Source of the DNA: a virus
Direction: 5' to 3' (one strand)
Virus record (IMG/VR): IMGVR_UViG_3300013126_002137
Coordinates: 1 to 53,421 of that record
Length of the DNA stretch: 53,421 nucleotides
The translations under genes were made by a program, and so were the position numbers. The notes below the pieces were generated by a model, which had not been told where the DNA came from, searched no databases, and saw only the letters and a program-made list of their open reading frames with translations. Below, one piece after another: positions 1-53,421 of the stretch. The first letter of the stretch is position 1; every line of letters starts with the position of its first letter.

Positions 1-7
1 ATGGACG

Positions 8-448
8 GTGAAGGTGATAGTAAACAGAAAAGTCGTAGGTACAGTTTGCCTAATGATAGCGACCTTTCTGAACCCCCTAGGGTTCGACATATTGGTTTAC
101 AAACTGATGCAATTAACCAAAGATTACTGGAGTACAATGTACATTCTTTATGGATTAGCATTTGTATTCTTCTCGTTGTCGCACTTATTTTTTAGATTAA
201 AAAAAAGAGTTTTAGGAAATTTATTGGTAACAATAGCATTATTTTTAAACCCATTGGGTTATGATGTTGTTGTTTACGGTATTACATTATTAACAAATAA
301 TTATTGGATAACTATGACAATTATGTATGCATTAGCATTTGTTTTTTTCGGATTTTTTATGTACCTTTACAAAATAAATCCAATAACACTTATTAAACAA
401 CAAATTATTGGGTTACACAGAAAATTTTTAAAAAAAAAAGTACAATGA
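8..448 (+). CDS. Membrane protein built of a tandem repeat
   Basis: The protein is strongly hydrophobic with four or more predicted membrane segments. It contains two homologous halves: NPLGFD at about residues 22-27 recurs as NPLGYD at 81-86, 59 residues later, each followed by a Leu/Tyr-rich helix ending in a basic stretch. An internal duplication of a two-helix unit is therefore visible directly. The frame is open to the window edge and begins here at a GTG, so the true start may lie upstream. Its end overlaps the next ATG by four bases. I do not recognise the family. Confidence 0.7.
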   Translation: MKVIVNRKVVGTVCLMIATFLNPLGFDILVYKLMQLTKDYWSTMYILYGLAFVFFSLSHLFFRLKKRVLGNLLVTIALFLNPLGYDVVVYGITLLTNNYWITMTIMYALAFVFFGFFMYLYKINPITLIKQQIIGLHRKFLKKKVQ

Positions 449-858
449 AAACATTTGATGAACTTTTTGATGAGTTTTTTAACGAAAACGATAAAGGTAA
501 AAAAAGAGGTAGAAAACCAAAAACTAAAAATGATGAATTTGGTGATGAACTTAAAAACCTTATGAATACGTTATCAAATTTTAAACAAATAACCGATGCT
601 GATGAACAATTTGAAATTGATAATGAATTCGGTGAACCAGATAGAGTAGAATTTTTCAGAGATGAAGATTTATATTTTAAAAGGTCTGTTTGGGTAGTTG
701 AGGACAGTGAAGTAGTGAAATTAGAAGTATCTGACCAACCATTCGATATTGAAGAACCTAAATCATTGGAAGAATTATTACAAGATGCATTAGATAGTGA
801 GAACTATGAATTAGCAGCTGAAATAAGGGATGAAATGAATAAAAATAAAAAAAATTAA
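445..858 (+). CDS. Acidic protein with C-terminal UVR-like motif
   Basis: A 137-residue, highly charged protein. A Lys/Arg patch (KKRGRKPK, residues about 18-26) is followed by acidic sequence. The C-terminus (LEELLQDALDSENYELAAEI, about 109-128) closely matches the UVR motif of UvrB/UvrC and related proteins, a helical hairpin for protein contacts. No nuclease domain is seen, so this is probably an adaptor or DNA-binding protein rather than a repair enzyme. It overlaps the preceding gene by four bases and precedes the RNA cluster. Confidence 0.65.
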   Translation: MKTFDELFDEFFNENDKGKKRGRKPKTKNDEFGDELKNLMNTLSNFKQITDADEQFEIDNEFGEPDRVEFFRDEDLYFKRSVWVVEDSEVVKLEVSDQPFDIEEPKSLEELLQDALDSENYELAAEIRDEMNKNKKN

Positions 859-876
859 AAAAAGTTGCAAAAAAAA

Positions 877-908
877 CTTGACAAATCGAAAAATAGTTTG
901 TACATTTG
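877..908 (+). promoter_or_regulatory. Bacteroidetes-type promoter
   Basis: CTTG at 877-880, 20-base spacer, TACATTTG at 901-908. It drives the small structured RNA at 914-1115. Confidence 0.8.
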
Positions 909-913
909 CAATA

Positions 914-1115
914 TAAAATTAAACTTTTAGAAAAAACAATATATTTAAATAATACAAAAGCGAAATGAAAACAATAGTTATGACATATCAACCGAAACAG
1001 TATACGCAAGGGAAACCTAGCGTGACGGGTGAGTCATATCTATTAAGTAACTAACAGAAATTTTAGTTATTGATATTTCAAGCCCGATTTCAGAAATGAT
1101 AATCGGGTTTTTTGT
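914..1115 (+). ncRNA. Small structured RNA of unknown class
   Basis: A promoter just upstream and an intrinsic terminator at the end define a transcript of about 200 bases. Its core folds as nested helices: AATAG 973-977 with CTATT 1040-1044, ATGAC 980-984 with GTCAT 1033-1037, CCG 992-994 with CGG 1026-1028, and ACGC/GCGT plus AGG/CCT closing a GAAA tetraloop at 1012-1015. A second hairpin pairs TAACTAA 1048-1054 with TTAGTTA 1063-1069. A 29-codon ATG reading frame (965-1054) coincides with the helices, so an encoded peptide is possible but less likely. I recognise no Rfam class. Confidence 0.6.
1083..1114 (+). terminator. Intrinsic terminator
   Basis: CCCGATT 1083-1089 pairs with AATCGGG 1101-1107 and is followed by a run of seven T. 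It ends the small RNA. Confidence 0.85.
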
Positions 1116-1175
1116 TTTAGGTACCTATGCCTCCCAAAAAAATAGGAACGTTATTTGACATGTTGGTTTATTCAT

Positions 1176-1249
1176 AGAGTAGTAGAGGAATGGCTTATCT
1201 CGCTCGGTTTGGGACCGAGAGCATGTGGGTTCGAATCCCACCTATTCTA
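1176..1249 (+). tRNA. tRNA-Pro(UGG)
   Basis: Cloverleaf: acceptor AGAGTAG/CTATTCT, anticodon stem CTCGG/CCGAG around TTTGGGA (anticodon TGG), T arm GTGGG-TTCGAAT-CCCAC. CCA is not encoded. Confidence 0.9.
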
Positions 1250-1262
1250 CGTCAGACTGTTA

Positions 1263-1300
1263 TTAATTCATAGACCGTGAACAACGGAGCGTAGAATTAA
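1263..1300 (+). repeat. Inter-tRNA hairpin
   Basis: TTAATTC 1263-1269 pairs with GAATTAA 1294-1300. An inner CCGT/ACGG helix lies at 1275-1287. One of a series of spacer hairpins between the tRNAs; it could be a processing signal. Confidence 0.55.
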
Positions 1301-1306
1301 CATTAA

Positions 1307-1394
1307 CTGGATGTGTAGTCAATTGGAAGACGACCCGTTTTGGAAACGGGAATGGGTGTAATGCCTTATGCTGGTTCGAGTCCAGTCATTCAGA
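1307..1394 (+). tRNA. Class II-type tRNA with UGG anticodon
   Basis: Acceptor CTGGATG/CATTCAG, T arm GCTGG-TTCGAGT-CCAGT. The anticodon stem CCCGT/ACGGG encloses TTTGGAA, giving TGG. The variable region is 19 bases, as in Leu, Ser or Tyr tRNAs, and the D arm resembles Leu and Gln tRNAs. A proline anticodon on a class II body is unusual, so charging identity is uncertain. The D stem has a mismatch. Confidence 0.7.
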
Positions 1395-1404
1395 CAAAAT
1401 ATAA

Positions 1405-1477
1405 TGTCCTATGGTGTAATTGGCAACACGTCTGATTTTGAGTCAGAAGAGTCTAGGTTCGAGCCCTAGTGGGACAA
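1405..1477 (+). tRNA. tRNA-Gln(UUG)
   Basis: Acceptor TGTCCTA/TGGGACA, D stem GTGT/ACAC, anticodon stem TCTGA/TCAGA around TTTTGAG (anticodon TTG), T arm CTAGG-TTCGAGC-CCTAG. Confidence 0.92.
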
Positions 1478-1496
1478 CAAAAAAAAAGATGAAAAA

Positions 1497-1528
1497 CTTG
1501 CATATGTAAAAATTAGTTTGTACATTTG
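1497..1528 (+). promoter_or_regulatory. Bacteroidetes-type promoter inside the tRNA cluster
   Basis: CTTG 1497-1500, 20-base spacer, TACATTTG 1521-1528. It should transcribe tRNA-Tyr and the RNAs beyond it. Confidence 0.8.
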
Positions 1529-1542
1529 CAATATAATATTAA

Positions 1543-1608
1543 AAGATAGTTTCAGCAAATTAACTATACATCAAACTTTTATTTTGAACACGTAAGAAAA
1601 GCTATCTT
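1543..1608 (+). repeat. Leader hairpin before tRNA-Tyr
   Basis: AAGATAG 1543-1549 pairs with CTATCTT 1602-1608, in the 5' leader of the second tRNA transcript. Confidence 0.45.
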
Positions 1609-1615
1609 GTTATTT

Positions 1616-1697
1616 GGGGGTGCGCCAAAGTGGGAGAGTTGGGGCAGACTGTAAATCTGTTGCTTCGGCTGAGTAGGTTCGAATCCTACCACCCTCA
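1616..1697 (+). tRNA. tRNA-Tyr(GUA)
   Basis: Acceptor GGGGGTG/CACCCTC, anticodon loop CTGTAAA (GTA), normal class II variable arm with a TTCG loop, T arm GTAGG-TTCGAAT-CCTAC. Confidence 0.92.
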
Positions 1698-1706
1698 CTA
1701 AATTAT

Positions 1707-1779
1707 GCCTTTGTAGCTCAGCTGGTAGAGCAATTGATTTGTAATCAATAGGTCGTAGGTTCGAACCCTATCAAAGGCT
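1707..1779 (+). tRNA. tRNA-Thr(UGU)
   Basis: Acceptor GCCTTTG/CAAAGGC, D stem GCTC/GAGC, anticodon stem ATTGA/TCAAT around TTTGTAA (TGT), T arm GTAGG-TTCGAAC-CCTAT. Confidence 0.93.
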
Positions 1780-1825
1780 CATGTGTTAATTAGGGTCGAG
1801 CCAGATTTTGCCACGATTAGCAACA

Positions 1826-1864
1826 GAAGAAAGAACCTAGAGCTGGCCGTGACTGTCTTTCTTC
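1826..1864 (+). repeat. Inter-tRNA hairpin
   Basis: GAAGAAAGA 1826-1834 is perfectly complementary to TCTTTCTTC 1856-1864 (9 bp). Confidence 0.6.
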
Positions 1865-1871
1865 GAAAAAT

Positions 1872-1944
1872 GCAGATATCGTATAATGGCTTATTATACT
1901 AGCCTTCCAAGCCTGGGATTTCAGTTCGATTCTGAATATCTGCT
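1872..1944 (+). tRNA. tRNA-Gly(UCC), weak anticodon stem
   Basis: Acceptor GCAGATA/TATCTGC and T arm TTCAG-TTCGATT-CTGAA are perfect, and the loop CTTCCAA gives TCC. The five-base anticodon stem CTAGC/GCCTG has two central mismatches (T-T and A-C), which may mean decay, RNA editing or an unusual stem. Confidence 0.75.
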
Positions 1945-1955
1945 CTCAGCCAGTT

Positions 1956-1984
1956 GTTATGTCTGGTGAAAATTAAAACATAAC
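1956..1984 (+). repeat. Inter-tRNA hairpin
   Basis: GTTATGT 1956-1962 pairs with ACATAAC 1978-1984. Confidence 0.5.
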
Positions 1985-1988
1985 GAAT

Positions 1989-2061
1989 GCTGAAATAGCT
2001 CAATTGGTAGAGCACTTCACTAGTAATGAAGAGGTTATCAGTTCGATTCTGATTTTTAGCT
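1989..2061 (+). tRNA. tRNA-Thr(AGU)
   Basis: Acceptor GCTGAAA/TTTTAGC, D stem GCTC/GAGC, anticodon stem CTTCA/TGAAG around CTAGTAA (AGT), T arm ATCAG-TTCGATT-CTGAT. An A34 threonine anticodon is uncommon in bacteria. Confidence 0.88.
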
Positions 2062-2079
2062 CAAAAAGAGGGGTAACTT

Positions 2080-2115
2080 GTGTGGGTGCCTCAAAGGACA
2101 GCTGCCTTACCACAC
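2080..2115 (+). repeat. Inter-tRNA hairpin
   Basis: GTGTGG 2080-2085 pairs with CCACAC 2110-2115. Confidence 0.45.
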
Positions 2116-2120
2116 TCTAT

Positions 2121-2192
2121 GCGAGAATAGCTCAGTGGTAGAGCGTTACCTTGCCAAGGTAAGGGTCGTGGGTTCGAATCCCATTTCTCGCT
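2121..2192 (+). tRNA. tRNA-Gly(GCC)
   Basis: Acceptor GCGAGAA/TTCTCGC, D stem GCTC/GAGC, anticodon stem TTACC/GGTAA around TTGCCAA (GCC), T arm GTGGG-TTCGAAT-CCCAT. Confidence 0.94.
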
Positions 2193-2197
2193 CAATA

Positions 2198-2296
2198 AGT
2201 AGGATACACGTGCAGTAATGTACGGATTACGCCAAATAACGGATAATTACCGTTTGATGAAGGGATATAAATGAGTGGTTCCCTTTAAGTCCTACT
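2198..2296 (+). ncRNA. Cloverleaf-like RNA element, not a standard tRNA
   Basis: A closing helix AGTAGGA 2198-2204 / TCCTACT 2290-2296 encloses three perfect arms: GTAAT/ATTAC (2215-2230), AACGG/CCGTT with a 7-base loop (2238-2254) and AAGGGA/TCCCTT (2260-2285). The arrangement imitates a tRNA, but there is no T-loop consensus and the spacing is too long. Function unknown; it could be a structured spacer RNA. Confidence 0.45.
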
Positions 2297-2321
2297 GACG
2301 TTATTAAAAATATACTGGTTT

Positions 2322-2390
2322 TTGATACCGCTTTACCGTTAGGAAAATCCTTATAAGGGCTGAGATTTTATATCAAGCGTAGCAAACGGT
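2322..2390 (+). ncRNA. Candidate H-type pseudoknot
   Basis: TTGATA 2322-2327 pairs with TATCAA 2371-2376, and ACCGTT 2335-2340 pairs with AACGGT 2385-2390, in interleaved order. The connecting loop contains the palindrome CCTTATAAGG. No known RNA family is recognised. Confidence 0.4.
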
Positions 2391-2448
2391 CTTAGGAGAT
2401 TAACAGAATACAAAGGGGGTATGACGGATGCAGAGAGAGGCATATTAT

Positions 2449-2578
2449 GGGGGTGTTGAAATGTTAGATAAAATCACATTCTGCCTTTATGTTAAAAAGA
2501 ATGTTTGCAGCAAAAACAAATATTATTCACGCAAACTGTAAATTTGATAAAACGTTGGTGCAATTCCAGCCGCCCCCA
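2449..2578 (+). ncRNA. tRNA-Tyr-like RNA with enlarged D-arm region
   Basis: Acceptor GGGGGTG 2449-2455 pairs with CGCCCCC 2571-2577. The T arm is GTTGG-TGCAATT-CCAGC (2554-2570). The anticodon arm CAAA-CTGTAAA-TTTG (2532-2546) gives GTA. The acceptor-to-anticodon interval is about 57 bases longer than normal and holds a hairpin (ACATTC 2476-2481 / GAATGT 2499-2504). It may be a decayed tRNA or one with an insertion. Confidence 0.45.
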
Positions 2579-2582
2579 CTAA

Positions 2583-2639
2583 GCATATTATAATATGCAA
2601 AAGACATAAAAAATAATATAAACGCATAATATAATATGC
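2583..2639 (+). repeat. Pair of 16-base palindromes
   Basis: A perfect 16-base palindrome at 2583-2598 and a near-identical one at 2624-2639 differ by one base at the centre and are 25 bases apart. They could form twin hairpins in RNA or bind a dimeric protein. Confidence 0.6.
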
Positions 2640-2748
2640 AAATTTAAAAACTTTAAAATTATGAAAACTTTTATCAACATTAAGCGAAAGAAAAAACGAT
2701 AAGGCACTCGGCCTAAGCTGGTTACGAGTGTCAATAGGTAAACTATAA
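2640..2748 (+). other. Non-coding spacer before the Lys-like tRNA
   Basis: AT-rich sequence with an ATG reading frame of only 13 codons (2661-2702, basic peptide; not supported) and a hairpin CACTCG/CGAGTG at about 2704-2730. Nothing else is recognised. Confidence 0.35.
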
Positions 2749-2820
2749 CCTCTCGTAGCAAACAAGTGTAGGCAACGGACTTTTAATCCGTGGGGTCTGG
2801 AGCGTTACCAGACGGGAGGA
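2749..2820 (+). tRNA. tRNA-Lys(UUU)-like with noncanonical T loop
   Basis: Acceptor CCTCTCG/CGGGAGG, anticodon stem ACGGA/TCCGT around CTTTTAA (TTT), T stem TCTGG/CCAGA. The T loop is AGCGTTA instead of TTCRANY and the D stem is short. It may be functional or degenerate. Confidence 0.55.
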
Positions 2821-2875
2821 CAATTTTAAATTAATTTTTAATTTTTTAATCTTTACAAGTTCGATTTTATATTTA

Positions 2876-2886
2876 TATTTATAATA
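2876..2886 (+). promoter_or_regulatory. TATTTATWA motif, putative late promoter
   Basis: TATTTATAATA lies 22 bases before the HNH endonuclease start. The same element precedes other endonuclease and putative late genes in the window. Confidence 0.45.
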
Positions 2887-2897
2887 AAAATATATTT

Positions 2898-3503
2898 ATG
2901 AAAGAATGTCCGAAATGTAAAAAAAATCATGATAAAAATGGTAAATTTTGTTCTAGGTCATGTGCTAATAGTAGAACGTGGACTGATGAAGATAAAATAA
3001 AAAAATCAGAATCAGCTAAAAAATCAGAAAAAGTTATTTTAAGTAATCAGAATAAAAGTAATGAAATTTATACTAAAATAGCTGAAACAAAAAAGAAAAA
3101 ACATAAAGAAAAAATATTAAATTCAGAATATTCTGAATTAAGTTTTGAATCATTAAGGTTTAGAATTTTATATGAACAAGACTGTAAATGTAATCGTTGT
3201 GGTTTAAATGAATGGTTAGGTAAAGATATACCCTTAGAATTAGAACATAAAGATGGTAATCATTATAATAATCAAAGGGAAAATTTAGAATTGTTGTGTC
3301 CTAATTGTCACGCATTGACGGATACTTGGAGAGGTAGAAATAAAACTAAAACTAGATTAACAATATCTGATGAAGAACTATTTAATGCTTTGATGACTAA
3401 TGATTGGAATATGAGACAAGCTTTATTAGATGTTGGGTTATCAGCTAAAGGTGGTAATTATAAAAGATGTCATACTTTAAAACGAGAATTTGAAAATTTA
3501 TAA
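2898..3503 (+). CDS. HNH homing endonuclease
   Basis: A 201-residue protein with an N-terminal zinc ribbon (CPKC ... CSRSC), a Lys-rich linker, and an HNH core near residues 95-140. The core has CNRC, then LELEHKDGNHYNN, then LLCPNCHALT, with paired Cys-x-x-Cys zinc ligands and the catalytic EH. The C-terminus resembles a helix-turn-helix. Such proteins are free-standing mobile endonucleases in phages. It follows the tRNA cluster, has its own putative late promoter and ends at a terminator. Confidence 0.85.
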   Translation: MKECPKCKKNHDKNGKFCSRSCANSRTWTDEDKIKKSESAKKSEKVILSNQNKSNEIYTKIAETKKKKHKEKILNSEYSELSFESLRFRILYEQDCKCNRCGLNEWLGKDIPLELEHKDGNHYNNQRENLELLCPNCHALTDTWRGRNKTKTRLTISDEELFNALMTNDWNMRQALLDVGLSAKGGNYKRCHTLKREFENL

Positions 3504-3518
3504 ACCAACATGATGTTA

Positions 3519-3546
3519 ATGCACGATATTTGTCGTGCATTTTTTG
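3519..3546 (+). terminator. Terminator whose T-run supplies the next -33 box
   Basis: ATGCACGA 3519-3526 pairs with TCGTGCAT 3533-3540, followed by TTTTTG. The final TTTG is also the -33 element of the next promoter. Confidence 0.85.
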
Positions 3547-3574
3547 TTTTATTCAAAACTTATTATTACATTTG
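3543..3574 (+). promoter_or_regulatory. Bacteroidetes-type promoter, leaderless start
   Basis: TTTG 3543-3546, 20-base spacer, TACATTTG 3567-3574. The ATG at 3579 is four bases beyond the box, so the mRNA is probably leaderless. Confidence 0.8.
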
Positions 3575-3578
3575 CATT

Positions 3579-3947
3579 ATGAAAAAAGAACAATATGCTA
3601 GATTAGTTGAACTCATTGGCAAAGAGAAAGCTGATGAGGTGAGAGAAAACTTTAATAAACATAAAGCAGAAAAGAAACAACAACAAGAAAAAGAAGCTAC
3701 CGAATTAAAAGAAATGGTTGATAAAATGATACCTAAAGCTGACTTAAAAGACGGTGTTTATTATAATGGTCATAGATGGAGAGGTAAACATGTTGCAATG
3801 TGGGATGGTGATAAGAAAGTATTTTTAACTATCAACTTTACAATGGGTAATTTCTTTTTGGAAGAATTAAATCACTTTGAAGATGTTGCTGAAACAAGAA
3901 TTGATGGGTTTATACCTTTTATTGAGATAGAAAAGTTTACTTTATAA
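3579..3947 (+). CDS. Hypothetical protein, leaderless
   Basis: A 122-residue protein with a Lys/Glu-rich helical N-terminal half (residues 1-50, coiled-coil-like) and a compact C-terminal part with the motif GVYYNGHRWRGKHVAMWD. I chose ATG 3579 over the upstream ATG at 3510 because the promoter -7 box lies at 3567-3574, inside the longer version. Function unknown. Confidence 0.75.
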   Translation: MKKEQYARLVELIGKEKADEVRENFNKHKAEKKQQQEKEATELKEMVDKMIPKADLKDGVYYNGHRWRGKHVAMWDGDKKVFLTINFTMGNFFLEELNHFEDVAETRIDGFIPFIEIEKFTL

Positions 3948-3957
3948 TATTTTTTGA

Positions 3958-3966
3958 TATTTATTG
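3958..3966 (+). promoter_or_regulatory. TATTTATTG motif, putative late promoter
   Basis: It lies 22 bases before the ATG at 3980, the same spacing as at the HNH gene. Confidence 0.45.
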
Positions 3967-3979
3967 GAAAAGAATAAAT

Positions 3980-5104
3980 ATGAAAGATTTACTTAAAATA
4001 TTATTAAGAGAAAACTTACTTAATGAGATTGATTGGCAAGGTAGATTCAGTGATGTGTCTAAAAAACCAATGAGTCATGATGAGGCTAAAGAATATTTAG
4101 CTAAAGTTGTTGGTAATTGCAAGTTAAAACCAGTACAAAGAGAGACAACACCTTTAGATAAACCATATATTCACTCAAAGAAAATACCACAAACACAAGA
4201 AGGTGAAATAGATATTGAAAGTTTTATATCTGATATAACAAAAATGCCAAAAGACATTCTTAGTGTTAATTCTAAAATGGAAAAGTCTAAGGATGATAAT
4301 AGTCTTTCAGTTAATATTGGTATTCCAGCATTGAGAGGTTTAGTGTATGATATCGATGAAAAGACTTTCTATATTGTAAACACATGCCCAGGTGCTGGTT
4401 CATGTGCCCTTATCTGTTATGCTAGAAGAGGTAGTTACGTTATGTTCCCAGATGTGTTCGTAAAACAGACCAGAATACTTAACTTATTATTGAATTACCC
4501 AGACAGATTTGAAAAGTTGTTACTTAGAGAATTAGAATCATTTGCCTTAAAAAACCCAGATAAAGAAATTCAGATGAGATGGAATGATGCTGGTGATTTT
4601 TTCACTACTGATTATTATGAAATAGCAACAAGAATAACCAAACAACTAAAATCTGAGGGTTATAATGTAAAATCATATGGTTATACTAAAATGGGTGATG
4701 TTGTTAATTTATCCGACCCAGATGTAACTATAAACTTCTCTGATGATGCTAATAAAAGAGAAACTAGTAAAATAAAAGATTTAAAAGGTGCTAAAAAATC
4801 AGTTATTGTCCCTAAAGACGTGTTTGATGACTTATTAGTTAAAGACGCTAAGAATAGAAATTACGAAACAAACGAAAAAGGTAAAGTAATGTTTATTGAT
4901 GGACAAAACGGGGTAAACGAATTAAAACGTAGATTAGCTAAAAAATATGATGTCGATGCTAGTACTATCGTGACTTATGATGAGTTATTAAAAATACCTA
5001 AAGGTGACGAACTAATGTATAGTGTTATTGTGATGCCTAAAGGTGATGGTGACGTAGGTGCGCAAAGAAATGATGTAAGGACTAGTTTCTTATTATTCCA
5101 TTAA
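3980..5104 (+). CDS. Gene product 88-like protein
   Basis: A 374-residue protein whose middle part has the hallmarks of the phage gp88 family: CPGAGSCALICYARRG, a run of hydrophobic helices, then RWNDAGDFFTTDYY and a late YGYTK. The Cys cluster suggests metal or cofactor binding; the family's biochemical role is not established. The N-terminus (MKDLLKILLRENLLNEI) is an amphipathic helix like virion-targeting leaders. The putative late promoter upstream is consistent with a virion or late protein. It ends at a bidirectional terminator. Confidence 0.7.
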   Translation: MKDLLKILLRENLLNEIDWQGRFSDVSKKPMSHDEAKEYLAKVVGNCKLKPVQRETTPLDKPYIHSKKIPQTQEGEIDIESFISDITKMPKDILSVNSKMEKSKDDNSLSVNIGIPALRGLVYDIDEKTFYIVNTCPGAGSCALICYARRGSYVMFPDVFVKQTRILNLLLNYPDRFEKLLLRELESFALKNPDKEIQMRWNDAGDFFTTDYYEIATRITKQLKSEGYNVKSYGYTKMGDVVNLSDPDVTINFSDDANKRETSKIKDLKGAKKSVIVPKDVFDDLLVKDAKNRNYETNEKGKVMFIDGQNGVNELKRRLAKKYDVDASTIVTYDELLKIPKGDELMYSVIVMPKGDGDVGAQRNDVRTSFLLFH

Positions 5105-5105
5105 C

Positions 5106-5133
5106 AAAAAAGGGGCGATTAAGCCCCTTTTTT
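5106..5133. terminator. Bidirectional terminator
   Basis: GGGGC 5112-5116 pairs with GCCCC 5123-5127, flanked by six A and six T. It serves the two converging genes. Confidence 0.85.
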
Positions 5134-5136
5134 ATT

Positions 5137-5280
5137 TTACCCTTGACCAACGTATTTCTTTTTATAATTCTTAGATTTCTTAGAATTTGAATTCTTTTTC
5201 TTTGAATGTACGCCTGGTCTTTTTCTTTTTGGTTTAGCGATTCTAACGCTACTAGTTGATTGTTTGGTTGCTTTTGCCAT
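5137..5280 (-). CDS. Small highly basic protein
   Basis: The only convincing minus-strand gene. It encodes 47 residues beginning MAKATKQSTSSVRIAKPKRK and ending KKYVGQG, about half Lys/Arg/Ser. Such short basic proteins are often nucleic-acid binding or packaged in virions. The ATG is at 5278-5280 and the stop abuts a bidirectional terminator. A TATTTATTA element on the minus strand lies 28 bases upstream. Confidence 0.75.
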   Translation of the reverse strand: MAKATKQSTSSVRIAKPKRKRPGVHSKKKNSNSKKSKNYKKKYVGQG

Positions 5281-5299
5281 AATGATAACGTTTTTATGT

Positions 5300-5308
5300 T
5301 AATAAATA
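5300..5308 (-). promoter_or_regulatory. TATTTATTA motif on minus strand, putative late promoter
   Basis: The same motif class as upstream of the homing endonucleases, here pointing toward the basic 47-residue protein. Confidence 0.45.
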
Positions 5309-5340
5309 CTTGATAAATTCGATTTTTTAATGTAAATTTG
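5309..5340 (+). promoter_or_regulatory. Bacteroidetes-type promoter
   Basis: CTTG 5309-5312, 20-base spacer, TAAATTTG 5333-5340. Divergent from the minus-strand element. Confidence 0.7.
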
Positions 5341-5355
5341 TTAAAAAGATTATCT

Positions 5356-5610
5356 ATGAAAAATTTAATTTATATTGATGTTGATACAGAAAGAGAAAAA
5401 CCTATATTAATTGGTAAGGGTGCTGAAGTTTCATCCCCTACAAATAAAGAGGAAGCACGTGATATGATTATCAACGATATAAGATGTGTTTGTGAAACAT
5501 TATGTATTCTTATTGAAGTTGCTGACCAAAATCAATATGCAAAAAAGGGTGAATTAATTACTGAATCAATTAAACAATTAACAAAAATGCTTATGTATGA
5601 TGAAAAATAA
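5356..5610 (+). CDS. Hypothetical protein
   Basis: An 84-residue acidic, mainly helical protein. The ATG at 5356 is preferred to the TTG at 5338 because the -7 box ends at 5340. First gene of a tight cluster running to DHFR. No family recognised. Confidence 0.7.
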   Translation: MKNLIYIDVDTEREKPILIGKGAEVSSPTNKEEARDMIINDIRCVCETLCILIEVADQNQYAKKGELITESIKQLTKMLMYDEK

Positions 5611-5633
5611 CATTTAGAATAATTTATTATGAG

Positions 5634-6140
5634 GTGGTTGAAATTGATATTACGGATGACCAAAGAAAAAGAGCAAAAGAGTTATATGAGTTTAACGTTT
5701 TAAAAGGTTCAGTAACTGAAGGTAAAGGAAATGAGGTGGGTGCATTAGGTGAGGTAATTGTTTGGGACCAATATAAAAAGAAAACAAAATATGTTGGTTC
5801 GTATGATTACGATATGATAATAAAAGGTAAAAAAGTTGATGTAAAAACAAAATTACAAAACATGGCACCACAGCCATATCACAGAGCAAATATTTTTGCA
5901 TACAATACTAGACAAAAATGTGATTACTATTGTTTTGTTGCTATTTTAAGTGATTTATCCAAAGGTTGGATAATCGGTTGGAAAGAGAAAGAAAAGTTCT
6001 TTAAAGAGGCTGAATTTCATAAAAAAGGTACTGTTGACAAGAAAGGTTCAGACCCTAATTGGACTTTTAAAGGAGATTGTTATTGTTTAGATAATTCTCA
6101 GTTAGAAACTAAAACTAAAAGGGAAAAACTAGATATTTAA
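5634..6140 (+). CDS. PD-(D/E)XK nuclease-like protein
   Basis: A 168-residue protein starting at GTG. GNEVGALGEVIVWDQY is followed by YDYDMIIKGKKVDVKTK, which has the spacing of an E ... D ... (D/E)xK catalytic core as in restriction-like nucleases. A hydrophobic beta strand follows (YYCFVAILS). This is inference from the motif pattern; the substrate is unknown. Confidence 0.6.
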   Translation: MVEIDITDDQRKRAKELYEFNVLKGSVTEGKGNEVGALGEVIVWDQYKKKTKYVGSYDYDMIIKGKKVDVKTKLQNMAPQPYHRANIFAYNTRQKCDYYCFVAILSDLSKGWIIGWKEKEKFFKEAEFHKKGTVDKKGSDPNWTFKGDCYCLDNSQLETKTKREKLDI

Positions 6141-6156
6141 TAATAAAATTACTAAC

Positions 6157-6651
6157 GTGAAACGAAAAGAGATGGAATTAGTTACAACCTATTTATGTAA
6201 AACAAGTGATATCGGAGTACATTCAAATGTATTCGGTGGTAGGTTAATATCAATAATTGATGAGAGCAGTGCAGCATATGCAGCGCAAATATGCGATACA
6301 CCTAGAATGGTCACAGTTAAAATCGATGATTTAATCTTCGATAAACCAGTAAAGGTGAACAATATAATAAAATTATACGCAAAAGTTTTGGAATTTGGGA
6401 GAACTTCTGTAACTTTGTATGTAGAATTAAGAAAACATGATGTTTATACTGGTGAGCAAGAAATTGCAATAAAAACAAATATTAAGTTTGTTAGGATAAA
6501 TGATGAAGGTAAACCAATTCCGATAACTGATGAGGTTAAGAATAGATATTATGAAAGATTAGAATTTTATGGTAAGGGTTTATTGAGTACAGAGGAAAAA
6601 GAGTTAGCGATGAAAAATGAAAAAGAAGGTAAATCCCATTATCAAGTTTAA
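6157..6651 (+). CDS. Acyl-CoA thioesterase, YciA-like hotdog protein
   Basis: A 164-residue protein matching the hotdog thioesterase pattern: NVFGGRLISIIDESSAAYAA near residues 26-45 (the VFGG turn and Asp on the central helix), then MVTVKIDDLIFDKPVKVNN and a strand ending IKFVRINDEGKP. The family hydrolyses acyl-CoA thioesters. The start could be GTG 6157 or ATG 6172. An unusual cargo for a phage; a role in altering host lipid or CoA pools is only inferred. Confidence 0.8.
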   Translation: MKRKEMELVTTYLCKTSDIGVHSNVFGGRLISIIDESSAAYAAQICDTPRMVTVKIDDLIFDKPVKVNNIIKLYAKVLEFGRTSVTLYVELRKHDVYTGEQEIAIKTNIKFVRINDEGKPIPITDEVKNRYYERLEFYGKGLLSTEEKELAMKNEKEGKSHYQV

Positions 6652-6856
6652 CGGTGGTGAACCAGTTGCTTTATGTAACAAATGTGGTGCAGTTATGTGT
6701 TATGTTAGTTGTAGAGAAGAAGATGGTGAATTTTGCAAAGTAAAAGAAATTAGAAATCTTAATGGGGTTAACTATATATCAACACCAATTGGACAAACAC
6801 CACCACCGTACTGTAACATATGTGAACCATTGTATAATTATTCTTTAAATGAATGA
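6617..6856 (+). CDS. Zinc-ribbon-like small protein
   Basis: A 79-residue protein with CNKC near the start and CNIC near the end, likely a zinc-binding knuckle pair. It overlaps the thioesterase gene by 35 bases. Role unknown. Confidence 0.65.
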   Translation: MKKKVNPIIKFNGGEPVALCNKCGAVMCYVSCREEDGEFCKVKEIRNLNGVNYISTPIGQTPPPYCNICEPLYNYSLNE

Positions 6857-6859
6857 ATT

Positions 6860-6934
6860 ATGGATTATAACGTAAATAATATAAGAACATTGGCAGAATA
6901 TTTGTTCTGCTATGTTAATAGATACCCGAATTAG
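6860..6934 (+). CDS. Possible 24-residue peptide
   Basis: A short ATG frame (MDYNVNNIRTLAEYLFCYVN ...) that exactly fills the gap between two genes. Compact packing argues for it; nothing else does. Confidence 0.3.
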   Translation: MDYNVNNIRTLAEYLFCYVNRYPN

Positions 6935-6937
6935 TAT

Positions 6938-7183
6938 ATGGAATATTATATGGAAATTATGGCATATTTTGCCTCAGTAATAGTGCTTATATCTTTTATG
7001 GTTAAAGATATCGTACTTTTGCGTTTACTAAATATGTTAGGTTGTTTATTGTTTTTAACTTATTCAACTTATCATGAAAGATACCCATTGGTTTTTTTAA
7101 ACTTTATGGTTATAGTTGTTAATTTAATTTATATTTACAAACCATTAGTTGTTTTATGGAAGGGACGTTTAAAAAAGAGATAA
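6938..7183 (+). CDS. YgjV-like inner membrane protein
   Basis: An 81-residue protein with three membrane helices. The pattern SFMVKDIVLLRLLNMLGCLL and the later RYPLVFLNFMVIVVNLIYIY fits the YgjV membrane family (helix, K-D turn, LR..N..G helix, P..N helix). Function of the family is not defined. Confidence 0.65.
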   Translation: MEYYMEIMAYFASVIVLISFMVKDIVLLRLLNMLGCLLFLTYSTYHERYPLVFLNFMVIVVNLIYIYKPLVVLWKGRLKKR

Positions 7184-7347
7184 TAGGTAATGAGTTATAC
7201 CTATTCAACGCAAAAGGTGAATTAATATTTAAACGTTGGTTAAACCAAGGTTATTCAAAAATATTCACACCGTTTGCTTACGGTAAAAATGACACGTATA
7301 TGTCAATAACTGAAAAAGATGGTAAAATAATACGTAAACAGAAATGA
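7156..7347 (+). CDS. Hypothetical small protein
   Basis: A 63-residue beta-rich protein overlapping the membrane protein gene by 28 bases and the DHFR gene by four. Family not recognised. Confidence 0.6.
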   Translation: MEGTFKKEIIGNELYLFNAKGELIFKRWLNQGYSKIFTPFAYGKNDTYMSITEKDGKIIRKQK

Positions 7348-7850
7348 TTAGTATTATAGTGGCCGCTTCTATTAATATGGTAATTGGTAAAAACAATCAA
7401 TTACCATGGCATATCCCTAGTGATTTAAAGTTGTTTAAAGAACTAACAATAGGTAAACGAATATACATGGGTAGGAAGTGTTGGGAATCACTTCCAGAGA
7501 AATTTAGACCACTACCAAATAGAGAAAATATTGTAATCACCAGAGATGAAAACTATAAAGCAAAAGGTGCTTTTGTTTTTAATGATTTAGAAAAAATAAA
7601 ACGTAGTTTTAAACCAACATCTAGCACTTATGGTTTAAGAGAACATTTTGTTATTGGTGGTGCTGAAATATATAAAGAGTTTTTCCCAATAGCTCAAAAA
7701 CTATATCTAACTGAAGTGTTAACCGAAATTGAAGGAGATACGTATTTAGAAGGTTTTAACCCAGATGAGTGGGAATTAATACACGAAAGTGATATCTATG
7801 AAGAAAACGATTTTAAATTTCGTTTCAAATCTTTTAAAAGAAAATCTTAA
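7344..7850 (+). CDS. folA: Dihydrofolate reductase
   Basis: A 168-residue protein with the full DHFR pattern: IVAASINMVIGKNNQLPWHI (substrate loop, Trp), DLKLFKELT, the NADPH motif GRKCWESLP, ITRD, and FVIGGAEIYKEF near the C-terminus. It reduces dihydrofolate to tetrahydrofolate for nucleotide synthesis. It overlaps the preceding gene by four bases and closes the 5356-7850 cluster. Phage DHFR commonly accompanies other nucleotide enzymes; a dCMP deaminase lies at 16313. Confidence 0.95.
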   Translation: MISIIVAASINMVIGKNNQLPWHIPSDLKLFKELTIGKRIYMGRKCWESLPEKFRPLPNRENIVITRDENYKAKGAFVFNDLEKIKRSFKPTSSTYGLREHFVIGGAEIYKEFFPIAQKLYLTEVLTEIEGDTYLEGFNPDEWELIHESDIYEENDFKFRFKSFKRKS

Positions 7851-7855
7851 AAAAA

Positions 7856-7887
7856 TTTGTTTAATTAATTTTTTGTTTGTACATTTG
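7856..7887 (+). promoter_or_regulatory. Bacteroidetes-type promoter
   Basis: TTTG 7856-7859, 20-base spacer, TACATTTG 7880-7887. It starts the 7903-11540 operon. Confidence 0.8.
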
Positions 7888-7902
7888 TGTTATAAATAAT
7901 TT

Positions 7903-8214
7903 ATGGCACAAGAACGCAAAAAAACAGAACCAAAACCAATTGTCAAAACTGAACCTAAAAAAAGAGTTTCAGAGCCAGTAGCTAAAGAAACTCCTAAGAA
8001 AGAGGTTAAAGTACAACAAAAAGTTGAGGAACCAGTGGAATCAAAAACCAAAAGAAGTGAAAATAAATATGTTAGAATTGCTTTGGATGCCAAAGCTGAA
8101 GAACGGAATGAATTTTCACAAAAGGTTAAAAATGGTGAGTTGAAATATGCATTTTATGCAACAGATAATGATAAAGGTTATCATTATTATTTAGTAATTA
8201 AAAAACAAAAATAG
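7903..8214 (+). CDS. Hypothetical protein with Lys/Pro-rich N-terminus
   Basis: 103 residues. The first 55 are low-complexity Lys/Pro/Glu/Val, probably disordered. The C-terminal half (KYAFYATDNDKGYHYYLVIK) looks like a small folded domain. First gene of a seven-gene run without internal promoters. Confidence 0.7.
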   Translation: MAQERKKTEPKPIVKTEPKKRVSEPVAKETPKKEVKVQQKVEEPVESKTKRSENKYVRIALDAKAEERNEFSQKVKNGELKYAFYATDNDKGYHYYLVIKKQK

Positions 8215-8215
8215 T

Positions 8216-8788
8216 ATGGCTAATACAATGACAAATATTGTTAAAATCTTTGCTAATGATGAGGCAATAGACAAAATCAATGAAAGATTTGAAGTTGCTG
8301 GTGGTTACAGCGACATGGTAGAATTTGCAAAAGCGTTTTATGATGTACCAGAAATTATTGAAGGTGGGGTTAGTGTTTCATGGTCATTAGACAATATGGG
8401 TTCTAAATGGGTTTATATTGAGAATGATATTGATATGGATAGATGGAATATCGCATCTGCTTATTATTACCCACATGACTTTTTAAAACATCTATTCAAT
8501 TTAGTAACAGACATTGACCCAGAAGCATATATTGTAAACAAATATCAAGATGAAACTTATAGTCCATGTGGTGTTGTTGTTTATAAAAAAGATTCTGAGG
8601 GTGAACCTATGTGGTATGATTATGAAGAAGAATTTGAAGACCCAACTGATGACATGGATTGGGATGATGAGGGTTATGATGATGCTAGAGAAGATTTCAT
8701 ATATAAAATAGAAAATTTCCACGATGAACATGAAGAATATTGTATCAAAATGATTGATGAAGGGGATGGTAGAACGTTTGACGAATAA
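8216..8788 (+). CDS. Api92-like ferredoxin-fold protein
   Basis: 190 residues. MANTMTNIVKIF, LDNMGSKWVYIEND and IASAYYYPHDFLKHLF match the family of phage proteins with a ferredoxin-like Api92 domain (unknown function; small betas, a Trp-rich core and a Y/F-P helix). The C-terminus is very acidic. Confidence 0.6.
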   Translation: MANTMTNIVKIFANDEAIDKINERFEVAGGYSDMVEFAKAFYDVPEIIEGGVSVSWSLDNMGSKWVYIENDIDMDRWNIASAYYYPHDFLKHLFNLVTDIDPEAYIVNKYQDETYSPCGVVVYKKDSEGEPMWYDYEEEFEDPTDDMDWDDEGYDDAREDFIYKIENFHDEHEEYCIKMIDEGDGRTFDE

Positions 8789-8800
8789 AAAAATAAGAAA

Positions 8801-9196
8801 ATGAAATTAAAAGAAAGAATAAACGCAGATTTTATGGCAGCGTTTAAAGCAAAACAAATGGAAAAGAAAAACTTTTTGGGTGTAGTGAAAGGTGAAATCC
8901 AAAATGAAGTAGGTCGTTCTGGTAAAGACGATGATGAAACAGTTATGGGTATTTTAAAGAAAATTGAAAAGTCTTTGAAACAAACAAACACAGCTGAATC
9001 ATTGGCTGAGTTAGAATACATCAAACCTTATTTACCAGAATTGATGAATGAAACTACTATCCGTTCTATTGTTGAAACATTTAAGAATGATGGTATTACT
9101 GATGTTGGTAGAATGATGGGTGTGTTTAACAAAGAGTATAAATGTAAAGCAGATAATGCGGTAGTTTCTAAAATCGTTAAAGAAGTATTAGCATGA
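8801..9196 (+). CDS. GatB/YqeY-domain protein
   Basis: A 131-residue helical protein. MKLKERINADFMAAFKAKQM and the later EYIKPYLPELMNETTIRSIV match the YqeY family, related to the tail of the tRNA-dependent amidotransferase subunit GatB. A link to tRNA fits the other translation genes here but is inference. It overlaps the next gene by four bases. Confidence 0.8.
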   Translation: MKLKERINADFMAAFKAKQMEKKNFLGVVKGEIQNEVGRSGKDDDETVMGILKKIEKSLKQTNTAESLAELEYIKPYLPELMNETTIRSIVETFKNDGITDVGRMMGVFNKEYKCKADNAVVSKIVKEVLA

Positions 9197-9570
9197 TAGG
9201 TTATTTATTATTTATAATATTGGTGCATTGGTTTGCAGATTTCGTTCTGCAAACGCACCATATGAGTACTAGAAAAAGTAGTAGTAATTATTATCTAACT
9301 ATGCATGTTACTGTATATACTTTTGCTACTATTCTTTTATGGTCTTTGGTTTTTCCTTTTACACCGTTACATATAACAAGTTTAGGTGTTTGGTTATCTT
9401 TTGTTGTTATTTTTGTGACACATTGGGTTACCGATTACTTTACTAGTAGATTAACTAGTAAATTATATAAAGAAGAAAGATATCATGACTTTTTTGTGGT
9501 AATAGGGTTTGGCCAAGTGTTGCATTACACACAATTATTATTAACCTTTTATTATATATTACAATTATGA
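9193..9570 (+). CDS. DUF3307 membrane protein
   Basis: 125 residues with four membrane helices. HWFADFVLQ near the start, conserved His in TMHVTVYTF, HWVTDYF and GFGQVLHYTQLL near the end fit DUF3307. Function unknown. Confidence 0.7.
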   Translation: MIGYLLFIILVHWFADFVLQTHHMSTRKSSSNYYLTMHVTVYTFATILLWSLVFPFTPLHITSLGVWLSFVVIFVTHWVTDYFTSRLTSKLYKEERYHDFFVVIGFGQVLHYTQLLLTFYYILQL

Positions 9571-10163
9571 GAATAAAATTAGAACATCAACGTATTTGGT
9601 TTGCTTCTGATTACCATTTTTGTCACTCTAACGTGATAAAATATGATGAACGACCATTTAAAAACGTTGATGATATGCATGAAGCACTAATTGAAAACTG
9701 GAATCACTATGTTTCAGAGGATGATTTGGTGTTTTATTTGGGTGATTTGTCTTTTGATAAGAATGGAAAAGAAACTTATGACTTGGTTCACCAGTTAAAA
9801 GGGCAAATTCACTACATTATGGGTAACCATGACAAAGAAAAAGACATAAAAAAGCTAAATCGTTTTGAAACTATTAGTGATTATGTTAATTTATCGGTCT
9901 TGGATGAAGATAATCCTAGAAAATGGCAAGATATTATGATGATGCACTACCCAATACTATCTTGGGACAAGGCTCACCATGGTGCTTGGCATTTACATGG
10001 TCACTGTCATGGGTCATTGATGAAAGATACAAACTATGATTGGTATTATAAAAATAAAGTAATGGATGTAGGTTGCTGCATGACAGATTACCACCCACTA
10101 CATTACACTGACGTGAAAGAAATCATGTCAACAAAAGAAATAGAAAAAGTAGGACACCACTAA
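9567..10163 (+). CDS. Calcineurin-like metallophosphoesterase
   Basis: A 198-residue protein carrying all metal-binding motifs in order: SDYHFCH, GDLSF, GNHDKE, MMHYP and HGHCHG. These place two metal ions for phosphodiester or phosphomonoester hydrolysis. Substrate unknown. One of four such enzymes in the window. Confidence 0.88.
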   Translation: MRIKLEHQRIWFASDYHFCHSNVIKYDERPFKNVDDMHEALIENWNHYVSEDDLVFYLGDLSFDKNGKETYDLVHQLKGQIHYIMGNHDKEKDIKKLNRFETISDYVNLSVLDEDNPRKWQDIMMMHYPILSWDKAHHGAWHLHGHCHGSLMKDTNYDWYYKNKVMDVGCCMTDYHPLHYTDVKEIMSTKEIEKVGHH

Positions 10164-10175
10164 AACTAAAATAAA

Positions 10176-11540
10176 ATGGGAGCGAAAAAGAAAATTAAAA
10201 CATTACCATTAAATGAAGGTAATATTAAAGAAATCGAAATAACAATGGATGAGATAATGAAAAATATTAGAAAAGGTTCTAAAGGTAAAAATGTTTTATT
10301 ATCTGGTTTGGTTGAAGAAATTGAAGTACCATTATATGATTCATATGATGAACAAGAAGATAATTACGAAGAAGATGATGACTACACTTCTACTAATCAA
10401 ACAATAGATGGTACATTTGTTGAATTAGCGTTGATTAATAGTTATTTGTATGATTGCTTTAAAAAACGACAAAAAGACGTTATCGTTACATCATATGGTA
10501 CTACTGATGGTTTAGGTAGAATGTATCTGAACGGTAGTTTTGATAACACTAGTTCATTTTGGTTCGAGTGTGTTATGCCAGATTCAGATAATAAATTTTT
10601 CTTCCAAACAAAAATATTTGTTGATAATAGAAGTGAATTACAAGTTCAGTTGCACATAACAATACAAAACGGTATTTCATCTGATAAAATTAATGAATTG
10701 ATTGATGAGATAAAACATTTGGCATTTAACAATTCTGAATACAAAGGTAAATGTATCAAAGTTAAATTGAGAGATGGTCGATTCAAAGGTATTGAAATCA
10801 TAAACATCAAAGAGTCTTCAAATGAGTTGATATTGAATGATGTTCAAACAAAGTTTATTGAACATTTTATTGCTCGTGTTAGTAGAGGTGGTAACGCTAG
10901 ATATTTGTTAAACGGAGAACCAGGAACTGGTAAAACGGAATCAATTCGTGAAATTGCTAGACGATTAATACCCAATGTAACATTTGTTATTCCAGAATTT
11001 TACTCAACAAATGATTTAACTATGATTATGGAGGGTTGTGAGATTTTCGATAACGCTGTAATTATCATGGATGATATTGACTTATTCTTAGGTTCACGTG
11101 ATAACGGAAGTTACACATCATTGTTAGGTCAATTCTTATCGTTCTTTGATGGGGTTAAGAAAAGAAAAATCAGCTTGTTAGCATCTACTAATGACAAAGG
11201 ATTGGTTGATAAAGCTGCGGAAAGACCTGGACGTTTTAACTTTACGTTAGATTATAGTTTCTTAAATGAAGACCAAATCGTTAAAGTGTGTAATATTCAC
11301 TTACCAGAGAAATGGAGAGTTAAAGAAGTTTACAATGCGCTTAATGAAAACATAAATGGTAAAAAACCAAATATTACTGGTGCGTTCATTGCTAACTTGG
11401 CTGATAACATCAAAGAGATGTCAGAAGATGATGAAAATTGGAAGTTGGAAGACACCGTTTCTCTTATCAAAGAATCTTACAAAGGGTTCTATTCAAGTCA
11501 AGTAGAAAAAGAAAAATCCAGTATGGGTTTTATTAGATAA
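10176..11540 (+). CDS. AAA+ ATPase
   Basis: 454 residues. An N-terminal region of about 230 residues without recognised domain, then an AAA+ module: Walker A GEPGTGKT at 247-254, Walker B IIMDDIDLF, sensor-1 ASTND and arginine-finger-like ERPGRF. Acts as an ATP-driven remodeller; target unknown. Last gene of its operon, with a terminator after the stop. Confidence 0.85.
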   Translation: MGAKKKIKTLPLNEGNIKEIEITMDEIMKNIRKGSKGKNVLLSGLVEEIEVPLYDSYDEQEDNYEEDDDYTSTNQTIDGTFVELALINSYLYDCFKKRQKDVIVTSYGTTDGLGRMYLNGSFDNTSSFWFECVMPDSDNKFFFQTKIFVDNRSELQVQLHITIQNGISSDKINELIDEIKHLAFNNSEYKGKCIKVKLRDGRFKGIEIINIKESSNELILNDVQTKFIEHFIARVSRGGNARYLLNGEPGTGKTESIREIARRLIPNVTFVIPEFYSTNDLTMIMEGCEIFDNAVIIMDDIDLFLGSRDNGSYTSLLGQFLSFFDGVKKRKISLLASTNDKGLVDKAAERPGRFNFTLDYSFLNEDQIVKVCNIHLPEKWRVKEVYNALNENINGKKPNITGAFIANLADNIKEMSEDDENWKLEDTVSLIKESYKGFYSSQVEKEKSSMGFIR

Positions 11541-11545
11541 AAAAA

Positions 11546-11579
11546 AATCCGAATAAGTTTGATTATTCGGATTTTTTTT
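11546..11579 (+). terminator. Terminator with embedded -33 box
   Basis: AATCCGAATAA 11546-11556 pairs with TTATTCGGATT 11563-11573, followed by a T-run. The hairpin loop holds the TTTG of the next promoter. Confidence 0.9.
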
Positions 11580-11588
11580 GTACATTTG
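11558..11588 (+). promoter_or_regulatory. Promoter of the NAD island
   Basis: TTTG 11558-11561 (inside the terminator loop), 19-base spacer, TACATTTG 11581-11588. It reads into the NMNAT-Nudix gene. Confidence 0.75.
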
Positions 11589-11610
11589 TATTATTAAAAT
11601 AAAGAGTTTT

Positions 11611-12621
11611 ATGGAACCAAAAAACAATGTAGAAGACACAATCAAAAATGCTGAGATTGGTGTAGTTGTTGCCCGTTTTCAAGTACATAAATTGCATGAG
11701 GGTCATATTAAATTAATCGATAAAGTTATCGAAAATCACAAGAAAGTTATTATATTTTTAGGTGTTCCAATAATTGGTAACACTAAATCTAACCCATTAG
11801 ATTATGCAACTAGAGAAGCGATGGTTAAAGAAGTTTATCCAAATGTAATCGTATTACCGTTAAAAGACCAAAGGTCAAATCAAAAATGGTCTAGTGAGTT
11901 AGATAACCTTATCCAAGTACCGTTTGGTGAACGCAGTGCGTTGAGTGCTGTTTTATATGGTAGTCGTGACTCATTTATACCATATTATTCTGGAAAATAT
12001 CCAGTTATTGAATTTACAACTGACATCATTTATTCTGGTACTGAAGTTAGAAAACAAGTTTCAAAAGAAATCTTATCATCAACCGATTTTAGGGCTGGTA
12101 TTATTCATGCAACATACGCTGCAAGACCAGTTACTTATCCAACAGTTGATATAACTGTTTACAATGATAAAGGACAAATTTTATTAGCTAAAAAACCTAA
12201 CGAACCACATTATCGTTTTATTGGTGGTTTTGTTGATAGAACCGATGAGTCATGGGAGGTTGCTGCTAGACGTGAATTTAGAGAAGAAACTGGTGGTAAT
12301 GCAGAGATTGACACACCAAGATATGTTTGTAGTGGCGCAATCAAAGATTGGCGTTATGCTAAAACGGAATCTGGTATCATGACATCATTGTTTATTAGTA
12401 AATTCTTATGGGGTAGAATTGAACCATCTGATGATATCTTTAGTTTACATTGGATTGACCCATCTAGTTTAAAAACTAATGAGATAATGGAAGAACATCA
12501 AGAACTATTTAAAAATTTGATGGATTATCTAAAACGTAATAACACGTTGGAAGATGCTAAAAATGAAGTATCAGAAGCAATAAAAAAAGCGAAAGAAAAA
12601 TACGGAGAAAGTATAGCATGA
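11611..12621 (+). CDS. nadM: Bifunctional NMN adenylyltransferase / Nudix ADP-ribose pyrophosphatase
   Basis: 336 residues in two domains. The N-terminal nucleotidyltransferase has VVARFQVHKLHEGHIKLID (HxGH-type site, here HEGH) and a late SGTEVRKQV, as in NMN adenylyltransferase. The C-terminal Nudix domain has GGFVDRTDESWEVAARREF followed by REETGG. The first half makes NAD+ from NMN and ATP; the second cleaves ADP-ribose to AMP and ribose-5-phosphate. ATG 11611 is used because the promoter box lies at 11581-11588. It overlaps the SLOG gene by four bases, an operon with NAMPT. Confidence 0.92.
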   Translation: MEPKNNVEDTIKNAEIGVVVARFQVHKLHEGHIKLIDKVIENHKKVIIFLGVPIIGNTKSNPLDYATREAMVKEVYPNVIVLPLKDQRSNQKWSSELDNLIQVPFGERSALSAVLYGSRDSFIPYYSGKYPVIEFTTDIIYSGTEVRKQVSKEILSSTDFRAGIIHATYAARPVTYPTVDITVYNDKGQILLAKKPNEPHYRFIGGFVDRTDESWEVAARREFREETGGNAEIDTPRYVCSGAIKDWRYAKTESGIMTSLFISKFLWGRIEPSDDIFSLHWIDPSSLKTNEIMEEHQELFKNLMDYLKRNNTLEDAKNEVSEAIKKAKEKYGESIA

Positions 12622-12956
12622 AAGTAGCGGTAATTGGTTCCAGAAGTTTTAATGATTACGAATTAGTAAAAGAAACATTGAAACACTACGCAATAACTTT
12701 ATTGGTTAGTGGCGGTGCTAAAGGTGCTGACTCGTTGGGTGAAAGATATGCAAATGAAAATAACATTCAAACACTTATCTTTAAACCAGATTGGGAAAAA
12801 CATGGTAGAGCTGCTGGCATGATTAGAAACACTGATATCATTAATAATGCTGACACAATAATAGCGTTTTGGGATGGTGAAAGTAAAGGAACCAAAGATA
12901 GTTTAACAAAAGCTGAAAAATTAGGAAAAAACATAATATTAATAAAAACAAAGTAG
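12618..12956 (+). CDS. SLOG-family nucleotide-binding protein (DUF2493/YspA-like)
   Basis: 112 residues with a Rossmann-like pattern: VIGSRSFNDY, LLVS(GGAKGAD)SLGERYA, KPDWEKHGRAAGMIRNTDII and AFWDGESKGT. SLOG proteins bind nucleotide-derived ligands, and some families sense or cleave NAD+/ADP-ribose derivatives. Position between NMNAT-Nudix and NAMPT suggests an NAD-linked ligand, which is inference. Confidence 0.82.
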   Translation: MKVAVIGSRSFNDYELVKETLKHYAITLLVSGGAKGADSLGERYANENNIQTLIFKPDWEKHGRAAGMIRNTDIINNADTIIAFWDGESKGTKDSLTKAEKLGKNIILIKTK

Positions 12957-12957
12957 T

Positions 12958-14577
12958 ATGCAATCAGAAACTAGAAAAATGAAAAGAAGTTTAGCACTTA
13001 AAGAAGTGATTAAAACTAGATTAGCAGAAGCCATCAAAAATAAAGATTGGTCTTCAATCGAAACATTAGAAGGTCTTATCACAAAAGCGTTAGATAAACC
13101 TAATAACCTTATCCTTATGGGTGATGCGTATAAATACTCACACCACAAATTCTATGAGGATAACACAACACTTATTTATTCATACATGGAATCACGTGGT
13201 GGTCGTTTCAATGAAACTGTATGGTATGGTCTTGAAATGTTCATTAAAGAATATTTAGAAGGTGTTGCAATCACACAAGAAGAATTAGATGAAGCATATG
13301 AGTACTTGGGCACAAAATATGGTGTATTTGGTCGTGAAGATGTCTTTGATAAATCTAAATTCCAATACATTATCGATGTTCATGGTGGTAAGTTACCAGT
13401 ACGTATCAAAGCAGTACCAGAGGGTACAGTTGTAGGTGTTAAAAACGTTCTTATGACTATTGAGAATACTGACCCTAATTGCTATTGGTTAACTAATTTC
13501 TTAGAAACAATTATGATGCAATTATGGTATCCAATTACAGTTGCAACATTGTCACGTGAAGTTAAGAAAATTGTTATTGAATACTACCAAAAAACATCAG
13601 CATTGCCAGAACATATTATGAACACTGTTATCGAGTTCGTATTGAATGACTTTGGTTTCAGAGGTGTATCATCTGTACAATCAGCTGGCTATGGTGGTTC
13701 AGCCCATTTAATTAACTTTATGGGTTCTGACACAACTGTTGCATCAAAACGTATTTGTGATTATTACAATACTGACACTGTATTTGGTTTATCAGTACCA
13801 GCAACTGAACACTCTATCATGACAATGAAAGGTGAAGCTGGTGAAGTTGAAATGATGAGAAGAACATTGGAGAAATATCCTACTGGTATTGTTGCTTGTG
13901 TGTCTGACTCTTACCATATCTTACGTGCATGTACTGAATATTGGGGAACTGAATTACGTGATTTGATTTTATCTCGTCCAGCAGAACCAGGTAACCAACT
14001 TGTTATTCGTCCAGATAGTGGTCACGTTGTCAATACTTTAAAAGAAGTGTTTGCGATTTTGTTTGACAAATTTGGTTATACGGTAAACGATAAAGGGTTC
14101 AAAGTATTACCACCACAAGTTCGTGTTATCCAAGGTGATGGTGTAAATATCAATTCAATTCGTGAGATTTACGAAGAATTATACAGATTAGGTATTTCTG
14201 CTGAGAATATAGTGTTTGGTATGGGTGGTAAATTGTTACAAGCTGACATCAATCGTGATACACAAAATTTTGCAACAAAAGCATGTTTTGCAATTGTTAA
14301 TGGTGAGCAACGTGATTTGGTTAAATCACCAACTGAAATTGATGAAAATGGTGAATTAAAACCATCATTCAAAAAATCTAAACAAGGTAGATTGAAATTG
14401 GTTAAAGATTACACAAATAATGTTTATAAAACAGTTACATCATTAGAAGATGAATATGAAAGAGCACATGATTCTTTGGTTACTGTTTTTGAAGATGGTA
14501 AATTGTTAACTGAAACACCATTTGAAACTATCAGAAGTAGAGCTAAAATTTATAATTTAAACTTAGAAATAGCATAA
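12958..14577 (+). CDS. nadV: Nicotinamide phosphoribosyltransferase
   Basis: 539 residues. Motifs typical of NAMPT are visible: GDAYKYSHHKFY and SYMESRGGRF near the N-terminus, FGFRGVSS, PATEHSIMTMKGE, IRPDSGH and GDGVNINSI, then GGKLLQ. It joins nicotinamide and PRPP to give NMN, the substrate of the NMNAT encoded two genes upstream. Slightly longer at the N-terminus than common homologues. NAMPT + NMNAT is the published phage NAD+ reconstitution pathway type 2. Confidence 0.95.
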   Translation: MQSETRKMKRSLALKEVIKTRLAEAIKNKDWSSIETLEGLITKALDKPNNLILMGDAYKYSHHKFYEDNTTLIYSYMESRGGRFNETVWYGLEMFIKEYLEGVAITQEELDEAYEYLGTKYGVFGREDVFDKSKFQYIIDVHGGKLPVRIKAVPEGTVVGVKNVLMTIENTDPNCYWLTNFLETIMMQLWYPITVATLSREVKKIVIEYYQKTSALPEHIMNTVIEFVLNDFGFRGVSSVQSAGYGGSAHLINFMGSDTTVASKRICDYYNTDTVFGLSVPATEHSIMTMKGEAGEVEMMRRTLEKYPTGIVACVSDSYHILRACTEYWGTELRDLILSRPAEPGNQLVIRPDSGHVVNTLKEVFAILFDKFGYTVNDKGFKVLPPQVRVIQGDGVNINSIREIYEELYRLGISAENIVFGMGGKLLQADINRDTQNFATKACFAIVNGEQRDLVKSPTEIDENGELKPSFKKSKQGRLKLVKDYTNNVYKTVTSLEDEYERAHDSLVTVFEDGKLLTETPFETIRSRAKIYNLNLEIA

Positions 14578-15065
14578 TGACAACAGATAAATTTGTATTC
14601 TTTTGGGGTGGGACATTCAGTCAATGGTGTCCCTCCACTTTTGAAATCGGTGGATTTCAATATAATTGCTGTGAGCAATACATGATGGCACAAAAAGCGT
14701 TATTATTTGATGATTTTGTTGCCTACAATGAAATAATGGAAACTAATAAACCAATGGCTCAAAAAGCTATTGGTCGAAGAGTTAAAGGGTTTGATAAAGA
14801 GAAATGGGAATCGGTTTGTAGAGAAATCGTTTACGATGCAAACTATGCAAAGTTTACTCAAAACCCTAAAATGTTAGCTGAATTAATGGCTACTGGCGAC
14901 AGAGAAATAGTAGAAGCTAGTCCAGAAGATAAAATCTGGGGTATTGGTTTACATGAATCTGATGAAAGAGTTCATGATAAATCAAAATGGCAAGGTACTA
15001 ACTGGTTAGGTGAAGCTATCATGCAAGTTAGAGAAAAATTAAAAACTATTAAAATTGAAATGTAA
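14577..15065 (+). CDS. NADAR (YbiA-like) ADP-ribose glycosidase
   Basis: 162 residues. Family signatures: FFWGGTFSQWCPSTFEI, CCEQYMMAQKALLF, AIGRRVKGF, VEASPEDKIWGIGL and GTNWLGEAIMQVR. NADAR proteins cleave N-glycosidic ADP-ribose adducts, including ADP-ribosylated guanine in DNA or RNA. Its stop overlaps the ATG of the macro-domain gene, so the two erasers are translationally coupled. Confidence 0.9.
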   Translation: MTTDKFVFFWGGTFSQWCPSTFEIGGFQYNCCEQYMMAQKALLFDDFVAYNEIMETNKPMAQKAIGRRVKGFDKEKWESVCREIVYDANYAKFTQNPKMLAELMATGDREIVEASPEDKIWGIGLHESDERVHDKSKWQGTNWLGEAIMQVREKLKTIKIEM

Positions 15066-15520
15066 TGATTAGATATGTAGATGGCGATTTAGTGCAAATG
15101 GCCAAAGAAGGTAAATTCGATGTAATAGCACACGGTTGTAACTGTTTTTGTGCTATGGGTGCTGGTATTGCACCACAAATTAAAAAAGCTTTTCCAGAAG
15201 CTTATGAAGCTGATTGTACAACAATAGCTGGTGATGAAAATAAAATGGGTACTATTACACATACTGTTTACAGTAAACCAACGGTTGTAAACATATATTC
15301 ACAATACGATACCAAAGGTAGACGTAGTGGCAATATGGATTTGGACTATGATGCATTGCGTTCTGGATTAAAAGCGATGAAAGAAAAGTTTTCTGGTAAA
15401 ACATTTGGTCTTCCTATGATTGGTGCTGGTTTAGCTGGTGGTGATTGGGATATCATTGAAAAAATCATTGAAGAAGAAATGTTAGGTGAATATGTAACAA
15501 TTGTAAGATACGTACCATGA
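15065..15520 (+). CDS. Macro-domain ADP-ribose hydrolase
   Basis: 151 residues. GDLVQ, DVIAHGCNCFCAMGAGIAPQ, AFPEAYEAD, VVNIYSQY and PMIGAGLAGGDW define a macro domain of the ALC1/TARG1/Poa1p type. These bind ADP-ribose and remove it from protein or nucleic acid, or hydrolyse O-acetyl-ADP-ribose. Next to NADAR and near Sir2, whose product is O-acetyl-ADP-ribose. Confidence 0.92.
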   Translation: MIRYVDGDLVQMAKEGKFDVIAHGCNCFCAMGAGIAPQIKKAFPEAYEADCTTIAGDENKMGTITHTVYSKPTVVNIYSQYDTKGRRSGNMDLDYDALRSGLKAMKEKFSGKTFGLPMIGAGLAGGDWDIIEKIIEEEMLGEYVTIVRYVP

Positions 15521-15807
15521 AAATATTCTTTATAGATAAACCAATACAAGATGCGAATACTATTGAAAAACAATTAATTGATGGTAGAGTAGTTTATTGG
15601 ACTGTGGTTAGTGAGTGTATGAAAGTAAATGAAACATTCAAAGAATGGTTAATTAGAAAGGGTGAAAGGATTAATACACACCCTAATTATAGTTCGGTAG
15701 AAGGTCTTTTAATCTATGATATGCAACCAATCGTTTCAATACCTTATGAAGGTAAAAGTCATAGTAGTATGATTATTAGGTATGCTTTTTTAAGAAAAAT
15801 ACTTTAA
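15517..15807 (+). CDS. Hypothetical protein
   Basis: 96 residues, overlapping the macro-domain gene by four bases. Mixed alpha/beta, no recognised motif. It closes the operon that starts at 11611. Confidence 0.65.
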   Translation: MKIFFIDKPIQDANTIEKQLIDGRVVYWTVVSECMKVNETFKEWLIRKGERINTHPNYSSVEGLLIYDMQPIVSIPYEGKSHSSMIIRYAFLRKIL

Positions 15808-15811
15808 AACA

Positions 15812-15842
15812 TTTGATTTTTTAAAAAATTTTAGTACATTTG
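15812..15842 (+). promoter_or_regulatory. Bacteroidetes-type promoter, leaderless start
   Basis: TTTG 15812-15815, 19-base spacer, TACATTTG 15835-15842. ATG at 15847 is four bases beyond. Confidence 0.75.
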
Positions 15843-15846
15843 TCTC

Positions 15847-16320
15847 ATGAAAGTTATATTTTTAGATATTGATGGTGTTATTTGCACCAACTCCACTTAC
15901 GGAAAAGGTACCAACAATAAATGGGGTTCGTATATGTTTGACCAAAAGGCTGTTATATATTTAAACTTTATACTTAGTGAAACGGGTGCTGAAATTATTT
16001 TATCATCTGATTGGCGACATCACTATACTTTACACGAAATGCGTGAGATATTTTGTCACAACGGTGTGTTGAGAGGACCAATAGGTTTCACACCATCACT
16101 TAAAACTTACACTGGTGATAATTTAGAGGGTGGTCGTGCTGATGAAATAAACAAATGGTTACAAGATAACGCATGGAAAAATGATATAAAGTGGGTTGCC
16201 ATTGATGATTTAAACATGGATGAATGGTTACATCCAAATTTTGTTCATTGTCCTAATGGAAATGAGGGGATAAAAAGACAAAATATCAAAGACAAGATAA
16301 TACAAATATTAAATGGATAA
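15847..16320 (+). CDS. HAD-family phosphatase of the Swiss-Army-Knife RNA repair type
   Basis: 157 residues. IFLDIDGVICTN (motif I), ILSSDWR (motif II) and WVAIDDLNMD (motif IV) match HAD domains found in RNA-repair Swiss-Army-Knife proteins, here as a stand-alone domain. Probably trims phosphates from nucleic-acid ends. The mRNA is probably leaderless. Confidence 0.8.
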   Translation: MKVIFLDIDGVICTNSTYGKGTNNKWGSYMFDQKAVIYLNFILSETGAEIILSSDWRHHYTLHEMREIFCHNGVLRGPIGFTPSLKTYTGDNLEGGRADEINKWLQDNAWKNDIKWVAIDDLNMDEWLHPNFVHCPNGNEGIKRQNIKDKIIQILNG

Positions 16321-16747
16321 TTGGGATAAAAAATTCATAAAGTTATGTAAACACATATCTGGATGGAGTAAAGATAAGAATAGAAAAGTTGGTGCGGTTA
16401 TCGTAGATAATGATAATATTGTGTTATCAATGGGTTATAACGGAATACCTAGAGGTTGTGATGATAATGTAGGTTGTCGATATGAACGACCAACTAAATA
16501 TTTATTTACAGAACATGCTGAAAGAAACGCAATATATCATGCAGCAAGACACGGTGTGTCATTAAAAGGTTGTAGATTATATGTAACTTTGTTTCCGTGT
16601 GCGGATTGTGCAAGAGCATTGATACAATCTGGTATGACAAAAATAATAGCTCCAGAACCAGATGTAACGCATGAAGTGTGGGGAGAACATTTCAAAGCTG
16701 CAATACAAATGATGGAAGAAGCTAACATTGATATAAAATTAATTTAA
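16313..16747 (+). CDS. dCMP deaminase
   Basis: 144 residues with HAERNA (zinc ligand and catalytic Glu) and FPCADCARAL (two Cys ligands), plus MGYNGIPRGCDD and an ISGWSKDKNRKVGAVIV start. Converts dCMP to dUMP for thymidylate synthesis. Overlaps the HAD gene by eight bases. Confidence 0.93.
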   Translation: MDNWDKKFIKLCKHISGWSKDKNRKVGAVIVDNDNIVLSMGYNGIPRGCDDNVGCRYERPTKYLFTEHAERNAIYHAARHGVSLKGCRLYVTLFPCADCARALIQSGMTKIIAPEPDVTHEVWGEHFKAAIQMMEEANIDIKLI

Positions 16748-16923
16748 TGGAAACTGTAAAAGTTGGTATCGCCAATGTTGGCGAAAAAAATCTAAAATTA
16801 GAAGATGTATCTAAGTGGGAACCTAAAAATGTGTTGTATGCTGGTGATACTGTTTTTTTCAAACATGATGATGCATACTATTCAATGAATACTATGGATT
16901 TTAGAAAAATATTTAAATCATAA
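16747..16923 (+). CDS. Hypothetical 58-residue protein
   Basis: Starts at an ATG overlapping the dCMP deaminase stop by one base. Sequence METVKVGIANVGEKNLKLED and onwards reads as a small beta-rich domain. Fills the gap to the next gene exactly. Family unknown. Confidence 0.65.
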   Translation: METVKVGIANVGEKNLKLEDVSKWEPKNVLYAGDTVFFKHDDAYYSMNTMDFRKIFKS

Positions 16924-16926
16924 GAG

Positions 16927-17370
16927 ATGGGTGTAGTAAATTCAATTAAAATCAATCACTTCAAATATAAAGAAGAGAGGGGTTGGGATAAGACGTTTTG
17001 GTTTTTTGATATTCATTCAACAATTTTAAAACCAAATTACACATTTGGTGATATACCAAAAGAATTTTATCCACATGCTAAGGAGACATTACAAACACTT
17101 AGTAGATTATCAGATGTAGAACTTATAATTTATACATGTTCACATCCACATGAAATTGAACAATATTTAGAGTTTTTTAAAGCTAATGATATCGATTTCA
17201 AATATGTAAACGAGAACCCAGAAGTAAAAACTCAATTGAATGGGTATGGGTATTACGATAAAAAACCATACATGAACGTTTTGTTTGAGGATAAAGCTGG
17301 TTTTGATGCTGAAACAGAATGGTTAGAGGTTTTAGAGTTGATTAAATCACACTATGGCGAGAATATCTGA
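16927..17370 (+). CDS. HAD-like phosphatase
   Basis: 147 residues. FFDIHSTI replaces the usual DxD by D-I-H, IIYTCSHPHE is motif II-like, and VLFEDKAGFDAE resembles motif IV. The altered second Asp questions phosphatase activity. Substrate unknown. Confidence 0.65.
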   Translation: MGVVNSIKINHFKYKEERGWDKTFWFFDIHSTILKPNYTFGDIPKEFYPHAKETLQTLSRLSDVELIIYTCSHPHEIEQYLEFFKANDIDFKYVNENPEVKTQLNGYGYYDKKPYMNVLFEDKAGFDAETEWLEVLELIKSHYGENI

Positions 17371-17722
17371 CATACAAAAATACAATAGTGCTAGAAAAGA
17401 CCAAACCAGGGATAAAGCAGATTTTGAAACGTTAAGATTTGAAAATGAGCAAGGTGAAATTATGGTTGTAAAACCACAAGAAGTTAGAGATGTTTTACAT
17501 GATTTTATAGAAAGTGAGATAGGTGTTTTAGGTGATGGTATGAGAACTCGTATGAAAGAACGCTTGGAGTTTAAAATGAGACAAGTAGAGTATGAGCTTA
17601 AAATACATGTCGAAGATAAAATTAATAAATTGACTGAAAGTATCTTAGAGAAAACTATTGATAGAATAGTTGAAGAAGAAGTTAACAGAAGAGTTTTAGA
17701 AAAATTAAAAAAATGTTTATGA
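17354..17722 (+). CDS. Hypothetical coiled-coil protein
   Basis: 122 residues. The C-terminal half is a long Lys/Glu-rich helix with heptad character. Overlaps neighbours on both sides (17 and 10 bases). Confidence 0.65.
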   Translation: MARISDIQKYNSARKDQTRDKADFETLRFENEQGEIMVVKPQEVRDVLHDFIESEIGVLGDGMRTRMKERLEFKMRQVEYELKIHVEDKINKLTESILEKTIDRIVEEEVNRRVLEKLKKCL

Positions 17723-18036
17723 AAATAAAAAGAATAGTTGGAGTAATACTTTTAACAATCATATTACTCATATGTTTATTAACCAGTTGTGCTGATGTAT
17801 CACATGTGCAACAATGTTTACCACCAACTGAACACACGTATGGATTTTGGGGTGGAACTTGGCATGGTATAATAATGGTACCATCATTTATAGGTAGTCT
17901 TATTTGGGATGATGTTGCAGTGTATGCGATAAATAATAATGGTGCTTGGTACAATTTTGGGTTTGTTGGTGGATTTTTCTTTATGATAAGAATTATTTCA
18001 TTAGCAATAAAAGGTTATAGGACAACAAAAAAATAA
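17713..18036 (+). CDS. Putative lipoprotein/membrane protein
   Basis: 107 residues. A hydrophobic signal ends in LLTSC, a lipobox, followed by a conserved-looking segment (YGFWGGTWHG, DDVAVYAINNNGAWYNFGF) and a second hydrophobic stretch. Probably envelope-associated. The start may be ATG 17713 or 17719. Confidence 0.65.
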   Translation: MFMKIKRIVGVILLTIILLICLLTSCADVSHVQQCLPPTEHTYGFWGGTWHGIIMVPSFIGSLIWDDVAVYAINNNGAWYNFGFVGGFFFMIRIISLAIKGYRTTKK

Positions 18037-18038
18037 AT

Positions 18039-18146
18039 ATGAAAAAGAAAGTAGTAGTATTCAGCGGTGCTGGATTAGATAGAGAGTCTGGGGTTTTAAC
18101 ATTCCGTGATTGTAAAGATGGGTGTTTTAATTTTTTTAACTATTAG
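18039..18146 (+). pseudogene. 5' stub of a sir2 gene
   Basis: A 35-codon frame encodes VVVFSGAGLDRESGVLTFR, which aligns with the N-terminus of the intact Sir2 at 19008 (IVVFSGAGLDAESGVETFR). Homology stops at about codon 28, then the frame ends in unrelated sequence leading to a homing endonuclease. DNA of stub and intact gene differ at many synonymous sites. It reads as the remnant of a gene interrupted by the endonuclease module. Confidence 0.8.
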
Positions 18147-18180
18147 TTTACCTTTTGAATGTTTTTACACCATATTTAGA

Positions 18181-18191
18181 TATTTATAATA
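18181..18191 (+). promoter_or_regulatory. TATTTATAATA motif, putative late promoter
   Basis: 21 bases before the GIY-YIG endonuclease start; part of the inserted module. Confidence 0.45.
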
Positions 18192-18201
18192 AAACGATAT
18201 T

Positions 18202-19011
18202 ATGGAAAATAAATTAACTGGTGTTATATATAAAATCACATCACCAAATAATAAGGTTTATATTGGTCAAACAATAAACTTTGAACAAAGATGTAGAAAA
18301 TATAAATACCAAGCTTTTAAAGGTCAAATAAAGCTTTGGAATAATTGTCAAAAATATTTATGGAACCCAATTAATACGATTGAAATCATTGAGATTTGTA
18401 GACGTGATATATTGGATGAAAGAGAAAGATATTGGATAAATGAGTATAACAGTTATATTGATGGGTTAAATTCTGATTTAGGTGGTAAAACAAGAAAAGG
18501 TTTTAAACATAGTGAGGAAACTAAAGAAAAATTAAAACTAGCAAATACTGGTAATAAACATAGTGATGAAACTAAGAAAAAAATTAGCGAAGCTGCTAGA
18601 AATATGAGTGAAGAAACTAAGAAAAAAATAAGTGACGGTAATAAAGGTAAAATCATAACTGATGAACATAAAAAACTGATTAGTATGTCAAATACTGGTA
18701 GAAAATTAACTGAAGAACAAAAAGAAAAAATTAGTAAAGCGAATATTGGGAATAAAAAAATGTTAGGGAAAACCCACGATGATGAAACTAAAAAAAAAAT
18801 AAGTGAGTCTAAAAAAGGTGTGTCAAACATATTAAAGAAAATTAAAATAATCTGTGTGACTACTGGTGAAATATATGAATCAGCGACAGATGCTGGTAAA
18901 ATTTTAGGTATTAAACAATCTAATATTTCTAGAGTTTGTTTAAAACAACGTAAAAGTTATAAAGGGTTAGTTTTTATGTTTTATGATGAATATTTAATAA
19001 ATTTAAGATGA
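18202..19011 (+). CDS. GIY-YIG homing endonuclease with NUMOD repeats
   Basis: 269 residues. The N-terminal GIY-YIG nuclease (GVIYKITSPNNKVYIGQT, catalytic Arg in RCRKYKYQAF, ERERYWI with the Glu) is followed by five or six NUMOD3-like DNA-binding repeats (HSEETKEKL, HSDETKKKIS and others, about 100-215). A C-terminal NUMOD1-like helix-turn-helix follows (SATDAGKILGIKQSNIS). Its stop overlaps the Sir2 start by four bases, so the endonuclease sits between a sir2 stub and an intact sir2. Confidence 0.9.
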   Translation: MENKLTGVIYKITSPNNKVYIGQTINFEQRCRKYKYQAFKGQIKLWNNCQKYLWNPINTIEIIEICRRDILDERERYWINEYNSYIDGLNSDLGGKTRKGFKHSEETKEKLKLANTGNKHSDETKKKISEAARNMSEETKKKISDGNKGKIITDEHKKLISMSNTGRKLTEEQKEKISKANIGNKKMLGKTHDDETKKKISESKKGVSNILKKIKIICVTTGEIYESATDAGKILGIKQSNISRVCLKQRKSYKGLVFMFYDEYLINLR

Positions 19012-19781
19012 AGGAAAAAAATAAAAAAATTGTGGTTTTCTCTGGGGCTGGTCTCGATGCTGAAAGTGGTGTTGAAACGTTTAGAGGTTTAAAAAATTCT
19101 ATGTGGAATAACTACAAGATTGACGAAGTGGCAACCAAAGAAGCTTGGTCTAAAAATCGTGAAAAGGTTTTAGATTTTTATAACGAAAGACGTAGAGAAT
19201 TACCTAACGTTGAACCAAATGAAGCACATAAAGCTTTGGTTAAATTAGAAGAAAAATATCGAGTAATTAATGTAACACAAAATGTTTCTGATTTATTAGA
19301 ACGTGCTGGTGCTAGTGATATTATTCATTTACATGGTGAGTTAACAAAAGCTAGAGGTTGTTATCATAAATCAGAAGGTTTCGATACAAAATACATTGTA
19401 AAAGAAATTGGTTATAATGATATAAGAATAGGTGATAAGTGTGAATACACTGATTCACAATTACGACCACATATTTGTTGGTTTGGGGAATGGCCATACG
19501 ATACAGAAAGAGCGTATGATGAAGTAGCTTTCGCTGACATTCTTATCATTGTGGGTACTAGTTTAGAAATTTCATATACTTTATCTATGTTAGGTCAATT
19601 AAGACATAAATTTTTAACTGGTGAGTGTGAAGTATATTATGTAGACCCTAACCCATCAACACACATGGAAGCTTATGGTGTTAAACCAACTTACATTAGA
19701 AAAGTGGCAAGTGAAGGGTTAAATGAATTGGTTGAGGATTTATTAAATAGAGAAGAAAATGAAAAAATTGTTGTTAATTAG
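19008..19781 (+). CDS. Sir2-family NAD+-dependent deacylase
   Basis: 257 residues. FSGAGLDAESGVETFRG (NAD-binding, residues 11-27), VTQNVSDLLERAG, IIHLHGE (catalytic His), HICWFGEWP and a late IVGTSLEIS. It uses NAD+, releasing nicotinamide and O-acyl-ADP-ribose, products that feed the NAMPT and macro-domain enzymes nearby. The Cys zinc pair is not clear (a single C in RGCYHK and DKCEY). It may be a desuccinylase-like sirtuin or act in NAD depletion. Confidence 0.9.
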   Translation: MKEKNKKIVVFSGAGLDAESGVETFRGLKNSMWNNYKIDEVATKEAWSKNREKVLDFYNERRRELPNVEPNEAHKALVKLEEKYRVINVTQNVSDLLERAGASDIIHLHGELTKARGCYHKSEGFDTKYIVKEIGYNDIRIGDKCEYTDSQLRPHICWFGEWPYDTERAYDEVAFADILIIVGTSLEISYTLSMLGQLRHKFLTGECEVYYVDPNPSTHMEAYGVKPTYIRKVASEGLNELVEDLLNREENEKIVVN

Positions 19782-20046
19782 TATTTTTATTAGTATATTC
19801 GCATCATGTACTAATAACGAATTAAAAAAATCTGATGAGTATTGGGATTCACAAACAATGTTCATAGTGAAAGATATTCGTAAAGAAAAAGGAATGAAAA
19901 AATTTGTTGTTTATACTATTGAAGTTGTTGATGCAAACGGTTTTTCTTATGACCACAACAGCAGCAGCAATAATTTAGAGTTTGATTTTACTGACACAAT
20001 AAATAAATATAAGGTTGGACAAGCTGTCCATTTTACTAACTATTAA
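19759..20046 (+). CDS. Putative lipoprotein
   Basis: 95 residues with a signal peptide and lipobox (LLISIFISIFASC), then a small mature domain. Overlaps the Sir2 end by 23 bases. Function unknown. Confidence 0.7.
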   Translation: MKKLLLISIFISIFASCTNNELKKSDEYWDSQTMFIVKDIRKEKGMKKFVVYTIEVVDANGFSYDHNSSSNNLEFDFTDTINKYKVGQAVHFTNY

Positions 20047-20058
20047 AAAAAAAAGAAC

Positions 20059-20436
20059 ATGGCACATTATGTATTTGAAGGGGTTATAAAAGATATCTTT
20101 GATACCCAAGAATTTAAAAACAATTTCAAAAAAAGAGAAATTATCGTATCAACAACAGAAGAATATCCACAAGATATCAAGTTTGAATTTACTGATGAAA
20201 CTGGTATTAACAAATTGGATGATTATAGTGTTGGTGAAGCAGTTAAAATTGCTTTTCAATTGAAAGGTAGTGAATGGCAAGGTAAATATTTCACTAACTT
20301 GAGAGGTATCGCTATTTCTTCTTATAATGAAGAAAAGAAATTTGCTGAAAAACAAGCTAAAGAGAGTAAGACTAAAAAAACAAAAGATGCACCGATAACT
20401 TTTGTTGATAACGATGGAGATGATTTACCATTCTAA
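20059..20436 (+). CDS. DUF3127-like protein with SSB-type acidic tail
   Basis: 125 residues. An OB-fold-like pattern (KKREIIVSTTEEYPQDIKFE, SVGEAVKIAFQLKGSEWQGK, YFTNLRGIAI) matches Bacteroidetes DUF3127. After a Lys-rich linker it ends DNDGDDLPF, the kind of acidic Asp-Asp-x-Pro-Phe tip used by SSB to recruit partners. A phage single-stranded DNA-binding protein is a reasonable inference. Confidence 0.7.
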   Translation: MAHYVFEGVIKDIFDTQEFKNNFKKREIIVSTTEEYPQDIKFEFTDETGINKLDDYSVGEAVKIAFQLKGSEWQGKYFTNLRGIAISSYNEEKKFAEKQAKESKTKKTKDAPITFVDNDGDDLPF

Positions 20437-20438
20437 TT

Positions 20439-20795
20439 ATGAGTGTAATTAAATTTGAATTAAAAGAAGAACACGTAAAACTATTAAAACATTTACGTTG
20501 GAGTAAAGATAAGGCAAATCTTATCGTAAACATATCTGATGATGAAGACTCAGTACCATTTGGTTTTGATAGTATCTATGAAGCTATTGATACAATTTTA
20601 AACGGTATGCCAGAAGATTTTGACCCATTTGAAAAGTATGATGCTATTGAATATTCAAATGAGCAAAAAGCTGAATGGGATAAATTATACGATGAACTAC
20701 CGTTGGCTTTAGATGTCATTCTATTTAATCAATCATTTGATTTGGGGAATTATAAAACCAAGTATAACGACAGAAATTGGAAAAAGATGAATTAA
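20439..20795 (+). CDS. Hypothetical acidic protein
   Basis: 118 residues, acidic and helical. Its stop codon lies in the loop of the following terminator. No family recognised. Confidence 0.65.
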   Translation: MSVIKFELKEEHVKLLKHLRWSKDKANLIVNISDDEDSVPFGFDSIYEAIDTILNGMPEDFDPFEKYDAIEYSNEQKAEWDKLYDELPLALDVILFNQSFDLGNYKTKYNDRNWKKMN

Positions 20796-20811
20796 TTTTC
20801 ATCTTTTTTTG
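20782..20811 (+). terminator. Terminator overlapping a stop codon and a -33 box
   Basis: AAAAGATGAA 20782-20791 pairs with TTCATCTTTT 20798-20807. The loop TTAATT contains the stop, and the T-run ends in TTTG, the next -33 element. Confidence 0.85.
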
Positions 20812-20840
20812 TTTAAATGAAAAATTATTCATACATTTGT
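20808..20840 (+). promoter_or_regulatory. Bacteroidetes-type promoter
   Basis: TTTG 20808-20811, 21-base spacer, TACATTTG 20833-20840. Drives the Prs operon. Confidence 0.75.
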
Positions 20841-20862
20841 ATTATATAAAATTTAAATAACT

Positions 20863-21057
20863 ATGAAACACGAAAAAAGTTTTTGTATTATCAAAAGAAT
20901 GACACAACAAAATAACAACAGACCATTAAATGTTGTTTTAATTGATTCTAGCAATGAGGTGTTAGAATTTAACACCAGAGAAGAAGCTGAAAATTGGGCT
21001 AAAATATTAACACAGAACTCTGACTCTGGTTGGGAGTATATCGTAAAAGAAATATAA
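20863..21057 (+). CDS. Hypothetical small protein
   Basis: 64 residues (NVVLIDSSNEVLEFNTREEA), ending one base before the Prs start. Possibly a domain that reads as a small alpha/beta unit. Unknown. Confidence 0.6.
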   Translation: MKHEKSFCIIKRMTQQNNNRPLNVVLIDSSNEVLEFNTREEAENWAKILTQNSDSGWEYIVKEI

Positions 21058-21058
21058 T

Positions 21059-22108
21059 ATGACACAATATTTATTATTTGTCTTAGATGGCAAAACAGAC
21101 TTAGCTGAAACTATTATGCAATCAACTAACTTATTTAGTCCAGAGAACGAGATAACTTTAGGTTATTTGAATAAACAAAAATTCTCTGACGGTGAGTTGT
21201 GTGTTGATTTTACAGACTCAGTGAGGGGCAAAACAGTGTTTTTGTTATCTAGCCCAGACACCTCAGATGCTATCATAAGTTTAGCATTAGCTATTGATGC
21301 CGCTAAACGTGGTGCTGCTAGAGAAATTATACCTATCTTACCATACTTTCCGTATGCTAGACAAGATAAAAAAGACCAATCACGTGGACCAATTGGTGCC
21401 AAAGTAATGGCTGAAATAATTGAGCAACGTGGTGCTACGTCAGTAATCACTTTTGATTTACATGCTGACCAAATACAAGGGTTTTTCAATATACCAGTTA
21501 CGCACATTGAAGGTAAACACGTATTTGACAGTTATATCTATGATACAACACAAAATCTTGAAGGTGAGATAGTATTGTGTGGTCCAGATGCTGGTTCTGG
21601 TAAACGTGTTAAACGTATGCGTGACCAAGTAAACAAACGATATGGTGTTAACTTAAACATTGTCATGATTGATAAAACCAGAAAACAAGCAAACGTTATC
21701 GATGAAATGATTATTATTGGTGATGTAAACGGTAAACACGTTTTGATATTAGATGATATGGTTGATACTGCTGGTACGTTATGTAAAGCAGCTGAAGTGT
21801 TGAAAAAAGCTGGTGCTTTATCTGTTAGGGCGATTATAGCACATGGTGTTTTATCTGGACCAGCAGTTGAAAGAGTTGGTGAGGGTGAATTGTCTGAATT
21901 AGTTATTAGTGATTCACTTACTATGAAATCAGCCAACGAATTGTGCCAAAAAGAATTTGATGAAACAAAATGTCATCACATCATTAAAGGTTGTAAAAAA
22001 ACAACTGTTATTAGCGTAGCGGAACAAATTGGTTTAGCTGTTTCAGCATCAATAAACAATTTAAGTTACGAAGTATTAAATAAATTAAAGCTGTTTACTA
22101 ATGAATAA
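21059..22108 (+). CDS. prs: Ribose-phosphate pyrophosphokinase
   Basis: 349 residues. FSDGELCVDF, the flexible catalytic loop PYFPYARQDKKDQSRGPIGA, FDLHADQIQGFF, the LCGPDAGSGKR segment and the PRPP loop LILDDMVDTAGTL are all present. Makes PRPP from ribose-5-phosphate and ATP. With the Nudix domain (source of ribose-5-P) and NAMPT (user of PRPP) it completes NAD+ regeneration from ADP-ribose and nicotinamide. Confidence 0.96.
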   Translation: MTQYLLFVLDGKTDLAETIMQSTNLFSPENEITLGYLNKQKFSDGELCVDFTDSVRGKTVFLLSSPDTSDAIISLALAIDAAKRGAAREIIPILPYFPYARQDKKDQSRGPIGAKVMAEIIEQRGATSVITFDLHADQIQGFFNIPVTHIEGKHVFDSYIYDTTQNLEGEIVLCGPDAGSGKRVKRMRDQVNKRYGVNLNIVMIDKTRKQANVIDEMIIIGDVNGKHVLILDDMVDTAGTLCKAAEVLKKAGALSVRAIIAHGVLSGPAVERVGEGELSELVISDSLTMKSANELCQKEFDETKCHHIIKGCKKTTVISVAEQIGLAVSASINNLSYEVLNKLKLFTNE

Positions 22109-22235
22109 AAATAATTTTAACATAGATAATACAACCTTATTGCAAATTGCGTTGGTTGTTGGAATAGTAACCCTAGCAGCGTTGGGTGTGAACGGTTGGG
22201 GTTGGTTAGTTTTCGCACTAGTATTAACATTATAA
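22101..22235 (+). CDS. Small membrane protein
   Basis: 44 residues with one long hydrophobic helix (LLQIALVVGIVTLAALGV) and a Trp-rich end. The ATG overlaps the Prs end by eight bases. Confidence 0.6.
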   Translation: MNKNNFNIDNTTLLQIALVVGIVTLAALGVNGWGWLVFALVLTL

Positions 22236-22245
22236 AAATAAAATT

Positions 22246-23133
22246 ATGAGTCACTTTTGCGTTTTAATAATTGGTGATGACATTGAAGAACAATTAGCTA
22301 AATTTGATGAGACTTTAGAGATGCCAAGGTATGTAAAACATACTAAAGAAGGGTTGATTGCTAAAGAAAGACAATCAATTGAAGAGTATAAAAACGGTAC
22401 GTATGCTGAATATTTGTCAGACCCAGTTAAATACGCTGAAAATTGTACGAATGAAGGTCATTTGAAATTTCTTAAAGAAGATTTTCCTAAGAGGTTAACT
22501 ATGACTGATGACGAAATCTATGAGTTGGCAACTAAATATTATGAACCAGAAGATATTGGTCCAGATGGTGAAGTATATTCAACTTATAACCCAGATTCTA
22601 AATGGGATTGGTATGAAGTTGGTGGTCGTTATGCTGGTCGTATTGCGGTGAAAGATGGTGTTGAAATTGAAGTACCTAATTTCTCATGGGGTTGGGACGA
22701 TGATAGTAAAGAGAAAGTAATTGCGATGGGTAATAAAACTGATTCAGCGTACAAAAGAGATATCGATTTCTCTAAAATGCATAGAACAGAAGAAGATTAC
22801 AAGGATGCATTACGTTATTGGGAATTAATTGTTGAAGGTGACAAACCTAAAAACAAAGAGGAAGAAGAAACAGTTAAGTGGTCTTTTTACAAACCAGAGT
22901 ATTATGTTAATAGATACAAGACAAAAGAGAAATATGCTGAATGTCATTCTTCATTTGCTATGTGGGCAGTTGTGAAAGATGGGGTTTGGTATGAGAAAGG
23001 TAAAATGGGTTTTTGGGCTATGTCTGATGAAACAGATGATGAAGCTGTTGATTGGGAAATGAATTTCTTCGACAGATTTATTAAAGATTTACCAGAGGAC
23101 ACGTTAATCACCGTTGTTGATTGTCACATTTAA
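22246..23133 (+). CDS. Conserved phage protein of unknown function
   Basis: 295 residues starting MSHFCVLIIGDDIEEQLAKF. Later SKWDWYEVGGRYAGRI, a C-terminal GVWYEKGKMGFW and a final VVDCHI. This MSHF...WDWY..GGR...DCHI pattern recurs in large phages of many hosts, but no function is known. Trp-rich and acidic. Confidence 0.75.
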   Translation: MSHFCVLIIGDDIEEQLAKFDETLEMPRYVKHTKEGLIAKERQSIEEYKNGTYAEYLSDPVKYAENCTNEGHLKFLKEDFPKRLTMTDDEIYELATKYYEPEDIGPDGEVYSTYNPDSKWDWYEVGGRYAGRIAVKDGVEIEVPNFSWGWDDDSKEKVIAMGNKTDSAYKRDIDFSKMHRTEEDYKDALRYWELIVEGDKPKNKEEEETVKWSFYKPEYYVNRYKTKEKYAECHSSFAMWAVVKDGVWYEKGKMGFWAMSDETDDEAVDWEMNFFDRFIKDLPEDTLITVVDCHI

Positions 23134-23143
23134 AAAAAGTATT

Positions 23144-23362
23144 ATGGCTGAAGAAATAGAATACGAAGATAGAACATTCACTTTGAGTGCTGCACAAAAT
23201 AAAAAGTACAATGAATGGAGAAAAGAAAAAGGTGAAGTGTATGTAGGTGCCATTGGTGGTGCCTATTCATTTTGCTTCACACCAACTGGGTTGGGTTATA
23301 TGGTAGTAGTTAAATGTGCCGATGGTACAGAACTAGATTTAACTGAATATGAATATTGGTAA
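23144..23362 (+). CDS. Hypothetical small protein
   Basis: 72 residues from ATG 23144 (MAEEIEYEDRTFTLSAAQNK); the longer TTG-initiated version at 23114 overlaps its neighbour and is less likely. Beta-rich, Gly-containing core. Unknown. Confidence 0.65.
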   Translation: MAEEIEYEDRTFTLSAAQNKKYNEWRKEKGEVYVGAIGGAYSFCFTPTGLGYMVVVKCADGTELDLTEYEYW

Positions 23363-23364
23363 TT

Positions 23365-24180
23365 ATGAAAGTAGCAGAAAGGATTAAATCATATTACGAA
23401 GATAGAACTAAAACATTCTTAATGAGAAGAATGATTACTATTATTCGTTTAGATGGAAAAGGTTTTTCCAAATGGACTAAAGGTCTACAAAAACCTTTTG
23501 ATGAAGGGTTTACGGATGACATGATTGAAACAGCAAAGTACTTGTGTGAAAACATTCAAGGTGCTAAATTTGCTTATGCTCAATCAGATGAAATCTCTAT
23601 TGTACTATCTGATTTTGATAACTTAGAATCACAAGCTTGGTTTGATTACAACGTTCAAAAGATGACTAGTATTGCTGCATCTATAGCAACTGCTAAGTTC
23701 AATCAATTAAGAATGTCAAGGTCATGTTCATATGGTCAGTTAGACCAAGATTATATCAATGATTTCAAAATAGCAATGTTTGATGCTAGAGTATTCCAAG
23801 TACCTACTGTTGATGAAATGGTTAACGTAATGATTTGGAGGCAGCAAGATGCCACTAGAAATAGTGTTAGTATGGCGGCAAGTGAATATTTTTCACACAA
23901 GTCATTAGAAGGTGTTTCATCTAACGATAAACAAGACCGTTTATTCCAAGAAAAAGGAATTAATTGGAATGATTATCCGACTAAATTCAAGAGGGGTACT
24001 GTCATCAAAAAAGAAGAAGTTACATTAGTTAAAAAAAGCGAATATATTTCTGATAAAACAACTGTTATTGATGATAGAATGATTTTTACTAGAAATGTTT
24101 GGGAAGCTGATGTCGATACACCTATCTTTACTCAAGATAAAGAGTATTTGTCTAATTTAATACCCACATCAAATGACTAA
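23365..24180 (+). CDS. Thg1-like protein (tRNA 5'-end guanylyltransferase)
   Basis: 271 residues. IIRLDGKGFSKWTKGLQKPF (metal-binding Asp), KFAYAQSDEISIVL (second catalytic Asp), QKMTSIAASIATAKFN, FDARVF and WRQQDATRNSVSMAA are family hallmarks. Thg1-like enzymes add nucleotides in the 3'-5' direction, as a tRNA-His G-1 addition or as repair of 5'-truncated tRNAs. A phage copy alongside a tRNA cluster suggests tRNA 5'-end repair or maturation. Overlaps the sigma factor gene by eight bases. Confidence 0.93.
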   Translation: MKVAERIKSYYEDRTKTFLMRRMITIIRLDGKGFSKWTKGLQKPFDEGFTDDMIETAKYLCENIQGAKFAYAQSDEISIVLSDFDNLESQAWFDYNVQKMTSIAASIATAKFNQLRMSRSCSYGQLDQDYINDFKIAMFDARVFQVPTVDEMVNVMIWRQQDATRNSVSMAASEYFSHKSLEGVSSNDKQDRLFQEKGINWNDYPTKFKRGTVIKKEEVTLVKKSEYISDKTTVIDDRMIFTRNVWEADVDTPIFTQDKEYLSNLIPTSND

Positions 24181-24712
24181 CGAAGAACTATTTTGTGCTT
24201 GTGTAAAGGGTGACCCACAAGCACAAAGTTTCTTATATAAGAAATATCATAAAAATTTATTTAGTATATGTAAGAAATATTTTAACAATGAACATGACTC
24301 CATGGATTGTTTACAAGATGGGTTTATACATATATTTAGAAAACTAAAAACTGTTGACATAAACAATGTGTTAATACTAGGTAGTTGGTTACGTGTAGTT
24401 ATGAGAAACTATTGTTTAGATGTTGTTAGGAAAAAGAAAAGAGAACTTTATTTTGATAACATAGAGTATTTTACAAGTGAAATTACTAGCGAAGATGAGT
24501 TTGAACCATTAGTTTCACATAATACTTTATTAGAATTGATAGAAAACCTATCACCACAGTTTAAAAACGTGTTTATTATGTACGCACTTGATGATATGCA
24601 ACATAAAGACATAGCGGAAAAATTGGGGATTAGTGTAAATACATCTAAAACTAATTACCATAGAGCAAAAAAATCACTAAAAAAATCATTATATAGGTTG
24701 AAACTTATATAA
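24173..24712 (+). CDS. ECF-type sigma factor
   Basis: 179 residues. Region 2 (FLYKKYHKNLFSICKKYFNN, DCLQDGFIHIFRKL, SWLRVVMRNYCLDVVR) and region 4 (LIENLSPQFKNVFIMYALDD, HKDIAEKLGISVNTSKTNYH) are both present, without region 1 or 3. Binds host core RNA polymerase to redirect transcription. Its target promoter is unknown; the TATTTATWA elements are candidates. Confidence 0.92.
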   Translation: MTNEELFCACVKGDPQAQSFLYKKYHKNLFSICKKYFNNEHDSMDCLQDGFIHIFRKLKTVDINNVLILGSWLRVVMRNYCLDVVRKKKRELYFDNIEYFTSEITSEDEFEPLVSHNTLLELIENLSPQFKNVFIMYALDDMQHKDIAEKLGISVNTSKTNYHRAKKSLKKSLYRLKLI

Positions 24713-24728
24713 TTATTTAGTATTTTTG
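24698..24728 (+). promoter_or_regulatory. Bacteroidetes-type promoter
   Basis: TTG 24698-24700 (inside the sigma gene end), 20-base spacer, TATTTTTG 24721-24728. Confidence 0.6.
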
Positions 24729-24759
24729 ACAAAATAATATTGCCGATAAAAAAATACGT

Positions 24760-26340
24760 ATGAAGTTTAAAGAATTAACGGATGAAATCATTGAAAAAGC
24801 TAGACAAATCTATACTGATAAGAATATCAGTTGGGATAATAGGATGTCACTATTAACAGAGTTGTTTGGTCGTTCAGAAAGAACTGTCAGAAAATGGTGT
24901 TCTGAGAAATTAGGGTTTAAAGAAAAAGCAGAAGTTGAACCAGAACAGTACACTCAAGCAAAAAGTAGAGTGTTTGATAAAGAAAAAAAGAGGTTTATCA
25001 TCACTTGGGCGCAAAACAACACACCAGTACACACTAAGTTTCTTAAAAACATAGAAAAGTATGCTGAATTTATCGAAGCTGATATACATGTCATAGCTGG
25101 TAGATATAAAAACCCAACTAGTGTTTGGACAAACCAACAAGAAAGTGAAGAATTTTGGGATGATAAAGTGGTTAAATACTTAGATGCAAATAGACACGAC
25201 ATACATAAATACGTATCTATACTATCTGATATTAAAATACCACCTACAGCTGTTAACCCAATGACTGGTATGCAAGCGTTAAGTGGTGTTAATTCTTGTG
25301 TTTTCGGAAGCCCTAAAGTACAAATGGAAATGATACCAGTGTTAGATGGTAATGTACCTAAAATGATGTTGACTAGTGGTTCTATTACTATGCAAAATTA
25401 CACGGATTCAAAGTCTGGTAAAGTTGGCGAGTTTCATCATACGTTTGGGTTTGTCATTGTTGAGATAAAGGATGATGAAATATTCTTTGCTAGACAAGTA
25501 ACCGCTGATGATAAAACTGGTAATTTTTCTGATTTATGTTATAGGGTTGAGAATGGGGATGTTAAAAACATTAACAAATTAGAAGCGATTGTATTAGGTG
25601 ATTTACATTGTGGACATCATGATGATAAAGTATTGGAGACAACTATCAATATGATGTATAAGATGCTACCTAAACACGTAATATTACATGATGTTTTTGA
25701 TGGAGATTCAATCAGTCATCACCAAATGAAAGACCCATTTGTTCAGTATGGTAAAGAAGTACAAGGTACAAACGATTTGGGTAAAGAAATTGATGAAATG
25801 ATGGATGTGTTAGATAACTTTAAAGAGTTTGAAAACGTTGTAATTGTTCGTTCAAACCATGATGACTTTGTTGACAGATGGTTAAAGAATGAGGATTGGA
25901 AGAAACAACCAACATTCAAAAATGCACCATTGTATATGGATTTAAGTGCTAGGTTGTTAAGACAACACGGTACTGGTGATGAAGTTATAGGTGTTATTCC
26001 AGAACTAATCAAAGAAAGATTCCCTAAGTTTATTACGTTAGGGAGAAGTGCTTCTTATAGAGTAAAAGACTGGGAATTAGGACAACATGGCGACATTGGT
26101 TCTAACGGAAGTAGGGGTTCATTGTTACAGTTTAGAAAACTTAATACTAAAATTATAGTTGGACACTATCATTCTCCAGGTCGTAAAGATGGTGCAATAG
26201 CTGTTGGTACATCTACAACTTTAAGAGTTGGGTATAACAATGGGCCAAGTACTTGGTTACAAAGCCATGTTATCATTCACACTGATGGTAGAGCACAACA
26301 TGTTAATTTTATAAATGGTGAATACACAACATTAGGATAA
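24760..26340 (+). CDS. Large metallophosphoesterase, possibly T5 A1-like
   Basis: 526 residues. An N-terminal helix-turn-helix-like region (RSERTVRKWCSEKLG) precedes a calcineurin-like catalytic domain from about residue 280: LGDLHCGHHD, LHDVFDGDSISHH, VRSNHDDFVDRWL, GQHGD and VGHYHSPG. Similar two-part proteins include the T5 A1 DNase needed for host DNA degradation and DNA transfer, but I cannot confirm that relation. Its stop overlaps the next ATG by one base. Confidence 0.75.
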   Translation: MKFKELTDEIIEKARQIYTDKNISWDNRMSLLTELFGRSERTVRKWCSEKLGFKEKAEVEPEQYTQAKSRVFDKEKKRFIITWAQNNTPVHTKFLKNIEKYAEFIEADIHVIAGRYKNPTSVWTNQQESEEFWDDKVVKYLDANRHDIHKYVSILSDIKIPPTAVNPMTGMQALSGVNSCVFGSPKVQMEMIPVLDGNVPKMMLTSGSITMQNYTDSKSGKVGEFHHTFGFVIVEIKDDEIFFARQVTADDKTGNFSDLCYRVENGDVKNINKLEAIVLGDLHCGHHDDKVLETTINMMYKMLPKHVILHDVFDGDSISHHQMKDPFVQYGKEVQGTNDLGKEIDEMMDVLDNFKEFENVVIVRSNHDDFVDRWLKNEDWKKQPTFKNAPLYMDLSARLLRQHGTGDEVIGVIPELIKERFPKFITLGRSASYRVKDWELGQHGDIGSNGSRGSLLQFRKLNTKIIVGHYHSPGRKDGAIAVGTSTTLRVGYNNGPSTWLQSHVIIHTDGRAQHVNFINGEYTTLG

Positions 26341-26735
26341 TGAAAAAGAAATTTAAAACGTTTACTCCACTTACTAGTATTAGAAAAAAAGAACTTACTA
26401 AGTTGTTTAAATCTAAAATAGAATTATATGAGTGGCAACATCCAATTAGATGGTGTCATAAATATAAAATAACGAAAGAAGAGTGTAAGTTATGGTTGGC
26501 AGAACTAGTTGCCAATCATGCTAAAACACCTAAAAACACATTAGATTATGCACAATATTGTTTAGGTGCGTGGGGTAAACATTTTGAATTGACCAATGAA
26601 CAATTTGATAACATAAAAAATTGTGTTAATAACGGAGATGATGCTAAACAAATAGCATTCAATATTTTAAACACTGTTAAATTTGACCAAATAGAATTAA
26701 TTAGTGTTGATGAACATTATTTCTTGGAAAAATAG
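26340..26735 (+). CDS. Hypothetical protein
   Basis: 131 residues, helical, Lys/Trp-rich (EWQHPIRWCHKYKITKEECK). Ends before a promoter. Family unknown. Confidence 0.65.
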   Translation: MKKKFKTFTPLTSIRKKELTKLFKSKIELYEWQHPIRWCHKYKITKEECKLWLAELVANHAKTPKNTLDYAQYCLGAWGKHFELTNEQFDNIKNCVNNGDDAKQIAFNILNTVKFDQIELISVDEHYFLEK

Positions 26736-26754
26736 TTTTTTATTACTACATTTG
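26724..26754 (+). promoter_or_regulatory. Bacteroidetes-type promoter
   Basis: TTG 26724-26726, 20-base spacer, TACATTTG 26747-26754. Confidence 0.75.
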
Positions 26755-26777
26755 TAGCATAACTTAAAAAATATAAC

Positions 26778-27164
26778 ATGGAAGATAATAAATTTGAAAT
26801 TTTTAAAGAAGTATTTGGCGAGATTGCTAAATCACATTTTAATGCGTGTGAATCTTTTATGAATAACTTAAAAGAGTGTGAAGACAATAGTGATATTGCA
26901 CAACTTATGTATAGATATTCTGATGATATCGCTGAAAAATTAGATGCTTACTCCGATGATGTCAATGAGTTAGAAAGAAAAATAGATGAGTTAGAAAGAA
27001 AAATAGATGATTTAGAAGATGAACTTTCTGACTTAGAAGCACAGTTATTAGAAGCTAAAGAACCATTTGGTGAAACATTACATGACGATATGAAGTTAAC
27101 TCTGTTTTTACAACATGTTCATAAGTTCACACCATGGGAATTAGAAGAAATTTTAACTAAATGA
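26778..27164 (+). CDS. Coiled-coil protein
   Basis: 128 residues. The centre has near-perfect heptads, including a direct repeat (ELERKIDELERKIDDLEDEL). Likely an oligomeric structural or adaptor protein. Unknown. Confidence 0.7.
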   Translation: MEDNKFEIFKEVFGEIAKSHFNACESFMNNLKECEDNSDIAQLMYRYSDDIAEKLDAYSDDVNELERKIDELERKIDDLEDELSDLEAQLLEAKEPFGETLHDDMKLTLFLQHVHKFTPWELEEILTK

Positions 27165-27165
27165 T

Positions 27166-27588
27166 ATGGAAAATGGGATTATAATCGGGGTGGATTTTGA
27201 TGGTACGTGTGTTACACATGATTACCCTAGAGTTGGGTTAGATATTGGTGCGGTACCAATACTTAAAAGATTAACAGATAATGGTCATCAGCTTATGTTA
27301 TGGACTATGCGTGGTACTAAACCACACACTGATGGTACAGATACATTGGGTGATGCTGTTAAATGGTTTGCTGATAATGACATTCCGTTGTGGGGTATAA
27401 ATGAAAATCCAGAACAACAAGCAGCTGGATGGAGTAATAGTAATAAACAATATGCGAATTTGTTTATTGATGATACAGCATTGGGTTGTCCATTGATTTT
27501 TGATGTTAAAAAATCACATAAACCATTTGTAGATTGGATAATAGTTGAAGAATATTTGGTAAATAGAGGTTTAATATGTGTAAAATAA
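27166..27588 (+). CDS. HAD-like hydrolase
   Basis: 140 residues. VDFDGTCVTHDYP (DxD motif I), LMLWTMRGTK (motif II) and LFIDDTALG (motif IV) give a compact HAD phosphatase without an obvious cap. Overlaps the Nudix-sigma gene by 13 bases. Substrate unknown. Confidence 0.75.
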   Translation: MENGIIIGVDFDGTCVTHDYPRVGLDIGAVPILKRLTDNGHQLMLWTMRGTKPHTDGTDTLGDAVKWFADNDIPLWGINENPEQQAAGWSNSNKQYANLFIDDTALGCPLIFDVKKSHKPFVDWIIVEEYLVNRGLICVK

Positions 27589-28598
27589 TAGCTGCTGGTG
27601 TATTTATTGTTAATAGAAACAATAAATTATTGATTTGTCACCCAACAAATCATAAACCAAATACATGGAGTATTCCAAAAGGTAAGGTTGAAGCTATGGA
27701 ATCATATAAAGATGCTTGTGTGAGGGAAACATTTGAAGAAACAAACATTGATTTATCTGATTACAAAGATAAATTAATTATGTTGGATAGTGTAAACTAT
27801 TCACATAAAAGAAAAATGCTCATTCCTTTTGTATTATTTGAGAATGATTGTGAATTATTAAATTTATCTTTGATAACAATACAATGTAATTCAAATGTAC
27901 CAGAAGATAGAGGTGGTTTTCTAGAGATGGATGATTATAAATGGGTGACAATTGAGGAGGCTAAAGAATTATTACATGAAACACAAGTTGCATGTTTAGA
28001 TAAAGTTAAACGATTATCTTCAAGGAAAGCAGCACAACTAGAAGAAGAATTATTATTAGAAAGGTATCTTAATGGTGATAATACAGCCTTTAGCCCTCTA
28101 TATTATAGGTATAGAGGATTAGTTTTATTTCATTTGAATAAAAGTTTTAGTTATTTAAGTAATGAAGATATTGAGGATTTGGCTATTGATTTTTTAGGTA
28201 GAATAAGTGGTAGACTAAATTTGTATGATAAAGAAAAAAGTTTATTTAGGACTTGGATGACTAAATGTATTTTGCATTTCATAACAGAACATAAAAATAA
28301 AAAATCAACAAGAGAAAAAGATATTACGGATTCAATAACAACATATAATTCTGATAATGAATATTATGATATGTATATGATTTCAGATGATGATACATTA
28401 AAAAATGTGAGTTATCTTAATATAATTAAATTAATAAAAGAAAGATTATGTGATGATGATTGGAAAATATTTGAATTGCATTTTTTACAAGGATACAACC
28501 AAGCTGAAACTGGTAAACGATTAGGGTTAAGAGAAGATACTATGTGGTTTAGAATAAAAAGAATTAGAAAAAGGTTAGATGGGTTACAAAATTTATAA
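27576..28598 (+). CDS. Nudix hydrolase fused to an ECF-like sigma factor
   Basis: 340 residues in one continuous frame. Residues 1 to about 150 are a Nudix domain with the Nudix box GKVEAMESYKDACVRETFEE followed by TN. Residues about 165 to 340 look like sigma region 2 (RYLNGDNTAFSPLYYRYRGL, DIEDLAIDFLGRI, LFRTWMTKCILHFI) and region 4 (ERLCDDDWKIFELHFLQGYN, QAETGKRLGLREDTMWFRIK). A sigma factor joined to a nucleotide-diphosphate hydrolase or sensor is, to my knowledge, not a described architecture. It could sense ADP-ribose/NAD-type ligands or decap initiating RNAs. Confidence 0.85.
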   Translation: MCKIIAAGVFIVNRNNKLLICHPTNHKPNTWSIPKGKVEAMESYKDACVRETFEETNIDLSDYKDKLIMLDSVNYSHKRKMLIPFVLFENDCELLNLSLITIQCNSNVPEDRGGFLEMDDYKWVTIEEAKELLHETQVACLDKVKRLSSRKAAQLEEELLLERYLNGDNTAFSPLYYRYRGLVLFHLNKSFSYLSNEDIEDLAIDFLGRISGRLNLYDKEKSLFRTWMTKCILHFITEHKNKKSTREKDITDSITTYNSDNEYYDMYMISDDDTLKNVSYLNIIKLIKERLCDDDWKIFELHFLQGYNQAETGKRLGLREDTMWFRIKRIRKRLDGLQNL

Positions 28599-28606
28599 TT
28601 AATTTA

Positions 28607-28828
28607 ATGATGATGAGATTAGATTTACATGGGGTAAAACACCACGAAGTTTGCAGACGAGTTGATGAGTTTATTTGGGAAACTATGCAGAAGAAAAAAA
28701 CACAAGCCCTTATTATAACTGGCAAATCAAGACCTATGAAGGAGTTAGTAAAGGAATGTTTAAAAGATTACGATGCTAAATGTTTTGATTTGTTTGATGG
28801 TGGGAGTTTAGTTGTTGATTTATTTTAA
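28607..28828 (+). CDS. Smr-domain protein
   Basis: 73 residues, a minimal Smr domain: LDLHGVKHHEVCRRVDEFIW then LIITGKSRPMKELVKECL. The DLHG and (T)GK(S) motifs are those of Smr nucleases such as SmrB, which cuts mRNA at collided ribosomes. The first three codons are ATG, so the exact start is uncertain by two residues. Context with SmpB and RNase R in the same window is suggestive. Confidence 0.78.
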   Translation: MMMRLDLHGVKHHEVCRRVDEFIWETMQKKKTQALIITGKSRPMKELVKECLKDYDAKCFDLFDGGSLVVDLF

Positions 28829-28835
28829 AAATAAA

Positions 28836-28867
28836 TTTGCGAATTAAAAAAATAGTTAGTACATTTG
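28836..28867 (+). promoter_or_regulatory. Bacteroidetes-type promoter
   Basis: TTTG 28836-28839, 20-base spacer, TACATTTG 28860-28867. Confidence 0.8.
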
Positions 28868-28891
28868 TAGTATAAATTAAAAATAAAATAA

Positions 28892-30145
28892 ATGAGTGAT
28901 GTAAAAAAAGTATGGAATGAAGACGGTAGTAGATTATACCTTTCATTTCCATCACAAGAGTTTGACCTTTTAGATGCTGGTTCTGTTTATAGCGTTGGTG
29001 TTGACGAAATGGGTCATTTCTTCTTAACAAAGAAAAGTGAAGGTTATAAATTTGATTACAAACTATATGGTTTGGAAACAGATTTCATTAACCGAGTGGT
29101 TAAAACATACAGTAAAACACAAGGCAACTTGGGTATTTTATTGAATGGTATCAAAGGTACTGGTAAAACAGTGAGTTCAAAATTGATTGCAACTAAAATC
29201 AATTTACCAATTATCGTTGTTGATAGAAAAATGGATGGTGTTCACACTTTCTTAAACACTATCACACAAGACATCACTATTTTTATTGATGAGTATGAAA
29301 AAGTATATGGTGATTCAGCTCAAATGTTGACTATCATGGATGGTGCGTTGAACTCAACATACAGACGTTTGTTTTTATTAACAACTAACGAGTTATATGT
29401 TGATAGAAACATCATTGAACGCCCAAGTCGTGTACGTTACTTGAAAATGTTTGGTAATCTTAAACCAGATGTGGTTGAAGAAATTGTTGATGATATCTTA
29501 GAATACCCACAATTCAAAAAAGAATGTATTACATTCATTTCTAGTCTTGAAACTATCACTATTGATATTGTAAAAGCAGTGTTGAATGAAGTTAACATTC
29601 ATGAAGAAGCTCCATCTGCATTTGAAAGCGTATTTAACGTTAAGAAAATCAAAGGTAGTTACAACGTTAACCTTGTTGAAGATGGTCAGTTAAGTAAGTT
29701 GGCTAAAAACGTTAGAGTTTATCCAAAACCAACTTACAACGATGATTCAATCGGTTACCACTTTGAAATTGATGGTCAATCAATTGGTATGGTTACTAGA
29801 ATCATAAACTGGACAACTGTTGAGGTTTCGCCTTACACTGACAAGAGAGGTAAACAAATCGGTTTTGATGAACCAATTATCTTGAAAGTAGAAGATGCTG
29901 ACACTGTGAACTACGCATACAGCTATGGCTCATACGATGAGTTTGGTCTTCCAACAAATACCTCAGCTATTTCAACTACAAAAGAGGTTTCACCAATTGC
30001 TAATAAAATAATTCAAGCGTTTGAAAAATCGGAGGAAGAAGATGGGGCTGAAATAGATGGGAGTATTGAAGATGAAGTTGTAGTTTCAGAAACTACAACT
30101 TCATCTATTGATTTACAACTAATATATAAAAAAATTGGTGGGTAA
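28892..30145 (+). CDS. AAA+ ATPase
   Basis: 417 residues. Walker A GIKGTGKT at 86-93, Walker B ITIFIDEYEKVYG, sensor LLTTNE and arginine-finger-like ERPSRVRY. A beta-rich C-terminal region with an acidic tail follows. Its codons look carefully optimised and it has a private promoter and terminator, suggesting high expression. Target unknown. Confidence 0.85.
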   Translation: MSDVKKVWNEDGSRLYLSFPSQEFDLLDAGSVYSVGVDEMGHFFLTKKSEGYKFDYKLYGLETDFINRVVKTYSKTQGNLGILLNGIKGTGKTVSSKLIATKINLPIIVVDRKMDGVHTFLNTITQDITIFIDEYEKVYGDSAQMLTIMDGALNSTYRRLFLLTTNELYVDRNIIERPSRVRYLKMFGNLKPDVVEEIVDDILEYPQFKKECITFISSLETITIDIVKAVLNEVNIHEEAPSAFESVFNVKKIKGSYNVNLVEDGQLSKLAKNVRVYPKPTYNDDSIGYHFEIDGQSIGMVTRIINWTTVEVSPYTDKRGKQIGFDEPIILKVEDADTVNYAYSYGSYDEFGLPTNTSAISTTKEVSPIANKIIQAFEKSEEEDGAEIDGSIEDEVVVSETTTSSIDLQLIYKKIGG

Positions 30146-30151
30146 CAATAA

Positions 30152-30175
30152 AATAAGGGGTTATATGACCCCTTA
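30152..30175 (+). terminator. Probable terminator
   Basis: ATAAGGGGT 30152-30160 pairs with ACCCCTTAT 30167-30175. The T-tract after it is weak. Confidence 0.65.
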
Positions 30176-30193
30176 TATTATTAAAAATTAAAA

Positions 30194-30658
30194 ATGAAAG
30201 CTATTGAAATAAAAGCACCTAATCCAACTCCAACTAAAATATTTTTGGCTGGTAGTATTGAGATGGGTAATGCCGAGGACTGGCAAACAAAAATTGTTGA
30301 GTCATTTAAAGATAAACCATATATATTTTTAAACCCTAGACGTGATGATTGGGATAGTTCATGGGAGCAAGTGATTACAAATCCACAGTTTAAAGAACAA
30401 GTAACTTGGGAATTAAACTCATTGGATTCAGCTGACGTAATTATTATGTACTTTGACCCTAATACAAAAAGTCCAATATCATTATTGGAATTAGGTTTAC
30501 ACGCTAATTCAAAAAAGATGATTGTTTGTTGCCCAAAAGGATTCTGGAGAAAAGGTAATGTAGAAATTGTTTGTGATAGATATAATATACCATGTGTAAG
30601 TGATATCGATTCATTAATAGTAAATTGGGATTATTTAATTTGGAAATTAAATGGCTAA
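30194..30658 (+). CDS. Nucleoside 2-deoxyribosyltransferase-like protein
   Basis: 154 residues. IFLAGSIEMGNAEDWQ, LNPRRDDWDSSWEQ, VTWELNSLDSADVIIMYFDP and SPISLLELGLHA match the deoxyribosyltransferase-like 2 family. These cleave or exchange N-glycosidic bonds of nucleosides or nucleotides; relatives act on modified dNMPs. Overlaps IF3 by eight bases. Confidence 0.85.
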   Translation: MKAIEIKAPNPTPTKIFLAGSIEMGNAEDWQTKIVESFKDKPYIFLNPRRDDWDSSWEQVITNPQFKEQVTWELNSLDSADVIIMYFDPNTKSPISLLELGLHANSKKMIVCCPKGFWRKGNVEIVCDRYNIPCVSDIDSLIVNWDYLIWKLNG

Positions 30659-31148
30659 TAAAAAAAGAGAACATAAACTTAACGATGAAATCATCGCAAG
30701 AGTTGTAAGGGTTGATGGACAAATCATAACCATTCAAGAAGCACTACGTAAAGCAGAAGACTCTGAAATGGATTTGGTTCTTATTAACGATAATGTTGAC
30801 CCTAAAATTTGTCGCATATTAAACTACGAAAAGTTTTTGTATGAACAAAAAAGAAAAGGTAAAGATAAACCTAAAGCATTAGAGGTTAAAGAAATAAAAC
30901 TTGGACCAAATACGTCTGAAAATGATTTATCTTATCGTTCAAAACACATTGTTGAGTTTTTAAACAAAGGTCACAAAGTTAAATTGACAATGCAATTTAG
31001 AGGTCGTGAAAAGGTCTTTGTTTCTAACGGTGAACTACTTATGTTAAAACTTATAGATTCAATATCTGACCACGGTTTACCAGAAACAATGCCAAAGATG
31101 GAAGGTAAAAAAATGCAGTGTCTTTTAAAACCAAAAGCTAAGAAATAA
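30651..31148 (+). CDS. infC: Translation initiation factor IF-3
   Basis: 165 residues, full IF3 length. N-domain: LNDEIIARVVRVDGQIITIQ, DLVLINDNVDPKICRILNYE, then KFLYEQKRK. C-domain: KEIKLGPNTSENDLSYRSKH, FLNKGHKVKLTMQFRGRE, PKMEGKKMQCLLKPK. IF3 controls start-codon fidelity and subunit splitting. A phage copy is rare and could favour phage start sites, including the leaderless mRNAs seen here. Confidence 0.95.
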   Translation: MANKKREHKLNDEIIARVVRVDGQIITIQEALRKAEDSEMDLVLINDNVDPKICRILNYEKFLYEQKRKGKDKPKALEVKEIKLGPNTSENDLSYRSKHIVEFLNKGHKVKLTMQFRGREKVFVSNGELLMLKLIDSISDHGLPETMPKMEGKKMQCLLKPKAKK

Positions 31149-31175
31149 GACTTTACCTTTAGGGGGAAAATCCTT

Positions 31176-31209
31176 ATTGTTGTACATATGGAAAAATTTG
31201 TACAACAAT
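31176..31209 (+). repeat. 10-bp inverted repeat with a start codon in its loop
   Basis: ATTGTTGTAC 31176-31185 is perfectly complementary to GTACAACAAT 31200-31209. The 14-base loop contains the ATG at 31188. As RNA it would present or block the start; as DNA it is a good operator candidate. Confidence 0.65.
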
Positions 31210-31577
31210 ATCTCTCAACATACTATTATATCAAAACCAGCGAAATTGGTAATGATGGAATATACTATGTTAACGATGATAGAAGGATACCAACACCACA
31301 TAGCGGTAGCAAACTCATCAAAGAGATTGTTACCGTTTTTGGTTTAGAAGATACTGATGATAGTGTAAAAATTATTATCAATACTTGGGCTGCTACAATA
31401 AAACGAGATGTTGATTTGGAGTTTTATTGGAAAACAATGGATGACTTATTTGGTTTTCCAATTGCACAACAAATAGCAGCACAAACAATTGGAATGGATT
31501 TGGTTGCTGTACAACCAATGAATGGGCCTAGAGGTGAATTGTCATATATTACTTATCAATACGGTAATAATTTATAG
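31188..31577 (+). CDS. Hypothetical protein with capsid-like C-terminal motif
   Basis: 129 residues. The C-terminal part (IAAQTIGMDLVAVQPMNGPR, then GELSYITYQYG) resembles the N-terminal 'QPM.GP.G' segment of T4-type major capsid proteins, but the rest of such a protein is absent. It may be a fragment, a decoy or chance similarity. The start lies in an inverted-repeat loop. Confidence 0.55.
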   Translation: MEKFVQQYLSTYYYIKTSEIGNDGIYYVNDDRRIPTPHSGSKLIKEIVTVFGLEDTDDSVKIIINTWAATIKRDVDLEFYWKTMDDLFGFPIAQQIAAQTIGMDLVAVQPMNGPRGELSYITYQYGNNL

Positions 31578-31584
31578 TAGAAAA

Positions 31585-31617
31585 TTTGGATAATAAAAAA
31601 AGTTTTATGTACATTTG
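31585..31617 (+). promoter_or_regulatory. Bacteroidetes-type promoter
   Basis: TTTG 31585-31588, 21-base spacer, TACATTTG 31610-31617. Confidence 0.7.
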
Positions 31618-31641
31618 CAAATATTTACTAATATAAACGTT

Positions 31642-31971
31642 ATGTATATGTTTAAAAGTAGGAAAAGTAAATTAAAAGGGTTTTTAGAATATAAATTTGA
31701 TGATAAATTAAATGATAAAGACATCGATGAAATATTAAGGGTTTTTGATGTGTATCAAAAAGACAATTTGGATACAATAGAAAAATTAAAACGAGATAAA
31801 GTTTACGAAACAAAAAGAATTAGTGGTGCATTAAAAATGTGTATAAATGCACATGGACCAATTACTCACAAATTCATTGGTTCAGCAACCAAAAGAATTT
31901 ATGGTTCATTGTTGAACAACAAAAAAGAGAATATTATAATAAGATTATTTAAAAAAATATGGGGGAAATAA
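31642..31971 (+). CDS. Hypothetical basic protein
   Basis: 109 residues, Lys-rich ends (MYMFKSRKSKLKG ... IIIRLFKKIWGK). ATG 31642 is chosen because the promoter box ends at 31617. The last 13 bases overlap a gene stub. Confidence 0.65.
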   Translation: MYMFKSRKSKLKGFLEYKFDDKLNDKDIDEILRVFDVYQKDNLDTIEKLKRDKVYETKRISGALKMCINAHGPITHKFIGSATKRIYGSLLNNKKENIIIRLFKKIWGK

Positions 31972-31997
31972 CAAAACTAGCAGTTAAAATTAAATAA
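31959..31997 (+). pseudogene. 5' stub of the HAD gene at 32751
   Basis: A 12-codon frame, MGEITKLAVKIK, aligns with the start of the HAD protein that follows the endonuclease (MEEIKKITKLAIWDFDG). Its ATG overlaps the upstream gene end in the compact style normal here, so this looks like the original start of that gene, cut off by the inserted endonuclease module. The match is short. Confidence 0.5.
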
Positions 31998-32028
31998 TAT
32001 TTTTCGGAGTTTTTTCGTAGTTTTAATA

Positions 32029-32037
32029 TATTTATTA
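32029..32037 (+). promoter_or_regulatory. TATTTATTA motif, putative late promoter
   Basis: Upstream of the 50-residue frame and the HNH endonuclease, just inside the inserted module. Confidence 0.4.
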
Positions 32038-32039
32038 GT

Positions 32040-32192
32040 ATGGGGCGTAAAAAAAAATATGATACAGAAGAAGAACGATTAGAAGCTCAAAGACGTTGGA
32101 ATATGGAATATTATGCCCGTAATAAAGATAAAATAAAAGAAAAAAATCTTAATAGATATTATGGAAAACGAGATAAAAACCAAGAAATGTAG
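32040..32192 (+). CDS. Small basic protein upstream of an HNH endonuclease
   Basis: 50 residues (MGRKKKYDTEEERLEAQRRW and onwards), helical and basic. It overlaps the endonuclease start by 32 bases in another frame. It may be a partner protein or an N-terminal module separated by frameshift. Confidence 0.5.
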   Translation: MGRKKKYDTEEERLEAQRRWNMEYYARNKDKIKEKNLNRYYGKRDKNQEM

Positions 32193-32748
32193 TAAATGTC
32201 AAAACTTAAAATCTACAGATGAATTTGGTGTTGATGCTAAAATGAAAGATGGGTTGAAACGTTATTGTAAAGTTTGTAGAAAAAATGAATTTGATAAAGA
32301 AAAAGATAAAAAACGAAAACAAGATTGGTATTTAAAAAATAAAGAATTAACAATTAATAGGAGTTGTGTTCGTCAAATTGAAAAAAGAGTTGAACGTAGT
32401 AAATATTTAAAAGAATATTATAAAAAGAACCCACATATCTATAGTTGGAGAAGTTTAGTTTATCGTACTTTAAATGGTAAAATTAAAGATTCTTCAACAA
32501 TTGAATTGTTAGGATACGGGTACAAAGAATTAAAAGAACATATAACATCATTATTCACTGATGGGATGTCATGGGAAAATTATGGTGAATGGCATATAGA
32601 CCATGTTAAACCATTATCATCATTCGATGACAATACACCAATACATATTGTAAACGCATTAAGTAATTTACAACCGTTATGGGCTACTACAAGGGAAATA
32701 AATGGTGTTATTTATGAGGGTAATTTAAACAAATTAAATTTTTATTAA
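32161..32748 (+). CDS. HNH homing endonuclease
   Basis: 195 residues. An N-terminal zinc ribbon (KKCSKCQNLKSTDEF ... YCKVCRK), a basic helical linker, and an HNH-like core (WHIDHVKPLSSF, then ALSNLQPLWA). Typical free-standing phage homing endonuclease. It separates a tiny 5' stub from the intact HAD gene. Confidence 0.85.
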   Translation: MENEIKTKKCSKCQNLKSTDEFGVDAKMKDGLKRYCKVCRKNEFDKEKDKKRKQDWYLKNKELTINRSCVRQIEKRVERSKYLKEYYKKNPHIYSWRSLVYRTLNGKIKDSSTIELLGYGYKELKEHITSLFTDGMSWENYGEWHIDHVKPLSSFDDNTPIHIVNALSNLQPLWATTREINGVIYEGNLNKLNFY

Positions 32749-32750
32749 AA

Positions 32751-33281
32751 ATGGAAGAAATTAAAAAGATTACAAAGTTAGCGATTTGGGATTTTGATGG
32801 CACTCTTGTTGACACGCCACTACCAGAATTTGGTAAAAAAGAATACAAAGAAAAGACTGGAAAAGATTGGCCTTTTCCTGGATGGTGGGGTCAACCGTTA
32901 AGTTTAAACATGGACATCTTTGATATGCCAACAGTACCTATGGTAATGTCAGCGTATAGAAAAGAGAAAACAAGTCCAAATACTGGTATGATTATGCTTA
33001 CTGGTAGGATGATTAAATTGGGTGATAAAGTTAAAGATATTTTGGATGCTAAAGGTTTGAAATTTGATGAGTATCATTACAATAACGGTGGTAGCACCGA
33101 TGTTGCTAAACTAAGAACTCTTGATGGTTTGTTAAACAAATACCCAAATGTTACGACAGTTGAAATGTGGGATGACCGTGATGAACATTTACCTATCTTC
33201 CAAGAATGGGGAGATAAAAAAGTGGAGCAAGGTCGATTATCAGATTTTAAGATTAATCATGTACCACAAGATAGACATTGA
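32751..33281 (+). CDS. HAD phosphatase, Swiss-Army-Knife RNA repair type
   Basis: 176 residues. AIWDFDGTLVDTPLPEFGKK, DWPFPGWWGQPLSL, MLTGRM and EMWDDRDEHL match the HAD domain of Swiss-Army-Knife RNA repair proteins. Likely a nucleic-acid 3' or 5' end phosphatase. A diverged 5' stub lies upstream of the endonuclease. Confidence 0.8.
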   Translation: MEEIKKITKLAIWDFDGTLVDTPLPEFGKKEYKEKTGKDWPFPGWWGQPLSLNMDIFDMPTVPMVMSAYRKEKTSPNTGMIMLTGRMIKLGDKVKDILDAKGLKFDEYHYNNGGSTDVAKLRTLDGLLNKYPNVTTVEMWDDRDEHLPIFQEWGDKKVEQGRLSDFKINHVPQDRH

Positions 33282-33286
33282 TAATG

Positions 33287-33313
33287 AACCCACTAAAAAA
33301 TAGTGGGTTTTTT
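33287..33313 (+). terminator. Intrinsic terminator
   Basis: AACCCACTA 33287-33295 pairs with TAGTGGGTT 33301-33309, then Ts. Confidence 0.88.
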
Positions 33314-33314
33314 A

Positions 33315-33346
33315 TTTGGAAATAAAAAGATTTATTTGTACATTTG
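33315..33346 (+). promoter_or_regulatory. Bacteroidetes-type promoter
   Basis: TTTG 33315-33318 directly after the terminator, 20-base spacer, TACATTTG 33339-33346. Confidence 0.8.
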
Positions 33347-33367
33347 TAATAATTAATAATAAGTGTT

Positions 33368-33895
33368 GTGTTAAATAAAAAATTAAAAACGGCATTAGTT
33401 GAAAATTTATCATCTAAAAACGTTGACTCTTTGATTTGTTTTATGGAAAATACTGGTATAAAGTATTATATGGCAGATTTGAGAGGTCCATTAGCATTGG
33501 CAACTTTTTATGGTGTTTATATAGATATTGATAATATCAAAAGCAAAGGTGTTAGTAGTATGTTAATGTATTTTGTTATATTACATGAGACAGCACACAT
33601 GAAAAGAATTAAAAAATTAGGTAAAAAAGAAATATTAAAGCAGTTATCTCTTAACAATTTTGATGACTTTTTTAACCACGTTTTAAATGAAGAATTGATT
33701 GCTGATAGATACGGATGCTACATGTATTACAATCTAACCAAAAATGTGTATCCAAAATCGATGACACAAAACTTGCATATAAAAGAAGTAGCTGATAGGT
33801 ATAAGTCAACCGCTAGAGCTTTATATGGTCAAATAGATAATGATGAAAAAAAATACAAAGAACTTGTTAACAAGTTTATAATGAAAAAATATTAG
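33368..33895 (+). CDS. Zinc metallopeptidase-like protein
   Basis: 175 residues from GTG. HETAHM is an HExxH zinc site and NEELIADRYGCYMYYN supplies a plausible third ligand. No signal peptide, so a cytoplasmic protease or a bound zinc structural domain. Co-transcribed with RNase R. Substrate unknown. Confidence 0.7.
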   Translation: MLNKKLKTALVENLSSKNVDSLICFMENTGIKYYMADLRGPLALATFYGVYIDIDNIKSKGVSSMLMYFVILHETAHMKRIKKLGKKEILKQLSLNNFDDFFNHVLNEELIADRYGCYMYYNLTKNVYPKSMTQNLHIKEVADRYKSTARALYGQIDNDEKKYKELVNKFIMKKY

Positions 33896-33896
33896 A

Positions 33897-35846
33897 ATGA
33901 TAAAAATAGGAGATATATTAGAGGGGAAAGTAAGTATGAACGCAAGTGGTTCGGCTTATTTAGTTAGTCCAGACTTGCCAAAAGACATTTATTTACACAA
34001 GTCTAAAACAAACAAAGCGTTACACTTAGATACTGTTAGAATAAAGGTAATTCCAGGCCAAGGCCGCTCAATGGAAGGTGAAGTTATAGAAATAGTTGAA
34101 AGATTTAGAACAGAATTTGTCGGAACTATTCAAATAAGTGAAAAGTTTGCTTTCTTTATTCCAGACTCAAATAAGTTAGTGGTTGATTTCTTTATCCCAC
34201 TAGGTAAAATGTTGGGTGCAACACATGGACAAAAAGTTGTTGCTCGTCTTACTGAATGGAAAGACAAAGCTAAAAACCCTAATGGTGAGATTGTTAGAGT
34301 AATTGGTAATTCTGGAGAACACGAAACAGAAATCCATTCAATTTTAGAAGAATATGGTTTACCTTATGATTTTCCAGATGATGTAATTGCTGAAGCTGAA
34401 GCGATATCAGAAGACATTCCACAATCAGAAATAGACAAACGCAGAGATATGCGTGATGTACTTACATTTACTATTGACCCACACGATGCAAAAGACTTTG
34501 ATGATGCATTGAGTGTTCAATGGGTTAACGGTGTGTTGGAAGTTGGTGTTCACATTGCTGATGTGTCACATTATATGCGACCAGACACAGAGCTGGATAG
34601 AGAAGCGTTTGCTAGAGGTACGAGTGTTTACCTAGTAGATAGATGTGTCGCAATGATACCAGAGAAGCTTTCTAACGGACTTTGTTCACTAAGACCACAC
34701 GAAGATAAGCTTTGCTTTTCAGTGGTGTTTAAAATCGACCAAAATGGCCATGTAATGGATGAATGGTTTGGTAGAACTGTAATACATTCTGACCATAGAT
34801 TTACATATGAAGAAGCACAATATGTGATTGAAAACCCTAATGTAATAAAAAAACCTAGAAGTATTGGCCCAAGCACAATTATTGACAAAGAGAATTTATG
34901 TGGTCAAGCTATTATTACTTTAGACAAATATGCTAAGAAAATGCGTAAGGTTAGGTTTAGTAAAGGTTCTATATCATTTGATAAACATGAAGTTAGATTC
35001 AAATTAGATGAGAACAACAAACCAGTAGATATCATATTCAAAGTGGGTAAGGATTCCAACAAACTTATTGAAGAATATATGTTATTGGCTAACAGACACG
35101 TTGCTCAGTTCATTAACCAAAAAGGTTTACCAATGGTTAACAGAGCTCATGATAAACCAGATGAAACTAAATTAGAAAGTCTTAAAGATTTCATCCATCA
35201 ATTTGGTTATGATATCAAAATAGATACACCAGAAGAAACAACAAGAACTTTGAATAAGTTGTTACGTGATGTTAGAGGGACTAACGAAGAAGATATGATT
35301 ACTAACTTGGTAGTTAGAACTATGCAGAAAGCTGATTATCGCACAAAGAACATAGGTCATTACGGTTTAGGTTTTAAACATTATACTCACTTTACAAGTC
35401 CAATCAGACGTTATCCAGATGTTATCATTCATAGATTGTTAGCGTTGTATTTAGATGACACCAGAAAGACTAACCCTAATATAGGTAAGTTAGATGCTAA
35501 ATGTGTTCACCTATCTGAAAGAGAAAAGAAAGCACAAAAAGCTGAAAGAGATAGTATCAAGTTCATGCAATGTGTTTATATGTCTGACAAGATAGGTAAA
35601 GTTTACAAAGGTATGGTTACTAGTGTAACTGAATATGGTGTCTTTATCACTATTGAGGAAAATGGTTGTGATTGTTTAATAAAATTAGCTAACATAAACG
35701 GAACTTGGATATCCGATGTTGAAAATTATAGACTGAAAGAACATAACACTGGAAGAATAATTCGTTTAGGTGATGAGGTTCATGTTGTCGTAACATCAGT
35801 TGACATAGAGAAAAAGAACATAAACCTTAATTTAATTAGCTTGTAG
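33897..35846 (+). CDS. rnr: Ribonuclease R
   Basis: 649 residues with the family's domain order: cold-shock domains (1-150), RNB exonuclease with the catalytic DPHDAKDFDDALS at 194-206 followed by HIADVSHYM, and a C-terminal S1 domain (KVYKGMVTSVTEYGVFITIE). It degrades structured RNA 3' to 5' and in bacteria works with SmpB/tmRNA on nonstop mRNAs. SmpB is encoded 6.5 kb downstream. The N-terminal helix-turn-helix and the Lys-rich tail of E. coli RNase R are missing. Confidence 0.94.
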   Translation: MIKIGDILEGKVSMNASGSAYLVSPDLPKDIYLHKSKTNKALHLDTVRIKVIPGQGRSMEGEVIEIVERFRTEFVGTIQISEKFAFFIPDSNKLVVDFFIPLGKMLGATHGQKVVARLTEWKDKAKNPNGEIVRVIGNSGEHETEIHSILEEYGLPYDFPDDVIAEAEAISEDIPQSEIDKRRDMRDVLTFTIDPHDAKDFDDALSVQWVNGVLEVGVHIADVSHYMRPDTELDREAFARGTSVYLVDRCVAMIPEKLSNGLCSLRPHEDKLCFSVVFKIDQNGHVMDEWFGRTVIHSDHRFTYEEAQYVIENPNVIKKPRSIGPSTIIDKENLCGQAIITLDKYAKKMRKVRFSKGSISFDKHEVRFKLDENNKPVDIIFKVGKDSNKLIEEYMLLANRHVAQFINQKGLPMVNRAHDKPDETKLESLKDFIHQFGYDIKIDTPEETTRTLNKLLRDVRGTNEEDMITNLVVRTMQKADYRTKNIGHYGLGFKHYTHFTSPIRRYPDVIIHRLLALYLDDTRKTNPNIGKLDAKCVHLSEREKKAQKAERDSIKFMQCVYMSDKIGKVYKGMVTSVTEYGVFITIEENGCDCLIKLANINGTWISDVENYRLKEHNTGRIIRLGDEVHVVVTSVDIEKKNINLNLISL

Positions 35847-35871
35847 ACTTTATTTTCTAAAAATAAATTAG

Positions 35872-35879
35872 TATATTTG
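35872..35879 (+). promoter_or_regulatory. Weak Bacteroidetes-type -7 element
   Basis: TATATTTG 35872-35879 just before the ATG at 35890. No good TTTG at the expected distance. Confidence 0.45.
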
Positions 35880-35889
35880 TAAAAAAGTT

Positions 35890-36672
35890 ATGACAGACGA
35901 AATTCTGATACTAAATTTTTTGGAAAAAAATTACCAAGTTAAATCTGATAAGCAAGGGTACATTATCTATGATAAGTCAGATGATAAGACTATGGTACCT
36001 AATGATTTCAAAAGACATTACCTAAAAATATTTAGTGATTTTCAAATAGGCGATGGTGAAAGTTCAATGACCATATTTTATACATGGTATTCACATAAAA
36101 AAAGAATCCTTACACAAAAACTATATGATTTATTTGACAAAGAAGATGATGGTACATTAAAGAGTCAATTATTATTAAATAAAATAATAAAAGTTTGTGA
36201 TACTGACTATGTGTTACTATACCACCATGATTTCATAACTAACATTTTTATCGATTACTACAAAGATAAATACATGTTACCTAAATTGTTAAAATATGTC
36301 GAAAATTTCAACATTGACTTTGGTAGTGCTAAATTGTTAGATGATTTTCAAGATGAGTTTATATTAGAACATTTCAAAGTTATAGCATTTGCAAAAGAAT
36401 ATTTAAACAATTGGTATTCTGAAACAGTTATTGGTGATAAAATTAAAGACTTATTATCACAATTAGTGTTAACATTGGGTTCTAGAAACTGGGTGGTTAC
36501 TTGGATTGGACACGGCCCATTCAGCAAAAAACGATTATTAGAAAAATTTATAAATGAAAGTGCATATCATCATGATTTTATATTGAATATGTACGATAAA
36601 TGGTATGAAGATGCGGTCATTGAAGCTTCTGAAAGAGCTATGATGAGACGTGCATGGAATGACCATTTTTAA
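35890..36672 (+). CDS. Hypothetical protein
   Basis: 260 residues, rich in Asp, Lys and aromatic residues, mostly helical. No motif recognised. Single gene between a weak promoter and the RlpA-like gene. Confidence 0.7.
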   Translation: MTDEILILNFLEKNYQVKSDKQGYIIYDKSDDKTMVPNDFKRHYLKIFSDFQIGDGESSMTIFYTWYSHKKRILTQKLYDLFDKEDDGTLKSQLLLNKIIKVCDTDYVLLYHHDFITNIFIDYYKDKYMLPKLLKYVENFNIDFGSAKLLDDFQDEFILEHFKVIAFAKEYLNNWYSETVIGDKIKDLLSQLVLTLGSRNWVVTWIGHGPFSKKRLLEKFINESAYHHDFILNMYDKWYEDAVIEASERAMMRRAWNDHF

Positions 36673-36698
36673 AATAACAAACCACTAAATATTAAAGT

Positions 36699-37031
36699 AT
36701 GAAAAGAATTATTAGAAATTTATTTATCATCAGTTTATCAATTACATTATTATCATTTGACGGATGGCAAGAGCATCAATGCAAGGCGACTTGGTATGAT
36801 ACAACACCGCATCCAAAAGTTCACAGACATTTTTCAACCGCTGCATTCAATATTTACCCAAAAGGTACATATTTGGTGGTGACTAATAATACTAACAAAA
36901 AAGTTGATACCGTGATGGTAACTGATAGACACCACAAAGGACCAAACCATATAGATTTAAGTTTAACGTCTTTTAAAAAAATAGCTAATCCAAAACTTGG
37001 TGTAATAAAAGTAACAATAAAGAAAATATAA
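36699..37031 (+). CDS. RlpA-like double-psi beta-barrel protein, exported
   Basis: 110 residues. A signal peptide (IIRNLFIISLSITLLSF) is followed by CKATWYDT, FSTAAFN, YLVVTNNTNKK, VMVTDRHHKG and IDLSLTSFKKIA, the RlpA core. RlpA-type proteins bind or cleave denuded peptidoglycan. The catalytic Asp candidate in VTDR is present. A role in host wall remodelling or lysis is inferred. Confidence 0.82.
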   Translation: MKRIIRNLFIISLSITLLSFDGWQEHQCKATWYDTTPHPKVHRHFSTAAFNIYPKGTYLVVTNNTNKKVDTVMVTDRHHKGPNHIDLSLTSFKKIANPKLGVIKVTIKKI

Positions 37032-37032
37032 T

Positions 37033-37398
37033 ATGAAACATTTCCTAATCGACATCGATGGAACTATATGTGATGATATCGCAAATGAAGATTCTCATTT
37101 GTATCTTATCGCAGCACCTATCGAAGGTTCAATAGAACAAATTAATAAATGGTATGATGAAGGTCATACCATTACTTTTTTCACAGCACGTGAAGAAAAA
37201 GACAGAGGCGTAACAATATATTGGTTAGACAGTCATAATGTTAAATATCACGGACTTATAATGAATAAACCTAGATGTAAGAATCCAGATGATGAATATG
37301 TTTGGATTGATAACAGACCAGTTAGAGGCGTTACTTACAAAGGTATTTGGGGAAACCTAAAAGAAGTGGTAAAAAAGATTTTAACTTTTGGTGATTAA
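37033..37398 (+). CDS. HAD-like phosphatase
   Basis: 121 residues. FLIDIDGTICDD (motif I), FFTAREEKD (motif II), then KPRCKNPDDEYVWIDNRPV (Lys and Asp). Similar to small sugar- or nucleotide-phosphate phosphatases. Substrate unknown. Confidence 0.75.
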   Translation: MKHFLIDIDGTICDDIANEDSHLYLIAAPIEGSIEQINKWYDEGHTITFFTAREEKDRGVTIYWLDSHNVKYHGLIMNKPRCKNPDDEYVWIDNRPVRGVTYKGIWGNLKEVVKKILTFGD

Positions 37399-37400
37399 TA

Positions 37401-37432
37401 TTTGCTATTTTAATTTATTATTCATACATTTG
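37401..37432 (+). promoter_or_regulatory. Bacteroidetes-type promoter
   Basis: TTTG 37401-37404, 20-base spacer, TACATTTG 37425-37432. Confidence 0.8.
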
Positions 37433-37447
37433 TAGAAAATAATCAGT

Positions 37448-37996
37448 ATGAAGTATAGTATTAGAATAAGCGGATATGGTTCGGAGTTAACCATAGGTTC
37501 CGTAACAGAAGAAGAAAAAGCAATTCTTTCAAACCCAGACAAAGATTTACACACAATCGTTTTTGAAGACTTGGAAGAAGTTTGCGGTTGGAGTGAGATT
37601 GATGACCAATTTCATTGCTTCGGTGCAACATCACCTTTTACAATTACAATTGAAGATGAAGATGGTAATGAATTGTACGAGATTGATGATGAAACTTTGT
37701 ATGAACACGACACAGATGAGTTATCGTTGGTTGAAAACAAATATGCGGAAATAGATGAAACCAAAGACTTATTAGTTTGTTACAGTGGTGAAAAGGGTAC
37801 TTTCTTTTTAGGTTATGTTGAATTAGAAGGTGAGTTTGATATCACAAAATTAAAAATAGTTATTACTGATGTTGAAGCTGGTGATTTTTTCTATTTTGGT
37901 GACATTATTTCTAATGTACTTTATGATGGTGAAGAACTAGATAATTGGGGTGGTGATACAGATGGTAAATCGTTTGACGTACTTAAAAACTTTTAA
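37448..37996 (+). CDS. Hypothetical acidic protein
   Basis: 182 residues, strongly acidic, beta-rich. Two halves may be similar (ITIEDEDGNELYEID versus later VITDVEAGDFFYF). DNA-mimic proteins have this charge pattern, but nothing specific is recognised. Confidence 0.7.
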   Translation: MKYSIRISGYGSELTIGSVTEEEKAILSNPDKDLHTIVFEDLEEVCGWSEIDDQFHCFGATSPFTITIEDEDGNELYEIDDETLYEHDTDELSLVENKYAEIDETKDLLVCYSGEKGTFFLGYVELEGEFDITKLKIVITDVEAGDFFYFGDIISNVLYDGEELDNWGGDTDGKSFDVLKNF

Positions 37997-37997
37997 T

Positions 37998-38150
37998 GTG
38001 AATTTAATCGATTGTTTTAAAAACAAATTTTTGTATTCGGATAAATACAAAACACATTCAGAAGCAGTAATAATTGCTTGTTATTTTAACCCACAAGGTA
38101 AGGTATTGATAGATTGGATAAATCAAAAGGTTACATTAATGATAATGTAG
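37998..38150 (+). pseudogene. 5' stub of a broken gene
   Basis: From a GTG overlapping the previous stop, the frame reads NKFLYSDKYKTHSEAVIIAC and then loses protein-like character at about 38097, where a second reading frame with HNH character begins. It looks like the start of a lost gene joined to an endonuclease remnant. The parent gene is not identified. Confidence 0.5.
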
Positions 38151-38269
38151 TTGCATGTTGTAATATATGTAATTACGTAAAATTAACTTTAACTTTAGAT
38201 GAATTTAAAGAATGGGTAATAAAAATATATAATAATTTTTGTAAAAATGAAAATACTATTTATCAGTGA
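38102..38269 (+). pseudogene. 3' remnant of an HNH endonuclease
   Basis: A frame without a start codon encodes GIDRLDKSKGYINDNVVACC followed by NICNYVK and a helical end (LDEFKEWVIKIYNN). This is the characteristic zinc/HNH segment of phage endonucleases. The 5' part is gone. It runs 23 bases into the next gene. Confidence 0.75.
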
Positions 38270-38933
38270 TACACACAATCAACATAATTTAATACCTAAA
38301 GAATACTTAGAAAATGTTGATACTATAATACATGCTGGCGATATTACGTCAAGGGGTAGTGAATACGAAGTTGTGGCTTTTTTAAATTGGTACAATGACT
38401 TACCCATTGAGAATAAAATTTTTATTCCAGGCAATCATGATTTCTTTTTTGAAAGACCAGATAAAAAGATGATAACCAAACTATTATCTAAATATCCAAA
38501 TATTACTTATCTTAATGATAGTGGTGTTGAGATAGAAGGTATAAAGATTTGGGGTTCACCAGTACAACCATATTTTGGTGGATGGGCTTTTAATCGTGTT
38601 GAGGAAGCTATAAACGAGCATTGGGATAAGATACCTTTGGATACAAATATTCTTATAACACATGGCCCAATATTCGGTTATTTAGATTTAACACTAGAAG
38701 GCGTTAGGACTGGTTGTGAATATTTGAGAGCTAAGTTACCAAGTTTAACAGAACTAAAAATACATGTGTGTGGTCACATACATGAACATTATGGTAGTCA
38801 TGAGTTCACAGATGGTCAATTGTTTTTGAATGCTAGTGTATTGAATAGACGATATGAAATGCAGAATAGACCAATTTTTTTAGAATACGGAAATAATTCT
38901 TCGTTGGAACTTGGATATATAACAAAAAAGTAG
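38247..38933 (+). CDS. Calcineurin-like metallophosphoesterase
   Basis: 228 residues. ISDTHNQH, HAGDITSRG, IPGNHDFFF, LITHGP and CGHIHEHYG are the full set of metal-binding motifs. Resembles small cytosolic phosphodiesterases of the MPPED type. Substrate unknown. Confidence 0.9.
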   Translation: MKILFISDTHNQHNLIPKEYLENVDTIIHAGDITSRGSEYEVVAFLNWYNDLPIENKIFIPGNHDFFFERPDKKMITKLLSKYPNITYLNDSGVEIEGIKIWGSPVQPYFGGWAFNRVEEAINEHWDKIPLDTNILITHGPIFGYLDLTLEGVRTGCEYLRAKLPSLTELKIHVCGHIHEHYGSHEFTDGQLFLNASVLNRRYEMQNRPIFLEYGNNSSLELGYITKK

Positions 38934-38941
38934 TACATTTG
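38910..38941 (+). promoter_or_regulatory. Bacteroidetes-type promoter
   Basis: CTTG 38910-38913 inside the preceding gene, 20-base spacer, TACATTTG 38934-38941. Confidence 0.75.
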
Positions 38942-38961
38942 TAAAAAAAAATAAACATAAT

Positions 38962-39252
38962 ATGGATAATAGACAATACAAAAGATTACCTAGTGTAGTT
39001 TTGTTAAACTCTGAAGGTGACATATTAAAAGCTTTTAAAACCGAAAAAGGTTTTATGATTATGGATGAATATAAAGAAATCATCGCAACATTAAATAAAG
39101 ATGAATTGTATGAATTTACACGTGGTTTGTTAACTATCACAAATTCAAAAGATGAAGTATTTAATTATGCTGAAATGGCTGGTACTATGAAACCAGATTT
39201 AAAAATGTTAGATGAGTTCATTGGAATTGACACTAGTGGTTTAACGCATTAA
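38962..39252 (+). CDS. Hypothetical protein
   Basis: 96 residues, mixed alpha/beta. First of a run of short genes up to the BCS1-like ATPase. No motif recognised. Confidence 0.65.
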   Translation: MDNRQYKRLPSVVLLNSEGDILKAFKTEKGFMIMDEYKEIIATLNKDELYEFTRGLLTITNSKDEVFNYAEMAGTMKPDLKMLDEFIGIDTSGLTH

Positions 39253-39260
39253 TTTATAAA

Positions 39261-39596
39261 ATGAAAAAAGTAAGAGAAAGTAAGGATAATCCTGGGTATT
39301 ATCGTTATAACATCACCATACGTGAGAAAGATGGGACAGAACATGTTGTACCAGCATATGGTAAAGACTTAGAAGATGCTATTGAACGTTTAGTGTGGAA
39401 TGAAAGAATTGAAAAAGTAGCTAATAAAAAAGCTGTCCCACCATTATTTGCTGTTTTATTATTAGCAATAGTAGCTTTGTCTGGTGTAATTGGGGTTACA
39501 CAAAATAATCCAATATGGGTTGCTAGTGGTTTAGGATTATGTGGTGTTATATTAACAATAACATCATTAGTAGATAACTATTTAAATAAACATTAA
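39261..39596 (+). CDS. Membrane protein with cytoplasmic N-terminal domain
   Basis: 111 residues. About 60 soluble residues precede two membrane helices (PLFAVLLLAIVALSGVIGV and WVASGLGLCGVILTITSL). Unknown function. Confidence 0.65.
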   Translation: MKKVRESKDNPGYYRYNITIREKDGTEHVVPAYGKDLEDAIERLVWNERIEKVANKKAVPPLFAVLLLAIVALSGVIGVTQNNPIWVASGLGLCGVILTITSLVDNYLNKH

Positions 39597-39597
39597 T

Positions 39598-39792
39598 ATG
39601 AGTAATAAATTTAATATGATAGTGTATATCATTAGTATGGTGGCATCACTATCAAATGCATATTTTGCATATAACGAAAATAATATGGATGCTACAATAG
39701 CATGGGTTTGTGCTTTTGGGTTTTCAGCTGGTGCTGCTGGTGCATATAAAAATTTACATGAAATAGATAAATCTAAAGAAGATGACAAGTAG
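39598..39792 (+). CDS. Small membrane protein
   Basis: 64 residues with two hydrophobic helices, the second Gly/Ala-rich (WVCAFGFSAGAAGAY). Confidence 0.65.
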   Translation: MSNKFNMIVYIISMVASLSNAYFAYNENNMDATIAWVCAFGFSAGAAGAYKNLHEIDKSKEDDK

Positions 39793-39816
39793 AGAAGAAG
39801 GTATTATGTGTTGCTA

Positions 39817-40011
39817 ATGGAAAAGGTTGAAGTGATAGCGTGTGAGGGTAAAGTTTTTACCCCACACTTATTTTTAGAAAGATTGGACACTCAGTTAAAG
39901 AAAGGTGATTGGTTTGTATACTACGATGTTTTATATAAGTTCAACGACTCTTTCTTTTTGAGTAGACCAATAGTTGATTATAAACAATTAATTAAAGTTA
40001 AATATGAGTGA
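39817..40011 (+). CDS. Hypothetical small protein
   Basis: 64 residues from ATG 39817 (a GTG at 39808 is the alternative). Sequence MEKVEVIACEGKVFTPHLFL and onwards, beta-rich. Overlaps the next gene by eight bases. Confidence 0.55.
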   Translation: MEKVEVIACEGKVFTPHLFLERLDTQLKKGDWFVYYDVLYKFNDSFFLSRPIVDYKQLIKVKYE

Positions 40012-40186
40012 ATTTCAAGTACACAATACTGCCGAATGTTCCGATGGACCAAAATCTGGTGGTATAGTTTTAAAAGAATTTATCATACGTTGGGATTACA
40101 ACGGTGATGGAAAGATATTAGTTACATTGAATAATCAAGATGATAAACTAATACAAAGTATAGAACACGTAAAATCAAAAATATAA
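40004..40186 (+). CDS. Hypothetical small protein
   Basis: 60 residues, beta-rich, with a final one-base overlap to the AAA+ gene. Unknown. Confidence 0.55.
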   Translation: MSEFQVHNTAECSDGPKSGGIVLKEFIIRWDYNGDGKILVTLNNQDDKLIQSIEHVKSKI

Positions 40187-41232
40187 TGGGAATCTGGAGT
40201 TTAATCGGAGTAATAAGCGGTGCATTGGTTTCAATATGGGCTGCTTTTAAGTTTGTCATTGGTCAAAGTTTTAGATTAGATGATAACCTAAGTAAAAATG
40301 TATTACCTATTGTTCAAGGATTAAAATATAAATTTGAATTGAATAATGAGATATCAATAAATAAAAAGTATCCTAGTACTTATAGTGCTTTTGCATTGCT
40401 AAATGGTATACCTATTTACTTTACTAGGACTGAAAGATTGTTAACTGCTGGTTGGCAATCAAAAGAATTAATATCTGAAGTATATTATTTTAGATGGCAT
40501 CGTAAAAAAATCGAAAGAATGATTAAAGATATTGCCAACAATAAAAAATATACTAACGTAATGGCACTTATGCCATGGGGTTCTGACAAATTAGGTCAGA
40601 TGACAAGGGAGAGTAACCCTAAAATCTATATTGATGACAAGCAATATAAGGATATTGAAGTCGATATTGAAGAAATGTTAGTTAGAAAAACTGGTAAAAC
40701 AAGTGCTTTACTATATGGTAGACCAGGAACTGGTAAAACAAGACTAATAAAATACTTATCTTTGAAGTATGACTTACCAATTTATTCAATATTCTTGAAT
40801 CCAGTGTACAATAACTTTGATATTCTTAGCATGTTTGCTGATATACCAGATAAATGCATTGTATTGTTTGAGGATTTTGACAACTATTTCAATAAAAGAG
40901 AGTGTATAATGAAACATAATGAAGTAAAATTTACGTTTGATGTGTTACTTTCTGTGTTAGATGGCGTTTATAATGAATACAACCAAGTATTTTTTGTGAT
41001 GACATGCAACGATATTGATAAAATTGATGATTCTTTGAAAGACAGACCATCAAGATTTAAGTTTGTAAGAGAAATAACTGGTCCATCTTACGCAAAACGT
41101 TTAGAAATACTAGATGGAGATATAGAATTAGCTGAATTAACTGAAGGGTGGACTACAGATAAAGTATTTTTTGCTAAATCAATGTCTGGTATGTATAGTA
41201 ATAATGAAATCATTGAAAAAATAAACATATGA
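40186..41232 (+). CDS. BCS1-like membrane-anchored AAA+ ATPase
   Basis: 348 residues. An N-terminal membrane helix (LIGVISGALVSIWAAFKFVI) precedes a beta-rich domain and an AAA+ module: Walker A GRPGTGKT at 178-185, Walker B CIVLFEDFDNYF, sensor VMTCND and DRPSRFKF. The layout (TM, BCS1-N-like, AAA) follows BCS1. Substrate unknown. Overlaps the phosphatase gene by four bases. Confidence 0.82.
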   Translation: MGIWSLIGVISGALVSIWAAFKFVIGQSFRLDDNLSKNVLPIVQGLKYKFELNNEISINKKYPSTYSAFALLNGIPIYFTRTERLLTAGWQSKELISEVYYFRWHRKKIERMIKDIANNKKYTNVMALMPWGSDKLGQMTRESNPKIYIDDKQYKDIEVDIEEMLVRKTGKTSALLYGRPGTGKTRLIKYLSLKYDLPIYSIFLNPVYNNFDILSMFADIPDKCIVLFEDFDNYFNKRECIMKHNEVKFTFDVLLSVLDGVYNEYNQVFFVMTCNDIDKIDDSLKDRPSRFKFVREITGPSYAKRLEILDGDIELAELTEGWTTDKVFFAKSMSGMYSNNEIIEKINI

Positions 41233-41933
41233 GAATAGTGACATTGGGTGACACCCATGGGAGATACAATTGGAAAGACATTGTAGCAAAAGAAAGTGAT
41301 GCTGATAAAATAGTTTTTATTGGTGATTACTTTGACACACATGATGATGTAACACCAGAACAACAAATAGAAAACTTTCTAGCTATAGTAGAGTATAAAA
41401 AAGCTAACATGGATAAGGTTGTGTTGCTTATTGGTAATCACGATTTCCATTATACTGGTTATGCTCATTCAACATATTCTGGTTACCAATACGGTGCTGC
41501 CCCTAGGATACGAGAAATACTTTTAGAAGCACTTAATGATGGTTTGATGCAAATGTGTTACAAGAATGACATATATGTTTTCACACACGCTGGGGTAACA
41601 AAGACTTGGGCTGAAACAAACAAAATCGATTTAAACGATATGGAGAATAGCATCAATGAAATGTTTAAGACTAGACCAATGGTATTCGATTTTACGATGG
41701 GTGATAATTACAGCCAAACTGGTAATGACATTACTCAAACACCAATATGGGTTAGACCACAAGCATTGTTAAGTGATGCTATTCCAGATATTGTTTACAT
41801 TGTTGGACATACCACTGTTGTTAAATTAGGATTAATGGAACAACTTCCTAACTTAATATTAATCGATTGTTTAGGTACTAGTGGGGAGTATTTAGTTTTA
41901 GATAATGATATAGCAACCGCAAAAAATGTTTAA
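41229..41933 (+). CDS. PPP-type metallophosphatase
   Basis: 234 residues. LGDTHGRYN, FIGDYFDTHD, LLIGNHDFHY, VFTHAGVT and IVGHTT give the phosphoprotein-phosphatase-like set also found in diadenosine tetraphosphatases. May dephosphorylate host proteins or dinucleotides. Confidence 0.88.
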   Translation: MRIVTLGDTHGRYNWKDIVAKESDADKIVFIGDYFDTHDDVTPEQQIENFLAIVEYKKANMDKVVLLIGNHDFHYTGYAHSTYSGYQYGAAPRIREILLEALNDGLMQMCYKNDIYVFTHAGVTKTWAETNKIDLNDMENSINEMFKTRPMVFDFTMGDNYSQTGNDITQTPIWVRPQALLSDAIPDIVYIVGHTTVVKLGLMEQLPNLILIDCLGTSGEYLVLDNDIATAKNV

Positions 41934-41963
41934 AAAGATTTGGAAAAACCAAATCTTTTTTTT
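41934..41963 (+). terminator. Terminator with embedded -33 box
   Basis: AAAGATTTGG 41934-41943 pairs with CCAAATCTTT 41949-41958, then Ts. The TTTG inside the 5' arm is the -33 box of the next gene. Confidence 0.88.
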
Positions 41964-41970
41964 ACATTTG
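41939..41970 (+). promoter_or_regulatory. Bacteroidetes-type promoter, leaderless start
   Basis: TTTG 41939-41942, 20-base spacer, TACATTTG 41963-41970. The ATG at 41975 is four bases on. Confidence 0.8.
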
Positions 41971-41974
41971 ATGC

Positions 41975-42214
41975 ATGGTTGAAAACGAAGATTTAAGAAT
42001 GGTAAAAGTTCAAGTAGCGACTTGCTCTAAATGTGGCGGTGCTGTAAAAGTTGCTGTGAAAGATAAGATGGATAAATACACAATCAAAGAATTTGCTTCA
42101 ATGATGGAGGATGGTTGCGATATTTATACAACCAACGTAATTGTTGCCAGAACTCTTAGGTGGTGTGATGCACCATGTGAAGGTATGTGGCCTAAAAAGA
42201 AATCAGATGAATAA
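41975..42214 (+). CDS. Zinc-binding-like small protein, leaderless
   Basis: 79 residues with CSKCGGAVKVAV and a later WCDAPCEG, likely a zinc knuckle. Starts four bases after the -7 box. Unknown function. Confidence 0.65.
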   Translation: MVENEDLRMVKVQVATCSKCGGAVKVAVKDKMDKYTIKEFASMMEDGCDIYTTNVIVARTLRWCDAPCEGMWPKKKSDE

Positions 42215-42386
42215 AAAAGAAGCATTAGAAGTTTTAATGAGAGAACTATCTAAGAACAATGATTTAATGTTCTATTTAAAACAAATGGCTATCTACTTAC
42301 AAGAATATGAAGTAGCAGCCAAACTTAGAGCAATTGATACTAACAAATTAAAAGATGATATAAATGAAGCACTTAATAAAGAATAA
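42207..42386 (+). CDS. Small helical protein with UVR-like segment
   Basis: 59 residues. LQEYEVAAKLRAIDTNKL resembles a UVR motif like that at the end of the 445-858 protein. Overlaps genes on both sides (8 and 23 bases). Confidence 0.55.
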   Translation: MNKKEALEVLMRELSKNNDLMFYLKQMAIYLQEYEVAAKLRAIDTNKLKDDINEALNKE

Positions 42387-42804
42387 AAAAGCGTACTTCG
42401 AGTATCAAATACTTGAAAAGTATACTGCTGGAATCAAATTACAAGGTTCAGAAGTTAAGTCTATTAGAAACGGAAAAGTTTCAATAAGTGAAGCATATTG
42501 TTTTATCGCTAACAATGAAGTGTTTATAAAAGGTATGCACATCACCGAACACAAAGAGGGTGGTAAACACAACAACCACCAACCAATTAGGGACAGAAAA
42601 TTATTACTAAACAAAAAAGAAATCATCAAATTAGATGAAAAAAGTTCACAAAAAGGCTTGACTATTGTGCCATTAGAGGTTATATTAACAGACACTGGAT
42701 TTATAAAAATAGAAATCGGACTAGCCAAAGGTAAAAATCTTTATGACAAAAGACAAACTATCAAAGAGAAAGATTTAAAAAGAGAAATCGAGCGCAATTT
42801 ATAA
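42364..42804 (+). CDS. smpB: SsrA-binding protein SmpB
   Basis: 146 residues. NKKAYFEYQILEKYTAGIKL, GSEVKSIRNGKVSISEAYC, RDRKLLLNKKEI, KGLTIVPLEV and LAKGKNLYDKRQTIKEKD are diagnostic. The C-terminal basic tail that enters the mRNA channel is shortened (ends KREIERNL). SmpB delivers tmRNA to stalled ribosomes. No clear ssrA gene is seen, so it may use host tmRNA or an unrecognised phage RNA. Confidence 0.95.
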   Translation: MKHLIKNKKAYFEYQILEKYTAGIKLQGSEVKSIRNGKVSISEAYCFIANNEVFIKGMHITEHKEGGKHNNHQPIRDRKLLLNKKEIIKLDEKSSQKGLTIVPLEVILTDTGFIKIEIGLAKGKNLYDKRQTIKEKDLKREIERNL

Positions 42805-42829
42805 TTAACAATTAAAAAAGTAAGGAAGT

Positions 42830-43693
42830 ATGAAGAGTTTAACAATTAGCAATTTAATTACAAGTAGAGAAAATGATTCTTTTAAAAAGTATTTAAAAGA
42901 AGTATCTAAAATCAAACCATTTACTGTCGAAGAAGAGGCAGCATGTGCGTTAAAAGCATTCAATGGTGATAAAAAAGCAAAAGAAGAGTTGGTTATTAGA
43001 AACCTAAAGTTTGTGATTAGTGTTGCTAAACAGTATGTTACACCACAATCTCCATTGGAAGATTTGGTTAACGAAGGTAACATGGGATTAATAATGGCAG
43101 CTGAAAGATTTAACCCAGATGAAAAGGTTAAGTTTATATCTTATGCCGTTTGGTGGATTAGAAAAATAATCATCGAACATATCAACAAATATAACCGTAT
43201 GGTTAGATTACCGTTGAATAAAATAACTAGTTTGTCTAAGTTAGATAAGTTAATTGCAGAGAAAGAACAAGAGAAAGGTCGTAAAATTGAAATTCATGAA
43301 CTATCAACTGATTTAAACACTGATGAGTATGAAGCATTGGAAGTATTAACTACTTATAAAATGGATTCATTGGATAGACAATTAGGTGGTGAAGATGGTG
43401 ATGGTTCAACCCTTATCGATTTATTAGCTGATAATACGTTTAAAAGTAGTGACCACTTGGTTACTGATTCAGACCATAAAACAACATTATTTAAAGGTTT
43501 AGAATCATTAAAGGCGAGAGATAAAGAAATTATAATATTGCTATTTGGTTTAGATGGTAAAGAACCAAGAACATTACAAGAAGTAAGTGATATTGTTGGA
43601 ATGAGCCGTGAAATGGTTAGACAAGTTAAAATGAAGTCACTTGTTAAATTAAGTAAAAATAAAAACATACAAACAGCTTATAGCGAGTTGTAA
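42830..43693 (+). CDS. RpoD-like primary-type sigma factor
   Basis: 287 residues. LTISNLITSRENDSFKKYLK at the start is like Bacteroidetes RpoD. Region 2 contains LKFVISVAKQYV, EDLVNEGNMGLIMAAERF and KFISYAVWWIRK; region 3 RMVRLPLNKI; region 4 RTLQEVSDIVGMSREMVRQV. Region 1.1 is absent, as in Bacteroidetes. It should recognise the same TTTG/TANNTTTG promoters that stud this window. Confidence 0.94.
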   Translation: MKSLTISNLITSRENDSFKKYLKEVSKIKPFTVEEEAACALKAFNGDKKAKEELVIRNLKFVISVAKQYVTPQSPLEDLVNEGNMGLIMAAERFNPDEKVKFISYAVWWIRKIIIEHINKYNRMVRLPLNKITSLSKLDKLIAEKEQEKGRKIEIHELSTDLNTDEYEALEVLTTYKMDSLDRQLGGEDGDGSTLIDLLADNTFKSSDHLVTDSDHKTTLFKGLESLKARDKEIIILLFGLDGKEPRTLQEVSDIVGMSREMVRQVKMKSLVKLSKNKNIQTAYSEL

Positions 43694-44055
43694 TGAAAGA
43701 AATTGTTTTAAAATATTTAGATGAAACCTATGCTATGACCCTCTCAACTTATGTATCGTATAAGTTGAGAGATAAGCATAAGGATGAAGATGTGTCATTG
43801 AAAGAAGTTTTCATTCAATTAGATACCATTTTTTCACTAACTGAAGAAGAACAACGAGAAATATTTGATATATGGGCTGACACCAAATCAATTGAAATAA
43901 ACAACTTGGTTGTTAGCATTCAAGAAAAGATTTATAAATTGACTGGTAAGACAGTTCAAATGTCACCAGAGAAAATGAATGGTTTGATTGATGTGATAAA
44001 TGTTAGGGAAGAAGCTGATGACTTAATAAGAGCTCTTATATATAATGATAAGTGA
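43693..44055 (+). CDS. Hypothetical protein
   Basis: 120 residues, acidic and helical, overlapping the sigma factor stop by one base. Codons 17 to 27 lie in a 12-bp perfect inverted repeat. Anti-sigma or sigma-partner function would fit the position but is only a guess. Confidence 0.65.
   Translation: MKEIVLKYLDETYAMTLSTYVSYKLRDKHKDEDVSLKEVFIQLDTIFSLTEEEQREIFDIWADTKSIEINNLVVSIQEKIYKLTGKTVQMSPEKMNGLIDVINVREEADDLIRALIYNDK
43741..43771 (+). repeat. 12-bp perfect inverted repeat inside a gene
   Basis: CTCTCAACTTAT 43741-43752 and ATAAGTTGAGAG 43760-43771 with a 7-base loop, near the start of the 43693 gene. Confidence 0.75.
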
Positions 44056-44057
44056 TG

Positions 44058-44075
44058 TGTACACATTAGTGTACA
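44058..44075 (+). repeat. Inverted repeat in intergenic space
   Basis: TGTACAC 44058-44064 and GTGTACA 44069-44075 with an ATTA loop. No T-run, so an operator or weak terminator. Confidence 0.5.
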
Positions 44076-44125
44076 TGTTATTAATTATTCTAGCTCATTA
44101 ACTTGTATTTTAATTAATTTACGGA

Positions 44126-44135
44126 TATTTATTAT
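44126..44135 (+). promoter_or_regulatory. TATTTATTAT motif, putative late promoter
   Basis: 23 bases before the ATG at 44149; same spacing as at 3958 and 2876. Confidence 0.45.
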
Positions 44136-44148
44136 AAACGAATTTAAA

Positions 44149-44478
44149 ATGGACAAACCGTATATAAAAAAAATGTTAAGAGAATTTTTAGAGGTAACAA
44201 ACGAAGCCTCTGAAAAAGAGCCAGAATCAAAAAAAGATAAAAAGTCGAAAGTTGAGGCTGAATACGCCCAAATTAGCTCTGGTTTTGAAGGCCTTGGAGC
44301 ACCAAGCCAAGCAGATATTATGCAACTGGCTGGTTTAGGTTCGGTAGGTAACAAAACAGCAGAATCTCTTTTTGGAAAGAAACTGCGTAGGGAAAAGAAT
44401 GACGAAGGTGGTCTGTATCAATTTAGTGACACAGAAAGAGCATCGGTTATTAAAGCATTAGCAACCGCAAAGAAATAA
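44149..44478 (+). CDS. Putative late/virion-associated small protein
   Basis: 109 residues. The N-terminus MDKPYIKKMLREFLEVTNEA is an amphipathic helix resembling that of the 3980 gene (LLKILLRENLLNEI) and capsid-targeting leaders of T4 internal proteins. A charged linker and a Gly/Ala-rich middle (GFEGLGAPSQADIMQLAGLG) follow. Bracketed by a late-type motif and a strong terminator. Function inferred only. Confidence 0.55.
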   Translation: MDKPYIKKMLREFLEVTNEASEKEPESKKDKKSKVEAEYAQISSGFEGLGAPSQADIMQLAGLGSVGNKTAESLFGKKLRREKNDEGGLYQFSDTERASVIKALATAKK

Positions 44479-44485
44479 ACATAAG

Positions 44486-44508
44486 CCCAGCCAAGCAGCT
44501 GGGTTTTT
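44486..44508 (+). terminator. Intrinsic terminator
   Basis: CCCAGC 44486-44491 pairs with GCTGGG 44498-44503, followed by TTTTT. Confidence 0.88.
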
Positions 44509-44577
44509 GTTTTATGTAATATTCCACAAATGTATAAATAAAAAATCAAATAAAAAAATATTTTTTTCACTTTTTTA

Positions 44578-44609
44578 TTTGCAAATTAAAAAACTTTTTT
44601 TTACCTTTG
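44578..44609 (+). promoter_or_regulatory. Bacteroidetes-type promoter
   Basis: TTTG 44578-44581, 20-base spacer, TACCTTTG 44602-44609. Confidence 0.8.
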
Positions 44610-44628
44610 TCATATTAAATTAATTATT

Positions 44629-45282
44629 ATGGCAACTCAAGTAGGAAAAATCAAGGAAGTAACGTATAACTCAACAGTTACATTAGCACTTATTGAAATA
44701 GATGCTGACTTAAAAGAAATCTTTACTGATGAGATTAAATTACCTTTTAACATATTATATAGGTTATCTGATGAAGGTAAATTGAGTGAAAGAACACAAG
44801 AATTACTAATCACCATTTTTGAAAAAATAATACTAACCAAATCTGAACTTATTGATAAGTATCTTAGATTGGCTAACAATAGAGGTGTTGCAATAAACAC
44901 TATTAGAGAATTGGAAATAGAGGTCGAAGAAGACCCAGAATTTGACGAGGAAGAAGGTAAAACAGAAGAACCAACTGTTGATACCACACCGAAGAAAAAA
45001 GCTGTTAAAAAGGAAAAAACGGGTAAAGAATTGCCACGTAGATACGGTAAAGAAAAAATCACAAAGGATATCGAAAGACAAGGTGGTAACGCAACACCAG
45101 TACAACGTGCTATGTTAAAAGTTAACGATTTAAAAAACATTTACGTTAACTTATCTACTAGAGGTATTAAAGATATGTTAGGTGATGCTGGGTTATTGTC
45201 TGATGAGGATTGTAGAAAAATAGTATCAGTTATCACAATTGCTGAAAGACAATTGGAGGAAATACTAAAAAGAAAAAAATAA
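44629..45282 (+). CDS. Hypothetical protein with basic linker
   Basis: 217 residues. A helical N-terminal half, an acidic stretch (VEEDPEFDEEEGKTEE), a Lys-rich stretch and a helical C-terminal domain. Possibly nucleic-acid binding. Unknown. Confidence 0.7.
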   Translation: MATQVGKIKEVTYNSTVTLALIEIDADLKEIFTDEIKLPFNILYRLSDEGKLSERTQELLITIFEKIILTKSELIDKYLRLANNRGVAINTIRELEIEVEEDPEFDEEEGKTEEPTVDTTPKKKAVKKEKTGKELPRRYGKEKITKDIERQGGNATPVQRAMLKVNDLKNIYVNLSTRGIKDMLGDAGLLSDEDCRKIVSVITIAERQLEEILKRKK

Positions 45283-45293
45283 TTGCAAAAATA

Positions 45294-45325
45294 TTTGCAT
45301 AAGTCCAGGAAATTATCTACATTTG
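45294..45325 (+). promoter_or_regulatory. Bacteroidetes-type promoter, duplicated at 46205
   Basis: TTTG 45294-45297, 20-base spacer, TACATTTG 45318-45325. The spacer and downstream sequence are almost identical to the promoter at 46205. Confidence 0.82.
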
Positions 45326-45349
45326 TATTATAATTAAAAACTAATAGTT

Positions 45350-45577
45350 ATGACTAAAACACCAAAAGAAATGACGAATGATATTTTATCATCGTTAAGA
45401 GACGAAAACAACCCATTAGCAATATTGATTGAGGGTTATTTGGAAAAGTGTATCAAAGACCACGTAAAGGCGGCAAGAAAAGAAGTCTTGGACTTTGTAC
45501 AACCACATGATTGTGATGTAAACGGAAACATAGTTGAGTGTAACTACCATACTTTGTTTGATAAGTTGACAAAATAA
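45350..45577 (+). CDS. Hypothetical small protein
   Basis: 75 residues, charged and helical (MTKTPKEMTNDILSSLRDEN), with a private promoter. Typical of phage early host-takeover genes. Unknown. Confidence 0.65.
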   Translation: MTKTPKEMTNDILSSLRDENNPLAILIEGYLEKCIKDHVKAARKEVLDFVQPHDCDVNGNIVECNYHTLFDKLTK

Positions 45578-45609
45578 TTTGGAAAAAACCTGGAAATTTT
45601 ATACCTTTG
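45578..45609 (+). promoter_or_regulatory. Bacteroidetes-type promoter
   Basis: TTTG 45578-45581, 20-base spacer, TACCTTTG 45602-45609. Confidence 0.8.
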
Positions 45610-45634
45610 TATTAACAATTAAAAATTAGAAAAA

Positions 45635-46183
45635 ATGGGATTTGATTTATTACCTAAAAATGTATTTGTCGGAAAAGACTCTAGTGGTAAAAAGTTTGAG
45701 TTTTTTGAGTATGATTTTGGTACATACGCTATTATGCACATTGGTAGTATTTTTGCTACTTTATTTATTGGTGGGTTTTTTAGTGCTATTGCTAGTTTTA
45801 TCATCTTGATTATGTTGATGATACATTTTAATGGTAGATTTAACCCAATTAGTATTACAATACCTATATTAAGTGCGTATTGGTTATATGATTGTCATCA
45901 CAATTGGATAATAAGTGCTATAGTTGGGTTTTTTGTTGAATGTGATGGTTTGATATTTTTATCTTGTGTGAATGTAGCTTGTATTGTTGTTATTGCAATT
46001 ATGGTATTGTTTGGACCATCGATTGTTAGAATAATAAATTGGGTTGCTGAAGATGTAACTATGAGATATGTAATCTTTTTTATAGGAATGGCCGTATTGT
46101 TTTTAATATCATATAATATAGCTGGAAACCACATAGATAGAGATTGGTTAGGTGTTACACATGACATGCCAAACGCAAAATAA
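45635..46183 (+). CDS. Polytopic membrane protein
   Basis: 182 residues with about five membrane helices, a soluble N-terminal 30 residues (FVGKDSSGKKFEFFEYDFG) and a short C-terminal tail. Own promoter. Unknown. Confidence 0.7.
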   Translation: MGFDLLPKNVFVGKDSSGKKFEFFEYDFGTYAIMHIGSIFATLFIGGFFSAIASFIILIMLMIHFNGRFNPISITIPILSAYWLYDCHHNWIISAIVGFFVECDGLIFLSCVNVACIVVIAIMVLFGPSIVRIINWVAEDVTMRYVIFFIGMAVLFLISYNIAGNHIDRDWLGVTHDMPNAK

Positions 46184-46204
46184 TTAAAAATATTTGCAAA
46201 ATTA

Positions 46205-46236
46205 TTTGCATAAGTCCAGGAAATTACTTACATTTG
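46205..46236 (+). promoter_or_regulatory. Bacteroidetes-type promoter, duplicate of 45294
   Basis: TTTG 46205-46208, 20-base spacer, TACATTTG 46229-46236. Shares the spacer CATAAGTCCAGGAAATTA. Confidence 0.82.
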
Positions 46237-46259
46237 TATTATAATTAAAAACAGATAAA

Positions 46260-46538
46260 ATGAAAACGATAGTACAAGAATTACCAAAAGGTCAAAAAGA
46301 TATCATCTTACATGCATTGACATTGAGAGAAATCCAATTAAAGAAAGACCAAGAAATATACACTGGTCAAGACTTGGAAGACATACACTGTGAGTTATTT
46401 GATATACTTGTTTTGAAGAAAATGTTGGGGTACAAAGTTGATATTGTTTTAAATGATGCTCAGTTTGAATACTTTACATCAATAAACAATGTTGATTATC
46501 CTATGTATGATATTGAACCAAAAATAATTGAAAAATAA
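46260..46538 (+). CDS. Hypothetical protein
   Basis: 92 residues, mixed alpha/beta, acidic C-terminus. Own promoter. Unknown. Confidence 0.65.
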   Translation: MKTIVQELPKGQKDIILHALTLREIQLKKDQEIYTGQDLEDIHCELFDILVLKKMLGYKVDIVLNDAQFEYFTSINNVDYPMYDIEPKIIEK

Positions 46539-46549
46539 TTTTAAAAATA

Positions 46550-46581
46550 TTTGGAAATATCAAAAAAAATCCGTACCTTTG
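46550..46581 (+). promoter_or_regulatory. Bacteroidetes-type promoter
   Basis: TTTG 46550-46553, 20-base spacer, TACCTTTG 46574-46581. Confidence 0.8.
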
Positions 46582-46608
46582 TTTTATAAATAATTAAAAA
46601 TATAAATT

Positions 46609-46917
46609 ATGAAAAAGTTAAACACAACATTATTTGATTTAGATGTAATTTTTACAACAATGTCACATGCACAAACTTTGTCTACTATTATTAACTTGAA
46701 AGAAGTTAGAACAGAGTTGATTGAAGTTAGAAATGAGTGTTTAGAAGAAACATTTGAATTTGATGAGAATGTTGATGAAATCTCTTTTATTGATAAACAA
46801 CTTGTTTATATCAACAAAAACATTAGAACACTTGAAAATGCTTTGTTGTGTCACGAATCTAAGATTAGCGAAAAAAGAACAGCATTATCTGATTTAGGTA
46901 CTTTTTGGTTAAACTAA
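46609..46917 (+). CDS. Hypothetical helical protein
   Basis: 102 residues, coiled-coil-like (LKEVRTELIEVRNECLEETF). Unknown. Confidence 0.65.
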   Translation: MKKLNTTLFDLDVIFTTMSHAQTLSTIINLKEVRTELIEVRNECLEETFEFDENVDEISFIDKQLVYINKNIRTLENALLCHESKISEKRTALSDLGTFWLN

Positions 46918-46923
46918 TCAACT

Positions 46924-47094
46924 ATGAGAACTACAACTATTTTTTTATTGCAAATATTAGCCTTTACTGGTGGTATTACATTTGTATCAATTTTTATTAC
47001 CAAATCAAAATCTTGGGAATTTACTTTACCAATATTTTTAACGTCATTAATTATAATGATTGTTGATATTATTTTATATAAAAATAAAAAATAA
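46924..47094 (+). CDS. Small membrane protein
   Basis: 56 residues with two membrane helices (IFLLQILAFTGGITFVSIFI; LPIFLTSLIIMIVDIILY) separated by a short polar turn. Seven bases after the previous stop. Confidence 0.65.
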   Translation: MRTTTIFLLQILAFTGGITFVSIFITKSKSWEFTLPIFLTSLIIMIVDIILYKNKK

Positions 47095-47126
47095 TTTGCA
47101 TATGTCAATTTTAATCATTACATTTG
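47095..47126 (+). promoter_or_regulatory. Bacteroidetes-type promoter
   Basis: TTTG 47095-47098, 20-base spacer, TACATTTG 47119-47126. Confidence 0.8.
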
Positions 47127-47150
47127 TATTATAATTAAAAACCAATAGTC

Positions 47151-47453
47151 ATGTCAAGAACAAAAAAAACATTTGAAGTTGAAAAGTTTAAAGAATATGT
47201 TAACACGCAACTTGCTAGAACAGATGAATATGCTGATGATATGTTTAAGTCTGCTCTATGTGTCGCATTAGGTGAGGTATTACACAGAACTGGTAACTAC
47301 AAAGGTTTTACATACTTGTATTGGCAAGAAACTGGTTTTGCTGATTGGTGTAAGGATGGGCAAACTGAAGTTTGGGGAGAAAAGAAAAAATATATCGTAG
47401 GTACACCAGATACCAAGTATCGTGGTAGTGAACATGCTAGAAGATATTATTAA
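47151..47453 (+). CDS. Hypothetical protein
   Basis: 100 residues (GNYKGFTYLYWQETGFADWC is distinctive, aromatic-rich). Similar short proteins exist in other large phages as far as I can tell, without function. Own promoter. Confidence 0.68.
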   Translation: MSRTKKTFEVEKFKEYVNTQLARTDEYADDMFKSALCVALGEVLHRTGNYKGFTYLYWQETGFADWCKDGQTEVWGEKKKYIVGTPDTKYRGSEHARRYY

Positions 47454-47524
47454 TAATAATAGGGGTTACCGAAAACCTTGTTAGAGTGGGCAAATTAAAC
47501 TAAATAAAAACAAAAAAAAGAAAA

Positions 47525-48316
47525 ATGAGAAAATTAAGTTATTTTTTAATGTTGAGCATATCAATTTTAGTGTTGGCATCATGCTCACGAGTAGAACCTA
47601 ACTATGAAGGTGTCCTTATGGAAAACTATGGACGTAATGGTAAGTCAGACTTTAAAGTCGTTACTGGTAAACAAAACACAATGTGGGCTGGTGTACAGTT
47701 ATACCAAGTACCTATGTTTGAAACAAGTGGTGACTGCGATGGTGTTAAAATCAACGCAAAAGATGCTGGTAAGTTTTATGTTGACCCAGTATACCAATAT
47801 CAACCAATCAGAGGTAAAGGTGTTGAAGTCGTATTTAACTATAAACACTTTGGGGTTGCTGAACCAGAAGTTATGATGGACAATATCGAAAAGGGCATAT
47901 TGAATAGAATAGTTGTTAATGCATATCGTGAAGAAGCAAGGAATTATAGTACAGACTCGCTTATGAACAACTTGAATGCCTTTGAAAGTAAAGTACAAGA
48001 AAGATTACGTGAAGAATTTGCTAACAAGTTTTTTGAATTGAAAGAAGTAACATCTGGGTTAACACCGCCAGAGTCAATGGAGAAAGCAATCGAAGCTAGA
48101 AACAATGCAATACAAGAGGCTAATCGTGTTAAAAACGAATTAGAAGTGTCTAAGATGAAATTGGAACAAGCTAAAATTGATGCTGAAGCTGATAGAATTA
48201 AATCACAAGGTTTGACAAAAGAAGTGTTGCAAGAAAAATGGATTAATGCTATCCGTTATAGCAATAACAAAGTTATTATCACTGATGGTAAAACACCAGT
48301 ATTATTTAACAACTAA
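47525..48316 (+). CDS. SPFH/prohibitin-like lipoprotein
   Basis: 263 residues. A lipoprotein signal with lipobox (SISILVLASC) precedes an SPFH/band-7 domain (YYQ-type beta core, DPVYQYQPIRGKGVEVVFNY) and a long Ala/Glu-rich helix (EKAIEARNNAIQEANRVKNE) typical of prohibitin/stomatin oligomers. It would sit on the envelope and form ring-like scaffolds, perhaps against host membrane proteases or superinfection. Confidence 0.82.
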   Translation: MRKLSYFLMLSISILVLASCSRVEPNYEGVLMENYGRNGKSDFKVVTGKQNTMWAGVQLYQVPMFETSGDCDGVKINAKDAGKFYVDPVYQYQPIRGKGVEVVFNYKHFGVAEPEVMMDNIEKGILNRIVVNAYREEARNYSTDSLMNNLNAFESKVQERLREEFANKFFELKEVTSGLTPPESMEKAIEARNNAIQEANRVKNELEVSKMKLEQAKIDAEADRIKSQGLTKEVLQEKWINAIRYSNNKVIITDGKTPVLFNN

Positions 48317-48492
48317 TGAGAAATACATCTTTAAAAATACTAGGTTTGGTGGTGCTGAACCTAGTATTAATATGGTTACATCACACATTATTCCAATCAC
48401 CAATGCCATTTTTAGTTTTTGCATCAATGATTTTACATTTAGTTGTGATAATTAAGATACCATATGAAAAAATATTTAAAAAAGAGGAATAA
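48316..48492 (+). CDS. Small membrane protein
   Basis: 58 residues with two hydrophobic helices. The ATG overlaps the SPFH stop by one base, and its own stop sits in the loop of the terminator. Confidence 0.65.
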   Translation: MRNTSLKILGLVVLNLVLIWLHHTLFQSPMPFLVFASMILHLVVIIKIPYEKIFKKEE

Positions 48493-48508
48493 TTTTCCTC
48501 TTTTTTTT
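48481..48508 (+). terminator. Terminator overlapping a stop codon and a -33 box
   Basis: AAAGAGGAA 48481-48489 pairs with TTCCTCTTT 48495-48503. The loop holds the TAA and the T-run ends in the next TTTG. Confidence 0.85.
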
Positions 48509-48537
48509 GTTTATATGAAAAATATTTACTACATTTG
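48506..48537 (+). promoter_or_regulatory. Bacteroidetes-type promoter
   Basis: TTTG 48506-48509, 20-base spacer, TACATTTG 48530-48537. Confidence 0.8.
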
Positions 48538-48560
48538 TATTATAAATAAAAATAACGGTT

Positions 48561-48881
48561 ATGGAAATTGCATTTAGAAAATTAACAGAAGAACAATTTG
48601 ATGATTATTTTGAACTTTTAGATAATCACATTGATGACAACGCAGCATTTGGTGGTAAAATGTTTGAAACCTATGGTGAAGAAATGTCATTTGTTATTGA
48701 AATGGCAAACCAAAACAGAGTTATCACTATCATCGAAAACGATGAGGGTTGTGAAGAAGATGAAGATGGGTTTACATCACCTAGTATGTACTATGTAAGT
48801 GGTATGCATCTTGTGAATAGAATTGGATACCTTATCACAGAAGAACCTATTGATTTTGAATTTGAATGTTTAATTGATTAA
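48561..48881 (+). CDS. Hypothetical acidic protein
   Basis: 106 residues, acidic (ENDEGCEEDEDGF), beta-rich C-terminal part. Unknown. Confidence 0.65.
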   Translation: MEIAFRKLTEEQFDDYFELLDNHIDDNAAFGGKMFETYGEEMSFVIEMANQNRVITIIENDEGCEEDEDGFTSPSMYYVSGMHLVNRIGYLITEEPIDFEFECLID

Positions 48882-48890
48882 TTTTATCTT

Positions 48891-49130
48891 ATGGAAGTAG
48901 AATTTGAATTTAACAACAAAGTATTGAGTAGGGATTTAAAAGAACTTATCTCAAAAGTAGATAACATCGAAATATCTAAAGGTAGAGTAAGTGGTTACTC
49001 AATAGAAGTGTTTGATAAAAGCACACAATCACAAGGTAGTTATGTTTATTGTAAGAATAGTAAACATAGGGATGAAGATTATAATAGTCTTTTAGAAGCC
49101 ATCGAAGTTGCATTAGAAATAACTGAATAA
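48891..49130 (+). CDS. Hypothetical small protein
   Basis: 79 residues, mixed alpha/beta, one base before the next ATG. Unknown. Confidence 0.6.
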   Translation: MEVEFEFNNKVLSRDLKELISKVDNIEISKGRVSGYSIEVFDKSTQSQGSYVYCKNSKHRDEDYNSLLEAIEVALEITE

Positions 49131-49131
49131 T

Positions 49132-49371
49132 ATGGAAGACATAAATGATAAGTTTGAAGAACTTGTGCGTAAATCAGAAGATGAATCAAAGAAGCTACAA
49201 AAGAAATATGATTTTGCTCTTTTGATAATTGAAATGGTATTGCAATTATCTGGTGTTGTAATAATCATATATGAATTAGGTTGGGTTGTTGGTGGAGGAT
49301 TATTTTTGTGGTTTACTGGAAATAATTTACAAGTTATTAGAAATTTTAGAGAAAAAAACTTGCGTAAGTAA
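49132..49371 (+). CDS. Small membrane protein
   Basis: 79 residues: about 30 charged helical residues, then two membrane helices (LLIIEMVLQLSGVVIIIYEL; VVGGGLFLWF) and a basic tail. The next promoter's CTTG lies within its last codons. Confidence 0.65.
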   Translation: MEDINDKFEELVRKSEDESKKLQKKYDFALLIIEMVLQLSGVVIIIYELGWVVGGGLFLWFTGNNLQVIRNFREKNLRK

Positions 49372-49390
49372 ATTATTATAACTACATTTG
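49359..49390 (+). promoter_or_regulatory. Bacteroidetes-type promoter, leaderless stub
   Basis: CTTG 49359-49362, 20-base spacer, TACATTTG 49383-49390; ATG of the stub at 49395. Confidence 0.75.
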
Positions 49391-49394
49391 TCCT

Positions 49395-49559
49395 ATGAAT
49401 ATATTTGTTTTAGATACAGACCCAAAAACATGTGCTGTTTATCACAATGACAAGCACGTTGTTAAGATGATACTTGAAACTTTTATAAAGTTCTATATAT
49501 TTATAAATAAAAAAATATGGAAACTTGTGAAATTTGTAAAGAAACATTTAATAATTTAA
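49395..49559 (+). pseudogene. 5' stub of the gene at 50540
   Basis: The frame starts MNIFVLDTDPKTCAVYHNDK and continues HVVKMILET, aligning with the intact gene 1.1 kb downstream (MNIFVLDLDPRICATYHVDK, HSTKMCVEY). Homology ends near 49484, immediately before the homing endonuclease's own promoter-like motif; the rest of the frame is endonuclease sequence in the wrong frame. The stub keeps its original promoter. Confidence 0.85.
49498..49507 (+). promoter_or_regulatory. TATTTATAAA motif, putative late promoter
   Basis: 19 bases before the endonuclease start. Confidence 0.45.
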
Positions 49560-50485
49560 AAGGGTTAACCACTCATGTTAATGCTAAACATCATCTTAAC
49601 GGTAAAGAATACTATGATACCTATCTTAAAAAAGAAGGTGAAGGTCAATGTGTGATTTGTGGTAGTGAAACTACTTACAGAAATGTTGGTGTTGGTTATT
49701 TAGAAAATTGTTCAGTGAAATGTAGGAATAATAATAAAACTATCAAACGTGATTATTGGAAAGGTAAAACTCAATCAGAAGAAACAATAGCTAAAAGGAT
49801 ACATAATACAGACCAAATAAAGAAAGAGGGAAATAGGAAAGAAACTATGTTAGATAAATATGGTGTTGATAATCCATCAAAGCTAGATATAGTTAAATCC
49901 AAAATAAGTATTGGTAACAAAGGTAAAATAGTTGATAGGGGAGAAGAATGGCAGAATAAAATCATTGATTCAAAAAGAAAAAATGGTACTTTAAAACATT
50001 CGGATGAAACTAAAACTAAAATTGGTGATAGTCTTAATAAGTATCATTCTTTAAATTTAGATAGAGAAAAATACTTGTCTAAATCAAACAATATTAGTCA
50101 TTTTTGTGGTTGGTATAATGGATTGTATTTTAGGAGTTCATTAGAATTATCTTTCTTATTCTTAAATAAAGGAGTAACTTTTATTAGTTGTGAAAAGAAC
50201 AAATATAAGATTATCTATGAGAAAGATGGTAAACAAAAAGTTTATTATCCAGATTATACTGATGGTGATGTCATCTATGAAATTAAACCAAGTACTTTAT
50301 TGGGATATAAAGATAATGATTTAAAGATTAATAAAGGTTTAGAATTATATGGTGATAAGTATAAAGTTATTACTGAAAAAGAAGCACCATATATTGAGAA
50401 AACTAAAATATTTGAGTTAATTGAAACTGGTGTTGTGAGGGTTAACGAAAAATCATTATCAATATTGAAAAAATATAAACATTAA
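49517..50485 (+). CDS. Homing endonuclease, zinc-finger/NUMOD3/PD-(D/E)XK type
   Basis: 322 residues. An N-terminal C2H2-like finger (CEICKETFNNLKGLTTHVNA), a treble-clef-like CVICGSE ... CSVKC, basic linkers with a NUMOD3-like HSDETKTKIGDS, and a C-terminal nuclease with VYYPDYTDGDVIYEIKPSTL, a PD-(D/E)xK-type site. It lies between a gene stub and the intact copy of that gene. Confidence 0.85.
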   Translation: METCEICKETFNNLKGLTTHVNAKHHLNGKEYYDTYLKKEGEGQCVICGSETTYRNVGVGYLENCSVKCRNNNKTIKRDYWKGKTQSEETIAKRIHNTDQIKKEGNRKETMLDKYGVDNPSKLDIVKSKISIGNKGKIVDRGEEWQNKIIDSKRKNGTLKHSDETKTKIGDSLNKYHSLNLDREKYLSKSNNISHFCGWYNGLYFRSSLELSFLFLNKGVTFISCEKNKYKIIYEKDGKQKVYYPDYTDGDVIYEIKPSTLLGYKDNDLKINKGLELYGDKYKVITEKEAPYIEKTKIFELIETGVVRVNEKSLSILKKYKH

Positions 50486-50517
50486 TTTGTTTAATTGAAA
50501 TTAAATACTTACCTTTG
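50486..50517 (+). promoter_or_regulatory. Bacteroidetes-type promoter
   Basis: TTTG 50486-50489 right after the endonuclease stop, 20-base spacer, TACCTTTG 50510-50517. Confidence 0.8.
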
Positions 50518-50539
50518 TAATAACAAAAAAATAAAATTT

Positions 50540-51010
50540 ATGAATATATTTGTCTTAGACCTAGACCCAAGAATATGTGCTACGTATCATGTGGACAAAC
50601 ATAGCACTAAAATGTGTGTGGAATACGCACAGTTATTATGTGGAGTGCATTGGATGACCGAAGGTGGTCAATACGATATACCATATAAGTTATCACATAA
50701 AAATCATCCATGCGCAATATGGGCACGTGAATGTTACGAGAATTACATTTGGTTATGTGATTTAGGATTAGAATTATGTGCTGAATACACATATCGTTAT
50801 GGTAAACGTCATAAGTCACAAGATATTATAGAATGGTGTTTGATACATAAACCAAATATCATAGAGAAAGGTGATGTAACACCATTTGCTCTGGCTATGC
50901 CAATCGAATGCAAGATAGGTAATGCTGTTGAGTCATATCGTGAGTATTACAGACAAGAAAAAAAAGGTTTTGCTAATTGGAAGAACCGAGAAACACCTAA
51001 TTGGTTTTAG
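50540..51010 (+). CDS. Conserved phage protein (MNIFVLD.DP family)
   Basis: 156 residues. MNIFVLDLDPRICATYHVDK, HPCAIWARECYENYIWLCDL and YRYGKRHKS form a family common in large phages and sometimes named pyrimidine-dimer glycosylase; I cannot confirm activity. ATG 50540 follows the promoter box at 50510-50517. Its N-terminus departs from the usual DKHVVKMILE consensus, which the upstream stub retains. Confidence 0.75.
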   Translation: MNIFVLDLDPRICATYHVDKHSTKMCVEYAQLLCGVHWMTEGGQYDIPYKLSHKNHPCAIWARECYENYIWLCDLGLELCAEYTYRYGKRHKSQDIIEWCLIHKPNIIEKGDVTPFALAMPIECKIGNAVESYREYYRQEKKGFANWKNRETPNWF

Positions 51011-51012
51011 TT

Positions 51013-51150
51013 ATGAGCACTTGGTTAATAGTATTATTAGTTATCATATCAGTTATTATACTGTTATTGATTGTCTCACCTAAATTTAGAGCAATATTTG
51101 GAGATTTGTTAGATGAAATTATTGAAGGAATTATTGATTTTTTTGATTAA
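51013..51150 (+). CDS. Small membrane protein
   Basis: 45 residues: one membrane helix (WLIVLLVIISVIILLLIV) and an acidic amphipathic tail. Two bases after the previous stop. Confidence 0.6.
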   Translation: MSTWLIVLLVIISVIILLLIVSPKFRAIFGDLLDEIIEGIIDFFD

Positions 51151-51192
51151 AATATAAAAACATGAAAATTTTTAAAAAAAGTTACTAAAAAA

Positions 51193-51224
51193 TTTGGAAC
51201 TTTAAAAAATAGTTCTTACATTTG
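51193..51224 (+). promoter_or_regulatory. Bacteroidetes-type promoter
   Basis: TTTG 51193-51196, 20-base spacer, TACATTTG 51217-51224. Confidence 0.8.
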
Positions 51225-51249
51225 TATCATAATCTTAAAACAATTAGTT

Positions 51250-51537
51250 ATGTCAGAAGTTAAAGTAAACCCAAATGAGTTAACAACATCAACTCGCAAA
51301 AGACCAAACAAAGCTAAAATTTTAAAACAAGCTACGTTAAGAGGTCATTTAACACCAAACGAAAGTTTGATGATTACTGGTCTAACAGTAAAAAACCTTT
51401 TACAGAGAATTAACAATAGAGGATTTGAAGATGTAATCCTACCAGCAGACTGCAAGAAGTTAGAAGACCTAATGAAAGAGTTTGTTACAAAGTGTGATGA
51501 TGTTTTATCACCATACGCAACAAAAAAAGTTAAATAA
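51250..51537 (+). CDS. Hypothetical basic protein
   Basis: 95 residues, basic N-terminal part (TTSTRKRPNKAKILKQATLR) and helical rest. Possibly DNA-binding. Unknown. Confidence 0.65.
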   Translation: MSEVKVNPNELTTSTRKRPNKAKILKQATLRGHLTPNESLMITGLTVKNLLQRINNRGFEDVILPADCKKLEDLMKEFVTKCDDVLSPYATKKVK

Positions 51538-51539
51538 AT

Positions 51540-51571
51540 TTTGTTTATTTAATTTTTAATTACTACCTTTG
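51540..51571 (+). promoter_or_regulatory. Bacteroidetes-type promoter
   Basis: TTTG 51540-51543, 20-base spacer, TACCTTTG 51564-51571. Confidence 0.8.
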
Positions 51572-51597
51572 CAATATTAACCCAAAATAAAAATAAA

Positions 51598-52632
51598 ATG
51601 AAGAAAAACGTAAAAACAGCTTCAAGGGTTGAAGCTAGAATTGAGACTATCACAGTTGATAGAGCGAAAGAGTTATTAGCGAAAAACGTTGATAACAGAC
51701 GTGTAGACGAGAGCAGAGTAGCACGTTTAGCACAATCCATGGTTAATGGTGATTTTGTTGTCACAAATCAAGGAATTGGTATCGATACAAATGATATCGT
51801 ATCAGACGGACAACACCGTTTAAGAGCAATCGTTAAGGCTAATGTGCCAGTTGAAATGCTCGTTATCACTGGTTTAGAACCTAAATGTCGTTACGTAATT
51901 GACACTGGAAAAGGTCGTAGTCACGCTGATGCGCTACAAATCAGTAAATTAGCTTTGGATGTTAACTCAAAAGGTAAAACAATTGATTATGCTAAATTAA
52001 TAGCATCTGCATCATGTTATATCATGTTACACCAAACAAATCGTTTTAATAACATCACTGCTTATGGTAGAATCATCACAGCAAGCGAGTTAGTTAACTT
52101 TGTTGAGAAGAACCATACAGAGTTGTTATCATCCGCAAAAGAAGTTAAAAAATTAACAGATGAGTGTAAATATGTACAAGTACCACACATGTTGTTTTTG
52201 TACCAAATGCACAAGTTTTTTAACAAATCAAGAATTGTTAAGTTTATTAACATCGTAACTGGAAAAGAAAATGCTGAAAATCCAGATACATGTCCAGCAA
52301 CAAAATTAAGAAACACCCTTATTGAAAACTACGGAAAACGTAGAGGTACTAAGTTAGGTACAAAAGATTTGATGGGGTTAGCAATCGATGCATCAAACAA
52401 GTTTATGGCACGTGTTGAAATGGGTGCTAAAAACAAAAAGTTGATGGCAAGACCTACAAAGGCTGGTATTGTTAATGTTAAGTTTACTGGTAACCTTAAT
52501 GACGAAGGACAATCATTTTTTAAAACAATCAAAACTGATAGTCCACTACCAGAAGATGAGAAATCTAAAGAACGCAAAAAATTAGAAGCTGAAATAGCTG
52601 CGCTTGAAGATTTTGTAACAAAACATAAGTAA
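51598..52632 (+). CDS. ParB/Srx-fold DGQHRL-motif protein
   Basis: 344 residues. NRRVDESRVARLAQSMVNGD then IVSDGQHRLRAIVKANVPVE is the ParB N-terminal-like motif, widespread in phages and plasmids. The rest is helical with a charged C-terminus. Family members bind nucleotides or DNA; the phage role is not known. Confidence 0.78.
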   Translation: MKKNVKTASRVEARIETITVDRAKELLAKNVDNRRVDESRVARLAQSMVNGDFVVTNQGIGIDTNDIVSDGQHRLRAIVKANVPVEMLVITGLEPKCRYVIDTGKGRSHADALQISKLALDVNSKGKTIDYAKLIASASCYIMLHQTNRFNNITAYGRIITASELVNFVEKNHTELLSSAKEVKKLTDECKYVQVPHMLFLYQMHKFFNKSRIVKFINIVTGKENAENPDTCPATKLRNTLIENYGKRRGTKLGTKDLMGLAIDASNKFMARVEMGAKNKKLMARPTKAGIVNVKFTGNLNDEGQSFFKTIKTDSPLPEDEKSKERKKLEAEIAALEDFVTKHK

Positions 52633-52635
52633 AAA

Positions 52636-52667
52636 TTTGCAAATGTAAAAACTTATTAATACATTTG
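52636..52667 (+). promoter_or_regulatory. Promoter of the structured RNA region
   Basis: TTTG 52636-52639, 20-base spacer, TACATTTG 52660-52667. No protein gene follows for over 500 bases. Confidence 0.82.
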
Positions 52668-52680
52668 TAGAAGATTACGG

Positions 52681-52746
52681 AGGTAACTAGTGTAAAAGGA
52701 AGCACGCCAGCAAATCTGGAAGAGAGGTTCAAGTCCTCGTTACTTA
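52681..52746 (+). ncRNA. tRNA-like element with shortened anticodon arm
   Basis: Acceptor AGGTAAC/GTTACTT, D arm GTGT-AAAAGGAA-GCAC and T arm GAGG-TTCAAGT-CCTC are good. The anticodon arm is only 13 bases (CCAG-CAAAT-CTGG), leaving a five-base loop without U33. At 66 bases it is too short for a normal tRNA. Either a degenerate tRNA or a tRNA mimic. Confidence 0.6.
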
Positions 52747-53195
52747 CAAATAAAAAATTAGGATAGGGGGTAAAGCTGAGTGAGGGTTTATCTTGTCGGA
52801 TAATAAAATAGTACACCATCGGCTATCAACGTCTCCCCCGATTCCTCAGACATAATTAGACGTTGGTGGCTTATATGCTTCTCAGCTCTTGATTAGAGCA
52901 TGGTGGCTAAGACTGACACTGGGAAAGACTAGTAATCACAATCGGCAGAGAGGGTAGTACTGCCACTACCCTCGAAACCGATACATAACTAGGTGGCGAA
53001 ATTGGTTAGACGCTAAACTCATGCGGTGAGCATGGAATGGGAAGAAGGTTAAGGCACACAAGTTGGGTAAATATCCGTTGCTTAACACATTCCAATAAAG
53101 TTGATGAAAATATTAAGCAGTATCCCTCTAATAAGGTGCCAACTAACATCAACTATAGTGCATAAAGGTTCGAATCCAGTACTAACTACTAAAAA
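52747..53195 (+). ncRNA. Large gene-free region of long perfect stem-loops
   Basis: Helices visible: TTATC/GATAA 52788-52803; CAACGTCT/AGACGTTG 52827-52865; GCTCT/AGAGC 52885-52899; a composite rod with CTAGT/ACTAG, ATCGG/CCGAT and GAGGGTAGT/ACTACCCTC 52929-52992; CATGC/GCATG about 53020-53034; GGAATG/CATTCC and GTTAAG/CTTAAC 53034-53093; AGTTGATG/CATCAACT 53099-53154. A tRNA-Leu-like D arm (GGTGGCGAAATTGGTTAGAC, 52992-53011) and a final GGTTCGAATCC T-loop (53168-53178) frame the last part. I cannot assign a family; it may be one or several ncRNAs, or tRNAs with insertions. Confidence 0.55.
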
Positions 53196-53202
53196 ATAAA
53201 TA

Positions 53203-53391
53203 ATGGTTGAAATATTTTACATTATTATATTAGCTTTGTTTACGTTATTGGGTGCTTGGTATGCACCTAAAATGACATTGGCTATCTTTTTATTTGGTAT
53301 TGGTTTAAATCCAATAGCGGTAATTGTTATGATTATGAGTTTCATGACAGAAATTTCTATAAAATTTGATAAAAAAAACTTGACAAATTAA
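53203..53391 (+). CDS. Small membrane protein
   Basis: 62 residues with two hydrophobic helices (FYIIILALFTLLGAWYA; LFGIGLNPIAVIVMIMSF) and a basic tail. Follows the structured RNA region. Confidence 0.65.
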   Translation: MVEIFYIIILALFTLLGAWYAPKMTLAIFLFGIGLNPIAVIVMIMSFMTEISIKFDKKNLTN

Positions 53392-53410
53392 AAATAATGT
53401 TGTACATTTG
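53379..53410 (+). promoter_or_regulatory. Bacteroidetes-type promoter at the window edge
   Basis: CTTG 53379-53382, 20-base spacer, TACATTTG 53403-53410. Its gene lies beyond the window. Confidence 0.8.
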
Positions 53411-53421
53411 TATTATAACGG

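Follow-up and report, generated by a model that had tools for sequence, protein, structure and literature searches.

A single open reading frame in a viral metagenomic contig passes from a Nudix hydrolase domain directly into an ECF sigma factor, raising the questions of whether this is a genuine gene and, if so, whether the enzyme and the sigma factor influence each other. The contig is IMG/VR record IMGVR_UViG_3300013126_002137, positions 1 to 53,421, and we refer to this whole 53,421-nucleotide stretch as the window. The features at the locus are as follows.

27576..28598, plus strand: fusion gene of 340 aa, Nudix hydrolase (aa 1-150) plus ECF sigma factor (aa 151-340), from the open frame, domain profiles and structures
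27576..28025, plus strand: Nudix domain of the T4/RB43 NudE-like phage clade, from PF00293 and alignments, with the catalytic REx2EE intact and its end at Arg150
27681..27749, plus strand: Nudix box, G36-KVEAM-E42-SYKDACV-RE-TF-EE-TN-I58, the late G replaced by N family-wide
28021..28030, plus strand: junction, ...TCAAG/GAAAGC..., where sister phages read TCAAGATGATGAGATTAG
28026..28595, plus strand: complete ECF sigma factor (sigma-2, low-confidence linker, sigma-4), from TIGR02937, phmmer against 1or7, AF2 with Foldseek and a start-codon audit
28607..28828, plus strand: Smr-domain gene (PF01713, 4.9e-8), placed by synteny and shifted downstream by the sigma insertion

The reading frame and its two domains

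The frame runs from the ATG at 27576 to the stop at 28598 with no internal stop over 340 codons; at the 31% GC of the window, a 190-codon open frame would arise by chance with a probability of about 1.7e-8. Codon statistics trained on the window's remaining genes score the two halves as coding in this same frame and in 0/5 of the other frames, and the codon usage of both is that of the window itself. A scan for promoters and terminators gave no signals above those in shuffled sequences.

Within the N-terminal half, PF00293 (Pfam NUDIX) matches aa 5-133 at 3.9e-15, and the motif GX5EX7REUXEEXGU is represented by GKVEAMESYKDACVRETFEETNI, with every catalytic R and E residue present. The substitutions of U by T and of the late G by N are family traits also found in stand-alone relatives, and G36, E42, R50, E51, E54 and E55 are invariant across 29 aligned Nudix sequences. 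The AlphaFold (AF2) model of this half has a pLDDT of about 97 and in Foldseek searches matches Dcp2, Ap4A hydrolases and RppH, such that aa 1-150 combine the Nudix fold with the Nudix motif.

The C-terminal half is matched by TIGR02937 (sigma70-ECF, NCBIfam) over aa 171-334 with 51.8-53.6 bits, the higher value being for the sigma half alone, against a curated cut-off of 42.9 bits. PF08281 (sigma region 4) scores 27.2 bits, above its gathering score of 25.7, PF04542 (sigma region 2) alone gives 15.8-16.2 bits, under its gathering score of 24, and PHROG 1740 (phrog_1740, phage RNAP sigma factor) matches at 1.8e-15. A combined alignment of the Nudix and sigma parts misaligned the sigma rows, and the halves were therefore modelled with separate alignments. 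The sigma half is predicted to form a four-helix sigma-2 and a helical sigma-4, each with a pLDDT of about 90, separated by a low-confidence linker. All 14 PDB matches at E<=0.001 in Foldseek are sigma factors or sigma complexes, with E. coli sigma-E (1or7) at the top and CnrH, AlgU and SigW among the others, and the phmmer alignment to 1or7 begins at about the first residues, so that the C-terminus of Nudix and the N-terminus of sigma-E come together at the junction. An earlier note on this DNA had described a single uninterrupted frame joining an intact Nudix box to an ECF-like sigma factor with regions 2 and 4, and had asked for a structural check of the C-terminal half. That description holds, with the nuance of the U to T and G to N replacements, and the C-terminal half does model as a sigma factor, with two confident domains and sigma-only PDB matches.

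No close homologue of the sigma half was found in viral_contigs, genome_contigs, phages or plasmids, and an alignment-based search starting from it retrieved only the conserved phage ECF, one of two further sigma genes in the window.

24173..24712, plus strand: second, conserved phage ECF-type sigma gene, a paralogue about 25% identical to the fused sigma factor
42830..43693, plus strand: third sigma gene, RpoD-like, with regions 1.2, 2 and 4

The closest homologues that we found are about 24-33% identical to the sigma half, and the best cellular ECFs, from Bacteroidota, are 29-33% identical and score above the phage ECF at 24173. Because of the low identity to the 24173 gene and these better scores with Bacteroidota ECFs, capture of a host-type ECF appears the more likely origin of the fused sigma factor, and its derivation by duplication of the phage ECF is unlikely. 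The same ECF matches, together with the gene at 42830, which we take to resemble Bacteroidota RpoD in length and sequence, suggest that the host phylum is probably Bacteroidota. The presence of three phage sigma factors is consistent with use of the host core polymerase. Two tandem, overlapping ECF-type sigma genes (L090:525-1112 and 1108-1683) occur in another large phage, which also has a related Nudix gene.

The junction, the empty site and a second fusion

Two sister phages, L001 and L002, have the same syntenic site without an ECF gene. Their flanking genes on both sides are 77-92% identical to those of the window, and their Nudix proteins, 82% (L001) and 78% (L002) identical to the fused copy, end at the same Arg150; the pair of genes (128 aa and 140 aa) preceding the Nudix gene in the window is present in L002 as well. 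In L001 the site reads TCAAGATGATGAGATTAG, where the TGA that stops Nudix overlaps the Smr-domain gene's ATG. In the window, TCAAG is followed by GAAAGCAGCACAACTAGAAGAAGAA..., the sigma gene is closed by a TAA at 28596-28598, and after this the Smr gene resumes with ATGATGATGAGATTAG. The ECF gene thus sits between Nudix and Smr without a start codon of its own and without the Nudix stop before it, and a start-codon audit found no ATG, GTG or TTG across codons 124-187 that could serve as a separate sigma start. A complete Nudix protein and a complete ECF protein lie end to end, lacking only the intervening stop and start codons, and loss of a 4-nt ATGA stop/start overlap would fit the sequences. 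Downstream, the Smr gene and an AAA+ gene keep their conserved order. The join looks like a real chimeric gene composed of two complete proteins head to tail. The fused sequence was seen once, in a single metagenomic contig, and the exact junction was absent from viral_contigs, a collection from which close relatives of the window may have been withheld.

Comparison of the Nudix half with its L001 counterpart gives dN 0.098 and dS 0.455, a pairwise dN/dS of about 0.2, and relative to the outgroup L003 the fused Nudix has changed little faster than the stand-alone copy (0.293 vs 0.271). Because of this ratio, and because there is hardly any rate excess, the Nudix half is probably still an enzyme and not degenerating, as far as can be predicted from sequence; most of the length of the fused branch may be older than the fusion itself. 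The Nudix and Smr genes form a conserved and usually ATGA-overlapping pair, found at L001:6001-6668 and in many of L018-L050, which are large phages, and the pair is possibly one for RNA processing.

A different fusion involves the same Nudix gene in three related assemblies.

L003:5653-6450, and also in L004 and L005: N-terminal Nudix fusion

In these the Nudix frame is open for more than 100 codons upstream, and another gene lying directly 5' reads into it in frame; the Nudix gene's own ATG is kept. The upstream partner is a stand-alone gene in L001 (8018-8398; 72% identical over 79 aa), and the open frame agrees in all three assemblies, which differ at a few bases. Unrelated genes have thus been inserted next to this Nudix gene and joined to it on two occasions, once at each end, which points to gene insertion as the source of fusions in this packed operon. 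The Nudix-sigma fusion may then be a by-product of insertion and not a purpose-built switch. It is mainly because a different gene has been fused to the opposite end of Nudix in L003-L005 that we do not assume selection for signal coupling.

Searches for recurrence of the Nudix-sigma arrangement, which the earlier note had proposed as a check, gave a sigma factor in frame with Nudix at 0/57 viral loci with a Nudix relative, and among these loci most of the closer relatives have the Smr gene directly after Nudix, usually overlapping. A sigma factor was joined to none of 56 cellular Nudix relatives, nor was there a Nudix-sigma fusion among the matches listed from 395 Bacteroidota genomes, which are essentially either to the Nudix half or to the sigma half. 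Inspection of the long-frame cellular candidates (G250, G129, G325, G106, G307, G303 and G367) showed that none is a Nudix-sigma fusion. One Bacteroidota genome (L215, G307:C1) has a 420-aa frame that begins with a Nudix domain and, judged by eye, resembles an RNA ligase towards its C-terminus. No DNA-level relatives of the window were found among named phages. The fusion was likewise not found in the open-access literature searched; within that literature, the earlier statement that no protein with this order has been described still stands.

Interpretations of the fusion

The interpretation that we favour, with a probability of about 0.55, is that of a chimeric protein in a large, probably Bacteroidota-infecting phage, with both halves working and their activities independent. 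A NudE-type Nudix gene that normally overlaps a small Smr-domain gene would have gained an ECF gene at its 3' end, and two complete proteins would have been joined once the stop of Nudix and the start of the sigma gene were lost. As one of the phage's three sigma factors, the C-terminal half would bind the core RNA polymerase of the host and guide it to a subset of promoters on the phage genome. The N-terminal half would remain an active Nudix hydrolase acting on substrates of the ADP-ribose, ApnA or FAD type, as described for T4 NudE, whose substrates include ADP-ribose, FAD and Ap3A (PMC9503650). The enzyme would then ride on the sigma factor and need not regulate it. We infer core binding, promoter use, the Nudix substrate and the independence of the two activities from sequence. 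One element of the structural prediction counts against independence. The full-length AlphaFold model has one helix (aa 141-165) running from Nudix into sigma-2, in a region where the alignment is without sigma homologues and in a model whose relative domain placement is unreliable; such a helix could transmit a conformational change, which favours a coupled protein.

Coupling in a broad sense, in which the Nudix enzyme either controls the sigma factor directly or is delivered by it, and ADP-ribose, NAD or ApnA is linked to promoter choice or to the chemistry of RNA 5' ends, is possible but doubtful. In its regulatory form, the Nudix domain would sense ADP-ribose, NAD+, ApnA or an alarmone, thereby switching the sigma factor on or off. 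There are precedents in ECF41 with SnoaL, CorE, ECF42 with TPR and N-terminally extended ECFs (PMC8999054, PMC8103513), and both the several NAD/ADP-ribose genes of the window and the predicted continuous helix between the domains fit such a switch. However, the Nudix motif is intact here and impaired in the NrtR/AraR sensors, the fusion was not found in any relative searched, and the unrelated fusion at the other end of Nudix indicates that joining can be explained without coupling; we consider a ligand-gated sigma factor unlikely. A tethered Nudix enzyme might alternatively process 5' ends during transcription, stripping NAD, ApnA or triphosphate ends or clearing such nucleotides from the initiating polymerase. 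In favour of this, Dcp2 decapping enzymes, RppH and Ap4A hydrolases are among the nearest relatives with a solved structure, as judged by sequence and by fold. The nearly invariant Y75, 17 residues past the Nudix box, fits in position a tyrosine motif described for ApnA hydrolases (PMC5389931), and dinucleoside polyphosphates are 5' RNA caps in E. coli (PMC7044304). Against this, the substrate class of a Nudix enzyme cannot be read from its fold and the stand-alone relatives function without a sigma factor, and we judge 5'-end processing to be quite improbable. The earlier note had offered both forms of coupling, and so far they are unsupported, being set back by the age of the stand-alone Nudix enzyme, its intact catalytic residues, the isolation of the fusion and the different fusion in the sister lineage. 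That this lineage has a different gene fused to the other Nudix end suggests that fusions at this locus need no functional coupling.

The two remaining explanations deny the sigma half a role in starting transcription or the gene its existence. The divergent region 2, with its sub-cut-off Pfam score, and the remoteness of the nearest homologues are what might be expected of a sigma half without a role in transcription start, whether a decoy, a partner-switch protein (PhyR-like) or a decaying relic, but its full-length ECF model is above cut-off, both its domains are confidently predicted, its frame is intact and its codon usage is normal, leaving this account little chance of being right. An assembly or sequencing artefact merging two separate genes, which the earlier note had named as a concern, is suggested by the single metagenomic contig and by the lack of a second copy of the junction in viral_contigs. 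It would nevertheless require that a stop codon and a start codon were both lost, for which a single-base error is an unlikely cause, and neither the missing sigma start near the junction nor the conserved order of the downstream Smr and AAA+ genes fits it; we regard an artefact as very improbable indeed.

Genomic context and comparison with known systems

NAD/ADP-ribose metabolism is a battleground of anti-phage defence. Between 11578 and 22108 the window carries genes for NMNAT-Nudix (11578), NAMPT (12958), a macro domain (15065), Sir2 (19008) and PRPP synthetase (21059), a set resembling those of phage NAD+ salvage or reconstitution, and the view that this phage manages NAD+ is thus borne out as context. 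Elsewhere in the window are genes for a Thg1-like protein (23356-24180), IF-3 (30651-31148), an RNase R-like protein (33897-35846) and SmpB (42364-42804), an unusual phage set for translation and RNA quality control. If the two halves were coupled, the protein would be the first Nudix-controlled sigma factor in the sequences and open-access literature searched, and would link NAD/ADP-ribose metabolism directly to phage promoter choice. Even if they are uncoupled, the locus is a clear example from nature of multidomain proteins being created when genes insert into overlapping phage operons: among these sister phages one Nudix gene has been fused in two different ways, and relatives with the empty site can be set beside them.

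The Nudix half is most readily compared with the phage NudE-type hydrolases of T4 and RB43, with which it shares the domain and the same catalytic and C-S...EMD motifs (RB43 NudE is 32-35% identical). Orthologues of this type stand alone across many large phages, whereas the window copy is joined to a sigma factor. The sigma half has the sigma-2/sigma-4 layout of the Bacteroidota ECFs and the TIGR02937 family, its best cellular match being about 29-33% identical, but differs in having no start codon of its own and a 150-aa N-terminal enzyme domain.

That ECF sigma factors can carry additional domains is already known (PMC8999054, PMC8103513). Those with regulatory extensions (ECF41 SnoaL, ECF42 TPR, ECF238 CorE and the N-terminally extended groups) likewise have an extra globular domain in one chain, as the single frame provides here. 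Their extensions are mostly C-terminal, a Nudix extension is not mentioned in these two reviews, and the partner domain in the window, unlike those extensions, is a recognisable, intact phage enzyme; conservation of the extension across members is not seen for a fusion found once. NrtR and AraR also combine an N-terminal Nudix domain with a C-terminal transcription domain, which is a winged HTH (wHTH) repressor in place of a sigma factor, and their Nudix domain has been turned into a sensor with an impaired motif (PMC4666351), whereas the fusion has an ECF sigma factor and intact catalytic residues. Nudix transcription regulators and domain-fused ECFs are known kinds of protein, and it is the Nudix-sigma order that is new to the sequences and open-access literature searched.
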